Origin: Deuterostichococcus epilithicus | Taxonomy: Eukaryota; Chlorophyta; Trebouxiophyceae; Prasiolales; Stichococcaceae | Direction of reading: 5' to 3' | Assembly: GCA_033439295.1 (NCBI GenBank) | Contig: JAVTLE010000010.1 | Span: 682,001-746,000, forward strand | DNA length: 64,000 nt | Part shown: piece after piece, positions 1 to 64,000 of the stretch | Position numbering within the stretch: the first letter of the stretch is position 1 | How the letters are laid out: every line of letters starts with the position of its first letter | Made by a program: the position numbers and the translations under genes | The notes under the pieces: model-generated | Databases searched by the model: none | Told to the model about the DNA's origin: nothing | The model's input: the letters and a program-made list of their open reading frames with translations, nothing else

Positions 1-126
1 TCTGCCTGTCACATGTTCAGCAGTCCTCCGATGTGTGACAACTGAACGTTGGGTGAACATGCACCGCCTGGCGACGGTGCCATCCCGGGCCGCGGCCGCT
101 GCTGAGTCGGCTGCGAACTCGTGCAG

Positions 127-1408
127 GCGCGGGCAATGATTGCTGCAATCGAACGCAACTCGGCCTTCGTCGGCCGCGCCCGCGACGCTGCGTCCTTCAG
201 CCCCAAGGACACTGCTGCGGCCGACAGCTTTCTGGCCAAGGAGCAGGCCGCCAGCAAGGTGGGGGGCATGTTCGGAGTTTGCAGTTGCAGGGCGCATCGC
301 CATCATGCCCGTTACCTGTGGCGCACATCACATGTGGCGCCTCTTCGGAGAGTGCCATCAGACGATGGGGTCCTGTAGGGCTGCTGCCTTGTGGCCAGTG
401 TCGCGCATGCACGCCATTGCATCATTGCGCATTCGCTCTGGTCAGGCACGCAGGCAGTCTCGCGCCTGCGCAGCTGCGCTGTTCAGCTGTGCCGCACCTC
501 CAAAGGTTCAAGGCGTTTCTGCGCTGTCACCCTACGCCTCTTCAATCCACTGTGGTTCGTGTTCCACAGGCGCCAATGCAGCAGTACTCAGACCTGCTAG
601 CCCAGCGGCTGCAGCAGCTGCAGGCCATGCGGTCGGCGCAGAGCGTGCCGCTGGGCAGCGTTGCGGGCCGGCATCAGGGCTCAGACAGCGACGAGGACAG
701 TGACTCGGAGGCGGAAGGGGCGGCTGCAGCGGCGGCCCCGCGGCGGCAGCCGGCGGCCAAGAAGGCCGCCAAGCAGCGTCCCGCGTCAGACCAGCAGGTC
801 AGGCTTCCCGCTTTGCGGCGGCAGCAGTCTCTTGGGCGATGCATGTCGGCACACAGATGTCGACTGCTGCTTTGTGTGTCACTTGCGTCAAGTCTACCTG
901 CTCTGCAAGGATGCCAAGAATGGGCAGAGCTGACTGCAACCCTGTTTTTCACTGGCAGGGGGAACTGCCGGGCCTGGCGCAGCTGGAGGCGGACACCGAA
1001 CTGCTCAACGACTACGAGCTATCGGATGACGACGACGACATGCTTCCGGGCCGGGCGCCGGCGGGCGCTGCGGCACCGGCAGCCGGCTCAGACGGCTCAG
1101 GCTTCAGCGAGGGGGACAGCGACGGCAGCCTGGAGGAGGACCTCGGCGACTCGGACGGTTCCGACGGAGACGCCAATGGCTCGTCGGGGGAGGAGGAGGC
1201 GCCAGCGCAGCGACCCAAGGGCATCGGCGCCGGCAGGCCGAAGGGCGGCGGCGGGAAGGCGCCGCAGCAGCGACAGCAGCTGCGGCCGCGGGGCGGAATC
1301 GGCAAGAAGAAGGCAAAGGGGAAGGTGCGGGGGAGGGACGGCGGCAAGGGCAAAAGCACGACCAACCCCAACAAGCAGAAGCCTAGGCAGCGCAAGCGGC
1401 CGACTTGA
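127..1408 (+). CDS. NOC2: NOC2/NOC2L nucleolar complex protein, 3' end
   Basis: The 5' part of this gene lies outside the window. Three in-phase exons are visible: 127-258, 570-797 and 959-1408 (TGA stop), each with an AG acceptor and, except the last, a GT donor. The first two encode the C-terminal signature of the NOC2 family: IERNSAFVGRAR, then FSPKD, then PMQQYSDLLAQRL. This resembles human NOC2L as I remember it. NOC2 works with NOC1/MAK21 and NOC3 in assembling and exporting pre-60S ribosomal particles in the nucleolus. The last exon encodes a low-complexity tail, first rich in Asp, Glu and Ser, then rich in Lys, Arg and Gly, as expected for a nucleolar protein. The Asp/Glu/Ser stretch already begins in exon 2 around base 690. 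The gene converges on the pseudokinase gene. Family assignment is fairly secure, although only the C-terminus can be judged. Confidence 0.72.
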
Positions 1409-1839
1409 GGTTGTGTGTCCCACTCAGATTTCGTATCAACTTCGTCAGATTGTGGTTTCGGCTGGACCAAGCGACTAGGCTTGAACGTTGTGAAGATACA
1501 CAAAGAAAGTATAGCACCAAGCTAGACTGCCCAGAACATGACGACACAACACCTTCCCGCCTCTGGCAGATCCACGCACCTACGCTCCCACAACACACAT
1601 GACCGCAGACCCCGCCTAGCAAAACCAATCAGATATTGAACGAAACGACCACTCGAGGACTCGATCCAAATCACACCAAATACGCCACGTTCGACGAGCT
1701 CCCATCTATAGATTACAGAAACGCTGACCACACCACCAAACTGCCACCCTGGGCATCACTGCGCCGCACAAGCACCTCGAACAAGATGTTGTATGCTGCT
1801 GACCCAAGCCCCGGACCTATGGGGTTTCAAGAAGACGCA
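1409..1839. other. Convergent intergenic region
   Basis: This gap lies between the NOC2 stop and the stop of the minus-strand pseudokinase gene, so it should hold both 3' UTRs. On the minus strand a TGTAA motif, the usual green-algal polyadenylation signal, occurs at 1713-1717, about 125 bases after the pseudokinase stop. No coding exon is supported here. Confidence 0.5.
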
Positions 1840-4290
1840 TCACTCGGCAGTGAAGAACGGGTGCTGAAGCGCGGTGGCGGCGCTGATGCGACGCGCAGGG
1901 TCCACCTGCAGTGCGGCGCCAATCCGCAATCAGTCCTGCTCCAGCCATCATCCCTCCATCAGGAAGGCAAGGCAAGCGCAGCTGTACCGGGCAGTCATGA
2001 TGGGATCCCCTGGCACTGCACCTGCGGGAAGTAGAGGAAGGCACAGCAGCATGAAAGTGCACATGGTGCGAGCGGCCAGACCGGGGCACGGAGCAGAGCT
2101 GCTTGCTCGGCGCACACCTGCAGCATGCGGACGGCCAGCACGGCAAGGTTGCGGGGTGCGGTGTCCAGCAGCTTCAGCAGTGGGTGCTGGCTTCTTCGCT
2201 GGTGCACCGCCGTCTCCTAAGGCAAACACAACCACAGCGCAACTGATCAGAGCCTGACATGCTGAACCATCGTGTGCCTAGTGTGGGAACAGCAGGCTGC
2301 CGAATATGCAGGTGCAGTGCTACAGTCAGCGGCGCAAACACAAACTCCGAATGCAGTCTGGAAGGTGGCATACGCAAAGGGGGCGCAAACACGCACCCAG
2401 GTCTTGTGCTGCTGGATGAGGTCTTTCACTGCCGCGGCGTCGCTGCCGTCGGCCTTGAAGGGCGCCTGGCGCGCCGCAATGGACAGTAGCAGGATGCCTG
2501 CATGACCGGGCTGTGAGTGTCGCATGCATCAATGACACTGATAGGTGGAACTCACGATGACCCTGTTTCCTATGGCGCACTACACACACAAACCAGACTA
2601 CGGAGGTATCGTTCAGAGCTCACCTGCGCTCCAGACGTCCGTGGCGCTGGCGGATATGGGGTACCCATTGTCAGAGCCCTTCAGCGAGCGGACCAGCACC
2701 TGCATCACAGATATCAGATATCCAGCTGGTCGGCGGTCCACCTGTCAAAAACGGACAGCCTGCTCTGTCATGCGTCCTGGCAGCCTGGCAAGGTGAGCCT
2801 TCACTGAACCTTTGCAACAAGCCGAAGCTGCCGGGGCGCACCTCAGGCGCCACGAGCTCCAGGTCCTTTCCGGCCAGCTCCACCAGCACGCCGTCCAGCA
2901 CGCGCTTGCCTGACCAGGCGGAAATCGACTCTGTCAGGTTCCTATTCTACAGGCACCACTGGTGTGATCCTGAAGTCGCCCCTGCTGGTCCACTCATTCA
3001 GGACGCAGCACGAGGTCCTAACCAGGGTACATACATGCAGTGACGAAGCTGCACGACCCCAGCATGAACCGACCAGAGGGTCCACCTTCTTGGAACTCCA
3101 CGGCCGATGTGAAGTCGGTGAGCGTGGCGGCGAAGCTGCGCGCCCCGTCTTCGGACTTGGACGACTGCACGTACAGGGCGTCGAAGCTGAGGGCGCCGTG
3201 CGCCACGCTGCGCTCGTGCATGCCCGCCAGCGCTGTGAGAAGGTCCCGCGTGACCTGCGGCAACACGGAGAGTGGTTTGGTCATTTAATCAGCTCCACTT
3301 CTGTGGGTGAGCTCTGCTGCGTGAGGCACAGCATAGTAGCATCAGCAAAGCGTCATTGCCGTCTCCACAGCTGAGAGTGCATCATGTGAACAGATTGGTG
3401 AGTGGAGGGAAGAGCGGTTAGACTGGCAGATGGAGCACATCCCACCTGCCGGGCCATGCTGATGCGTTGCACCGGTGTCAACTCCTGCGCCACGGGCGAC
3501 GCCAGCAGGCTACTGAGCTTCGAGCCGCCCTGCAGCCGCCTGCAGGCGACGCAACATGTTTTCGTCAAGCTAAGGATGTCTGCACAGAACAAGCTGGCCA
3601 CCTGCTCTGCATCTTCTTTGCCACGATTCCCCAGTGAATGACGGCGCGACAGAGCTGGTGCTCTGTACAAACCAGCGCGTTTGTACAACGAACCGAAGCA
3701 GCTCACTCTGTGATCAGGGAGAAGCTGCCGGCCGGCCCCTCGATGGCCTCGTGGGTGACATACTGAAGCACGCGCGGCACGCCCTGCAGACGCCGCAGCA
3801 GCACGGCTTCCCGCTCCCGTTCTGCATCACCACCCGAGGTCCACAGTACCAGCTTGTACACGCCCTTGCAGTCCGCCCACCTCCGGGCCCTGCAGGAAAG
3901 TCATGCTTGTCATGCTTCCGCCGCTGCTTGCAGGTGGGCATCAAGTGGAGCTTGCGGGAACCCCAGGAAGGATGCAGGCGCTCGAGCAACAACCTGAACA
4001 TGCGTCCTGCCTCTGTCGACAGGTTGAAGCCAGAGAACCAGCGCCTTGAAAGTCCATGCAGACCTGTATAGGGTGCCGGCCTCTGAGGTCTCAAGCGGCG
4101 CCTCCGCGTCATAGACGAATTCGTCCAGAGCCATGTTTTCCTCTGGCAGCAGCTGGGTGTAGCACCACACAGCCGAGCTGATGGCCGCGACATGCACGCC
4201 CAGGTGCACCGTCTGCTCGAAGAAGTACGATATGAGACGGCGACCGGTGTCGAGCGTCATGCTGCCTGAAGGCTGGCTGAACAGCATCAA
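1840..4290 (-). CDS. Predicted pseudokinase (protein-kinase fold, catalytic Asp missing)
   Basis: Nine exons join in phase: 4290-4064, 3889-3707, 3539-3446, 3254-3086, 2909-2842, 2699-2624, 2497-2397, 2216-2118 and 1905-1840. They give about 360 residues covering a whole kinase fold. Visible landmarks are an N-lobe strand GVYKLVLW, a possible helix C around EREREAVLLRRL, a catalytic-loop region reading VAHGALSFDALYV where active kinases have HRD-x4-N, DFT in place of DFG, an intact APE (LELVAPE), the subdomain IX pattern DVWSAGILLLSI, and a final DPARRISAATALQHPFF (subdomain XI). The HRD Asp is Ala and no glycine loop is seen, so phosphotransfer is unlikely and a scaffold or regulatory role is inferred. 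The first exon carries no kinase motif. The start Met at 4290 is provisional because an acceptor-like CAG sits just inside it. The gene diverges from the MYSM1-type gene. Confidence 0.75.
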
Positions 4291-4746
4291 TGCCCCTTTA
4301 CGACGTCAGGCCCGCCAGTCAAGCAGCAGCTGAGTTCCAACGGGATAGCTGAGCGCGAACGTCGGGCTGCTGCAGAGGCTATGGAAGGGAGCCAGCCAAT
4401 GTATGAACCTCAAAACATGTTTCGGCTCACAGAATGCCGCTGCGCGGGAAGACTTGCATGTTCTCGCCCAGAATACGTCGTCAAAGCTTAGTGTCTGTGC
4501 AACTCAGAGTTCTGAAAGTGCAAATTGCGACACCCTAACAGCGAATTGGCCCTTGTGCGAAGCTGGCAGAGGGGGGCTCAATTCACGAACGAGGAAATGG
4601 CAAACCTAGCTGATTTGAACTCAATCGGATATGCATGCAAGATACATTCTATGATGCAGCACAATGCTGTGAGACATCATCTGCGTGCTCACGCTCGTCA
4701 GTGTGTCCGTCTGGCGGATGCCCCTGTCGTCACCTGAAATATTCAA
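4291..4746. promoter_or_regulatory. Divergent promoter region, pseudokinase / MYSM1-type gene
   Basis: These 456 bases separate the presumed start codons of two divergent genes and should hold both promoters and 5' UTRs. I see no clear TATA box or other named element. The assignment rests on geometry only. Confidence 0.4.
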
Positions 4747-7700
4747 ATGGCCAATGCCGTACCAGGTTCTGACGCAGATGACCAGACGAACGCTTTGATC
4801 GCGCGCATACTGGCGGAAGAGAACCCTTATGCCACAGATGCATACGCTGCGGGCGACAGTGGAGACGACTCGGACTATGCCAAGCCCAAGCGAAAGAAGA
4901 AGGCCAAAGCAGGCAAGCAGGTCGTGGTTGCGGCGCAAACATGCTCTGGTTTTTTTAGTAAATTGCCGCTGCAAGCGCGAGGTGGTGAGCTTCCTATTGT
5001 GTCATGTCGAGCTCGAAATGCATGACTGCATCATGCAGGCGCAAGGAAGAAGCCTGCCGCCAAGCCTGCCGCCTCTACGGCGGCAACGCCACCAGCAGAC
5101 GCCGCAGAGGCGGCGCATTCCATAGCGGATGCTCGGAACACGGCGACAGAGGCGCCACCAGCAGACGCCGCAGACCAGCAGGCCGCGAACGGTGACCAGC
5201 AGGCAGCGCGGCCGCCGGCTACCGACACAGCTGCCGCGTCGCAGGTCTCCGAGTCCGGGCGTAAACGGCGCCGCGACACCGGTGCGCATGCTTCCCATTG
5301 CAGATATTTCCGATCAACTCGTTGGTCAAGACATGGGTGCCGAGTCTGGGGCTACTATTCGCCTTTGGAGTCCTTCGATCGTCAACCAATCTTCACCGCA
5401 ACCTAGGGGCAGCAACATGGTGGTCTGCTAAACACATTGCATGCTCTACCCATCCCCAGCCAGGCCATGCCTCCAGCACATGCACAGGCACGTGCGGACA
5501 GTGGCGCGCAGGGTTTACGCCCGAGGAAAGTTGTCTCCTTCGGAGCGTTTAATGACCACGATCTTCAGATCTATCGTATTTCCACCACCTGCTTCCAGCA
5601 CCTGTGGCAGGCACGGCGCGGACGGAAGCGCGCACCTGGACGTGGGAGCAGGAGCAGCTCTTCCAGGAGGCCTCCAATAAAAATAGGTTTGGACACCGAT
5701 ATTCCGACATATTCGGAAAACGCATGCGCTGCCTCAACTCCGGCTCATGCGCAGGCCAGGCGCGGATGGAGGCGTGGGCGTGGACCTACGCCCGAGGAAG
5801 AACGTCTCTTCCGGGAGGCCTTTCGGTGAACACACTCTTCAGGAGTAGTCTATCTACTGCCTGCCTCCGGCGTATGTGCACAGGCACGGCGCGGGCGGAG
5901 GCGCGACCCTGGACGCCTGAGGAGGAGCGGCTATTCAGAGAGGCCCTGGAGCGGCACGGCCGCGACTGGGGTGCCTGCGCGGCCCACATCGGCAGCCGCG
6001 ATGCCAAGAGCATAACCAGCCATGCGCAGAAGTACCTCATCAAGCTCTGCATCGAGGGGGCGCTGCTGCCGCCGAAGATGGCAGAGTCTGGCGCCGGCTA
6101 CACCCTCTCGGGGAAGCTCCTAAATCCTGACTCGGCGTCCGCAAAGGCCTATGGCCTCAAGCCCGCCATCACAGCAAGTGCGGTACTTTACCACTTTCGC
6201 CGTTGCCGTTGCAGGGGCAGCCCTTTGCCAACAATTCTGACTAGCACGCTGCTCATCTGGACAATTGCCTGTGTGTCAAGCGGTGGGGCGGGCAGGGTGT
6301 ATAACTCCGTGCGAACTGAGATGCGACCGACACACCCCCGCCGACTCTGAGCTTGCAAGCGGGCCACGGCTGTGCAGAGCTGCGGGCAGAGGGGGCGGCA
6401 AGCCTTGCGGGCCTGACGCCGCCGGCAGTCGACGAGGACGGCAATGTCATTGCGGCTCCGCCACAACCGGAGAAGCCGCCAAAGGCGGCCTCGAAGCCAA
6501 AGGCAGCCGCCAAGAAGCGGCAGCAGCAGCAGCAGCAGCAGCAGGAGGTGCTTGCCTCGAGGCCCCGCCGTCTTCGGTGTCCTTGGTTTCGTGCTTCTGG
6601 TTTTGCACCGTGTTGACAGCGCACAGTCCGCGCATGCCGCGCTCACCATGCCGTTCCCAGCGCCGGCCCGAACTTGCTCAAGAGCTTTCGGCCCCCGAAG
6701 CTTTCGGTTTCACAGCAGGAGGCGGAGCCGGACGCGTGGCAGGTGGCGCAGCGGACGGCCTACGCGCTCTCACGGCCGCGGCGGGAGGCGGCGGCGGGGC
6801 CGCGCAGCGCCCTGGGCGGCACCTCCGAGAGCCTGGAGCTGGTGCGCTGCCGCGACTTCGTGGGGCCGCCCGGCTCCGGCGCGCCGCTCGCGCAGCCCTT
6901 CTCGCTGGAGGTGCAGACGGAGGTGCGGCGCGTCGGACAGTGCTTAAGCGGACGCCCAGAGTCACGTGATGCATGCTGGGTTTCAGTCTGCCGTCCCAGG
7001 CCTTCGACTGCAGCTCCTGACATTCTCAGCGTGCTGCTCGTGGCCCAGCGCTCGGCAACCATGTCCACACCGAAACACTGTCGCTCGAGTTGCAGCAGTT
7101 GGCCCTGAGCCTACAGCGACCCTGTGGCGCAGACTCTTCCTGATCTCGCAGCTGCATGCGTGAGCACAGGCGACAGTCATGTGCGACTTCCACGCGCACC
7201 TCAGCACTGCAGAGATCATCGGGCTGCTGGGCGGGCACTGGCACCCTGGCACCCGGCGACTGGTCGTCACCGAGGCCTTCCCCTGCCGCAGCGCCTGCGG
7301 CTCGCAGTCAGGTGCATCCCCATCTTGAGGCACCGGCAAACAGGTCTGGAGCCCGAGTGGGTGACACGAGTGCAACCACAAACGGCTGACCTCGTTGGTG
7401 TGTCAGGTCTGATGGAGGCGGCCTCCGGCCTGCCCTGTGGTCCGCCCGTCCAGCTCTTGACTCAGGAATTTCAGCATGCAGCCATTTAAACCGGCGCAAT
7501 GCCGGCGCCGTGTGAGCCATGACGGCCGGCATAATCTGCTGTCCAGGCTTACACAGAATGAGGCTGTTCTCGTGAGGGTTCCTGGCGGTTTGCAGCGGCA
7601 TTTCTCGAATATCTCCAGGCGTGTCGGTGGAGCTGGATCCTGAGGACGAGGTGCAGACGCGGGCGCTGATGCACGCGCGCGGCCTCGTCACCGTGGGCTG

Positions 7701-9262
7701 GTACGCTCCCGCACAGCTCAGTTTCGTGGGCCTTGCCGCTGTGCACGCCGCTTCCATCGCTGCACTGCGTTCCTGTAGCCTCGGGAGGCGTAGCTCTGCG
7801 GTGCTGCATGCATCAGTACCGCAACAGGACGCCAAGCAGCGAGCAAAGGTCTGCAGCATGTGGCATTCGAGGGCCTGAGGCCACACGGCCCGCGGCGCAT
7901 CACGCTCATACCCAGCCGCGCAGCCGGCGACCCTCAAAAAACACTGAAACCCTGCTACTGCCTGGTCGCTCGCAGGTACCACTCCCACCCAGTGTTCGAG
8001 ACGAAGCCGAGCCTGAAGGACTGCGAGAACCAGCGCAACTACCAGGCGCTCTTCCGGGACGAGGGGTCGACCCACGAGCCATTCGTCGCCGCCATCTTCG
8101 GGCCGTATGACCCGCAGCTGCCGGACCAGGTGAGCTTGGGGTTTAGGGTCTGGGGCTCGGTGGGCTGTGCGCGGCGTGGCATGATCATCAACCGTCGGCA
8201 TGACGCCAGCCTGGCTGACACACGGTGTGGCAGACCTGCAATGAGCATGCGCACACTGACCTGGCCAGCTTCGGCGGCCATTCAAAGCACTCGGGAGCAC
8301 TTGAGTAGACGAACCTTGCATTGGGTTGTCTTGTGCAGCACTCTGTCATTGCTGGAGGAATTGCTCTTCCTCGCATTTTTGATCAGGCTTTCGTCTTGTC
8401 CTGCACCTCGCCAGGCCATGCTGCAAGCGCACCTAATGCTCCGGTGCCTTTGGTGATGTCTCGATCGTCACGACTGGCGATAAGGGTTCTGCTGTCCTGC
8501 AGCGGTCCGCGGCCTCCTGGTTCGTGGTGCAGTCGAGGAGCGCCGACGGCGGCAAGGAGCTGACACCCTACAGCCTGCGGTATGCCGCTGGAGCACAGGC
8601 GCTGCCGTCAGCCGATGCCACCCGAAAGCTGCTGGCGCTGGCGGCCTCCACTGCACAGGCAGGCTTGCATGTAGCCGCTTGGCACACCTCATGTCATACA
8701 AGACCACCCTCGGGCAGATTTAGCGAGAAGGCTAATGCCCAGCCATGGCGAGGTACACTCATGCAAGGCTGAGCAGCATTATGCAGAGACATGATTGCAG
8801 TTCCAGAGGCAAATCAGAAGTGCAACATTGGACTAAGCTCGTTGTGCGGAGCTTCAGTACTGGAATCACTGTGCAGGACCACGGCCGGGTGGAGCTGTCG
8901 GAGCAGTGGCGCTCCTTCACCAGGTGCGCTGCATAAACGGAGGCGCGTGATTTATTGAGCGGCACACAGAAAACAGACGGAGTGCCTGCTTGTCTCACTG
9001 TTGTCTGTGGAGGACGAACGGCGCGAAGACTGGTTGGTCAGCCACACATCAGAGATGTCACACACTTGCGTCACGTCAGGCGCAGCTTTGATGATGTGCC
9101 ATCTGCATTGCTGCCAGGGTGGTGGAGGGGCGGCCGGAGGGTCCGCCGCTGACACGGCTGGAGAAGCTGCGGGGTGCACTGCGGGCGCACCTGCCAGCGG
9201 AGCTGCCAGAGGCCACCGAGGCGTGGCTGGTCAAGCTGGTGGCGGATTTGCAAGCACTGTAA
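4747..9262 (+). CDS. MYSM1: Histone H2A deubiquitinase, SANT + JAMM/MPN (MYSM1/2A-DUB type)
   Basis: Eleven phase-consistent exons are proposed: 4747-4981, 5039-5281, 5884-6177, 6360-6547, 6716-6922, 7170-7311, 7619-7700, 7976-8129, 8503-8670, 8877-8923 and 9118-9262, about 634 residues. A basic, Ala/Pro-rich N-terminus is followed by a SANT/MYB repeat (RPWTPEEERLFREAL ... SRDAKSITSHAQKYL). A polyglutamine run comes next (CAG repeat near 6520-6545), then an MPN domain beginning DFHAHLSTAEIIGLLGG. The split exon join at 7700/7976 restores GWYHSHPVFETKPSLKD, a complete JAMM zinc motif (His-Ser-His, seven residues, Ser, two residues, Asp). The motif predicts an active zinc isopeptidase removing ubiquitin from histone H2A, as in animal MYSM1. 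No SWIRM domain is recognisable between SANT and MPN, unlike animal MYSM1. The exon 1 donor is the least certain border. Confidence 0.85.
5440..5925 (+). repeat. Four degraded tandem copies of the SANT exon 5' edge
   Basis: Acceptor-like AG followed by a GCACG/GCCAG start and a SANT-like reading occurs with copy starts at 5488, 5611, 5755 and 5884 (spacing 123, 144 and 129 bases). Only the last copy continues into the full SANT exon. The earlier copies read FTPEESCLLRSV, RTWTWEQEQLFQEAS and, in a shifted frame, PTPEEERLFREAF, each ending in a stop or losing frame. They lie inside the intron 5282-5883. Confidence 0.85.
6519..6546 (+). repeat. CAG microsatellite encoding polyglutamine
   Basis: An uninterrupted CAG run at the end of the fourth exon of the MYSM1-type gene encodes about eight Gln residues just before the splice donor. 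Length variation between strains would be expected. Confidence 0.8.
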
Positions 9263-9660
9263 TGCAATCCTGAGTACCTGTTTGGGCCGAGTGTCTGTGT
9301 ATGGAGGCGAGGAGTGCTGCATGTCGGCCTTGCCTATCGCAATTGGGACCATTGGCACATTCTCAGGCCAGGTCTGCAGACTGGTCTTTTTTCACCGATT
9401 TGTTACCGACTTGTTTGCAACATTCGACACCAATCCATTATTCCTTTGATGAATCACGGTCGCAAAGCCTCGAGCTATGTGTGCTGCTGCACCTGACACG
9501 GCTTTTGTTGGCGCTGCTTCTTCAAATGAACCACCTTGGCACGTACCCTGCAAAGGCGCAGTCACCACATGAGCACGGTGTGTGTTCATGGCTGGGAGCC
9601 ATGCAAATACAGCGCAGGGCAGCATGCAAGGCGACCAACACCGCGCAAGTCATCCTGGGA
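9263..9660. other. Convergent intergenic region
   Basis: This gap lies between the stop codons of the MYSM1-type gene and OST3/6 and should hold both 3' UTRs. No coding exon, RNA gene or repeat is evident. Confidence 0.45.
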
Positions 9661-11572
9661 TCAAGCGTAATGCAGCAGAGGGGTAGGCAACCCCGCACCC
9701 GTCTTCCACTGGTAGGTGTCCTTGATCTTGAGGTAGAAGAAACCCGCAACCACGATGATGCCAAACGACACGGGGCGCTGCAGCTTTTCCGGCAGGTGGG
9801 GGGCGCCGTGGGTCAACAGCGCCACTGACAGCCCCACTGCAGTGTACAGCGTCCCCATGATGAAGCCCTCCGCGCCCAGCTGGGACTGCCCTGACTTCAG
9901 GAATAGCACCATCTGCACGTAGAAAATTGCGAAGGTACGATTTATGTCTGTCAGCAACCCTGACTGGGTGCTTTCCAGGCTGTCCCTGGGCTCCGGGCCA
10001 GGCCGCCGTCTGGCTGCTGGAGCTTGCTATATGGCTGATCGTTTGCGCAGGATCGTCAGGTCAAGCGCACAAGACAAATCGTCCCTCAGAGCTAAGCATG
10101 AGTGGGCTGCGAGCCTGTGTCGACAGGGACCATATGCACCGCAGGCAGCGAGCCGCACCTTGCCAGTGCGCTGGTCAAAGTGCTGCATCGGCACGCCGCG
10201 GATGATGTTGTGCATGCCGCCGGACACAGAGAAGAGGTAGACGACGATGATGCCGAAGGCCCAGATGACGGGGTTCTTCATGAAGGCCGCGTAGTAGAGC
10301 TTGTACGCCACGGCGCCGGCGGCGGCGAGGACCGATAGCACCTGCGTGATGGGGGCGCGTGTCCTATGAGACGACCCCCGCTTGCGTTCCCGAGCACATG
10401 AGCTGCGGCGCAGACGAGGCGATCAGCCATCTAGAAGCCTGCACTTTCAATCTCGCACTTTCATCAAATGTTCATGCGTTACTGCCAGATCGGGGTCGAA
10501 CTCAAACTCACCACGAAGGGGAACGACCAATGTGTCACAAGGCTCGGCCGCACGATCTTGTCCGCCCGCACGCCAGTGACCTCTGCAGCCCAGGCCCCCA
10601 TGTCGTGCGCTGTCCATGGGTAGGCTTGGTAATCTGCCGCCTGCAGCGCCATGTTTGTAAGTGAGCGTCGTCAATTTCCCCTCTGTTGTGTAAACAGCAC
10701 ACAGGCTTCAATCGAGCCCCGCACACGAGCTAGCACACAAACTCAAAGCACACAACCCGAGATTCTTGCCTGCATAGCGTCGCTGGCAGAGAGTTTGAGG
10801 AAGCCGCCGCCCTCGGTGCTCAGGTGCGGCGCGACGTGGAAGATGTATGGCAGCGATTTTGTCGGCAGCCGCGCAAACACCTCGCTGGTGTGCCCAAACT
10901 CGATCTCCACGCAGAACACCTGCAGCAGCACGGAGAGCGTGCTGCAATCTGGACCTCGCCACACTATCGGGGCATAGCAGGTGTGTCTGACTGGAGCTAT
11001 TGGCCGCATGACCATGCCAACTTTTGCATCCATGGCAACTGGCATGCAGCGGCACGTCTTGCCTCATGCTATCATGTTGCACCGTCATGTGACGTCAGCT
11101 AAGGCTGCCCGAGTGCTTCGCAGGCGTGCCCACCTTGCCGTGCGTGCCCGCGTCGGCCTTATAGCCCCTGGCCATATAGCCAAACTCCGAGCGCAGGTCC
11201 CGCAGCCGCAGGGTCGGCTTGTCTAGCAGGTGCAGCGCCGAGGAGAAAACAACCACCGAGTACGGCCGCGAGCGGCCGCCCACGAGTCTGTTCCACTCCG
11301 CCGACTTCATGGGTATGACGCCATCCGGGGCGCGCTTCTGCAGCCTCAGCAGCTCCGCCACCTGGACGGCGCCGTGAGGAATTTCTGGCCATCTGCTCTT
11401 CTGCACAGCATTCACCTGTCGAGCCATATGCTCATGAAATGATGATGAGGACTTCAAAGCAGGCACTCGCCTCGGACGTTGAAGATGATTTAGCAGCGCT
11501 GGATCGCTCAGGCAACAGGGCTGCGCAGCAGAGCGCAGCCAACAGTCCGACGTAGCAATCACGAGATCTCAT
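9661..11572 (-). CDS. OST3: Oligosaccharyltransferase subunit OST3/OST6 (TUSC3/MAGT1 family)
   Basis: Six exons are read on the minus strand: 11572-11453 (donor provisional), 11415-11134, 10919-10770, 10640-10512, 10341-10159 and 9912-9661, about 371 residues. The start at 11572 opens a good signal peptide (MRSRDCYVGLLAALCCAALL). Then comes a lumenal thioredoxin-like domain (ELLRLQKRAPDGVIPM, RPYSVVVFSSALHLL) and several membrane segments in the last three exons, with FSVSGGMHNIIRG and SQLGAEGFIMG as family landmarks. The family sits in the ER oligosaccharyltransferase complex and helps glycosylate cysteine-containing sites. The CxxC found in many relatives was not seen. The intron after 10770 has a GC donor (CAG then GCAAGA), supported by phase 0 on both sides. 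The gene is tandem with the downstream NSI gene and convergent with the MYSM1-type gene. Confidence 0.85.
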
Positions 11573-11906
11573 GTTGTTTGAAAACAGTGGTGTCGCTGGT
11601 CGACAGGCTGGACCGCAGGCCGTGGCAGTGCACAAGGTGACGCTAGATCATGCCGCACTCGTAGTGCTACGACGACCAACAACGCCACATTCGCAGAACG
11701 CTTCGATCGTTGATGCGTGAACGTGCAGTCTCTGTGTTGTTGTTGCAAACTGCTACTGTGCAACTCAGAAGTGTCTGATGTGAATGGGCATCTGAAAGGC
11801 CCGGGCTCGATCACCCTTCTGCCAATTGTCCTTGTTGTCAGCGAATGAGAGACTATCAAGTCCAAATGAGCAGACACAGATAGCTCGGTGCTACCTTCCC
11901 TGCTCC
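11573..11906. other. Intergenic region between two minus-strand genes
   Basis: This 334-base gap lies between the NSI stop and the OST3/6 start codon. It should hold the NSI 3' UTR and the OST3/6 promoter. No further exon is visible. Confidence 0.4.
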
Positions 11907-13644
11907 TTACCACCTTGGATACCTGCGGATGACGCCAGAAAGATTCAGCGCACTTGGCCGAATTTGTGCTGCACTGGGACGCACAGACCAGACAGCCGCG
12001 TGCATAGGCAGTCTTGGCTTGCAACGAGTTGCCGATGCTAGCGCTAAAAACTATTCGCACCAGAACATGCCCCTGCATTCATTAAATAGCAGCGGTCAGC
12101 CCTCTGCAACGCCCCAGTCCTCCATCTGGGCAAAGCCACGCAACATGCAAGGTGCCGCAGCAGGGCAGCGGAATGGCCGGGAGGGCACGCACTTGATACC
12201 ATCGGGGTCGGCCTCAAAGCCCAGGCCTTTGTAGAAGTCGACGACCTGCATGAGGGCAAATCTGACTGTTGCAGCAGCCGACACAACCAATGTGACCACA
12301 CTGCCGAACCAATATTACAGTGCGCCAGGAATGGGACATGCAGATGGTCGTCACAGACGTGCATTCCGCCAGTTGCAGAATGGGTAGGTTGGGCACGGTG
12401 CATGCCCCACCTGGGCGTCTGCAAACAGCGTGATGTTGTCGATGTTGCGCCGCAGCAGCGACCGCACCATCTGCTCCACCAGTGCCTTTCCCAGGCCCTG
12501 GCCCTGGTATGCCGGGTCCACCAGCACGTCCCAGATCGTGGCATTGAACGCATGGTCCGACGTGGCGCGCGCCAGCCCTGCACGGCACGGCACCGGGGCG
12601 TGCTCACAGGAGGAAAACCTAGCTACCTTATGTCGTGAGCCCGCTGCTGCGTGTTGCGTCCTTGCTCTGGGCTTTTTCCAGACTGTTTCCAGGCCGGACC
12701 AGACCGGACGGAGTGGCCAGCAGCGCAGAGTGCACAGGTGCGGGGAGGCGGCAGCGCACACCTATGAGCAGCTCCTCCTCGTCTGGGCCCGCATCTTTGC
12801 TGCGCAGTGTCAGCGTCGACACCATGTAGCTGTTCGCCAGGGCTGCTTCCATCTTTGCCACGGGCCTTCGCGGCCAGCCAACCTGGATGAGAACGTGTGG
12901 AGGTTGGGAGTCAGTGTCCCGTGCAGCTCTCAGCACGCCCGGTAGTTTGCCAGAGACCAGGCAGAAGATCAATAGAATCCGGCGTGCAGGAACTGGCCTT
13001 GTCGCAGAGCATTTCCACTGACGACGCGCGGACGTCCCCGCCATTTCTGTACACGATCTGTTGGCTGCCACCATCCTCCCCGGTCGTTTCAATCATCACG
13101 AACTCGTCCTGCAGGCAGTTGCGGCTGCACATTCCTGAGACTGATCGACGATGGTGTCTTCCACGCTTCTGTGTTGCTGCGTAGTGACGCGCCCTTCTCT
13201 AGGTGCCATGCACAAGCAGGTCACACACCGTGTCAGGAATGGCGCTTGTGCTGTCTGCCGCTGGAGCCGCTTCCTGTACTGCAACTGCCGCACTGTCTAA
13301 GTCATCTGCCGACGTCTTCTTTCTGCAGTGAGACGTATTTGTCAGTTTCAGCAGTTCTGCACCGACGACTTCTTGGAGCCTTGGCGGCGTCTTGAGTTGC
13401 ATTCCGCGCAGAAGCGGCTGCGCAATGCTGCGGCAGGCAGTGCATGATGCAGCACCTCAGGAACGCGCCTGAAGGCGCCAAACAGTCCGTTGATCACTGT
13501 AATGCTGCTCTGTGGTCCCTGGCGGCTGCCAAGGCGCTGCATGCCATGCCTGTGGCCATGCCGCAAGCTGCAGAATGGCTGGGGGGCTTTCATGCTTGCG
13601 CGTGGCGCTGACCGTGCCTGCGCAAGCTGTGCCGATGCTGCCAT
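11907..13644 (-). CDS. NSI: Plastid GNAT acetyltransferase, NSI/SNAT type
   Basis: Eight exons keep phase: 13644-13370, 13322-13229, 13108-12998, 12882-12762, 12577-12411, 12245-12193, a 12-nt microexon 12072-12061, and 11922-11907, about 282 residues. The N-terminus ([17 protein letters not shown]) looks like a chloroplast transit peptide. The core reads [15 protein letters not shown], then [20 protein letters not shown] with the acetyl-CoA loop QGQGLGKA, then [20 protein letters not shown] and YPRW at the end. This matches plant NSI/GNAT2, a chloroplast lysine N-acetyltransferase needed for state transitions and also described as serotonin N-acetyltransferase. The third intron appears to start with GC (AAG then GCCAGT), supported by the join LCDK-VGWPRRP. 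Without the microexon the conserved GMFW would be lost. An STT7-type kinase, also tied to state transitions, lies in this window but far away. Confidence 0.88.
12061..12072 (-). other. 12-nt microexon of NSI
   Basis: On the minus strand the 12 bases are flanked by GCAG upstream and GTGCGA downstream. They accept phase 2 and return phase 2, and they supply Gly-Met-Phe and most of Trp in the conserved ending GIKGMFWYP. Confidence 0.8.
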
Positions 13645-14188
13645 GACTGTCGGTCCAGACCCATGTGTCGGAGCGAAGCCAGTCATTGCTATTCCCGATG
13701 GTGACTGCATGCCGCAGTCCAATGACCTCGGCGCACACGTCAACAAGTATGCCCCTGTCCTGAGTCAGGTTGTTTGCGGACGCGTGTGCAGGCTGCAAGA
13801 TATATGCTGTCAAGGCCAAGTGTGTCAGATATCCTCAGATTGCTGCAATAGTTGCTGCACGTGCGAGTCGGTGACGTTGCCGATGGCAATGTCAAACGTG
13901 TTGCGCGCAGTGTATAGCTCGAACAACTCAACGACAACACAAGCAAATGAGCCGAAAGTAAGCTGCAAATGGTGCGAAGTGCAGGCGATCAGGTAAAAAC
14001 GGTCGCACTACGCAGCATTATCAGCCGCTGCTGCAGGGCGGGCAGACGTGCGCAGGCTTGCTAAACGAGCCCGCTTATGCCCCGCACTGCAGCCCAGAAA
14101 TCGTTGCCACTGATCTTGCTGTGCACCAACTTACATTGCGCCTGAGTCTGTGACTTGTCGAACAGAACCGAGACATCCGCCATCGTGC
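13645..14188. promoter_or_regulatory. Divergent promoter region, NSI / zinc-finger gene
   Basis: These 544 bases lie between two divergent start codons. Overlapping open frames occur on both strands but show no family motif or splice structure, so I treat the stretch as promoter and 5' UTR. No defined regulatory element was recognised. Confidence 0.4.
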
Positions 14189-14752
14189 ATGGGCGAACAG
14201 GTTGCTCTGTTGGCAGCTTGGGGCTGTGTGTGTTTCAGCGTGTCAGCATACGCGCGTCACAAGGCTATCAGAAAGCCTTCAGCGCAGATCCGAACGAGCA
14301 GCGGTCCGCCCTGCGCGCACACGGCCAATATCAACAACCGCTGCGACGTCTGTGACGGCAGCGGCAAGACCACCTGTGGCAGCTGCGCGGGTGCAGGTAA
14401 CTTGTTAGGTTTTCAACTTGAAGGGCAAGATCTCCACTCATCCGCACGACGTGCACACTGGCGAAACACTCTATGCATCAGGAGATGACTACAGCGGCAA
14501 CATGCATGCAGCACTCGGCGCTCGGCATTGACGGCCGAGCCACCGCATGCCTTCACCCTCCAAACCGATGAGGCATGGGCCCTGCTATGCACTACAGGGC
14601 GGCTGAATTTCCCGGACCAGGTGGTGCTGCCACGCGGCGTGTGGCCGCAGTGGTGTCCAGGCTGCAAGGGCTCCGGGCGGTGGTATTGCGCCCGCTGCTG
14701 CGGGACGGGCATGCGGCGGGAGCCCATCGGCTTCCATTTGCCGCAGGACTGA
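14189..14752 (+). CDS. Small DnaJ-type cysteine-rich zinc-finger protein
   Basis: Two exons (14189-14396 and 14598-14752) join in phase to give about 120 residues. The protein carries two DnaJ-like zinc repeats per half: CDVCDGSGKTTCGSCAGAG before the intron and CPGCKGSGRWYCARCCGTG after it, i.e. four CxxCxG-type motifs, without a J domain. A hydrophobic N-terminal stretch (VALLAAWGCVCFSV) could be a signal or membrane segment. Such stand-alone DnaJ zinc-finger proteins (BSD2-like and relatives) act as plastid or thylakoid assembly factors in plants, but which member this is cannot be told. An in-frame Met at 14150 would extend the N-terminus by 13 residues. Only 79 bases separate its stop from the ROK1 start. 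Confidence 0.72.
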
Positions 14753-14831
14753 GGCTCGTCTCCACCCAGCAGCCGCCGCTGCGGCGCATCCGGAGGGTGG
14801 CTGTCGCCGCGGGCGGTGGCCAGCAGCGGGC

Positions 14832-17800
14832 ATGGACCGCAACATATTTGCCTCGCTGTGCACCGGCGTGCGCTTCGACAAGAAGCGGAAAGGGGCCGCC
14901 GGCTCGGCGCTCAGCAAGCCGCAGCCCCGGCCGGAGGTGGCGGTTGAGCCGCCGCCTGCGGTGGAGCCGCCGCCTGCGGTGGAGCCAGTGTCCAATGACC
15001 CACTGGAGGTGCGAGTATCTGTAGAGAATTTGAGGCGTGTGGCACCTGCCGCGCTGCAATCAGCCACTTTGCAACTGATGCTGGAGCAGAGTCAGGTGCA
15101 AAGCAGCACGATGCGACTGCGAGCATGGCATTTGAGGCGCATGCAATGCCCACAGGCGGACAATGCCTTGCGGAAGCGGCACCACATCAAGGTGAAGGGC
15201 GGCGATGCGCCGCCGCCGCTGCGGTCCTTCGGCCAGCTGCAGTCGCGGCCCGGCTGCCCGCCCGGGCTCGCGGCCACGCTGGNGGGCCTCGGCTGCCGGC
15301 AGCCGACGCCCATCCAGCGGCAAGCTGTCCCTGTGCTGCTGGCGCACCGGGAGATCCTCGCCGTCGCGCCCACAGGTGGCATTATGCGCCACCATGTTGG
15401 ATCCTTGCCGCACCAAACAGCTTCCCGCAGTTTGGTGCATGAGCTGTGCAGGGGCGCTTAGATGATTGGACTGTAGATGATTGGACTGATTTACTTGGAC
15501 TGATCGGACTTATGTACTGTCATGGACGGACCGCCATGGCTCAGCTGCAGCCCTCAGCGATGTGCGACAATCAGGCAATGCAGCAGCAAGCTTCGTGCAC
15601 ACACGCGCCTGTGGCTCTCCGACGTGCTCCTGGCCAGCACGCCAGGCAGGCCCTGAGTCCGACCCAAATGTGTACCAGGCTCCGGCAAGACGCTGGCGTA
15701 CCTGCTGCCGGTGTTGCTGGCGCTGTGCGCCGAGCGCGGCGACAAAGGTATTGCCACCGCAGCCGACGCCGCTGCCGCCGCGGACCCCGCCGCCTCTGCT
15801 GGCGGCCCGAGGGCGGTGGTGCTGGCGCCGACGCGTGAGCTGGCGGCGCAGATATCGCGGGTGCTGGACACGCTGCTACCTGGCAGCGGGCTGCGTGGCC
15901 GGCTGCTCAACCGGTCCACCGCAGCCGGCAGCGACTTCTCCAAGGTTGGTGACTTATGGTGTTCCCCCCGCCTAAATGACAGCACATGACAGCTGCACAC
16001 CACATGGCTGTCTGGTGCAGGCAGTCCCCACACGCTGCCGAGGGCGTGCTCGCATGGGCCGCGCCGTTGTGCGTCCCAGCCTGAGGGGCGGCCTCAACCC
16101 TGCCAGGACCAGGTCCTGCAGCTCTGCCAGCGTGTGCATGCATGGCTGCTCTCCTCTCACTGCGCAACCCCTGTTTTGATTTATCACTTGGTTACTTACT
16201 TATATCCCTTCCACGCAGGTGGACATCCTGCTGGGCACGCCGCTGCTGGCGGGCCAGCAAGTGGCCGCCGGCAGGCTCGTCCTCGGCAACGCGCGGTTCC
16301 TGGTGCTGGACGAGGGCGATCGCCTGCTGGACGCCCAGTTTGTGGAGCAGGTGGACGCGGTGCTCGCCGCTTGCACTGCCCCAGACCTGGTGCGAAACTC
16401 CACGGCAAAGAAAGTCCAGTGTCATGGATTCTAGGCTTGCCCTGCATTCGGGCAGTTTTGGAGCTGGTAGGTGCCATGGTCGTCGCCTGCACGGCAACTG
16501 CTGTGCTGTCACAAAGCTATGTTGCGGAGGAACGCATGATGTCAGGGCGTGCGGCATGCGCCGTGGAGGGCCTGGTGGCACGCGACCGCCGCTTGAGGCC
16601 TGCTCGGAACAGGCGGCTGCGTGATGTGGGAGACTGCTGCAGCGTCCTTTGGATTGGTCCGAGGTTGTACTGGCATGTGCCCCGTGACGATCTGGACTGC
16701 CGAACTACGGTACAGAGTAGGAGCTGCCTGCAGAGCTGTCTTTCAGTATCAACACTTCGACAGAGAATGCGCAGACAGCATCCATTTCACATGGTGCACA
16801 CTGGTCGCACCATGCGCTATGGCTGCAGGGGTCGAAACAGTGGCAGCCATCGCTCACTGGAATTCTTTCAAATTGGTGCTGCAGGTGCGGGCGCTGTTCA
16901 GCGCATCGCTTTCAGAGTCAGTCGAGGATCTGGCCCGCACCATGATGCATGCGCCGCTGCGGGTGACCGTAGGTGCGTCTACGCGTTGCCGCATCAAAGA
17001 TACATACGTTGCAGTGATGCGAAACGCTTGCTGCACACAGAGCGCCCAATGCGTGCCCTCGCACGGACCTCTGTCTCGTGGTGCTTGTCACTCAGCTGAG
17101 GCGGCCTCTTCGGACAATCGGCGGACGGCGAACAAACAGGTTGGGCCGCAGCGGCGTGTCCAGGCGCCGGATGCCGGACCATTTCCCGGACCGTTTCTGC
17201 TAATACCACCTGCAACATCTGCAATGCCTGTCGCTGCCCTGCCCACCGCGCGCGCCCGGCCCCGCAGGCGAGCGCGGCACCGCGGTGTCCTCCGTGCGGC
17301 AGCGCCTGCAGTTCGTGGGCAACGAGGCCGGCAAGCTGCTGGCGCTGCGGCAGGCGGTGGCGGAGGGTCTGGCGCCGCCCGTCCTGGTGTTCGTGTCCAG
17401 CAAGGAGCGCGCCCTGGAGCTGCACAGGCGCGGTTTTGGGGTTTTGGGGTCCCTTCCCTGACTCCTGAATGACTCCTGACGATACAGTGTGTCCAGATGA
17501 TGCTGCGATCAGCTGTGGTTCAAGCCAAAGAGCAAGCCCGAGCCGCACTGAGCGTCGCCGTTACCGGCCCGGGGAAACGTGTTGCGGCAGGGCACTCCAG
17601 CGGCGCACTCGCCAGCATGGGCCCAGCAGGCAGCGCTCCGTGCGGCAGGGCTTTCCGGCACCCATGGTTAATGACGCTTCCTGCGGTTTATGTGCGGATG
17701 AACTCCACCACAAGACTCCAGACATGCAGTTTCTAGGTATCGTTCTAGGGGTCAACATGTCGACTGCGGCACAGGGAGCTGTTGCTGGATGGCCTGCCGG

Positions 17801-19151
17801 CGGACAGCATCGCGGCACAACATCTTTCACAGGCTGCACTGACTCTGGACTCCCGCCCCGAGAACAGGGAGCTGGTGCTGGACAGTCTGCCGGCGGACAG
17901 CATCACGGCGGACCAGGGGGCGGCCGCGCGGCGCGCCGCTATTGAGCGTTTCCGCTCCGGCAAGACCTGGCTGCTGGTCACCACCGACCTGCTGGCCCGG
18001 GTGCGGCTGCCTGTAAGACGTGTTTGCAGTAAGGGACGGCTGAAGAGTTGAGCGTCATCCATGTCTGATGAGCGCCTGGCTGCTGGTCACCCCCGACCTG
18101 CTGGCCCGCATGCCTGCGCACCATGGGCTATCACTCTGTTGTGTTTCAATTTTGTCCTTTCAAACCCTGCAAAGGGCCTGGCTGCTGGTCACCACCGACA
18201 TGCTGGCTCGGGTGCATGCCTGCAAGTAATATCTGTGGGGAAGAAATGCGTTCACAAGCGGTGACGACGACCTGCGACTCGTGTGTGTCTGCCATCAGCC
18301 TGGCTGCTGGTCTCCCACCGACCGGCTGGCCCGGATGCGGCTGGTCGCCTGTTGGGCTTTTGCATCGTCTGATTGTCGCTTATGGGGAAGGAAGCAGCCT
18401 GCGCACCATGCATAAACCACGTTTGTGTGTCTTGAATGTTCATCACAAAACCCATGAAGGACAGGCTGCCGAAAACCACCCACCTGCTTGCTAGGGCGGA
18501 CATGGGGCCGCATGGCATCTGACACCATTCTGAACACGCAGTTGTGGCGGAGCTATAGGAACCCTCACTCTTCGCCGTCGCCCTGGACGCACGTCGGGTC
18601 GGCCGTCCTAGCGACTGGTGTGTCGGGCAAAGGCGCCGATTGAGGGCTCATCCTGAATCGTGGCTGCGTCCGATCCTGCAGGGGAACGACTTTGTGCTGG
18701 ACACAGTCATCTCCTACGACTTCCCGCACTCCACCACCGACTACATCCACCGTGTCGGGCGCACTGGCCGCGCCGGCCGGACAGGCGCGCTGCTGCACCC
18801 CGTTCGAAAGCAGCATGCATGCAGCACCCTGTAGCCAGATAGACGTGCAGCCGCCATGCAAGCCCCCATATATGCATGGCGCGAATCTTGGCGCTGTTCG
18901 CGCTGAAGCCCGGTGAGCCGTCCGTGTCTGCCTTTACTACAGGGCAGGCGGTGACGTACTTCACGGAGGACGATATGCCGCGCGTTAAAAAGATCGCCAA
19001 CATCATCGTCGCCGCCGGCGGGGAGGTGCCGTCCTACATCGGTGACTTCAAGGCGCCCATCCAGCAGCAGCCGAAGCCGAGGGACAGGGAGTCGAATAAG
19101 AAGGAGGACCGGCAGCCAAAGGGTGGCATGAAACGGAAGCCGTCAGCCTGA
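14832..19151 (+). CDS. ROK1: DEAD-box RNA helicase ROK1/DDX52
   Basis: Nine exons are proposed: 14832-15008, 15156-15375, 15679-15944, 16219-16389, 16885-16972, 17268-17427, 17868-18000, 18682-18784 and 18943-19151, about 508 residues. Landmarks in order are an N-terminus typical of the family ([19 protein letters not shown]), the Q motif ([12 protein letters not shown]), [36 protein letters not shown] in place of DEAD, LFSASL in place of SAT, DLLAR, then [14 protein letters not shown] and a C-terminus [19 protein letters not shown] typical of ROK1. ROK1 releases snR30-type snoRNAs and serves 18S rRNA processing in the nucleolus. Two introns (after 17427 and 18784) seem to start GCGCG rather than GT. 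An N at 15283 hides one residue. Two introns carry tandem echoes of exon edges. Confidence 0.87.
15283..15283. other. Ambiguous base in ROK1 coding exon
   Basis: A single N makes the codon GNG in exon 2 of ROK1, so Val, Glu, Ala or Gly is possible. It suggests a draft or polymorphic assembly position. Confidence 0.95.
15461..15512 (+). repeat. Short degenerate repeat in ROK1 intron 2
   Basis: The motif TTGGACTG recurs with GATGA-type spacers (GATGATTGGACTGTAGATGA and onwards) four times over about 50 bases inside the intron 15376-15678. Its origin is unknown. Confidence 0.6.
17432..17449 (+). repeat. TTTTGGGG-type telomere-like tract at an intron start
   Basis: Two GGTTTTGGGG-like units lie four bases inside the intron that begins after 17427 in ROK1. 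The tract is G-rich on the sense strand and able to form a quadruplex in principle. Confidence 0.7.
17775..18360 (+). repeat. Tandem echoes of ROK1 exon 7, both edges
   Basis: A copy of the exon 7 start ([15 protein letters not shown], from 17775) precedes the real start ([16 protein letters not shown], from 17868) by 93 bases. The exon end CCTGGCTGCTGGTC followed by a donor-like GTGCGG is real at 17966 and repeated in degraded form at 18074, 18177 and 18299 inside the next intron (spacing 108, 103 and 122 bases). Confidence 0.85.
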
Positions 19152-19820
19152 CTTGCCCTTTTGTTGGAACGAAAGGCAGCTTGAAAGGAGGCACCACGGT
19201 GCAGGCACACAATCAGACGCTTCACACCATTCGCAGATCGCGCATCGCGGTGACCGTTCACTGGCATCGATCAGCAGCGTCAGAGCCTGCGCATACGTGA
19301 GACCCGCACCACCTGCATCTGAGCTGCACATCTGAGAAAGATTGCCGCAACTCCGGAAGAAGAATAACGCCATCATCGCTGGCACTGCAGCAGGCATCCA
19401 AAGTAGTTGGATAGCTAGATCGCAGCCTCCAGGAGGCGCCGCCCTGCTGTCGGCGCCTGGGATTTTGCCAAAGCGCACTTGCCGCCGCAACCTCGGCTTC
19501 AGCGCTGCTGTTTGGTGGACCGCATATGGCGACGGTGGGTCACCCATGCGTTAATAGCGTCTTACCATGTGCAGCCGCCTTCCAGGCTCCGGCTTGCCAT
19601 CATCGGTCCTGCTGAAGCCGCGCACATGTGCCATGCAGGCAGGGCAGCAAGTGGGGTATCTTTCCGGCGAAAAGAGGCATCTTTGCAGGTGAAATTGCCA
19701 AGCGGCATGCAGTGTCGTGACATCATGCATCCACCTGATCGCTGTGGGGTGACTGCCCATGCATCTGGCAGCAATGCGGCGGCGTCAGCATCACACTGGA
19801 TGGAGACCTGAGCGGGGGCA
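19152..19820. other. Region between ROK1 and the HAKAI-like RING exon
   Basis: About 670 bases without a supported exon. It should hold the ROK1 3' UTR and the promoter or upstream exons of the RING gene. Open frames on the plus strand here have no recognisable motif. Confidence 0.4.
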
Positions 19821-20362
19821 ATGCATGAGCGCAGCTGCTGCGACTACCCCGTGGTGGACTACGGGCGGCTCTGGCCGTGCCTGCACGCCTTCTGCCTGGG
19901 CTGCGTCAGCGACTCCGAGAGCTGCAAGCTGTGAGTCGTGCTCCATGGGCCCTGGCCACACTTGGTGTATGGCATTCTTGTGTACATCTCCTCTGGTATG
20001 ACCTGCTGCACAGATCAGGCTGCTGATTCAGGGCTGCGCTCATGACCGGCGGAAGTGACGTGCCGCACTCGATTGATCTACAACTTCAATTGGGCTACAG
20101 GTGCCGATGCGCCATCTCGCGAGTCGAGCGCATCCCAGCGCAGAAGCTCTATGTCTCGGCCGCGACGCTGCAGGCCTTCAAAAGTAAGTCGTCAAAGAAG
20201 CTGCTCACCACTTGCGCTCCCATTGTTTCTCGCTGCATCATGTGCGCTGGTCAGAGCCCAGCGCCATGCTGAATATGTGTGTGTTGTGGTGCAGCGGAGG
20301 ACGAACTGGTGGAGCATGCTCAACATGCAAATGAGCACCTCAAGCAGCAGTGCAACTTCTAG
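19821..20362 (+). CDS. HAKAI: HAKAI-like RING E3 ligase fragment
   Basis: Three exons join in phase: 19821-19930, 20101-20183 and 20295-20362. The sequence CDYPVVDYGRLWPCLHAFC, then SESCKLCRCAISRVE, matches the RING of HAKAI/CBLL1 (the DYPV/YGRL-PC-H-FC-C pattern). A short charged helix EDELVEHAQHANEHL follows. HAKAI is an E3 ubiquitin ligase that belongs to the m6A RNA methyltransferase complex in plants and animals. Only about 86 residues are recovered, shorter than known homologs, and the first zinc-binding Cys pair is incomplete, so an upstream exon is probably missing. A frame reading LDPNSTDEDKY with an acceptor near 20502 may be a further exon, but I could not join it in phase. Confidence 0.6.
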
Positions 20363-20674
20363 AGGCATCAGAGCTGGAGACCGCCGAACGTCGTGTAATG
20401 GTACTACATGAAGCAGGCCAAGTGAGCACCTGGAAATCTGTGGCGGAGCTGAGTGTCGTATCGTATGGGGATTCATCTTCCGTGAATGGACTGTGTTTTC
20501 CAGCTCGACCCGAACTCGACAGACGAAGACAAGTATGCCAGTGGCAGCGCTGTGAACACCTACAACAATTCTGGACTGAGGCTGCCTCGTTGCTCTCGAA
20601 ACAGAATGTCTGACACACGATCCTACCTAGTCACTGGTGTGAAGTCCAGTCAAAGCGCATAGTGGGTCTCCCAA

Positions 20675-23600
20675 TCATAGTGGATCACCGTAGACCGTGC
20701 ATCTGGTCTTTCCCGAAGCAACATTTTGAAAGTCTGCCTTCCTCTTTTCTCTCGCCCGCTGTGGTCCCTTGTCAGTCGTCCCACGCATCTGCAGCCGGCA
20801 AGGGTTCCGCATTGGGAGCTGTGTGATGCGCGGCAGCAGCAATGCAGCAGGCACCACTGCGATCGAGAGCCGCCACCAGACCGTAGATATCCTGCAACTG
20901 AACCCAGCTCCTGCAGAAACGAAAAAAGAAACGTGCAAGATCCAAGCGGGAGCGGTCGGAGGGGGCGCACCGTCAGCGGCGCCGGACGTCTCGACCTTGG
21001 CGTTGGCCATGTAGCTGTACTTGTTGGCGACCTTGACGGCTGCGCCCGCGGCATCGACCACATTGGACGGCCCTATGGCCAGCTTCTCCTTGAACTCGAC
21101 CGCCGCCTGTGCGGCGGCAGCGGCAGGTGAGTGTGGCACCGGCTGATTGGGGCCGGCGCTCTGCAGGTGCCTGGCGGCTAAAATCCCAATCCCTAAGAAC
21201 CGGCCTCGCGGCCTCCGCATCCTCGGACCAGACCAGCCCGTCAAGAAGCTCTCCAGTGTCCACTCCAACAAGCTGTCTTGGGGCCCTAAACCCTGCAACC
21301 CACCTCCTTCTCCTTCTGGCGCGCCGCCTTGCCGGTGGCAAAGGCGCTGGCGTTGCCGCTCTCCAGCTCCTGGATGGCGCGCTTGATCTGAGAGACCAGG
21401 AAGGAGTCGCGGTCGGTGTAGAAGGAGGTCGCACGGCCCGTGCTGCCGGCGCGACCGGTACGGCCTGCAGCAGGGAGGCACAGAGGCTGAGATTAAAAAT
21501 AATATTTTTTAAAATCGGGGCGGCGCCCAGGCAGGCCGTCCAGGCGCCGCGAGGCGTGAAGGCGTCGGCAGGCCAACAGCAGGGGCAGCCGTCCATCTGA
21601 AGCCGCGTCGTGCCCTTGAACTGCGCAGGCGACTGGTCTGCTGGCAGCAGGCGTCCGAGCCCCAGCGGACGACCGGCGGCCGCTCCGTTGAACAGCACAG
21701 CGCCCACTTGGCGCAGCAGATGTGCCGCTGATGTGCTCCCAGTCCAACGAGCGGCTCAAGGCGCGATCCGACAAGCAGTGCGGCACATGGATAAGACACG
21801 GCACCAATATGGCAGCGATCGTCAGAACCGGTTTCCCACCGATGCGGTGCACGTAGTCCTCGAAAGTCTTAGGCAGGTCGGCGTTGACGACGTGCGCGAT
21901 GCCCTTGATGTCCAGGCCGCGGGAGGCGACGTCGGTCGCCACAAGCACCGACACCTTGCCCGCCGTGAACATGGCTAGCGCGTTCTGCCGGTCGTGCTGC
22001 GGCCGGGAACGGGAGAGCAGCGGCTCAGGCGGGTGACCACGTCTTGGGAAAGAGTTTGTCAATTGTGCTTGCGGTTTTGGGCTAGCTTACCCGCAGCTCG
22101 AGAGGTGCATTCTGGTGCAGTCCAAGTCCAAGGTCTGGCCAGCGCCATGGCGGCACCGCCACCGGCCAGATGTTCTGAGTGCTGGTGGACTGTGAACGAG
22201 ACTGCAAGGGTGTGGCGCGGATGCAGGGAGCGGGGGGCGGGGGCCCACCTGAGAGAGGCCGCCGTGCAGCGCGGCCGAGGGGATGCCCTCGCCATTGAGC
22301 GACTCTGCCACCTGGTCGGCGCGCACCTACAGGACACACAAACAGGGTTAAGATGTAGGGTTTGGAGTTTGCAGGCCTTCGAAAGGAACGAAAGGGTGGC
22401 AGGAGCCGGTGGCAGTGCTGCAAGCACGGCTGCGCTGGACAGTGCAGCCGGTGCCGTCCCTCCCAGTGACCGCAACTGTTAAAATGCTGCGCCATGCGGC
22501 GCTCAACCAATGCAAGCATGCCACATGCAGCGTGACTGGGGCCATACAGCAGGGCAGCAGCGCTGGGTGAAAGAGCAGCAGGGCGGCGCCATGGGACTTG
22601 AGAGTAAGTTACGCGTCGGGGGGGTTCATGGCGGGCACCTTGCGCTCGACGAAGACCACGGAGAGCGGCATGCCGTGCCCGTTCTGCTGCGCCTGGTGCT
22701 GCTCCTCCAGCAGCAGCATCACCACATCGTCGGTCTTGTTGACCTCTGTCGTCTTCTGCAGCCCCTGCAGCACGTTCGCAGTCGGCGTGCTGACCTGGCC
22801 CACCTGCAGTGGCCGAGGAGGGAGCAGGTTGCAGCGTGGCCAAGGAGGGAGCAGGTTGCAGTGCGGCCCTTGTACTGGACACCCGCTGCTAGGTTGTCCC
22901 GGCCTTTGACTTCCTTTCTAAGGAAGGTGGTGGAGGTCAGGATCCCACTGCACCTGCGGTTGCGCTGAACATGCAAAGCCATCTTCTGCATGGCATGTGC
23001 AGCTTTGTCCAGCGATGCAGCACGTCGCAGAGGCTCGCCTTGACGGTGACAGGCTTGTTGAGGTACTGGTTGGCGAGCGTCTCAATCTCCTGCGGCATGG
23101 TGGCGCTGAACAGCAGCGTCTGGTGCCCCGGGTTGAGCGACGCCATGATTTCTGCAAGCGAAAGGACGGAGGCTGAGAATGTGGTCTGCAGGCGTGTGCC
23201 GCAAGAACAGAAGCGGCAGATGACGGACCGGAGGAACGTTCACAGGCGCGGCTTCCCTTGATTCCACAGCTGCAAAGCTGCAGCAGAAACATAAGTAAAG
23301 CACAGCAAAGCCAAGCATAGAAACCATCGAGTCGAGAGGAGCAATGGTAGGCCGCTGCAGACGTTATCCAGGCACCTGAGACCCCTGGGGTTCGAGCCCG
23401 TGTTCAGCCGGAAACCAGTCCAACAAGAGCGCAGCGACAGGTCACAAACATCGTTGGACCCTAGACACAGCGACAACAGTGCAGAAGAGTGGGATCCTGC
23501 CAACCTGAGATCTGGGGCTCGAACCCCATGTCCAGCATGCGGTCCGCCTCGTCCAGCACGATGAAGGAGATGCGGCCGAGGGAGGTGTTGCGCTGCTGCA

Positions 23601-25311
23601 GGTGGTCGATGAAACGGCCGGGCGTGGCCACCACGATCTCGACGCCGGCGCGCAGGTCCGACCGCTGCTCCCCCATGTTGATGCCGCCCACCACGATGGT
23701 GGTGCGCACAGTGCGCGATGACCGGCTGAACGCCTTGACCTCCTTCTCGATCTGCGGCGGGAGGGCTGGTGCGGTGAGGAGCGATCCATGCCACAGGAAA
23801 GACGTGCAGGACTGTGCACCCCTTTAATCGGCTCCCGCTTCTCGCCACTGGCCCACGACAGCAGGCTCTACATTAGTACGACACCGTGCAGGACAGCTAC
23901 TGTCTCTATGGGGTGTTTGAGTGGTTAGTTGGTGTACCACTCCGCCATGACGCCCAGCAGGGCCATCGCTCATGCCGGACCAGACACATCGTGTGACCAA
24001 CTGACCGCCGTAGGACCACTACTGCCCTGGGCTTTGTCGTGCCCCAGCGGGTTGCAGTTCGTTTGCTCGTCTTTGCTGCCTCAACGCTCCAAAAGCCAAC
24101 CCCCTACTAGGTGCCCATGCTTCGCTGAGCCTAGGATGTAATGCCGTGAAACCCAACTCGCGCTTCTCGAGGTGCGGCGCCAAATCGCTGCCGCAACAAG
24201 CGAACCTATGACACGGCCTAGAGGCCATATCAAGCAGGAAACAGTCGCTGTGACCAGCAGGCTATGGCGTGTGGCCATTACATGTGAGCGCCGGAAGCGC
24301 GGTGATGCAGGATCTCTCTGCATTGACTACCATGCAGAGTAGATGATCCCAGTAAATCTGCTTGCGGGTTTTCAAGTATGCTGACCTGCTGCGCCAGCTC
24401 GCGGGTAGGCGCCAGCACGAGGCCGATCGGCCCATCTCCCCGCCGAGTCTTGCTTTGTTGCAAGCAGTGCTGGATCATGGGGATGGCGAAGGACGCAGTC
24501 TTGCCGCTGCCGGTCTCTGCTTGGAAGCAGGCCTCGTCAGGGGTTGAGCTTGAAATGTTCCGGCGCACTGTGAAGCTCGCAATGCGTAGTGCTGCTGCGC
24601 ACCCATAGTGCATTCAACAAAACCCACCTGCACAGCCCAGGATATCCCGGCCCATGAGCGCGATGGGCATGCCCTGCGCCTGGATGGGGGTGGGCGACTG
24701 GTACTCCCGCTCCCTGATGTCCAGCATGATGTTGGCATGCAAATTCTGCGGGGAGAGGGTGTGCAGCGTCAACGTGACTAAGCTGTACAGACATCGATGA
24801 GCCAACCCGCATTGGACATGCAGGTGCAGGAGTCAGGAGGCAGCAGCCTGTATGATTTGTGCTCAAAGCCCACCATGTCATCAAAGGACTCAATGGGCGG
24901 CGCAGGTTTGCCGCTGGCGTCCTCAACGACGATGTGGAGCCGCGTCCGCGTCTCCTGCAGCTGCTCTTCTGTGAGTCCCAGCACGCGCGCGGACGGCTGC
25001 CATGCCTGAGGACCCGGCGCTGCTGCCTCTGGCGTCGGCGACTTGGCCGCTACAGGAATGTGGGAGAACACCGCGGCTCAGGGATGCTGAAGGAGGGGCC
25101 AACCTGCAGGTGATTCACCAAGGCGCCCAACATGCCGGCAGATCTGCGCGCCTGTATTGCTGCAGGCGTTGTGCTCACCCTGTTTGTCCAGGGACGCGGA
25201 GCTATCGGACCGGCTTGGTCGCTCGGTTGTGCTGGATGTTCCGTTTGCACGCGCGGGAGGCGGGCTTCCGCCGCCGCCTCTGTCACGCAGATGAGGAGGG
25301 ACGTATCCCAT
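20675..25311 (-). CDS. DEAD-box ATP-dependent RNA helicase
   Basis: Eleven exons are well supported: 25311-25179, 25049-24874, 24745-24628, 24516-24386, 23751-23505, 23151-23039, 22803-22639, 22326-22249, 21996-21840, 21464-21304 and 21106-20971. The start [12 protein letters not shown] is followed by the F/Q motif region ([32 protein letters not shown]), AETGSGKT across a splice join, [63 protein letters not shown] and HRIGRTGRAG. All helicase motifs are intact, so it should be an active RNA helicase; the plant RH subfamily was not determined. The intron after 23039 seems to have a GC donor (AAG then GCGAGC). The last exon is unresolved: candidate stops are at 20772 and 20675, so the 3' limit is provisional. 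Telomere-like motifs occur in two introns. Confidence 0.85.
21284..21294 (-). repeat. TTTAGGG telomere-like motif 9 bases into an intron
   Basis: On the minus strand the intron starting at 21303 reads GTGGGTTGC and then AGGGTTTAGGG, one and a half plant-type telomere units. Confidence 0.75.
22344..22363 (+). repeat. Telomere-like GGGTTA/GGGTTT pair near an acceptor
   Basis: AGGGTTA and TAGGGTTT lie within 20 bases inside the intron 22327-22638 of the minus-strand helicase gene, close to its 3' splice site. Confidence 0.55.
22805..22866 (-). repeat. 25-27-bp tandem repeat next to a 3' splice site
   Basis: Two full units and a partial third unit of TGCAG plus a GGCC-AGGAGGGAGCAGG core lie directly upstream (minus sense) of the exon starting at 22803. 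The repeat duplicates the pyrimidine tract and the TGCAG of the acceptor. Confidence 0.75.
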
Positions 25312-25982
25312 CTTGACGTTGCTCTGTCGCAGCAAACGGTTGCAAGGCTTGCGATGCCCGCTTGCCGCCGCTTGATGAGGCTCTGAATCGACAGGCTGCC
25401 AGCGAAGGTGTCAGCTGCGGTGTGGGTAAGTCAATCGTTGCTGATGATCAGCCAGTAATGGTTGGATCGCAAGCGAAGTTCTGGCCTTCGGCGAAGTTCC
25501 ATAAGCTGGACTGGGGAAGTTTGTGACCGCCGATACGGTGCAGCCGCCGCCGTGTTCCGCCGGTACTCGCAGCGAGCGCGATTGCCGGCTTGGTTGTGAA
25601 GACACAGGTCTGAGATTGTACAGTCTGCAGACGGCATGAAGCGCGCCACGTGCGTGTCACCTTGCTTGTTGAGCGTGCACCGCCCATCAACATGGTGGCG
25701 CGGACGGTGTTCACTCACTCAGCGTTTCTCTCCTTGCTGACGCGTGTGTGCCTCTGAACTTCACAAAACACACTCACACACTCGGAAAACATCTAGTCTC
25801 TCACTGAATCTACGATCCGCCCCCTATCTGGGAGGATCCCGTCGCGGCTGCGCACACTCGGCAGTGGCCGCTGCTATTGCCGTGCCACCTCATGATGCAT
25901 GTTAAGAAGCGTAAAAGGATGCATTCAGAGCAATCAAAGATCGCTTGCAACCTTCCACTGCTTCCAAGCAGGCTGACAGCCG
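25312..25982. other. Intergenic region, helicase promoter side
   Basis: About 670 bases between the bL17m stop and the helicase start codon, both on the minus strand. No exon, RNA gene or repeat is supported. Confidence 0.4.
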
Positions 25983-26751
25983 TCACCGCTTGCCCAATGC
26001 TGCCTCCGCTGCGGGCGGCAGGAGGCTGGCGCCTGGAGGTCTGGCTGGCCGCAGCTCGCCTTCCCTGTCGATGTACCTGGATTCGCGCGCGCAGGCTGAT
26101 TTTCAAAGATGCTGGTGACACTGGAACCATTTCTAGGCAAGCGCAGACAGCCATCGGCGCGGGTAACATGGATACGGCATGCACTCACTCGATGTATGCC
26201 ATCTGCGCAGCGTCGTTGGACCGCCGCCGCGTCTGCAGCACTCGCGTGTAGCCGCCCTGCCGTTCCCTGTACCGCTCCGCTAAATCCGTGAACAGCTTGT
26301 GCAGCGCAGAGTCCTCCTTTACAATGGCAGCCGCCGCCCGCCTGGCTTGCAGCGTGTCCTGCACAGGATGATCCCTGCTGTTGCCGTCTGTTCTTCTGTT
26401 TGCAAGATCACATCGCTTGTGCGAAAGGCAATCGCATGTTTTTCGATCGGATAAGGTTGTCTGCCAGACGCTGAGCCGGCTGCAGATGGCGCTTACCTGC
26501 TTGCCCAGCGTGACCACCTGGTCTGCTATCCTCCGCAGCTCCTTTGCGCGAGGGAGCGTCGTCTCGATGCGCTCGTGTGTAATCAGCTGTGTCACCATCG
26601 TCCTGCAAGAGGATGTCAAACCCATGAGCCACATGCCTGGCGGCGCACCCGCAAAATGTGTAGCCAGGCAGGACAACGGCTCTCACTTTAGCATCGCCAT
26701 CCTGTGCGGCGTCCTGCGGCCCAGCTTCCTGAAGCTGACACCGTGCTTCAT
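25983..26751 (-). CDS. MRPL17: Mitochondrial ribosomal protein bL17m
   Basis: Four exons in phase: 26751-26687, 26602-26497, 26358-26189 and 26076-25983, giving 144 residues. The protein starts MKHGVSFRKLGRRTPHRMAM and continues TMVTQLITHERIETTLPRAK and LHKLFTDLAERY, then GGYTRVLQ and DAAQMAYIEYIDREGELR. This is the bL17 fold of the large ribosomal subunit, and the wording FRKL-HRMAML and AYIE-IDRE fits the plant mitochondrial version rather than the plastid one. An in-frame TGA overlaps the GTGAGT donor after AYIE, so an annotation that reads through the donor would truncate the protein by about 31 residues. No separate presequence is visible, as in plant relatives. Confidence 0.9.
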
Positions 26752-28037
26752 GGCTCAGCGCCCCAGCTGCGGTCCGAAGTTTGCCGGTATGCTTTCACAA
26801 GGGTGCAGATGGGTTGTTGCGTCGAAGTCTGGTCCAGAGGAGCACAGCGTCGCGACAGTGGATAGTAGCGCGCAACGGTCAGAAAGCTGTATATGGGTGT
26901 GTGTGCATCTATCTTGCGCATAGAGGTTTTGCCGATGCATGCAGCAGCAAGTGGCCACAGTGGGGGACTGGCGCGGCGCCTAAGGCATAAACCCTATAGC
27001 TTACGTCTGCGCGGCGGGTATATCAACGGCTCGGCGAACGGCTTGATGTTTGACGGGTCCGGCACTGCACAGTGTTCTGATCGACTGTCCACGTCATCCC
27101 CTCCGCAGGCCTCGACGCTGCACGGATGCCCACCTACCCGAAAGTCAGCAGAGCGCGAGGGATGCCAGTCATCATTACGATGCCTCTGCGTGCCAGCCTT
27201 TAATCGGGGCGTCATCTCAAATTTGTTGCATCACCCTCGTCAGTTCTTTCCTCCTGATCTGAAAGCTAGGTTGCAGTGGGCACCAGGATGGTAGCGGCAT
27301 CGAGTGATTTGCACGTTGTTGCACTCACACGGGCTGCGCCGCCATCTATTGTAGATTCCAGGCAGCACACATCCGCAGCGTGCAGCTGAAGTCTTTCTCA
27401 CCTTGGAGTCCAACCTTCCCAGCAGGTCAGCATGTCAAAGAGAGTTGCAGTAGGTTCAGCTCGTCACCAACTTGGCGTTTTGTACCTGGCACATCTCATA
27501 TATATGACCAGAACCCGCCGCAGAGCCTCGCAACGACGGGCAGGCGTGGTCGTCTGGTTGCTCGATTCATGCTGCTACGACATCACCATCAGAGATGATT
27601 GGGTCCGATGGCGCAGTTGCCAGGGTCTTGCCAAATGAGCGCCTGCCGGCGGCCTGGCACAACGAGAGTTACGTTCTACCAAATGCCGGTACGTCTGTGT
27701 GGCCGAGGCGTATCACACCGCATCATACCGCGCGGTGCACTACGAACAGTCAGCGGTTTGGTCGATCCGAGGTTGGAGGCTCCCAATTGGGCAATGGACC
27801 AGTTGGACTAATAATTGATCAGTCAACTTCATTTGCTCTGCCGACCCGCCCGGCAAAATTTCGTCCGCTCATCGGCCCTCACATCTTAGCATTGCTACAG
27901 CATATAACAACTGCAACACACCGCACAGCTCTCCTTTCGGTCCGCGAGGCGCTGGTTGCATCTGCACCTCGGTCGATCTGTGGCAACATTTGTACCAACT
28001 AGCTGCAGGCAAACGAGGCCAGATGTGAAACATTCAC
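26752..28037. other. Large divergent intergenic region
   Basis: About 1.3 kb between the divergent bL17m and glycosyltransferase start codons. I found no exon with family motifs, no tRNA-like fold and no clear repeat. It presumably holds two promoters and 5' UTRs. Confidence 0.4.
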
Positions 28038-30108
28038 ATGTTTCGGTTGTCACGCCTTAGCCATTCCAGTCTCAAGATGCGGGCGCTGCAGGCCGCAGCC
28101 GTGTGCTGCACCACCATTGCGCTGCTGGTCATCTGCTGCTACGGCCACACTGGGCGGGGGCTGGCAGCCACGGCACAGCAGCTCGACATGCCCGTGCTGA
28201 CCAACACGACGCTGCTGACCCACCTGCATGCGGTGGCCACGCCGCGGAGGGAGCTGGTGTTCACGACCACCTCGGCATGGACTGCGCCGATCGTGGACAT
28301 GCTAAAAAACTTCATGTACCACATGCATGCGGTCGGCAGGGATGGCAACTTGATGGTCATAAGCCAAGACCTTACCACCTGCGAGAAGCTGCTGGTGCGA
28401 GTTGTGTCTTGCCACCATGAAATCGATGCAGCATCTTTGAACAAACTGATGTGGGGACTTTGACTTCGCAGTGCTCCTGACGCCCGTGCCTACTGGTGCT
28501 GCAGGCAGAGAACATACCGTGTTACCTGGACGACGTGTCACCAAAGTCATTTGACTTTCCAGCCGGCCACCGGTATGGAGAGCGGCCCTGGGACTTTGGC
28601 AAGATCTGGTGGTCGCTGCACCTTGCGCAGCTGGGCTACACGTCGCTGTATTTGGACAACGACGTTGCGGCGGTCGGAGACCCCCTGGCTGCCGACATCA
28701 TGTCGTCGCCCTACGATCTAGAGGTACTATCTTGGCAACATTTCCTGCTGACTGATGGGTCCGCTCCTTCCCCGCATGGGTACAGACTGACCAGCAGTTC
28801 TGCACTGTTCCCAGCACCGCTGAGGCGGCAGAGCGTGACTGCCGCGCAGGGCCTCAGCGACTTCAGGGGAGGAGAGCTGCCACGCTTGGGCAGCATCCTC
28901 GACAAGCGCTGCGAGCTATACAGGGAAAAGCTGGACAAATCCGTGCCGGGAGGTGAGTGGTCGCCCTCCACGATACTCTGCAGTTGCACTGGACACTATT
29001 GGCCTTGCACTGCTCAATGAAAGAGCTGACCGTGCTGAAACAGGCGACGTGTTTCACCCTGCCTGGGAGATTCGGCGGAACGAGACCTCGCTGCGGGCGC
29101 TGGCGCCATGCCAAAGCCTGGGCGCGTACTATGTCAAGCCCACGCCCGCGGCCATGAAGTTTCTGGCCAAGCTGTCGGACTGGGTAGTGCACACCCACAC
29201 CCAGCAGTGGGACCAGGCAGCGTGGAACGAGGTGGGGCACATCTGTGCAATTCGTGAAGGTCTCGAGGTCGGTTGGCTGCGGACTGATTGCTGACGAGCA
29301 GTGCACCCATGCGACCAGGGAGCTGCAGGTTGAGCATGACGTGTCGTCATGCCCGCAGGTGGTCATGGCCTTTTTGATCGGCATGGGTGATGAGGAGCCG
29401 CTGCGCTACCGCATCCTGCCCATCAGCAGGTTCATGAACCTAGGTGAGCGACTGCTGCTGTTGCATATGGCCGACGATGCAATACTCCGGCTTCAAACGA
29501 CATCGAAGCGCAGGCCTCCCGAGCGATGTTCGATCAGCAGCTGTATAATCAGCAATTGAAGGCGAATTCTGCTTTCGGTGCAGAGATATACCAAAAGCGG
29601 ATAAAGGACAACCTTCATGTGCAGCCGGTGCTGCTGCACGCCGGCTACCTCAACAAGGAGGCCAAAGTGAGTGGTTGTGCTTGCATATGATGGTTACTTT
29701 GCTTGATGGTTCAGGCAGCTTGAGACTGCACTGGCTGCGCAGAGGCAAGCTGCAGCGCTTGCGCAACGAGAAGTGCAGCATTCTTTGCATGTGCACTCAC
29801 TCACCCTCTGTCTGATTGCGGCGCAACAGATGGAGCGCTTCCAGGAGCTGGGCGTGTGGCGGGCCGACATTTGGCAGCCAGAGCTGGGGGTGGCGGGCCT
29901 CAAGGCGCGGCGGAAGGCGTGTGGCGGGTCACTTGCCCAGTGCAGCGGCCGCAGACCCGCAGCCCGGCGATGGCTCCTGGCGCTGCTGCTGCTGGGTGTT
30001 GCTGTCGGGCTGCTGGTGGCAGCCCGGTGGGCGGCCAAGCACGGCCACGGCGGGCTGCTGCCAAGCGTCATGCGGGGCGGTGGCCGAGGGTGGAGCTCAG
30101 AGACCTGA
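28038..30108 (+). CDS. Type II membrane glycosyltransferase, nucleotide-diphospho-sugar transferase (PF03407/GT77-like)
   Basis: Seven exons keep phase: 28038-28394, 28505-28723, 28850-28952, 29044-29231, 29359-29443, 29584-29666 and 29830-30108, 437 residues. An N-terminal signal anchor (AAAVCCTTIALLVICCYG) is followed by a catalytic region with VFTTTSAWTAPIVDM, FGKIWWSLHLAQLGYTSLYL and the acidic metal/sugar-nucleotide motif DND (about residues 170-172), then QQWDQAAWNE. These fit the plant GT77-like fold, whose members add arabinose or xylose to cell-wall glycoproteins and pectin in the Golgi. The substrate here is unknown. The final exon encodes a second hydrophobic segment (LLALLLLGVAVGLLVAA) close to the C-terminus, which is unusual for this family. 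A TGTAA motif lies about 30 bases after the stop. Confidence 0.8.
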
Positions 30109-30698
30109 GCCAGGCGCAGCTTTGGGTTTCGTACCCGTGTAAAGGCTTGCTTTTGGTCGGCCGTCGATACGGCGCACTCAGAATTTGTTTGGGCAATCGT
30201 TTCAGGACTATTTTTTCCGTGCATGGCCTTCATGCGCCACAGATCCAGGCGTGACCCATGAAGGCCTGCACGCTGCTTCGGACGCTATTTGCTGTAGGCA
30301 TGTCTGTCCTTCGCTGCAACATTGCAAGCTGCTGCCTTTTGCTCGCCTGCTTCAAGTGGGGGTGTGCTTCATCATTGAGTGCAAGCTGGAAAGAGCTGCC
30401 AATTGCGACACAGGGCGCCCTGGCTTGTGTTCGCCAAGATCAACGCTCCGTTCAGCTACGCTCCACGGTCAGAACATGTCAGCGCAACAGCATCTTATAC
30501 AGGTTTCTCATCGATTGATCTCTCATTCATTGGCCGGTGCATGCGACAAACAATCGCAATCATAGCACCCTGGCCGAGCGATAAACAACGCAGACTTCGC
30601 GAGAGTCCTGTTCACGTTCAATCAACGAGATTCTAGCTACTGCACTTGCTAGCAACATCGCAGCGCAGCATCTGAGATGCGTTGTTCAATCTGAGATC
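30109..30698. other. Intergenic region between two plus-strand genes
   Basis: About 590 bases holding the glycosyltransferase 3' UTR and the promoter of the next gene. Nothing else is recognised. Confidence 0.4.
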
Positions 30699-33600
30699 AT
30701 GGAGGATCCACTCAAAAGTAAGTGCTTGGCCATCACGCTTGTGGTCGTGCTGACAACATTTGAAGGATACCACCCATGAGATGTGCCTGCGGTCGATAGC
30801 TTTTCGTGCATAAACAGATCCAGGTCCCAAGCGCACGCCGCCGCAGTCGGACAGCGCCACATCAGAACATCCAGAGCCAGAGGAGGTGAGCTCGCACATG
30901 GTATCATTTGAAGTCCGAAACCCCCCTGCTATGAACAGCGACGAAGGGTGTTGAAAGCCTGATCGTGTGGTGCGTGCGCAGGTTACAGAGCGCTTTGCGG
31001 ATGTCAGCATCCGCACAGATGTCAGCAACGCAGAAGTGAACGACCTCCCAGACGGCAGCGGCAGCATCGAACCAGCTCTCTCGGAAGCAGGTGAAAGCTC
31101 CAAGGCGCAGGTGCATGCAGCAGCTGCACAAGTGCGTTGCATCCCATTCGAACCCTGCTCCCTTGATATGCAGCCACGCCAGCGGCTGCACCAGGGCGAC
31201 TACCCACAGACGCAGCCGTGCACCCTTTGGACGTCAAAACCCAGCCACAGCAGCAAGCTGCGCCGAGCAGCCCGCCACCCGGATCGCCAGGGGCAAGCAC
31301 GCCAGCACCGCAAGCGGCAGAGGCCTCAGCGGCGGCGTCACCGGCCCCGCAGTCGCCAGCGGAGTTCCCAGCGCCTTCGGCCCGGAGGTCGCCCACCCCC
31401 AGCGACTCACCCAACGACGTCTTCAGCCAGCGCTTCCAGGCGGAGGCCCGGAAGCTTGGGGACGACCTGCCCAACCGGCCCGCAAAGGCACGTTGATGCG
31501 CCTACTTGCATTGCACATGTCATGGTCGATATCTGGAGCTGCGGCCTGGACGCTGCTCAGGAGCATGTTCAGAAGCTCCGTCGAGCTGTCAGTACGTTGT
31601 CCACAATCAGTGTCCACAATCGTTCCGGAACAGTTGCTAGATTCGTGATGCCCCCCTCGGCGACTGCCTGCAGGTGAGTTTCAGGGCGCTGGCGCGCAGC
31701 CCGGGGCTCGCCGCTGCCGCCCGGGCAGAGCTGCTCGCCCGGCAGCACACCGGGCGCATCGTCACCGACGACGGCAGCGAAGTGGGTTGTTTGTTCATGG
31801 ATTTTGTGTACGAGTTTGCCTGCGGGCCCGTCCCAGGGGTGCGGGGAAGTACTGGAGCCAGCACTGCAGGTTTTTGTCTTGGAGACTGATGTGGGTGGCG
31901 GGGCCAGTCTGGCATGACAACCTGCTCTGTGGGCGCGTCTCAAACGGCTGTGCAGCAGCAGAAACATTGCATGACCTGGCATGATGCCAGGCGTGGACGG
32001 TTGTGCACTCGGTGCACGTGTACTTCTCGGTGAGGGAACATTGTACGGGGATACCCTTCACGGCATGTCGGGTGTGGACTGTGGCGCATGGGCTGAATGC
32101 GGACCGTGTGCGCACTGCTGTTTAGCAGCTGGAGAAATCACGCTCGAGATGTGTGACGCTTCAGGTGCGGACGATGGCGCACGCCCTGGACGTGGAGCGG
32201 GCGCGGGCGACACTGGAGGCGCTGGACAGCGACGTGCGCGAGGAGGCCGGCATCAACCAGGTCTGCATCCTGTGCTTCCTGCTGCTGAGACGGCACGGCG
32301 TGCTTGTCCCCTTCCGGGGACGAACAGCCGACCCGCCCCGGCAACAAAGGGGACATGCAGCGCCCGAGCGCATCAGAAGCTGCAGCTGCGGGGGCTGACG
32401 CGAGGCACAGGCACCGACGAGGACGGTGTGGTTCTGCGATCGATGGAGGACGCCGCTGAGACCAGGCCACCGATCCCGCAGCTGCCTGCAGCCAGCGCCC
32501 GGCGTCCCTTGCATAAGCTCTGTGTATGACTCATGTGCTGCAGACTGCCAGAACACTGATACAATCGAATGCTGTGTGTAGGAGCTGTCGGGGGTTGTGG
32601 GAATGGTGGCTGGGCTGCGTGCGGCACAAGCTGACATGTGAAAGTTTCTATCGTGTGGGACTGGTGACGACGCGGCTAGACGGCATGCGTTGCGTTGTGG
32701 AGCGGGCGTCAGGTGCCGCACAGTACTCCTGATGTGAGAGGAATGCCTGAAATGTGCCTGGCGCAGGAGTTGCTGGTGCTGGTGGAGGCGCGGCTGGGCG
32801 GCATGCACCTACATGCAGCTATGGGTGCATCACACATGATGACCCTGAAGCTGTGCTGCCTTGACAGGAGCTGCTGGGGCTGGTGGAGACGCGGCTGGGC
32901 GGCATGCGGCGCAGCGCCGAGCGGGCGCTCGGCGCCGCGCAGGCGCTGGCGGCGGCGGAGGCGGCCTACTCGCGGGCGCTGGGAATCGTGTCGGGCATCG
33001 CGCTGGCGAGCGACGCTGACGCGCCGCCGCTGCGCGCCGCGCTGGCCGCCTTCCGTCGCCTGCCGGAGGCCGTCGGCGCCGTGCACTCGGAGGTGCGGAT
33101 ATAGGGTTTGCGCTGCTGCAATGCAGGGCAGGGGAACGGCGGCGTGGGGGACGCGGGGCACTGGGCCCCCCCTGCGCCCCGCGCTCGTCACCAGAGAGGC
33201 GAAGGGTGGGCCTGCAGCGGCGCTGTGCCGCTGCTTTGTCTGGGCGCATCCGCACAGGCACTGCGATCGTGCGGGTCCTCTGCGCGAGAGGCGCCCACAG
33301 GCAGGTGCGCACATGGCGCTGCAGAGATGCAGGAGGTCCTGGCGCCGACACCGCAGGCGCACTTCTCAGCCTCTGTCAGAGGTCCGGCACCGACGCCACG
33401 CATGCTGCCGCCGGTCTCCAGGTGCAGCAGGGCGATGGCGGGCAGGCCGCTGCAAGTGCACCAAAAGGGTGCACCCCGCAGCCGCTGATCTCAAATATAA
33501 CCTGACACCGTCCATGCTGCCGCCGCCGTCCAGGTGCAGCTGGGCCTGGCGGGCGCAGCGCGGCGGGTGCAGCTGCTGGTGGTGCACCTGCGGCAGGAGT

Positions 33601-36132
33601 GCGTCGCCGTGTCGGCCGCCTGCGCGCGGGCCGGGGTGTCCGCCGACAACGCCCGCCGCCAGCTGCGCGTCGCCTTCCTCGTGCATCAGGAGGCCTGCCG
33701 GTGCGGTGCACACACCCCGATCTTGAAACCCTGCGACCCTCGAAAATGCCTCGATCGCCACAGCCTGCCGCTGCCTCAGCTCCCCCGGCGCCGCAGCCTG
33801 AGCTGGCGGGGCAAGCTGCTGTCGCAGCACCCACGGCAGTAGAGACTGGCCCTCAGCAGACGCGTCAGCCCGCCGCGCGCGGAGCGGTGGCCTGGGCAGA
33901 GCCCTCTGCCACACCACACAGTGCCTTGCGCCTGCCTTGCCGCCGGACCGGAGCATCAGCCTGGACCTGGAGGTGAAAACCCTTTGAACTCTCACATGTC
34001 AACCTGCAGGGCGGTGGACCAGGCAGAGCTGACGCGGGCACGGCGGCAGCAGAAGGCGGGCGGCGGCAGCGGCGTCAATGGCGGGCGAGCCACCCCCGAG
34101 GTCGACCCCTGGGCCACTGAGGCGAGCCTTGTGGCGCAGCTCGGCCGTCTGGCCACCGCCCAGGTGCGAGATTCGAGGAATGAAGGCGGAAGAATGGCTT
34201 TTCTCAACATGTCCTACGAGCAGGGCTGGCCTCCGCTGCACACCTTGCCGACGGTGCGACCCTCATGCGGATGTCTTGCCGTGTGCCGTTCTCGATATGC
34301 AGTCTGGTCGCGCTGTAGGCAAGCCGCTGTTCGAACAGACGGCGCCGCAGGGGCTGCTCTCGCGGGTGGGCTGCGACATTGGTGCGAGCCCCACAAGGTG
34401 ACGCAGCGGCCGCCTGGTTTGATGATCCCCATGAGCCTGAGGACACCCAGGTTTTGAAACCTGCGGCAGGCGGGCCACCGGCAGGCGCTGGCGGATGCGT
34501 CAGGGCGGCTGAAGGAGCTGGAGGCGCGGCGCGTGGCGGCGCTGAAGGACGTCGTCGCCTCCTTCCTATCCTCCTACCCGTGCGCTCCTAAACCCTAACC
34601 CTGAAGGCCATTGTCGCCTTCTTCCTGTCCTCTACCCGTGTGCCACTATACCCTCAACTCTAAACCCTGATAACCCTGACGTCGTTGCCTCCTTCCTGTC
34701 CTCCTACCCGTGCGCTCCTTCCCAGGCCGCACGTTTGCAACTCCAGCAATCCGTCTGCGCTCCGTTGAGACAGCATGGAGTGTTGTCAAATCCAGCGTGA
34801 AGCATGTTGAAGACAGCATGTCAGCTTCATGCTGGGTGAGATGGACAGCAGTAGCCGCCCGGCTGTGCCGCAGCTCCCGGTTGCCGCCCTTGTTGGCGCA
34901 AAGGGCAGCTCGGAGCGCATCTAATGGCACCTGCTGCCCCGGTCCTGCCGCACGATGCTGCCGCACCACTGCCGCCAACACCCCTGGCAGTGCAGATGCG
35001 CACGTGCAGTGCGGACGGCTCCCCTCGCCCCTCCGGCGACCCGCGATGCTCTGGCCTGACACGCTCGCCTGCCGCGTGAAACCGCAGGCCGGCGCTGCTG
35101 CCGAGGATGGAGGAGCAGGCGGCGCTGCCGGGGCTGCTAGAAGCGGTGGACCCTGAAGCGGGCGCCGCGCAGCTGGCGGCGGCAGCGGCGACGGCGCAGG
35201 CCGCCTCCTCGGCGCTGGCGTCCCGTCAGGCGGAGGCGCTGGACGTCGTCAGCCAGGAGCTGCTGGCCAGCCCCGAGATCGTGCGGTGAGTGTCAAGCTC
35301 ACCGCATGTCCAAGCTATGGGGCGCCGACACGGCACCTGCAGTTTGCATAGCACCGAACAGCGAACAGACGCGCACGATGCGATGGGTGCACCTGCTCGA
35401 GTGACGACCGCAGCGACGACTCGCGCCTGCAAACCTCGCGCGTTCGTGATGCTCTGCTGGCTGGCCCGACTCCGGCCCCAGACTCCTGCGCAGCAGCAGG
35501 ATGCCCAAACAAGCTGGCTGACAGCGTACCATCGACTGCGCCGCAGGCAGGGGGAGTTGGCGTTCCAGCGTTACCCTTCGCAGGAGTGGGCGACCTGCCA
35601 CTTCGTGCTCACGCGCAGCCGCTTCCTGCACTGGTTCGCGCGGCCGGATGCTTTGGAGACGATCGACGGCCTGCGCCTCGCACGCTGCCAGGTGCGGCGC
35701 CGGGGCCCAGGGGTTCAGCAGACCCTGCGTTCGACCGACTTCCCTGAGGCTTGCGCTAGCCAGACACATGTGATCATTCTGCTTCAAGACTCGGTCGAGC
35801 CTGCCCCTTGAATGAGCCTGCCCCTTGTTTCGGTGGTGTTTCGGAAGCTCCTGGTGTTCCAGGCTGCGGCGCGCAGTTCGAGGCGTGCAGGACAACTTTG
35901 CGGAGCTTCAGCCAATCAACTGTCTTCGCACGCTTTCGGCACGCAGTTCGAGGCGGGCCAGGACAGCAAGTTTCACCTCGTAGAGGAGCTGGGCGGCAGC
36001 ATCCCGATTCCCGGCCTGGAGTGGATCTACCCGCGCAGCCGGCGCGTCACGCTGCGCGGCGGCACCGTCGAGGACTCCTGCGAGTGGGCCATCGCCATCC
36101 GGGAGGCCATGGCGGCCGCCGCCGCAGAGTGA
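30699..36132 (+). CDS. Helical (BAR-like) protein with C-terminal PH-like domain
   Basis: Thirteen exons join in phase: 30699-30717, 30818-30885, 30982-31090, 31210-31487, 31674-31781, 32165-32260, 32868-33092, 33534-33700, 34010-34163, 34470-34579, 35088-35285, 35547-35691 and 35947-36132, about 620 residues. The N-terminal 150 or so residues are Pro/Ser/Ala-rich and probably disordered. The middle is Ala/Leu/Arg-rich and predicted helical (for example ELLGLVETRLGGMRRSAERA), compatible with a BAR or sorting-nexin-like dimer. The C-terminal two exons (GELAFQRYPSQEWATCHFVL to EDSCEWAIAIREAM) have the strand pattern and final Trp helix of a PH domain. A membrane-curvature or phosphoinositide role is inferred. 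The first coding exon is only 19 nt. The intron after 31487 seems GC-AG. Four introns carry exon-edge echoes. No named ortholog is recognised. Confidence 0.7.
32650..32920 (+). repeat. Three tandem copies of the exon 7 start of the BAR/PH gene
   Basis: The exon 7 start at 32868 (coding ELLGLVETRLGGM) is echoed 101 bases upstream at 32767 with its own acceptor CAG (reading ELLVLVEARLGGM) and again, more degraded, near 32650 (GGACTGGTG ... CGGCTAGACGGCATGCG). Confidence 0.85.
33102..33109 (+). repeat. TAGGGTTT telomere-like motif near a donor
   Basis: The intron beginning at 33093 reads GTGCGGATA and then TAGGGTTT, about nine bases from the donor. Confidence 0.55.
33401..33560 (+). repeat. Two copies of the exon 8 start of the BAR/PH gene
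   Basis: CATGCTGCCGCC followed by an acceptor CAG and GTGCAG occurs at 33401 and 33513 (spacing 112). Only the second leads into the coding exon at 33534. Confidence 0.8.
34548..34727 (+). repeat. Three copies of the exon 10 end with telomere-like spacers
   Basis: The exon end (TCGCCTCCTTCCTATCCTCC, then TACCC and a donor-like GTGCGC) occurs near 34548, 34603 and 34679. The spacers hold CCTAAACCCTAACCCTG (34587-34605) and CTCTAAACCCTGATAACCCT (34658-34677), the C-rich strand of plant-type telomere repeats. Confidence 0.85.
35869..35975 (+). repeat. Echo of the last exon start of the BAR/PH gene
   Basis: CGCAGTTCGAGGCG, i.e. acceptor plus exon start, occurs about 70 bases upstream of the real copy at 35942-35955. 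Just before it, GAGCCTGCCCCTTG is directly repeated near 35800-35829. Confidence 0.8.
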
Positions 36133-36719
36133 CGGCCGCTGCAGAGTTTTGTTTGCGGCGCTGAGGCGCCGGCTGCGGCGCGGCGGCCCCGGCATGCGGC
36201 CGGGGCCGCCGGCGCTCACCGCGGGGGGTGGTGTGGCAGAGCGGAAAGGCAGACCGAGCAGCCGCTGCTGACCACACGAGCGGCGGTGCCAGCTGACGAG
36301 CTGAACGAGTGGGAACAAACCAGTGGCAGATGTCTGCAGACTTTGAATTGGCTGTGGGTGACGGCAGGCATGACGGGGCGCTTGTGTGCTACTTCCAAGG
36401 ACCGCCTCTTGTACTTTAGTCTTGACCGGAGTTTTTGCAGGGGCGGATGCAGGAACCAGCATCAGCCGGACATATATATGGGTCTGGCTTCCCCATTGAC
36501 ATCAAACCAGACAACCGTGCCCATAGGCGTGCATTGCATGCCACAACCTGTGCAGGTATCAGAGCACCAACATCATGTGCACTCGGTAGCTCCGTCCAAT
36601 GAATGTACATTTCACTCTGCCAGGAAACACGGCTGCACGAGCCAGCAAAGAAGTACAGATTCCTGCCAGCAACGCTGCGCGTGTTCTGTGCTGCCGCACT
36701 GGTCCATGCGGATGTCCAC
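36133..36719. other. Convergent intergenic region
   Basis: About 590 bases between the stops of the BAR/PH gene and the 4xPC4 gene. It should hold two 3' UTRs; a GC-rich palindrome-like stretch (GCGCCGGCTGCGGCGCGGC) lies near 36163-36185. No exon seen. Confidence 0.4.
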
Positions 36720-39679
36720 TCAAGAGGCAGCAAGGCGCGCGGCCTCAGCTTCCAGTGCATCGAAGTGGCCGCACAGCGAGCTCCACTGGTCGGCCTGCAG
36801 CATCATCACACACCGCCACTTCGAAATGAAGCTTGGTGTCAGAAGGACGAGGTGTGCTTGAGAACCAACATGCCGAGGTTCGACACGACTGGCAGTGTGC
36901 AGCGCTCCAAGCTCTCCGATGTGCTGCGCAACCTTCACAATGGGTATGGAAAGCGCATCACCGGCATGTCCAGGCCCTTGGCGCCCGGCAGCTCCTCGGT
37001 CTGACCCTTCTTCACATAGAACTCGCGCACACTGCACCGATCGACGACAGATACTGATCGCGGATGCTGTTTCTCATACGCATGAGTGAAGATAAAGACA
37101 GGCGGCGGGTTGGCCATAGGTGGCGTGGAAGACGAAACTCTGTTGCACCTGACCCGCGCGGTGCCTTTGAACACCTGGATGGACGCCTTCCGCCTGTGCA
37201 TATTGCACCAGACGCATCTGAATTCAAGGTACGAGGCACATCCAGGGACGCCCTGTTGGGCCTCTGCTCGACACTCGAGACCATTTCCTGCAGAAGTGGC
37301 CAGAGAAAACCGTCCCGCCAGCGGCGCCACATCGCTAGCGCACGCGCTGGCAGCTTCCCGCTGGCACCGTCTCCCGGGCCAAAGGAGCAGGTACAAAGGA
37401 GGAATTTGGCGACCTGTTGCCCAGGTCGTGCGCGAAGCTCGTGTCGGACGCCTGCAGCGCCGCCGTCAGACCGGCCGACGTGCCCCTGAGCAGCGCAAAC
37501 TGCTCCTGGGACAGTGCGATTCCCTTCTTCCCCGGCAGCTGCTTCCCGTCTTTCTGCAGCGCAAGCGAAACTGTGCGGCTGATCTCTCGGGAGCTACTGT
37601 GCAGTTTCCCTCTTGCAGGATTCGCAAATGCAGATCACGGACCAAGCCGCATCGTTGACTGCAGCAGACAACCAGCTTGCGCAGGTGCGCGAGAGCAACA
37701 CATACAGGGAAGAGCCCAGCGGCTGCAGTGAGGGCATGTAAGCAGCCTGCGGCAAGCAGCAGCAGTGGCCATGCTGTCTTCCAAGGAGCACAGCCAATGC
37801 GGCAGCTAAACCCGTTCTTGATAGTCAGGACTCACCTCGTAGGTCTCTCGCAAGTCCACCAGCACTTTGCCGTTGTACGTTCGTACAGACGCCCGCCGGT
37901 TGGCGGCGATGCTGACAGCAAAGTCGTCGCCTAGCGCCGCCGGCGACGCCTGCTGCGCCGGGCCGCCGTCTGCAGCTGCTGCGTCTGAAGCTGGTGCCGC
38001 AGCCCCTGAGGCGTCTGCCCGCCCTGTGCAAAAGAGGTCGAGTACCCTGGACGGCTGGCTTACCGCCGATGTACGAGACCCTTGATGCACGTGTGCCAGA
38101 AACAGCAGTGAGAGAGGGACAGCGAAACTCAACACTGCTGCCTCTGGGTGGCACGGGCAGCGATGCGCCTCCCATCGGCATCGAAGCAAGAGACATGCTG
38201 ACCTGCCGGCGCCGCCGCCTGCGGCCGCAGCGCGTCCACTGCTGCCTGCACCGCAGCGCCGTCGCCGGCGCGCAGCGCCTGCCACTCTGGCACTTGCAGC
38301 GAGACACCCTTCTTGCCCGGCAGCTGCTGCCCGTCCGCCTGTGCCGCGGCGAGGAATGTTTGAAAGTCTTGGCCTGCTTCAAACACCGACCGCACAGCTG
38401 CTTGCACTCGCGGATAGTGCAGCCGCTTGCATACCCCAGAGATGCGTCAGGCCCAACGGCTCGGGTCCCGAGGCCTCACCCCGTCATACCACTCCCGCAG
38501 GTCCACACGCGGCTGGTCCCTGAACAGACTGACGCTCGCGCGGCGGCTGCCGGACCCCAGCTCCAGGCAGTAGCTGGCGTCGGCGGCCGCCAGCGCGGCG
38601 TCTATTGCGGGCGCCGCGCCACGCAGCACGCCCCACTGGCCGGCCGTCAGCGCCAGCCCCTTGCGCCCTGGGTGCAGCTCGCTGGTCGCCAAGTCCTTGT
38701 ACACCTCCCTGCCGCGGCGCTGGAACCAGCCTCAACTAGGACGTGTGGGTTGATTGGCAAGTCCGTCTGTGGGCCCTTTCGAAACAGCGAGCCGGGCAGG
38801 CGTCGAGCCGCATCTCTGTGCATCTCCCCGTGGCGGCGGGACATGCCCTCGACCAAGGTGTGTCGGATTGCATCGTCTCGTTAGCATGCTGGTCGAGGCT
38901 GTTGCCAGCCTTCAAACAGCCTTCCGAACAACGGACTCTCAATCTCAATTTGTAGGAATGCTTGGCTCACCGGACGTCGACTTGGATGCTGCCCTTGAAG
39001 AGGCGTACTTCCACGCGCTTCATCTCCGACAGCTGCAGCACCGTGCCCTCAGCGGGCGAAAAGGCGACAGGAGCCGCGCCGCCGCCGCCTGCAGGCTGCG
39101 CAGCGGGCGCCTTGCGCTTGCTTCCCACTGCCGGGGCTGGCTCCGGCGGCAGCAGTGCTGAGTCCAAGAACTTATCGATTTCGTCCTGCAAGGGCACCAT
39201 CATGTGTGATGTGTCCAGAAGGGCAATCAGCAGGCATTGTCGAGCTCAGAATGGTGCTGAAATGTGGATGTGGATCGCGAGAGGTTCTTGCAGAAGCGTC
39301 ATCAACAGCGTTGTCTGCGGCATGGCGCTGCAGCGGCGCCGCAGCGGCGCCGGTGAGCGCAGCGTGCACAGCATACCTTGATCACAGCAGAGTATCGCGC
39401 CATGTCGACGCCGATCTCGGCGGCGAGCGTGTCTCTGCGAGTCGCAAAAGATGTTTGTTGATCGTGCCACCTTATGCTGGGCTCGCCTGTGGCAGCCAAA
39501 CTGTCAGTCTAGGAGCGCCTCCGATGGCAGGGTGATGTTCCCAACTGGTTCTAAGGCGCCCTGGAAGCGGCTTCGTGCTTCGTCTGCGCATTGCCGCACC
39601 GGATCTGTCGCTCTGTCGTGTTGTCAAGGTCCACGTCTGGCAACATCAGTCCGAGTCTAGATCTGATTCGCGACTCCAT
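36720..39679 (-). CDS. KELP-like DEK_C protein with four PC4 domains
   Basis: Ten exons in phase (39679-39600, 39434-39377, 39185-38971, 38708-38480, 38338-38203, 38023-37836, 37553-37414, 37193-37149, 37031-36962, 36794-36720) encode 411 residues. Residues 1-57 form a DEK_C domain (ERQIRDTLAAEIGVDM, IKDEIDKFL). PC4 domains follow at roughly 93-160, 162-231, 272-338 and 339-408. Each has the strand pair, e.g. RRASVRTYNGKVLVDLRE, then the P-G-x-K-G turn (HPGRKGLAL, LPGKKGVSL, LPGKKGIAL, LPGAKGLDM) and a closing helix. Domains 1-2 and 3-4 are directly abutted, with a 40-residue Ala-rich linker between the pairs. PC4/p15 binds single-stranded DNA as a dimer and serves as a transcription coactivator; plant KELP has one DEK_C and one PC4. 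Each pair here could fold as a built-in dimer (inference). Domain 4 replaces the first Lys of PGKKG with Ala. Confidence 0.88.
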
Positions 39680-40836
39680 GGTAGCCAGATGATCGCCTCT
39701 GAGTTCCTCGCGCCGCGCAGGTGTCTTGTCACACACCGGTATGGCGTATCTGTAAGTCTGTGGGCGATTAGGCAGATGGGATCTTCCGAGCAATGCGGCT
39801 GCAAACGAACGCTCAGACCTGGCGGAAAACACCGCGGTTTACAATGCGAGTGCCATTCAGCAATTCCAACACTGTGCCCGACTGTCCCCGCAAAAATGGA
39901 TACGAAGACCAAACTGCGAGCTGGGAGGCTGCACTCAAGCGGGATTGACCGGACAGCATGTGCATAGTCACAAGATTCAACTAACCTGAGGAGTTGGGCT
40001 GACCGGAAGGGCACCAAGTAGCGCGCGACACGGCGGCAGCTGCAGGGGGGTACCGTCAGCAGGCGAGGGCAAAGCAAGCTGGATTCAGCAGTGCAGTATG
40101 CTGTGCACCTACCGGCCCTCTTGAAACTATATTTGAATGACTCTCTAAGCATACCTGCAGGCAGCGCGGGTGCAGGTGTGGCCGAAGCGGCTGCGTCAAT
40201 TCCAACGAGAATGTTGTTGAGCTCTAAAGGCTGCTGTCGACCCGGAGCCGGCCACGGACTGAAACTTCCCTCCAAGCCATAGAGCGTTTCGTCAGGACCT
40301 CCACTCGGTTGTGCAAAGGAATACTGGCTGGTGACTCTGACGATACACCATGATGGCATTTTGTGGGCGCACCTAGCCGCGCACAATTGCCCCTATAGCC
40401 ACCACTGACCCACCTGTAGTAAACAATACACCTTCGTCCCGACAGCATCGCCATGAAGGCCACTGCACAGGACGTCACAAACCCTGCTGCATGCTCCTAG
40501 CGCACACAGCACGCGTCCCGAGCACGCGTCCTGTGCACAGCAGCGCCTGCAGCATGCTGGCACCAATCTCTAACGACCAAAAATGTCTGGCGGGTGTACT
40601 TCTGCCCACCTCCCAATAGCGCCTCCATCCCGCATGGCAGTCGCCTCTGGAATGCCCGGTTGCCCTGGCAGACCAGCCGTGGTGCAGGTGAATCTGGCCG
40701 CGGGCGGCAGCAAGCAGTACTGTGGGTTGCAGCAGGCAGAGCCTGGGATCACCGCTCCAGTCACGAAGCCCTGCCGTCTCAGCCAGCAGCACGCGGCGTC
40801 CCGGCTTTCCAGTCCGACGCCGGTCCGATGCCAGCT
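39680..40836. other. Intergenic region between two minus-strand genes
   Basis: About 1.16 kb between the ACX stop and the 4xPC4 start codon. No splice-consistent coding segment, RNA gene or repeat was recognised. It should hold the ACX 3' UTR and the 4xPC4 promoter. Confidence 0.4.
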
Positions 40837-43800
40837 TTAGCTGGCGCCGATGGCGCGCCAGTCGGACGCGATGGGCGCCTGGATCAGGTGCTCCGGCACC
40901 CCAAAGCCGGTGCACAGGTCGAGCGCCGCGCGGCCGCCGTCAGCGGCGAGCGCGCCGCACAGCTCGTTGACCCGGGACCGCAGGGCAGCCACGTCGTCGC
41001 CCGTCAGCGCACCGGCGGCCAGCAGGAAGGAGGAAGCACGCTCCACGCGCGTGAGGCCGTACAGCGTCGCCAGCGCCTGCGGGTGTGGCAAGGCCAGATG
41101 GTCGGTGGCCCACGGTGCAAGCATGGCAAGCAGGCAAGCGTGCCCAGCCGCGTGCACTCGGGAGCAATCGCCTCGGATGCGTATGATGCGGCCCCCGTTG
41201 GTACTCGATTTTGCAGAGTAGAGGGGGCATGCGTAGCTGAGGAGGCCTCGGCTCCCCTGTTTGTGTGCGCGTGACCAGATTGGCATCGCTGCTCGGGGTT
41301 TTGAACCAAAAGGTCTCGTCACTGAGCAGGGTCTCGCCAAAGCTCTCCCTCGCCCGTATCGCGGCGGCAGGCTGGCAGAGCATGCCATGGCAGGTCGGCA
41401 TGCTCCGCCACCAAGCTGTCGAGGGAGGGGACCCTGCCGGAGTGTGGACCCTGCTGCGGCCAGGACCCAGCAAGGCGATGCTTTTGAAATTTGAAATGCA
41501 AGGAAAATAGCACCTCCAGGGCGGCGGCGGAGGACGCCGGCGCATTGGCGAGCTCCGCCACGAAGTCGTCCAGGGACAGTGCGTCAACGTGCGCCCAGCC
41601 CAGTTGCTGCACCAGGTCGCCATTGTCGTCGAAGGCAGCGGCGCTCGCGGCGGCGGCCGCGCCCTTGCCGCCGCCCGTCGACTTTGCCGCCGCCGCCATC
41701 GCGCCCGCGACCTCCGCCGTCAGCGCCTCCTCCCTGCGGTGTGCGGTCAAGGAACAGGCTCGACCGGATGACAGCCCTCTGGCAATGCGGGGGACGGCGG
41801 CCCAGACAGCCCGCACCACAGGGCACCTGCAAGCGTCCTCGTGCTCAAGAACGCATCGTTGGTGAGGGTGCGGCAGAGCCGCCATTGCCCAGTGCAGCAA
41901 AGCTGCTACGCCCCGGTGACTTGCGAGAGGCTCCTTCATTCCATCGACGCCAGCCTCGACAGTCTGCTGAAGCCGCCCAAGTGCAGCGCGCTGTAGCGCG
42001 CAGCGACCGCCGACAGCCGGCAAGGCACTGACGTCAGGAAGTCAACAGCACCCACCGGAAGTGCAGCAGCTGCGCGCAGGCGGCCAGCGGTGCAGCGGAG
42101 CGCAGCGCGACGTCCGGCACGCCCGGCGGCGCAGTGCGGCGCGCCGAATCCAGCAGACCCTTGGCCACCTGCAACATGATGCCAGGAGTTCGCCTAGGAC
42201 TGAGACAAGAATACAGTTTTTCAGCCATAAAATCTCACTTGTGAGCTCATATTTCAGCCTTCTGCCGCATGGCGCACAGACACCAGCAGCCCCTTAGCCT
42301 CCTGCGCCACAATAACAGGCGCCAAGAACGACAAGCAGACCTCAACTTGTGTGCGGCTAATTGAAAATGCCATATCCACATGTAGTAGACTGTGTGTGTG
42401 GACATGAAATGATGACACTTCAGCCCGAGGCGGCGCAACAACCAGATCAAAGCAGGCGCTGCACGCATGGTGTGCACAACACACAGCACGTGCACAGCTG
42501 TTGTCAGCAGCGGCAGCAGCCTCCCCGCACCTGCTGCATCATGACCGGGTTGGCGCCCTCGAAGGTGACGTCCACATCCATGTCGTTCTTCAGTGGCCCG
42601 ATCCTGTTGGCCGCCAGGAAGCCTGCAGCCGGAACAGGGACACTCCTTACCGCTGTTCGGCACCGCTGTTCTGTAGTTTGGCAAGGTGGCCTTCGATAGC
42701 ATATCACCGCACAAAGCGGGCGACCGATGTCGTCGAGTAGACATTGCCAAGCAGGGCCGCCAGCAGGGCATCGCGACCAGCGGCGCAGCAGTGGCAGCCG
42801 GGTCGCGCACCCATGCCGCCGCAGCACTCGCGGCAGGCTTGCAAGATCTCCACGCGGTGCCAGGTGGCGGCAGCCTTGAGGCCACTGCTGCGCACATGTA
42901 CCAGCTTGGCGTCCTGCGGCCGCCTATCCTTGGCGATGAGCTGCGGGTCGGAAAGATGCACTGCCGTCAGCCCCGGCCTTTGTCTCTGTACGTTCTAGGG
43001 AAGTTTCGCACTTTTGAGGTGCTGCCATCGCGCTGTCACTTCCCATACCACCGGTTGCGATGGACGGGGCACAGCAGGAAACCAGGAACGAGTGTGCACA
43101 GGCAGTGGGTTCCTCGTCGCTGTCACTCATGTGTGTCGACGCACGAAGTACCTTGAGCCGGTCCATGGACAGGTGCATCGCGTAGGTGGTTGCCAGTGCC
43201 GAGAACAGCAGCCGCTGGTGCGTTAGGTACTCCAGCACCTGCGCCCAGATATCACAGTATCAAGCCTGAGTGTCAGAATTTAGTCATCCAAGATCGGCAG
43301 AATGAACCCCATGCTGTGCCCGTGCAGCTGTTGGTCGAACTGCATCATGAAAGTGCGCAGAGTCGCAGCAAGGGTGCTCATGACATGGCCGGAGCGCACC
43401 ATCTTATTCTGGAACTGGGGCCGCGACGCCGAGTAGCGGATGGCGATGGTGACGCCTGCAACATGGCATCATGGGACCATAATGCAGCGCATAGGAAAAC
43501 CCGGCAAAGCACTGTCTTGTTTTCTTGAACCGTTCAGTACAAGGCAGGTTGCCAGAGCGCCACAGAGTGGTGCGACGCACCGATCTTGCAGGCGTCAATG
43601 GCGCCCTGCCCGATGAGCATGCGGCCGGTGGTCAGGCCACCCACCATCGTGCCAAAGCGCGCGCCCACGCTGGCAATGGGGCTGGAGTAGGTGCCTGGAC
43701 AATTAAGCGATGCCATTGTGAGCGCCAGCGACAGGCTTCACCAGTATTGTCAGGAGCTCCAGACACCGGACCCAATATTTCCAACCCAGACGTTGAGAGC

Positions 43801-45921
43801 ACCAGGTGTCGTGAGCATGCATGCTCGCTACTGGCGTGTGCGCACAGAGAAGACATGGCGACAACTGCCTGTGCACATTCTATGTGGTGCGAGAGAAAAC
43901 AGCTGCTCGCTGAAGCAACGACAAAGTATCAATTGAGCATGCACCGTCAGGCGCCACGCTGGCGTAGGCGTCCAGCATGTCCTCCCGAGGCACCCGAACA
44001 TTGTCAAACCAGATCTGGCCTGTGCATGAGAGGAAACGAGAAAGAGGTTCAAGCAGTGGAGATGCGGGGCAAGGGACGGAACTGGGATGAGGGATCGCAC
44101 AGCAAAGAGGTGAAGTGCAGTCGGCAAACAGCGCGGGGCATGACTCTCCCGAACGGCTGGAAGCCAGTTATGCAGATTATGTTTGACACGCAGCTCACGA
44201 TGCCAGTCGCACACCGTTGTCGACGCCATTGAGGCCAGCCTTGGGACCATTGTCCAAGATGCGCACGCCTGGCATGAGCTCGCCTGCACGATACGAACAG
44301 GCAAGCCCTTATGACTGTCGTCGAGGCAGTTGCCTGAGCAACCACGAGACCCAACGGACGATCTCTGCCCTGGAAACTGACTGCACCTTTTCAGCACGGG
44401 CTCCATGGCCGTGTGCCCACAACGGTAAGCCACCTTAGAGTTGTGGGGAGTGTGTACGCACTTTGAACTGTATGTCAACTCACCTGCATCGTTGCGGATG
44501 CGCACGACGAAGACGTGCGGCCCCTGCCAGGTGCCACCCACCGTCAGCTGCGCAAACACGGTGCAAACCTTGCCGTGCTGCCCCGCGCCGCCGATCCAGA
44601 ACTTGCTGGCCTCGTGGTTGGGCGTGTTGATGACAAACTGCTGGGCGGCAACATCGTACGTCGCTTGCGTCTCAATGCCCTGCAGCGCAGCGCAGCGGGA
44701 CAGTCTCGGACAAGCCTGGAGAAGTCTCCCACAAGCCCGGTGGTGCAGAAACTCGCGCACTGCGATCCCACCCTACTGACATTTCAATCGCAGTCTGGTA
44801 CATCTTGGGACATGGAGCAAGTGTTCGGCAAAACAGCTCAAAGCTCAGCAGCTGCGGCAAACCCCTATCAAATTTTATGCACGGCCAAACGACTGCAGCT
44901 TTTGAGGCATGAAGCACAACGTCCGCCAGGCAAACTGGACTCACCATGACATTGGAGCCGTGGCCCAGCTCCGTCATGCCGAAGCAGCCGGGCAGCTGCA
45001 GCGTGTCCAGCGCCTCAAAGTACTTGGCATGGTGCTGCGACGTGCCCAGCTTGGCGATGGTGCCGCCGCACAGCGTGAAGTGCACGCCCGCCTTGATCGC
45101 CAACGAGTAGTCTGCTCGGGTAGGCATGACAGAATGGCTGTCAGGCGCGCGTGCACTTTGGACTGCAGATGCTGCAACTGCAAGAGAATGCAGGAAATGC
45201 ACTGTGCCCTGGCTGGGCAAACGTTGGTCTGAAGCCTTGTGCCTCTGCATGTCAGCGAGCAGTCTGCTGCTGAAAACCATACGGCAGGAAGCTCAGTGGA
45301 GTTGATAGAGACACTGCACGGTCAGCCGCGCTGCCGCCGCCGCACCCAGGAAGCTGAGCGCCTCAAGGCCCGCCTGGAACTTGAGCGGGTCCCGCATGTA
45401 GTCGGCGATCGAGAAGAAGCGCTGTGCCGCAAATTTCTGCAGGCGCGCGAGCGTCAGCTCCCGAAAGTCACCAAAGGGCAGGTAGTAGTCCGGCCGATAC
45501 AGTGGGTCCTGCGGCGGAAAAGGGCAATGTCCATTGTCCAAAAACGTTTCGGAAAACGTGAAAAGACGTTGATTATTATATAGCAGGCTGTGCGAGGCTC
45601 GGCACAACAATGAGTGCCAATGTCCTTGGCCAGGGGTCAACAGAGCGGAGGATAGCGGCTGTAGGGCCGGCGGCGCCGCCACCTGCGCCAAGCTTTGGGC
45701 AGGTGCACGTAGAGCTTGTGTCACACCTTGAGAAACTCGTAGATGGCCTCGCGCAGGGCGACGTTGTCCCTGACTAGCCAGCCATAGACGTCCGCCGCAT
45801 CGGCCTGCAGCTGCAGCGGCGCGGACGTCGGCGGTGACACCTCCGCCATGCTCGCGTTGGTCAGCTGCCTCGAAAGCACCTCGATGCGGCCCGCTGACGC
45901 GTCGCTGTGACGGCCGTCCAT
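40837..45921 (-). CDS. ACX: Peroxisomal acyl-CoA oxidase with N-terminal PTS2
   Basis: Fourteen exons in phase: 45921-45727, 45508-45346, 45111-44945, 44679-44484, 44283-44215, 44019-43945, 43694-43581, 43455-43400, 43238-43152, 42940-42811, 42622-42531, 42168-42056, 41733-41514 and 41076-40837, about 638 residues. Family landmarks include KLGTSQHHAKYFEALD, LPGCFGMTELGHGSNV (FAD region), LNGVDNGQIWFDNVRVPRE, VTIAIRYSASRPQF, EYLTHQRLLFSALATTYAMH, CRECCGGMGFLAANRIG and DVTFEGANPVMMQQVAKGLL. The enzyme performs the first, H2O2-producing step of peroxisomal beta-oxidation. Residues 12-20 read RIEVLSRQL, a good match to the PTS2 import signal; the C-terminus AIGAS is not a PTS1. Plant ACX2 and ACX3 also use PTS2. 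The gene diverges from QTRT2 with 396 bases between. Confidence 0.93.
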
Positions 45922-46317
45922 CCTGAGATATGGAAGCTGGCGAACCGGTCAACGTCGACACCCTCAGGAGTTTGGCCCGGATATACAAACAGCTCGACGA
46001 CTGCGTCAGCTGATACTGTGTGAGATGTAAGTTGGTAGGAGCTCAGCGGGCTGACAAACGACATGCGTGGCGAAATTACACTGGCGCCGCAACAGTTGTT
46101 TGTCTGAGGATGACCGCAGTGCTGACTCGGCACCAGGGTCACGTGAGTCAGAGGGGCCGCCCTGCAGCACGAAGTCTAGCAACCAGCATCGTTCTTTCAA
46201 TGCTGCACTCTCGCGTTACCTGCATCTGGCCAGAAAGATCAATCCGACTTGATTGCAGTCTCGAAACACCGAGCTAATCAGCCAATTTCTGCTCAAACCG
46301 ACATCCGCGCCCCTGGC
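45922..46317. promoter_or_regulatory. Divergent promoter region, ACX / QTRT2
   Basis: These 396 bases lie between divergent start codons. No specific promoter element was identified. Confidence 0.4.
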
Positions 46318-48444
46318 ATGGGTACAATCATGAGCTCTGGAAACTTATTCCGGGTGCTGAAAACGGACGGCGCCGCCAGGGTGGGTCGGCTCGGCTTGCC
46401 GGGCCACGCGGCCGTGGAGACGCCGAACATGCTGCTTTACACACAGCGTGGCGGCGCCCTCAGCCTGACGCCAGACGTAGTGGCGAGGCTGCCGCAGGCC
46501 GCAGGCGCTGTGCTCAACGCGCTGCACTTGTGAGTTACCTTGGGGTGAACCTCATGCTGTGTATTTTGTAAAGCTTTGATGCAGCGCCAACGGCAGCATT
46601 GTCTTCGGCATGCGGCAGTTGTCCACAGCTGAACTATGCCCTGAAGTTTGGCTGGCCGCTCGCGCAGCATGCAGCGTCCGTCGGTGGAGATCCTGCAGCA
46701 GCACGGCGGTGGCGCACGGGGCTTCATGGCGCCGCCCGACCTGCCCTTGGTGGCCACAGCGCGTGACGCCGTTGCTTACGAGTACACTGGAAAGTCCAAC
46801 AGGGACTCGGCGACCCACGTGCAGGCTGCCTATGGCGCCACCGAGGTGCGATGCACGGCGGAGCAACCCGCTGCGCAATGCATTGCATGGCGGTACTAGT
46901 GGCGCTAGGGATGCCAACGGCACATCATCATTTCGAGGTCAGGCGCTTGCTCTCAGACCGTGGGGTTTGCTGTGCTGGTGAAGCTTGGGCTGCGACGCCG
47001 TTGCGCAGCCGGGGAGGGGGGGCGGGGGGGTGGGGGGACCGCTCGCGCCGTGGCGACGTCGACAGTGGAGGNCATGACGGCCATGACGGCAGGCCCAAGC
47101 TCGTACCTTGACGCAGGTGTCGCCGGCAAAGTACATGGACATCATCGCAGCGCTGCGGCCCGACCTGTACACCGCGCTGGCAGACGATGTGGCATCATCA
47201 TCCAGCCGCAAGCGCGCGCGCGCGTCCGTCACCCGCACCGCGCAGTGGCTGGACGCCTGCCTAGCGGCGCACAAAGCCCTGGGCGTGACCGCGCCGCTGC
47301 TAGCCCCCATCGCCGGCGCGTGCCACCCGCAGGAGCGGGAGTGGTCGGCGCAGGCGGCCGCCGCCCGCGACGGCATCGCCGGCTTCACGCTGACAGGTGC
47401 TTGTCCGGTGGTTTTTAGGTCGTGTTGTGGAGTTCAGCCGGAGCCTGGTCCAGGATCTACGGCTGATGAGCATCAGGCGCAAGGTGAAGCACCTTGGTGC
47501 TGATGCGTGCGTGCCGCGCTGCAGGGTTCGGCACCGGGGAGAGCCGCGAGCAGCTTGGGGAGGCGCTGGCCGCTTGCGTCCCGCTGCTGCCGCCGCACAT
47601 GCCGCGGCTGGCGCAGGGCATTGGCGCGCCAGATGCGGTGCTCGTGGCAGTGGAACGCGGGGTCGATCTGTTCGACTCGGGGTACGCGCACCTGGCGACA
47701 GCTGCGGGTGCAGCGCTCACGTTCCCGGCCGGCCCAGATCCCGCAGCCGCCGCGGCAAAATGCGACGCAGCGGCAGGCGTCAGCCATGCGGCAAGCAGGC
47801 CGGCGAACGGCAGCAGTGGCAGCATGGCGGCCGGTCCCGCAGTCGGTCTGGATGCGGCAACCAGCAGCATCGACGCCGCAGGCGACGGTGGCAGCAGGGC
47901 TGACGAGAGCCACCCTGCAGCGGCGGTGGACCTTTGGGACATAAGCCACCGCACCAGTCAGGCGCCCCTGCTGGCGGGCTGCAGCTGCTACACCTGCTCC
48001 AGGTAGGACTGGAACATGCTTTGCATCTGATCGCGATGCAACGGCAGTGATGCTGAGATGAACTATGCAGCAGACTGGCCTTCCTCGTGCACGCACTTCA
48101 GATCAGGCTGCCAGTCCTGCTCATCGGTACCTTCCCTCACGAACCGAGGACTGCTTCCATCATGGGTGCGGTTGCTGCGCAGGCACACACGCGCGTATGT
48201 GCACCACCTGCTGCACACAAAGGAGATGCTGGCGCTGGTGCTGCTGGACGTCCACAACTGCCACCACACGCTGCGCTTCTTTTGTGGCATCCGAGCGGCA
48301 ATTGCAGCGGGCGAGCTTGGCGCCTTCCGCGACAGAGTGCTAGCCAGCACGCGGGCTGGCGGCCTGCCATCCGAACAGCCGGCGCAGTCGCCGTCGTCGG
48401 TGCTGAAACAGTATGAGCAGCAGCCCGCTGAGGTCGCGGCATGA
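46318..48444 (+). CDS. QTRT2: Queuine tRNA-ribosyltransferase accessory subunit 2
   Basis: Five exons in phase: 46318-46529, 46668-46845, 47117-47396, 47525-48002 and 48183-48444, up to 469 residues; Met at 46330 is an alternative start. Landmarks are VGRLGLPGHAAVETPNMLLY, LTPDVVARLP, EILQQHGGGARGF, then FGTGESREQL and the zinc site CSCYTC-SRHTRAYVHHLL with LDVHNCHH supplying the His ligand. QTRT2 pairs with QTRT1 to exchange guanine for queuine at tRNA position 34; algae acquire queuine rather than make it. The fourth exon carries an approximately 70-residue Ala/Gly/Ser-rich insertion just before the zinc site, probably a surface loop. Intron 2 has a strong G-run. Confidence 0.92.
47010..47040 (+). 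other. G-quadruplex-prone tract in QTRT2 intron 2
   Basis: Four runs of four or more G separated by single bases (GGGGAGGGGGGGCGGGG and onward) lie on the sense strand inside the intron 46846-47116. Confidence 0.8.
47072..47072. other. Ambiguous base in QTRT2 intron 2
   Basis: A single N follows the G-rich tract. Assembly difficulty at a quadruplex-forming stretch is a plausible cause. Confidence 0.9.
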
Positions 48445-48495
48445 ATTGGAGGTGTGACGTCAAAACTGAACCATGGCATTACGGCCAGGAATGAC

Positions 48496-48500
48496 TGTAA
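48496..48500 (+). terminator. TGTAA polyadenylation signal of QTRT2
   Basis: TGTAA, the usual green-algal poly(A) signal, lies 52 bases after the QTRT2 stop codon. The motif is short and could occur by chance. Confidence 0.4.
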
Positions 48501-48627
48501 TGTGGCCTTTCAGACGACCTCGGACTGTTTAGTCAAGGTATGCTGACCTCAGGACCGAGACATGCACAAGCAGGAACGAAAACACATTGTCGGAGTGTGG
48601 CACTTCAGTCACGCACACTAGAAGTTG

Positions 48628-49988
48628 CTACTTCGCAACAGATGTCGCCAAGTGCTTCACAGATGATGCGGCCTTTGCCCGTGTGATGAGGAATGTCGAC
48701 CTGCGGCGCACAGGAGGCTTCAGAAGAAGAGATCTGTCACTTTCGCATCTCCGCACTGCAAGCGCATCAGTCTGGTGCAGAATGGGCAGAACACACAGTC
48801 ACACTTGATCACAACACAGCAATGGTTCAACCAGGGAGTTGCATCACGTCCTCACCAGCAGAATGCCACCTGCGGCAACGACACAGCTGCATGTCAGTCG
48901 AATGCCAGCACTTGCACCCAAGTTCCGAGCCCTTCGACAGGCCCCGCCTCCATGCAAGGCTCGAGGCAATCGACTAGACCCATGCGCAAGTCAGCCAACT
49001 ACGGCATGTTGGGCTCACCACGTTGACGAAGAGCACCCGCAGTTTTAGCGGCACATAGCGGTAATTGATCAGCGCCGCCAGCGGCCACAGCTTCCAGCCA
49101 TTGGCCTGAATGGTGGGGTAATCGCGCCGCAGCCGCTGCCTTGTTGCAGTCGCAGACCGGCCCTCCACCACCAGCGATAGGTAGCTGATCAGCAGCACGT
49201 TGCACACCGGTCCGTAAGTCAGTTGATCCAACACCACCTGCATATATCCAAATGAGGCTACAAGGTGGAATGCAGATTAGGTCTGCAGGTTGCCATGCCA
49301 GGTGCTGCGGCCGCCAAAGCCTTGCGTCCTGTGTGAGCTCTGCGGCATGGCAGTGCTCATCCAATGCAATGCTGGGCTACTCGTCTTCAACCATGCGCGT
49401 GTCGGACAGACCTTCTGCACCACGGTGGCACTGTCGCGCCTGCCCTTGAAGAACTTTTCCAGAAACTGCAATGAATGACATGACACTGACTTTGGCAGTG
49501 CACAGCTCGCATCGAGCCGTATTGCAGGGACAACAGCACCCGTACTTTGAGGTTGTGGTGGTCAGGGGCATGCACACGAACCGCGCACCTTTTGCCAGTA
49601 GTGGTTGCTGGGGCCACCCCAGATCAGCCCAAATGCCTGCGTAAAGGCCATTCACCGCTTGGCGTCAGCGTGATGGCGTCACCACAAGACGGCAGTATTT
49701 CTGATGATTTTGAAGCGTCTGCGCAACCAAAGACCTTACCGCAACCGCCAGTGTCCTCCTCCACTGCAGCGGCCCATTGGACGTGAGCCTCTGCGCCAAC
49801 AGGTCACTGGCGCCGGACAGCACCCCCGCCGTGATCGCCTGGCGCCATGGGCAGTAGATGTCAGTGGATAACTCTGGTGGTGAACCCTGTGTAACCTGTG
49901 TGATTGCAGTTCTCACCTTTGTCTGCAGCGGCTTGCGCTCCAGCTGCTGCAGGTAGCGGCTCCACGCAAGGCCGAGAAGGTTCGACAT
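48628..49988 (-). CDS. MPV17: Mpv17/PMP22 family membrane protein
   Basis: Seven exons in phase: 49988-49917, 49838-49740, 49636-49589, 49465-49412, 49237-49019, a 14-nt microexon 48869-48856, and 48700-48628, giving 192 residues. The order of motifs is standard for the family: MSNLLGLAWSRYLQQLERKP, AITAGVLSGASDLLAQ, AFGLIWGGPSNHYWQK, VVLDQLTYGPVCN, WKLWPLAALINYRYVPLKLR and the ending VAFCWSTFL. Four membrane helices are expected, in the peroxisomal or inner mitochondrial membrane; family members form channels or affect reactive oxygen and nucleotide balance. The final W of the signature is split between the microexon and the last exon. The gene diverges from the SirB1-like gene. Confidence 0.9.
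48856..48869 (-). other. 14-nt microexon of MPV17
   Basis: Flanked by GCAG and GTGAGG in minus sense, it enters in phase 0, leaves in phase 2 and encodes Val-Ala-Phe-Cys plus two bases of the conserved Trp. Confidence 0.8.
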
Positions 49989-50443
49989 GGCAGCACCAGA
50001 GCTGTGCCCCAGCAGGCGGCAGGCACAATGGCACGATTGTTTACCTCGTCTGCCAAAGGAGCAACAGCGATCGCTGTGGGGTGGGTCCCTGACCTAACAG
50101 TGTCGCGAGCCCAATTGAAGCAGCAGAAGAGGCAGGCACTCAGACTGAACCAGAACCTCGCTCGAGCAAATGAGAACCTCACTTTGGTCTGACCATACAG
50201 CAAAGCGGATTTGCTCGACCTCTTGGAGGTGTCGAAGTTGCGGCTGCACACCAGCTTCAGGCACTCTGCAAGTGGTGCAGGGGACCAAACCAGCGCAGGA
50301 ATCATGTCGATGCTAGTGCCGATGAAAGCGTAGCACTTGCGGATCGTTAAAGGCGCCGCACCGCCATCCTTGTGGCACTGACGAGCTTTTGTCCACTGCT
50401 GAACGGACGACTCAGCCGATTTCGCAACATTGCGGCAAACAAC
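49989..50443. promoter_or_regulatory. Divergent promoter region, MPV17 / SirB1-like gene
   Basis: These 455 bases separate divergent start codons. No named element is visible. Confidence 0.4.
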
Positions 50444-53400
50444 ATGCAGCCCGCCGCTCAGTCTCACAGGGCTCAGCTAGCACACGCTGAACCCAGGAGC
50501 ACTGCCCAGCCGCAGCCGCAGCCGCAGCCGCAGCGCCCGCCGCCAGTGCATGCAGCATGGGTGCCGCGGCCAGGCAGGAGGTGCCTCGCTTGCCGTGCAT
50601 TACCAGAAAACCAGGAGCGGAAGAGGCCACCAAGAGGCGGCGATTACGGCGAAAACGTTGAGGACGATCCCCGCTACAACAGGTTGGCATGCTTGGCGCC
50701 AGGGCTGGCCGTATGTGGCCCACTGGCGACGGCCACTGCACCTGCATGGCGCTTGTGCAGTGCATGTGGTGAGGGTGAGCATCGGCACTTCAAGGCAGTG
50801 ACGACACCTTTGAGTCGGGTACAGGGTGGACTCGTCGGAGCAGCATGCACATGAGGCGCGGCAGGCGCTGTTGCGCAATGTGGTGCGCGGAGAGGCTCGC
50901 ATGAACCTGGCTCAGGCAGCCTTCCAGATCGCCGCCGAAGACGATGCCATCGCCAGCCACGCCGTGGTCCCGCTTCCGGTGGGGACGTATGAGCAGCGGC
51001 TGGCCAAGATGGCGTCTGAGCTGGCGCGGGGTCCGCTTGCGCGGCTGCCGCCCGACGCGGAGCTCGCCGCGGTTGTGGAGGTGGGGCCCACCGGTGGCCC
51101 TTTCATGTAGTCTCGTGACGCGCTGCAGGAAAGGAAGCTGGTCTCGTCCCTCGCCTGATGCTCTTGGCTTCCTAGCGCAGCCCGATGTCGCAGATTTGTG
51201 CAAGATTGTAGATAGTTTCGTCAACATCTCTTGCAGAGTCTTGCAAAGTAGGTTCTCGGTCTGCAGGTGGTGGAAAAGTACCTCTGGCAGCAGCAGCGCT
51301 TCCGGCTGCCGCATTACGGGAGGTCAAACGTGCCTGCAAACGCAGTCGTCGACCACCCAGGTGCGCGTCAGAGAAATCTTGGCAAGGTCCCTGCTGGGTT
51401 TCAGCCATGTCGCAGCAGCTGCCACGCCACTCCCGCCTCTGAGCCCAAACGTGTCGTTAGAACGACTCTCCACAGGGCTGCTGCCCTCAAAAAGGAACCC
51501 CTCAGCATGCAGCGTCCTCGGCGCACGATGCACCAGCAGGTCGCCGCACCCAGCCCCGTCGTGAATACAAATTGAAAACACTGAGCCGCAGGCGTCTGGG
51601 AGGACGCGCGGCATGCCTATCTGCACGAGGTGCTGGTGCGGCGCGTGGGCTGCGCCGCGGCGCTGGCGGTCGTCTACGCGGATGTCATGCAGCGGCTGCT
51701 GGAAGCGGGGGCGGTGGACTTCGCCGTCCGCATCGACTGCTCCGACCTTGCGGCGCTGCCCGCCGCCGAGGCGAGCCCACGCTGCTTGGACACTGCGTTG
51801 GCAACCTGTCAGAAGAGAAGATGAGGGCAGGGAGATTGTCAAGGCGACGCATTGGTCCGGCCTGGGGCCACTGCCTGCCGCCGAGGCGCCCTCCCTGTGG
51901 CGATGGCGGCGGTAGTGACGGCGGTGGCGTCTGATGCTGCGCACGCCTGATGTGCCATATGCACTCCCAAAAGGGAACCTCCACCTTGAAGCACAGTTAC
52001 GGACACCCAGGGGCAGTACAGCTGAGCGCGCTGCATGGGAGGCGTGTTGCACCTCCTCACCGACCCTCCCACCAGCTGGTGGCTGCGCCCTCGCTGGCTG
52101 GACCACATGGGTCTCCTGTCAGGAGCCAAGCCCCACAGCTGCCCGTCCCATGAACGGCCACAGGTGCTGCCCAACATCACGCGGGAGCACGCGGCGACGG
52201 GCGGCGGCATGCTCAACACCTGCTCCCAGGACGTTCTCCTGGAACTGCTGCGCTTTCTCAAGCGCGCCTACTGGCCCTTCTCCTGGGACTCAGCCGGCGG
52301 CCTCGACCACGGAGGTGAAACTGGTCGGAACGGCAGCTTCCATCGCTTCCACTTCCATCGCTTCATCATGTCTGTACCGCTCTGCTGTCGCTACCGGGTG
52401 CGCAGAGTGCGGCTGTGATGATGTGCCTCCTGGGCCGCTGCCGGCGGCCCTCGCCACAACTTTAACATTGAGATGGCCAAGGTCGTTGAAATGTCTCCTG
52501 TGCCCACGCTCCACCTCCCAGTGCCGGGTTCCAAGGCACGCCGCCAAATTCCCGGACTGCGGAGGCGAGTGCCACCTGTATGCTACAGTGCCGAGCACCC
52601 GGCAGCTTGCTCGGTGCAGCTCGGGGTGAAGCCCACCAGGCCCTCTGAGCTGCAGGGGTGAGCGTCGAGATGCGGAGCACGGGACAGAAAAGCCTTGCGC
52701 AGAGTCGCCCCCTCACCTGCGCATTTGCTTGCGAGCTGGCCGCACGACCCTTTGACCATGACCCGCAGGCGGGTTCAGGGACGCCGCCGAGTCGGCGCTG
52801 CACGGCGCAGCCAGCGCCGAGCTGCAGGCCATCTCCGCGGCTGCTGCGCACCGCCTCACTCGCGGCATCTGGACCAGGTGGGCGCAGCTTGTGCCGCAGC
52901 ACTGACCACTCACAACTCGAAGCACGACGGGGTTCAGCAATCGCTTCCACGATCCTGACTGCCAGTCGTGTGCGTCCCGACATCCTCCCATCACGCACGC
53001 CGCAGACCCTGGGTTGGCAGCGCCTCTCATCCTACTGTTTGTGCCCGCTTTCAGGGACACAGAATGTGCCGCTGCGTTCCTATTGACGTGCCGCTGTTCC
53101 AGGTGGGACAGCGGTCCCAGGTCCAAATGGGCGCCGAGTATTCGAGTGGCCAACTCCCCCTGGTAATAAATTTCTGATGATCCGTTCTGCGTCGCGCAGC
53201 CCCGGCGCGGGCGACCTGCGGCGCGCGACGGCGGCGGCGGAGCGGCTGGCGACAGTGTTTGGCGACTCGCACCCGGCGGAGCGACGCGACGCCGGCGTGC
53301 TGCTGCTGCACAGCGGCCAGCCCGTCCAGGTGCACGGTTGAACAGCGATTGGCTGTTGTCTGTGGGAACGCCGATTGGAGTACTGAACGTCCGTCCCACA

Positions 53401-53742
53401 ACTTCAAGCAGACCTCTCAGAGCTGCAGCTGGCGACCGCGGAGGATAACTTCAGAGCTTGTGTGTGCACAATCCTGGTTGTAGTGTGTGCGGGAGTCAAT
53501 CCGGCAGCAACTGATGTTGCTGGGTGCGCCCTGCGCAGGCAAAGGCGGAGCTGGAGGCATATGCCGCCAGCCCAGAGTATGGCGGCGGCAGTTTGCGGGA
53601 GCGCACACTCGTGGACGAGCTCCTGGCGTTCCTGGACGAAGCAACAGACGGCGTGCAGCCGGTGGCGCCGATGGGGGTGCAGTCGCAGCTGGGCGTGCCA
53701 CCGCCGGACATTGAGGGCCGCCGTATGGCGCTCACCTGGTGA
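50444..53742 (+). CDS. SirB1-like (transglutaminase-like / TPR) protein, probably plastid-targeted
   Basis: Supported exons: 50444-50682, 50825-51080, 51267-51360, 51592-51770, about 52042-52314, 52769-52877, 53200-53329 and 53539-53742. The N-terminus is Gln/Pro/Arg-rich with a PQ repeat and could be a transit peptide. The core reads RQALLRNVVRGEARMNLAQA, AEDDAIASHAVVPLPV, GRSNVPANAVVDHPGVWEDA and HEVLVRRVGCAAALAVVYADV, the pattern of the SirB1 N-terminal domain (a transglutaminase-like fold found with TPR repeats in bacteria and plastids). Further on come LPNITREHAATGGGMLNTCS and LLELLRFLKRAYWPFSW. The C-terminal exons are helical and may be TPR-like. The biochemical role of this family is unknown. 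The join between 51770 and 52042 is out of phase, so an exon is missing or misread there; the donor after 51770 may be GC (GAG then GCGAGC). Confidence 0.72.
51745..51895 (+). repeat. Echo of an exon end in the SirB1-like gene
   Basis: The exon end CTGCCCGCCGCCGAGGCG near 51757 recurs as CTGCCTGCCGCCGAGGCG near 51869, about 112 bases downstream inside the intron. Confidence 0.7.
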
Positions 53743-54221
53743 TGAGCTCCCACAAGCAGCGAGCATGTGTCTGGTGCCAGAGGCATTTGGGGCCAACGGA
53801 GCGGCCTACAAGGCCATGGGCGATGTGTGTGTGTGTGTGATTGGGGAGAGTTTGTTGAATGAGCGGCGCAGACGAGTTCCATGAGACTGAGTGCAGGACG
53901 ACATGTCGTGTTGTACTACAAGTGCAAGCTTCACGGGCAACCACTACCCCAGTATTAAATCTTTAATTAAATTTCTGACCTTTGCTGACTTGCTGCCAGG
54001 GGGAAATTGACTTCAATCACCCATTGCTTGCTTCTTGATCATCTATGTACTTGGAGGCCGAGATGTGGTCCAGTCCAGCCCCAGGGGCGCTAACATCTAA
54101 GCCGTACTTCCGCAACTCATAAACGGCGCTAACCAGACCTGCAATTGGTCTCGCTGGGAGCGGGCTTGTACTTGGGCCAAGTTGCGGCCAAGGAGCATTC
54201 CACTGTGCTTTGTGTTTGTAG
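53743..54221. other. Intergenic region with GT microsatellite and AT-rich patch
   Basis: Contains a (TG)n run at about 53824-53840 and an AT-rich patch near 53955-53975 (TTAAATCTTTAATTAAATTT), unusual in this GC-rich window. No coding exon seen. Confidence 0.5.
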
Positions 54222-55438
54222 ATGCCGTTCCCGACAATCTCCGGAACTGCACTTAAACTTAGTGCTACTTCAATTTCAGTTGCTCAGAGGCTAGATACGT
54301 GGAGTCGCCAAGCGCTGAGCTCCGCGCATCGAGGCACCAAGGCTCGCATCAGACGCGGCAGTGTGCTCGACGCTCAGAGCGAGCAGCAGGCCAGTTCTGT
54401 AGCCGGTGCGAGAGCGGAACTAGTTGATGAGGAGGGTGCAGCATCGTCGAGCAGTGTGCAGGTTGAGTGTGACGAGGGCAGCGATGACGGGTGGGGGTCT
54501 GAGCAGGTGCTGTCCGTTCGAAACGTTTCCTGGCGAAGCAGGAGGCAGCGTCTCGTCAACTCGTGCCACTGTGTCATGCGCTGCCCAATTGCAGTTGCAA
54601 CACAGTTCATGCGGTGTCATGGGTTGCATAGGATGACGCCACTGGCGGCGCATGACAAATATGTATTGAATGCAGTCTCCTGGGTCCTCTTACTATGCGG
54701 CAGAATGTGCGCCTGTCAAGCCGGAAAACCTGACGAAGCAGCGGCTCATTGGCACCCTGGCGGAGGTGCGGCGCCTGCAGTGGGCTGCGTGGGGAGAAGA
54801 TGCAGCGGCCAACCACGAGAACATCTCGCTGCTTGACAAGGAGGTGCAAAGGAGGTGCAGAGGCTGCACGAGTCGCGACGTGCGATGGCATTGCGGGACG
54901 TGCAGCACATCCTGGATGCCCTGAACGAGAGCGAAGACTTCCTGGGGGAAGGGAAGGCGATTTTCCTGAGTTGACAAAAGAGCAAGCACCCCTCATTTCG
55001 TGCATGAGATCGCCACAACGGGCACATGCCTCTGTATCTAGCAATACTCTTCAGCACCTTACCTCGTGAGCATCACAGCGCAGCAGTTGATGCTGATAAC
55101 CAAATTGCGGACATAGCTTAATGTTCTCATTGTGCGTCGTCTGTGCAGTGGCGTCTGCCACTCTACTGAGGATATCTGCTAAGCTGCCGTGGTGGTCATG
55201 CCGCTCGCTGAGGCGGCTTGTCTGCGGGCGGAGGCGCAGGTGCACTTTAAGGCGCTGCGATATATGCATCACTTCCTCGGGGCTTGGGCCTGGCACCGCA
55301 TTCCACCAGGACGATCGGTATCAGCATCAGCCAGGCAGAGTGATCTGCACCTTGCTGACACCTCTTCGTCTGACCCGAGCCCTCTGCATTTGGGGCTTCA
55401 TAACAGGAGCTGCATTTGATGCATGATGTTCAAACAGG
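54222..55438 (+). pseudogene. Unknown gene, copy A of a 1.1-kb tandem duplication, damaged
   Basis: An opening exon 54222-54506 (95 residues, MPFPTISGTALKLS ..., ending GWGSEQ before a GTGCTG donor) is followed by an exon-like segment from about 54677 (SPGSSYYAAECAPVKPEN ... EVRRLQWAAWGEDA) and a third near 55150. The second segment is frameshifted by an 11-base direct duplication (AAGGAGGTGCA) at 54838-54860, and the third has an in-frame TAA at 55180-55182 where copy B has CAG. No family is recognised; the segments are Ala/Glu-rich and helical. Unless unseen splicing avoids the lesions, this copy is not functional. Confidence 0.55.
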
Positions 55439-56560
55439 ATGGCTCAGTGGTAACGCCACCGGGTGCAGCATCTTGGCAAAAAGACTCGAGTCGGAGACGG
55501 CAGTATGCTCGACGTGCAGAGCAAGCAGCAGGCCATTTTCGCAGCCGGTGCGACAGCCGGACTGGTTGGTGAGGCTGCAGCGTCGTCGAGTGGTGTACAA
55601 GTTGAGGTTGAAGAGCGCAGCGATGACGACGGGTCGATGTCAGAGCAGGTGCCTTTCTTTGGACAGAAACCTGGCGAAGCAGGAGACATATCTTCTGTCC
55701 TGTCTCACCACTGTGTCATGTGCTGCCTGGGAGCAATTGTTGTACCTGGCAGATGGTATCATGGGCAGCACAGGATGACATATCTGGCATGACCAAGATG
55801 GCACTTTGAAACGCAGTCCTCATGCTATGCGGCAGAGTTGCCGCCTATCATACTGGGGGAGCTGATGAAATCGCGGCTCATGCGCATCCTGGCGGAGGTG
55901 CGGCGCCTGCAGTAGGCTGCGTGGGGAGATGAGGCGGCCAACCACCAGGACGTCTCGCTGCTTCACGAGGCGGTGCAGAAGCTGCACGGCGCGCAGCCTG
56001 CAGTGGTACTGCGGGACGGGCAGGACATCCTGGCTGTCCTCAACGACAGCCTCGAACTCCTGGGGGAAGGCAAGGTGGCTTTCTGAATCGACAGCATCGA
56101 CCAGCAGCCCTTTCCGCATTGTGCATGCGATCGCCCCAACAACTGCCTGCCTCTGTGTCCAGCCACACTCTTGAGCACACTACATTGTGAGCATCAAAGC
56201 GAAGCAGTCACTGCTGACAACGAATCTGCAGACATTGCTAATGAATTTGTTGTGCGTCATCTGTGCAGTGGCATTCTTCTGCCACTCGACGAGGATATCT
56301 GCCAGACTGCCGATGAGTTCCTGCAGTTTGCTGAGTCGGCTGGTCTGCGAGCAGAAATGCCGAAGCACTTTGCGGCGCTGCGGTACGTGGATCGCTTCTT
56401 TGTGGGCCTTGGCCTTGGACAGCGCTCCACCAACATCATCGGCACCAACATCAGCCAGGCAGGGCGCTCCGCTCTTACACTGCTTCGTCTGACTCGAACC
56501 CTCTGCATTTGCAGGTTAAACCATACAGGATCGGTAATTTGATGGTTGTTGTTCAAGCAG
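54320..56560 (+). repeat. 1.1-kb tandem duplication, two full units and a partial third
   Basis: Units are offset by about 1118 bases. Matching landmarks are the GCAGTGTGCTCGACGCTCAG-type block (54358 and 55499), the GGCGGAGGTGCGGCGCCTGCAG block (54760 and 55890) and the GAGGATATCTGC block (55168 and 56291). A third unit starts near 56541 (GATGGCTCAG plus about 30 bases) and then diverges. Identity is moderate, so the duplication is not recent. Confidence 0.85.
55439..56540 (+). pseudogene. Unknown gene, copy B of the tandem duplication, damaged
   Basis: Copy B repeats the three segments: SMLDVQSKQQAIFAAGATAG from about 55500, ELMKSRLMRILAEVRRLQ near 55860, and SGILLPLDEDICQTADEFLQ from about 56270. 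The second segment is interrupted by TAG at 55913-55915 where copy A has TGG (Trp). The third is open and looks better preserved than in copy A, with the helical stretch MPKHFAALRYVDRFFVGLGL. Function is unknown. Confidence 0.5.
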
Positions 56561-57684
56561 GATGGCTCAGGCAGTGGTGACGCCGCTGGTTGCAGCAGCA
56601 GGCTCTGGACCTTCGGCGCCCTCCGTCCCACAGTGCTTTTACGAAGTGCCACCGCTCGACCATCATGCATTCACCGGCAGCCCATGGAGAAGGGTTCGAC
56701 TTTTACCCTCATCTTGTGGCAGGATACTTTTTTTGCCACCTCCAGCGGGCTGCGGCTCCGAGTCTGTGAAGGAGGGCGGCAAGCGAGTGGTGGCTGGGGT
56801 ACACAGGAGGCTTCCCTAGAAAAGTGGGAGCTGGTGTCCATCGTTCATCACCCGGTGCCGCCGCCCTGCAGCAAGATGAATGATGTTCCGGTGTTGCGGC
56901 ATTGAAGTCATCATCCTGCACCCTGCTTCCAGTTTCAAGATCGATGATATGCTTACGTGTTGCACATGAGGGATCTGCGGCTGGCGAGTGGGACGGCTCG
57001 ACTAGATCAGAGCGCCTGCTTCAGGGCAGGGGCCAGGCACAGGACCGGGAGTTTGGCATGTGGGTACCTGACGAACAGTGGACTTATCAACAGATTCGAC
57101 AGGATTTTACAATTGTTTAAGAGTCAATTGCAACGAAGGCATGTCATTTGTGAAGGAAACACATGCGCAAAGTAAATTGTCAACACGCACCAGTCCAGCG
57201 AGCTGGACTGGCACGCATGAGTCAAATCACCCAGTCGTGTGGCTGGAATAGGCCACACAAAACACAGACACCACAATTGCTTCGCTCACACTAGCACAAA
57301 ATCTCAAGACTGCCGAAGTGCAATCCCCACGGCATCTCATCCCAAACCCGTGCCGCTGCACGGTCAGCCCCTTTGACTGCCCAACACGCTCAATTCCTCA
57401 CATGCCCAACCTCGCCTGCACACACTTGAAGCATCTATGCATCGACAGCAGACTCCTTCGTCTGGTGAGCGATCATCCCGTGAGCCGTTCGTGCAAGCCT
57501 CCCGGCATGCCCTGCCACCTTCTGCCGGCCGCGAAACTGCACTCACGAAGCCACGGCGACGTTGCTGTCGACTCAAGCAAACATCCCCCCACCTCCCGCG
57601 GGGCGCGCTGCACATGCTTTGCCTCTTGCCGCTGGCCCCGCCCTGGCGGCATGCCACAAGTTCGACGTCACCGCATGCTCCACC
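56541..57684. other. Region between the duplicated gene and the STT7-type gene
   Basis: Plus-strand open frames exist (56562-56819, 85 residues, MAQAVVTPLVAAAG ...; and 56546-56905) but show no family motif and may be remnants of the partial third repeat unit. From about 57120 to 57684 I see nothing except the likely 3' UTR of the minus-strand kinase gene. Confidence 0.35.
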
Positions 57685-60600
57685 TCACTGCCGGGCGCGC
57701 TGCTTCTTGCGGGTGATGTTGAGCGCCTCGCCGACGTTCGAGGCCAGCTTCTTGCGCCGTTGCGCCAGCTGCGAGTTGAAGTGCGCCTGGCGGCCCTGCC
57801 ACCAGGAGACGGTGGAGGACGCATTCTTGAGCGCCTCCGGCACTACGCCCATCTCCTCGCTCATCTCATTGATCTGTGCCTCCGTCAACCCGCCTGACCG
57901 CTGCGTGCCTGCCATGCGCAGCAGGGGGGTTTGATGAGAGACCAGGCGCAATGTCGGAGTCAAGTCGTCGTGCTCATGACAACACGCTGACCGGCGGGCG
58001 ACGTCATGCAGCCAGTGGCCCGGAGACCTCGGAGAGGCGAGCACCACTGCCATGCGGCAACCTATGCCTCGTGAATCTCAGTCGACTTTCGTTTCAAAGG
58101 TTCAAATATTACGAGACTCAAGAGGAACGAGTCGCTTAATGCGACCCGCTGCAAGATGAGTAAAAAAGGCAAGGGGCGGGGGGTGGGGGGCCTATCCCAG
58201 CCATCGAGGCTGCACAATTGCGGCAGAGCACGCACCCTGCGCAGCGGCGCCCAGCCAGGGCTCCGTGAAGGAGGTGGCGGCTTGGCTTGCGGCGGTGCCA
58301 AGGCTCTTGGCGCGTAGCAGCGTCTTGCCGATGGGGGAGGCGGTTATCAGTGGGTGCGCCAGTGCCTGCGCCGCCGTCATCCGCTCCTCCGGCGCATACT
58401 GCACCAGCTGCGAAACGCACAGAACAGCGGCGAGTCATGGTGCGCATATATTGGGCTGTCACCAGCAGGAGGTGAGACTGCTGTTTACTCAAGGATGCCA
58501 TGCGAGCAACCAGACTGCATGGTTTGCAGTCACACATCGACATGATCCAGACGGTTCGAGACTGCTGCCGTGAGGTCGTGGCGGCTCGGACAGGGCACTA
58601 AGACCTGCGGCGCCACTCTGCCAGGGACCTGAAGGGCTGGACCCAGAGCTGCCTGGCGTTTCTCAATACCTGAGTTTCGTTCGCACCTGGCAGGCAAAGT
58701 CCCAGGGGGTGCCATTGTCCAGATCCATGACGGCAAAACCCTCGGCCCAGTCCTTGCCACCCTTCTTCTCCTGCGCCCGTCGCCACGCCTGCAGGTCGTA
58801 GTCTGCCGCCGCCAGGCGCCTGCGCGCATTGTCATGTATCAGTGGATGCAGGCTTGCTACAACATGGTCATGAGAGCTTATCCCAGTCCTTACTGTCCTG
58901 CTTGTTCCTGGCCCCGCTGCCGTGCCGCCAAACTGTAGCACGCCACTGGCAGCCGCCTGTGGTGCCCGGTCTTGTCTTTTCGAAACTGTTTCTGAGCCTC
59001 GGCTCTCGTCCGAGCTGCGCACGGCCCTCGAGGTGCTTGGCGTCAGCGGTGCACCTCGACACGTACCATGACCGGCATGCCTACTGGCTGCACGAGGCCA
59101 GAGAGGCTGCCTCCGAAGTTGGGAGAGGGGAGCAGACGGGCAGGTGCACAGGGCAGAGGACTGCACACTTGTTGAAGGCGGCGAGGCCATTGTCGGACTG
59201 CAGGGGGCCGAAGACCAGCTGCAGGAAGGTGATGCCGGTGGAGTACATGTCGAAGCGGTCCGGGCTGTTGAGGCGCCACAGGATGGGCGACAGCAGCGCC
59301 GCCACCGGCCGCGGTGGCGCCCTGCGAACAACAGGAACAGTCGACAGTCAGTGCTCCTGCTGGATGTGGCACAGGCATCCCCAGACAGCAGGTGACTGAA
59401 GCCTGCATCGCCTTGCTGCACTTCATCGTTGAACAGGGATGACGGCGCAGCGCGAACCAAACACCCACTCAATGCCGCCCCTGACCAAGTCGATGCACAC
59501 CAGGAGCCCAGGGATCCCAAAGACAGCACAAAGAGAGCTACATTTCGGGGGGCGTACCGCGGCGTCTGCGTGGACATGATGTATCTGCACACAGGTGTCA
59601 ACCACGTCAGCGTCGGCATGATACTTGGCAACAAAGCGAAGCGCCATGATGCTGCGAGAGCTCTGAAGTGTGGCATGTCAGACAATGATGCGAGCATGCA
59701 TGCTGTTGTGACGGTGTTGATGATGCCTCACTGCTGCGGCGGTGCATAGCGCGGGTCGAGCAAGAACTCGTTGGGGATGTAGTTGGTGCCAATGCGCAGA
59801 TCCGCCGCAGCGCCCAGGTCGATGAACTTGCAGCATTTGGATACCTCCGATACCATCACGTTCTGCGGCTTCACGTCCCGGTGCACAATGCCTGCGGCGC
59901 AGCCATGTGGGGTTGAGACGTCGGCAGAAGGGTGACTGACCGCCGGTCGAAGGAGTTTCGAAGGCGCAGCGACATGGGCACACAGAGTCCATGTTCGGTC
60001 GGCAGCTTCGTCTTGAGCGCGAGAGGTTCACGAGCACCGCCCAGATGCACATGCACCGCACTGTTCAGACAGAGATGTACCTCCTTGAAACTGGGATGCC
60101 TAGATAGCTGCAGCAACAAAGCAAGAGGGCAAGGATGCCGCACCAGTGTTGTGACAGGCTTTGAGGCCCTCCAGGATCTCCTTCATCATGCCGCGGATGA
60201 TGTTGAGCTTGCGCCGTGGGCTGCGGTTGCTGCTGGGCTGGCTGCGGCCCTTCATGATCGCCTCCGCATTATATGGCCAGTCGCGTTTCTGCGCAGAGAG
60301 CAGAAGAACTTGAAAGCCGGAAACCAAGAATAATCGACAGCTGTGGCGTCCAGAGGTGTGCATTTGCCGAGCAGGTAGCACTCCGAGCGCCTTCCTGCCT
60401 TCGCAACTTGCAGCTGCAGGCAGCCTCGTGCTCGACAACCAGCGTGCCCGGCAGCCAGCGGCTCAACTTCCGCACCGCTGCTGCTCATTTCCACATGAAC
60501 GCGGCGGCTGCCAAAGCCACCCGCAGCGTGTCGTGATGCATGGGTGGACGCCAAAAGATTGCCACATATTAGTTTTGGCACCTACTCAACACTCTCCTCC

Positions 60601-62252
60601 TGTTGCATGTATGTGCGGCAGGGCTGAGACCTGCCCAGGGCGAGGCATCAATCAAGCAGGCCCCAAACATGATAACGTAGCCTGCCCGCACCTGCAGCAG
60701 GTCGAACAGCGTGAAGGCGCCCTCGTATCGCCACACCAACCACAGCAGGTCGGGGCCCTTGACGCACTCCTCCTCGAAAGCGTATAGGAACTCCGCAAAG
60801 GACTTTGGCGCGATGCGCATGATGCGCTCGTTCATCCACACCTCCGGCACGCCAAACTCCTTGGCCTGCACAAGCGCATCCACACATGTCACATCTGCTC
60901 AGGCGCCACCATTTTGAATGCCCGTGGTCGGGTGCGACATGCTGGCAGCAGAAGCTGCAGGGCCGCCTGTGGCCTGAGTTAGCGTGTCAGCGCCGGACTC
61001 GGTCAGCTTGACATGTGTGTAAGAAGCCTGATCACTGTGCGGCAGGCGAATCAGGGCGGCAGGCCAGGACTGTGGACAGGCGATGCTGAAAGCCGCACCT
61101 TCTTGACGACGACAGGCAGCTCCTTTTCGGGGAAAACATCCAGCAGCTCACCGCGGAACACTGTGCCAAAACCCCCTGAAGCAAGCTTCTTGCCCAGCCT
61201 GATGTCCTCCTGTGCGGGCGTGATGCAAGCACTTGAAGCATAACGGCATGTCAGCAACATGCCCATCACAAATGCAGTGTGCCGTGGCATGCAGGAGGTC
61301 GACCACATGCAGAGTCTCGAGTCTGCATCGAGGTGAAAGGCAGGGACAGCAACCGGCTTCACAGAGAGGGAGTGAGAGTACGCTGCGTATGTACCTTGCC
61401 AAAGGCTTTTGTCTTGACGCGCTGCAGCGGGGCTAAGATGTAAGAGTCGATTGCGCCAGCCAGCACCCCTGCGCTTATCCATTGCATTCAGTCGTGTTGG
61501 ATGCTCTTTGGCCGAACGCTTTCGTGTGCTTTCATCCACTCTCACAAAGCGGCACGCACAGGATCTGCAGGCAGCCCACCTGGCGTTGACAGAAGGTACA
61601 GCAGGCCAGTCCCCAGCAGGAGCACCCCTCGCCAGTCCGGGAAGAGTTTCCGCTCCATCCTCAGCGCTGGGTCCAACGTGCTGCATGTGGATCCTTCACT
61701 TGTCAGACTGCTGCAAACCTGCTGCAAACCTCTGCGCGTATTGTCCTTCTAGTCTGGTGCGGCACGGGCTGCAGCCACAGATGAGGGTTCGTGCATGACG
61801 CATGCAAGGACGGCGCTGGCGTGACAAGCGGAGAAGAGCGTCGCGCCATGCCTGCGGTAAATGGCGTCGCCGCAGTTCATGGACGAACACGGCAGTGTCA
61901 CCCGCTCGTAGGCCAGACTGAGGTGCTGCGATAGCTCGGAGAGCTGGCTGACGAGACTGTGGCTGATCATGCCGTGAGGCACAGCGGACGCGGCTGCATG
62001 CAGGGCGTCCGCTGCTGCCGGGTCCAGCGCCTGGCAGGGCACTCCGCGGCGCTGCCTGGGCCTGGGCAACAGGGAAGCTGCGCCCCTGGCGGGCCCTGCC
62101 TGGCTGTCTGACCGCCCGCTGCAGCCGGCTGGCCCGGCTGGATGCTGCCCCAGCGAGGCATGCGCACGGACAGCGGACGATGGGCAGTGGGCTCGAGAGT
62201 GGTGCAAACCGGCTGAGGCCGGCAGCAGCATTGCTGACGTGCTGCTGAACAT
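57685..62252 (-). CDS. STT7: Thylakoid state-transition kinase, STT7/STN7 type
   Basis: Twelve exons in phase: 62252-61852, 61680-61580, 61432-61395, 61209-61099, 60865-60692, 60288-60144, 59891-59732, 59584-59558 (27 nt), 59321-59169, 58819-58687, 58407-58236 and 57908-57685, about 612 residues. A Ser/Ala/Arg-rich transit peptide leads to the lumenal motif [17 protein letters not shown] with the conserved redox Cys pair (about C122 and C127). One membrane helix ([15 protein letters not shown]) and a stromal kinase domain follow: [58 protein letters not shown] and [16 protein letters not shown]. The Cys pair and DLGAAADLR mark STT7/STN7, which phosphorylates LHCII when plastoquinone is reduced. 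The intron after 61852 appears GC-AG; its join restores the conserved IYRSTL. The kinase is predicted active. Confidence 0.9.
58166..58191 (+). other. G-rich tract in an STT7 intron (antisense strand)
   Basis: GGGGCGGGGGGTGGGGGG on the plus strand lies within the intron 57909-58235 of the minus-strand kinase gene. It is C-rich in the transcript, so any quadruplex would form in DNA rather than RNA. Confidence 0.65.
59558..59584 (-). other. 27-nt microexon of the STT7-type kinase
   Basis: It encodes YIMSTQTP plus split codons on both sides (phase 2 in, phase 2 out), a motif conserved in STT7/STN7 directly after the APP(E/Q)Q segment. It is flanked by GCAG and GTACGC in minus sense. Confidence 0.78.
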
Positions 62253-62735
62253 GATGAAGCGTGGCAATCAGACCATGAGTTACCGGCAACACCCGTTCTG
62301 TGACGCTGCAGTGCTACGCAGTGCCTGAGTGCGAGTTGTAGTGTTCCGGAGCAACGTGGCCTTGGCGAGCGCGGACGGCGTGCAGCGAACTAGCAAAGAC
62401 TGTGCAAGACGACAGCCCTGCAATCATAGACGCACACGAGAACGGCGCGATGTGAACGTGATGTGAACCTAAGCGCTCTCAGCCTGGTGTCGAATTGTCG
62501 ATCTCATCCATCGCGTAGTCCGGTCACGTGCATATTTCTTGAATCCCCCGACACACGAATTCGCCGGCAACAGCTCAACGACCAGGCGAGCATTCGAGCA
62601 AGCATTAGAAAGCTAGAGTGCGCATCGTCGTCCGCGCGATGTCACGGCCAAGCTTTGGGTCTGAGATTATGTCGCGTTGAGCTGCAGCTGTCAGCGCCAA
62701 GAACTTCCGGGGCGGTCGGGGGGTGCGCCTGCGGG
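62253..62735. promoter_or_regulatory. Divergent promoter region, STT7 / unknown gene
   Basis: These 483 bases separate two divergent start codons. No light-response or other element was recognised with confidence. Confidence 0.4.
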
Positions 62736-63994
62736 ATGGCATCCGGGTCGTACGCTCAGAAGCACAGCCGCTCGCACAGCAAGAGGCGACACGCAGACCT
62801 GGCGCCTGAAGATCAACCAAGACGCCTGGAGCCGCTCGACTTTGACGCGGTAGGCATTATTCCCGCATTGCGGGCTGCCATGCCTCAGCCGTGCCTTGTA
62901 ACCCTCTGTGCACGTTGGGTGCCTCGCTTCTCCAAGCTGTGCCGTGCCGCGCAGGCATGGTACGGCAGCAAGCACAGGGACCATCGGGCGACGCTGTCGC
63001 TCGACTCGGATCGCAGCAGCCAGCACGGCAGCCCCTCCCGCCGCGGCCGCAGCAGCAGCCAGGGCGGCGCCAGCCCTGGACTCGGGCGGCAGCGGCCGCC
63101 GTCTGGCCACCTGGACGGCGGGTCCGTTGAGCAGCAGCAGCGCAGGGCGCAGCGGCAGCAGCAGCAGCTGCAGGCCGCCATTCCGCCAGAGCTGCGGGGA
63201 GCGCCGCCCTCGAGCCGCAGGGGCACAGATGACGCCGCGCGGAAGGCCCTGATCGCGCACCTGCAAGAGGTAGAAGTTGTTTATTACAACCGCGGCAGCT
63301 CTGCCCATCTGTATGGCATGGATTCAATGCAGTAGGGCGCACGCCTGCAGATGTGGAAATGGCAGGTTGATGTCCTCATTGATGCCTTTCGATGCATTTC
63401 TAGGTGGATGAGGCAATGGCGCGCATTCGGAAGGGGTCCCTGAACAGGCGGGCTCCACTGCCCACTGGCCGACGGCCCAGCAAGGTGCGACAACGTGCCG
63501 CTTGCCGCTGATGCCAGTGAGTCCTCCATGTCAGATCTGCAAGGTCAACGACTGCACGCAGCCTCACAGTCAACACAAGATTCCCTGACTACCGGCATGT
63601 GATGTGCAGAGCCACCAAAGCGCCAGCATGCCGGCGTCGCCGATGCAGAGGGAGCGGGATGTGCCGCCGCCGCCGTACGCCCCGCAGCTGCTGAAGAAGG
63701 CGGAGGCAGGCGGCCAGCCGCAGCGCATCGATCTGCACGCCAATGCAAGCAGGTGCCGCCCAATCCTCCGCATCAGCAACGACTCAAGACACGCTGTAAA
63801 ACACAATTTCGGGCGCTGCAAGATTGCAGGTCAGGGGATAGCAATTCCGACCTTGATGGGTCCATGTCAAGAAGATGCGAGCTGACAAGCCGCCCCCGTA
63901 TGCAGCGGCGCCGCCGCGGCCGCTCAGCAGCGCTTTGCGGCATCGTCGGCGGGCTCGCCGGCGTCATCCATGCGGTCCAGTCCCGGCGGCTCAA
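62736..63994 (+). CDS. Unknown low-complexity protein, 5' part
   Basis: Exons 62736-62849, 62955-63269, 63404-63484 and 63610-63752 join in phase, and the gene runs past the right edge of the window. A fifth exon probably starts near 63920, but its acceptor is unclear. The protein begins MASGSYAQKHSRSHSKRRH and is rich in Ser, Arg, Gln, Gly and Pro, with SRRGRSSSQGGASPG, a Gln-rich run, and two PPPPYA/PPPYA-type motifs. It is probably disordered. No domain is recognised; a nuclear RS-like or scaffolding role is only a guess. Confidence 0.5.
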
Positions 63995-64000
63995 GCCTCG

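Follow-up and report, generated by a model that had tools for sequence, protein, structure and literature searches.

A single ten-exon gene of the green alga Deuterostichococcus epilithicus encodes an N-terminal DEK_C domain followed by four PC4 domains (U1 to U4), which are arranged as two pairs, U1 abutting U2 and U3 abutting U4. The gene lies in a stretch of 64,000 nucleotides (hereafter, the window) corresponding to positions 682,001 to 746,000 of contig JAVTLE010000010.1 (assembly GCA_033439295.1), and its features are listed in Table 1. We consider it probable (roughly 0.62) that its product is a KELP/Sub1/PC4-type coactivator binding single-stranded DNA (ssDNA), in which a single chain incorporates what is usually a PC4 homodimer and both pairs form pseudo-dimers.

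Table 1. Features of the four-PC4 gene, in coordinates of the window
Feature	Position	Strand	Evidence
Ten-exon gene, 411 aa	36720..39679	-	GT-AG introns, open frame, Pfam
Exons 1-5	39679-39600, 39434-39377, 39185-38971, 38708-38480, 38338-38203	-	
Exons 6-10	38023-37836, 37553-37414, 37193-37149, 37031-36962, 36794-36720	-	
DEK_C, residues 2-53, exons 1-3	39165..39676	-	Pfam 36.2 bits in the full protein, 40.4 bits for the isolated N-terminus; cut-off 24.8
PC4 unit U1, residues 93-162, exons 3-4	38576..39047	-	Pfam 55.1 bits; DNA-contact residues; modelled with U2
PC4 unit U2, residues 163-232, exons 4-5	38225..38575	-	Pfam 67.1 bits; forms one domain with U1 in the model
Ala/Pro/Asp-rich linker, residues 233-271 (39 residues), exons 5-6	37929..38224	-	
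PC4 unit U3, residues 272-338, exons 6-7	37446..37928	-	Pfam 72.9 bits
PC4 unit U4, residues 339-411, exons 7-10	36723..37445	-	Pfam 53.8 bits; Ala at R100, Ser at D84

All four isolated units were recognized by the PC4 family (PF02229) with scores of 53.8–72.9 bits, far above chance and above the Pfam cut-off of 25, and the β-sheet followed by a helix that makes up the PC4 fold is predicted. DEK_C is separated from U1 by a short spacer rich in Ala, Pro and Gly, which includes a basic stretch. Splicing and Pfam thus bear out the preliminary description of this DNA, which had proposed ten in-phase exons encoding one DEK_C and four PC4 domains; its boundaries agree to about one residue, the linker having 39 rather than 40 residues. 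Plant KELP consists of DEK_C and one PC4 domain. The algal protein shares this order, DEK_C and then PC4, but with four PC4 domains it is a variant and not an ordinary KELP, and pairing becomes possible within one chain. The DEK_C plus PC4 composition of KELP agrees with the presence of PF08766 and PF02229 in a GAG-KELP fusion, according to the accessible part of PMC9784723. In a Pfam scan of the protein, PurA (PF04845) gave zero matches at E ≤ 1, so that the protein is not a PUR protein, and the same threshold gave zero matches to Whirly (PF08536); Whirly and MRP1/MRP2 belong to sequence families different from that of the four-PC4 protein. A Pirin_C_2 match on U3 (18.6 bits against a cut-off of 22.9) was taken as chance.

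The units share 36–47% identity among themselves and 29–46% with the DNA-binding domains of human PC4 and MoSub1, which are one-domain homodimers not known to carry DEK_C (local alignments, 45–63 columns). This likeness between the two ranges upholds the earlier view that the units are old and do not stem from a recent duplication. The closest pair is U2-U3 (47%), as compared with 37% for U1-U3 and 36% for U2-U4, and U2 and U3 have in common a phase-0 intron site just before a DG(Q/K)QLPGKKG stretch. A simple doubling of one ancestral pair is unsupported: the highest identity and the shared intron link U2 with U3, while neither U1-U3 nor U2-U4 is especially close. In a tree of 19 chosen rows, where U4 forms a long branch and the program's support mark is borne by 3 of the 16 inner branches, the four units group with human PC4 and MoSub1 (95/94); U2, U3 and U4 form a group (93/91), which lies in an unsettled fork together with U1 and human PC4 (81/63).

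We then mapped the DNA-contact residues onto the positions listed in the accessible part of PMC4350104. R70 is basic and F77 aromatic in every unit, R86 and K101 are present in all four, and the position of W89 is occupied by Tyr throughout, as in the plant orthologues covered by that text. It should be noted that, according to the same source, a W89Y PC4 has a similar affinity for ssDNA and stacks one base instead of two (PMC4350104). Overall, the six positions R70, F77, R86, W89/Y, R100 and K101 are kept or conservatively replaced in U1 to U3, and five of the six in U4. This retention of contact residues suggests, as far as sequence can tell, that the four units have been kept by selection. 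It is nevertheless possible, if rather doubtful, that only some of the four bind DNA while the others are structural or protein-binding, which would make the clamp asymmetric and would be compatible with our preferred explanation. Such a specialisation would agree with the Ala at R100 (basic in the other three units) and the Ser at D84 in U4, with the Leu or His found instead of K97 in all four units, with Tyr replacing F77 and Asn replacing K78 in U3, and with the lowest PC4 scores being those of U4 and U1, but in all four units the positions for base stacking, like the key basic ones, are largely conserved.

For the fold of the first pair, an AF2 model that depends on borrowed bacterial rows in a 31-row alignment is confident and resembles the intramolecular repeat I-II domain of PURA over 130 of 142 residues, at 10% identity; U2 of this model superimposes on 1pcf with an rmsd of 1.1 over 66 residues. 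As in type I PUR domains, two β4-α units of one chain are folded together in the model, with a connector of ~6 residues between helix 60–68 and strand 75–77. The likeness to PURA concerns the predicted fold only; by Pfam the units are PC4 and there is no PurA match. U1-U2 is thus predicted to fold as a pseudo-dimer, which was the outcome sought when structure prediction of residues 93–231 was proposed as a check. The accompanying idea, of each pair as a possible covalent PC4 dimer, gains support for U1-U2 from the confident model and its PURA match, and U3-U4 would probably share this fold.

In the 31-row alignment, hardly any rows other than the query and a single bacterial tandem (L050) cover the U1 columns, and the other algal pair lies out of register, with U3 under U2, so that this pair gives no pair-to-pair support. 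When only the two algal pairs were supplied, AF2 gave a pLDDT of 58.2 and a pTM of 0.37, and PURA was matched over 62 residues only, which is too weak for use. One of the five AF2 models of U1-U2 reached a pLDDT of only 72.8. Moreover, AF2 may favour the PC4-dimer shape that it has learned for any two joined units. Bacterial PC4 proteins are said to be without the dimerisation domain, according to the accessible part of PMC4726151; if so, the borrowed rows would carry less weight, as would the bacterial parallels described below. We regard it as unlikely that the units act as beads on a string, pairing mainly between chains (U1 with U1′) or across the linker and so forming multivalent oligomers on ssDNA: the PURA repeat III domain is indeed intermolecular, but U1-U2 is modelled confidently as one unit with a 130-residue match to PURA repeats I-II, and so short a connector favours the neighbouring unit as partner.

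The nine introns are of GT-AG type and 117–282 nt long, with CAG as acceptor in 9/9, and the ten exons remain in frame down to the stop codon at 36722–36720. The GC content is 0.684 in the coding sequence (GC3 0.806) and 0.588 in the introns. Several donors are non-consensus (GTCAGC, GTCGCC, GTGCGG and GTGCAA), GTCAGC being that of intron 5 in the linker. Retention would introduce an in-frame stop for eight of the nine introns. The exception is intron 8 (37032–37148), which is 117 nt long, a multiple of three and free of stops; its retention could add 39 residues inside U4. Using human PC4 and MoSub1 as references, we scored the open GT-AG alternatives within 45 nt of each junction. The chosen junction was the single best for introns 3, 4, 6, 8 and 9 and tied with alternatives for introns 1 and 7; at introns 2 and 5 it was outscored by some of the alternatives (74 v 28 and 86 v 84, respectively). 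We take these higher scores to be an artefact, the fixed scoring stretch having probably slid into a neighbouring unit. A reading as two genes, DEK_C-U1-U2 and U3-U4, was provisionally rejected as disfavoured, given that the open frame before exon 6 extends back to a stop at 38381 without any ATG and that read-through of exon 5 meets a stop at 38131. A wrong gene model of this kind, or isoforms with fewer units, is thus very improbable even with a non-consensus donor in the linker, a possible in-frame retention of intron 8 and introns 1, 2, 5 and 7 left unsettled by the junction score, as the frame of U3 offers no start codon and all four PC4 units come out complete after splicing. Around the gene, Rfam gave zero matches at gathering score over 35500–41500. 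Upstream of it, on the same (-) strand, positions 40840–41070 of the window encode a C-terminal acyl-CoA oxidase segment (ACOX, 24.2 bits; cut-off 22.1).

We also searched the whole assembly (46.8 Mb, 21 contigs). The PC4 HMM at E ≤ 10 returned six matches and the whole-protein search ten, all of them in this gene. These results are a strong hint that it is the only PC4 gene in the genome, although the search was exon-wise and an unfavourably split PC4 gene could escape it. A PurA search of the genome gave zero matches, as did its control. One exon, on contig C7 (L005), matched Whirly above cut-off (34.3 bits); given the distribution of Whirly, this match fits a genome of the green lineage. 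DEK_C was found elsewhere in two exons on contig C11 (one above cut-off) and, weakly, in one on C6. The C11 gene (L006, 1260–3081) continues with exons that look by eye like two SWIB domains; it would appear that a further nuclear protein encoded here makes use of DEK_C.

Two-PC4 chains are already known from the scallop, and PURA provides a known case of a single-chain PC4-like pair. In the bay scallop, three of the five AiPC4s have two PC4 domains per chain according to SMART (PMC9223095); the accessible part of this source has at most two units, with no mention of DEK_C and no pseudo-dimer reading. A literature search for a four-PC4 protein found none among the papers listed, which is weak evidence, as the phrase search also misses the scallop paper.

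Among 37 prokaryotic and viral loci, reading of the frames revealed one with two back-to-back PC4 units, from an Anaerolineae MAG (L050). Pfam, run on five of the 37, confirmed two PC4 stretches without DEK_C in its 144-aa protein (L050:337-768) and one stretch in each of the other four. We surveyed three phyla at E ≤ 0.001, each survey including its centre, which had been picked as PC4-bearing (G001 as tandem-bearing). PC4 was present in 10 of 400 genomes of the L050 phylum, and three of these ten (G001, G094 and G267) have two matches within a single frame; it was present in 7 of 398 genomes of the second phylum, with no tandem, and in 30 of 396 of the third, with one tandem (G996). In total, 4 of the 47 PC4-bearing genomes among 1194 have a tandem (3/44 without the three survey centres), and these counts are lower bounds, as a diverged second unit could escape. 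Three PC4 matches in one frame were found in none of the 1194 genomes; the three matches of G378 are spread over three contigs. The tandem proteins of G094 and G267 are near-identical, with one of four matches reaching the Pfam cut-off. The open frames that hold the pairs measure 199 and 199 aa in G094 and G267 (L061 and L062) and 179 aa in G996 (L067).

These bacterial tandems resemble the algal protein in having two PC4 units in one frame; they differ in their frames of 156–199 aa, and the tree sets them apart from the algal units. Within it, the halves of L061 pair with each other (100/98), as do those of L050 (92/93, just under the program's mark), while those of L067 do not. This suggests at least two separate PC4 duplications in bacteria (L061 and L050), as judged from the sequences. 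No confirmed relatives were found among viral contigs with query A1, nor among genome and viral contigs with query A4. Likewise, U3 had no match in plasmids and phages at E ≤ 0.1 and none in PHROGs.

In the PC4 dimer, two sheets hold ssDNA on their concave faces, and the helix of each monomer packs on the sheet of its partner, according to the accessible part of PMC4350104. We propose that each abutted PC4 pair would form one intramolecular pseudo-dimer of two β-β-β-β-α units, that is, a two-faced ssDNA clamp, whose helices would pack across the pair by analogy with PC4 and PURA. The flexible linker would tie the two clamps together and the N-terminal DEK_C would provide a further contact. A single molecule would then stand in for two PC4 dimers where DNA is melted, in transcription or repair, and the four-PC4 protein would probably bind ssDNA and serve as a nuclear coactivator. 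The two clamps may act simultaneously on two melted segments, the protein may be freed from dimer exchange, and the linkage may give a tighter grip on melted DNA or the bridging of two melted places. More tentatively, the universal PC4 homodimer might have been wholly replaced in this lineage by a covalent, exchange-proof chain of two pseudo-dimers with DEK_C, a bivalent clamp that would hold two melted segments at once or else grip the two strands of a single bubble at two places; even-numbered PC4 fusion might then be a recurrent route from homodimer to single chain, perhaps that of PURA and Whirly too.

PC4-like folds have been described as homodimers or as single-chain pairs (PUR type I), whereas here the pairs are PC4 by sequence and occur twice per chain. 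Part of the significance comes from the genome itself, in which an exon-wise search turned up no other PC4 gene. Two questions thereby become testable: is dimer exchange something that a general coactivator requires, and can a single protein hold two melted sites? Moreover, this protein illustrates one way in which single-chain pseudo-dimers may come about, and the bacterial cases can be compared with it.
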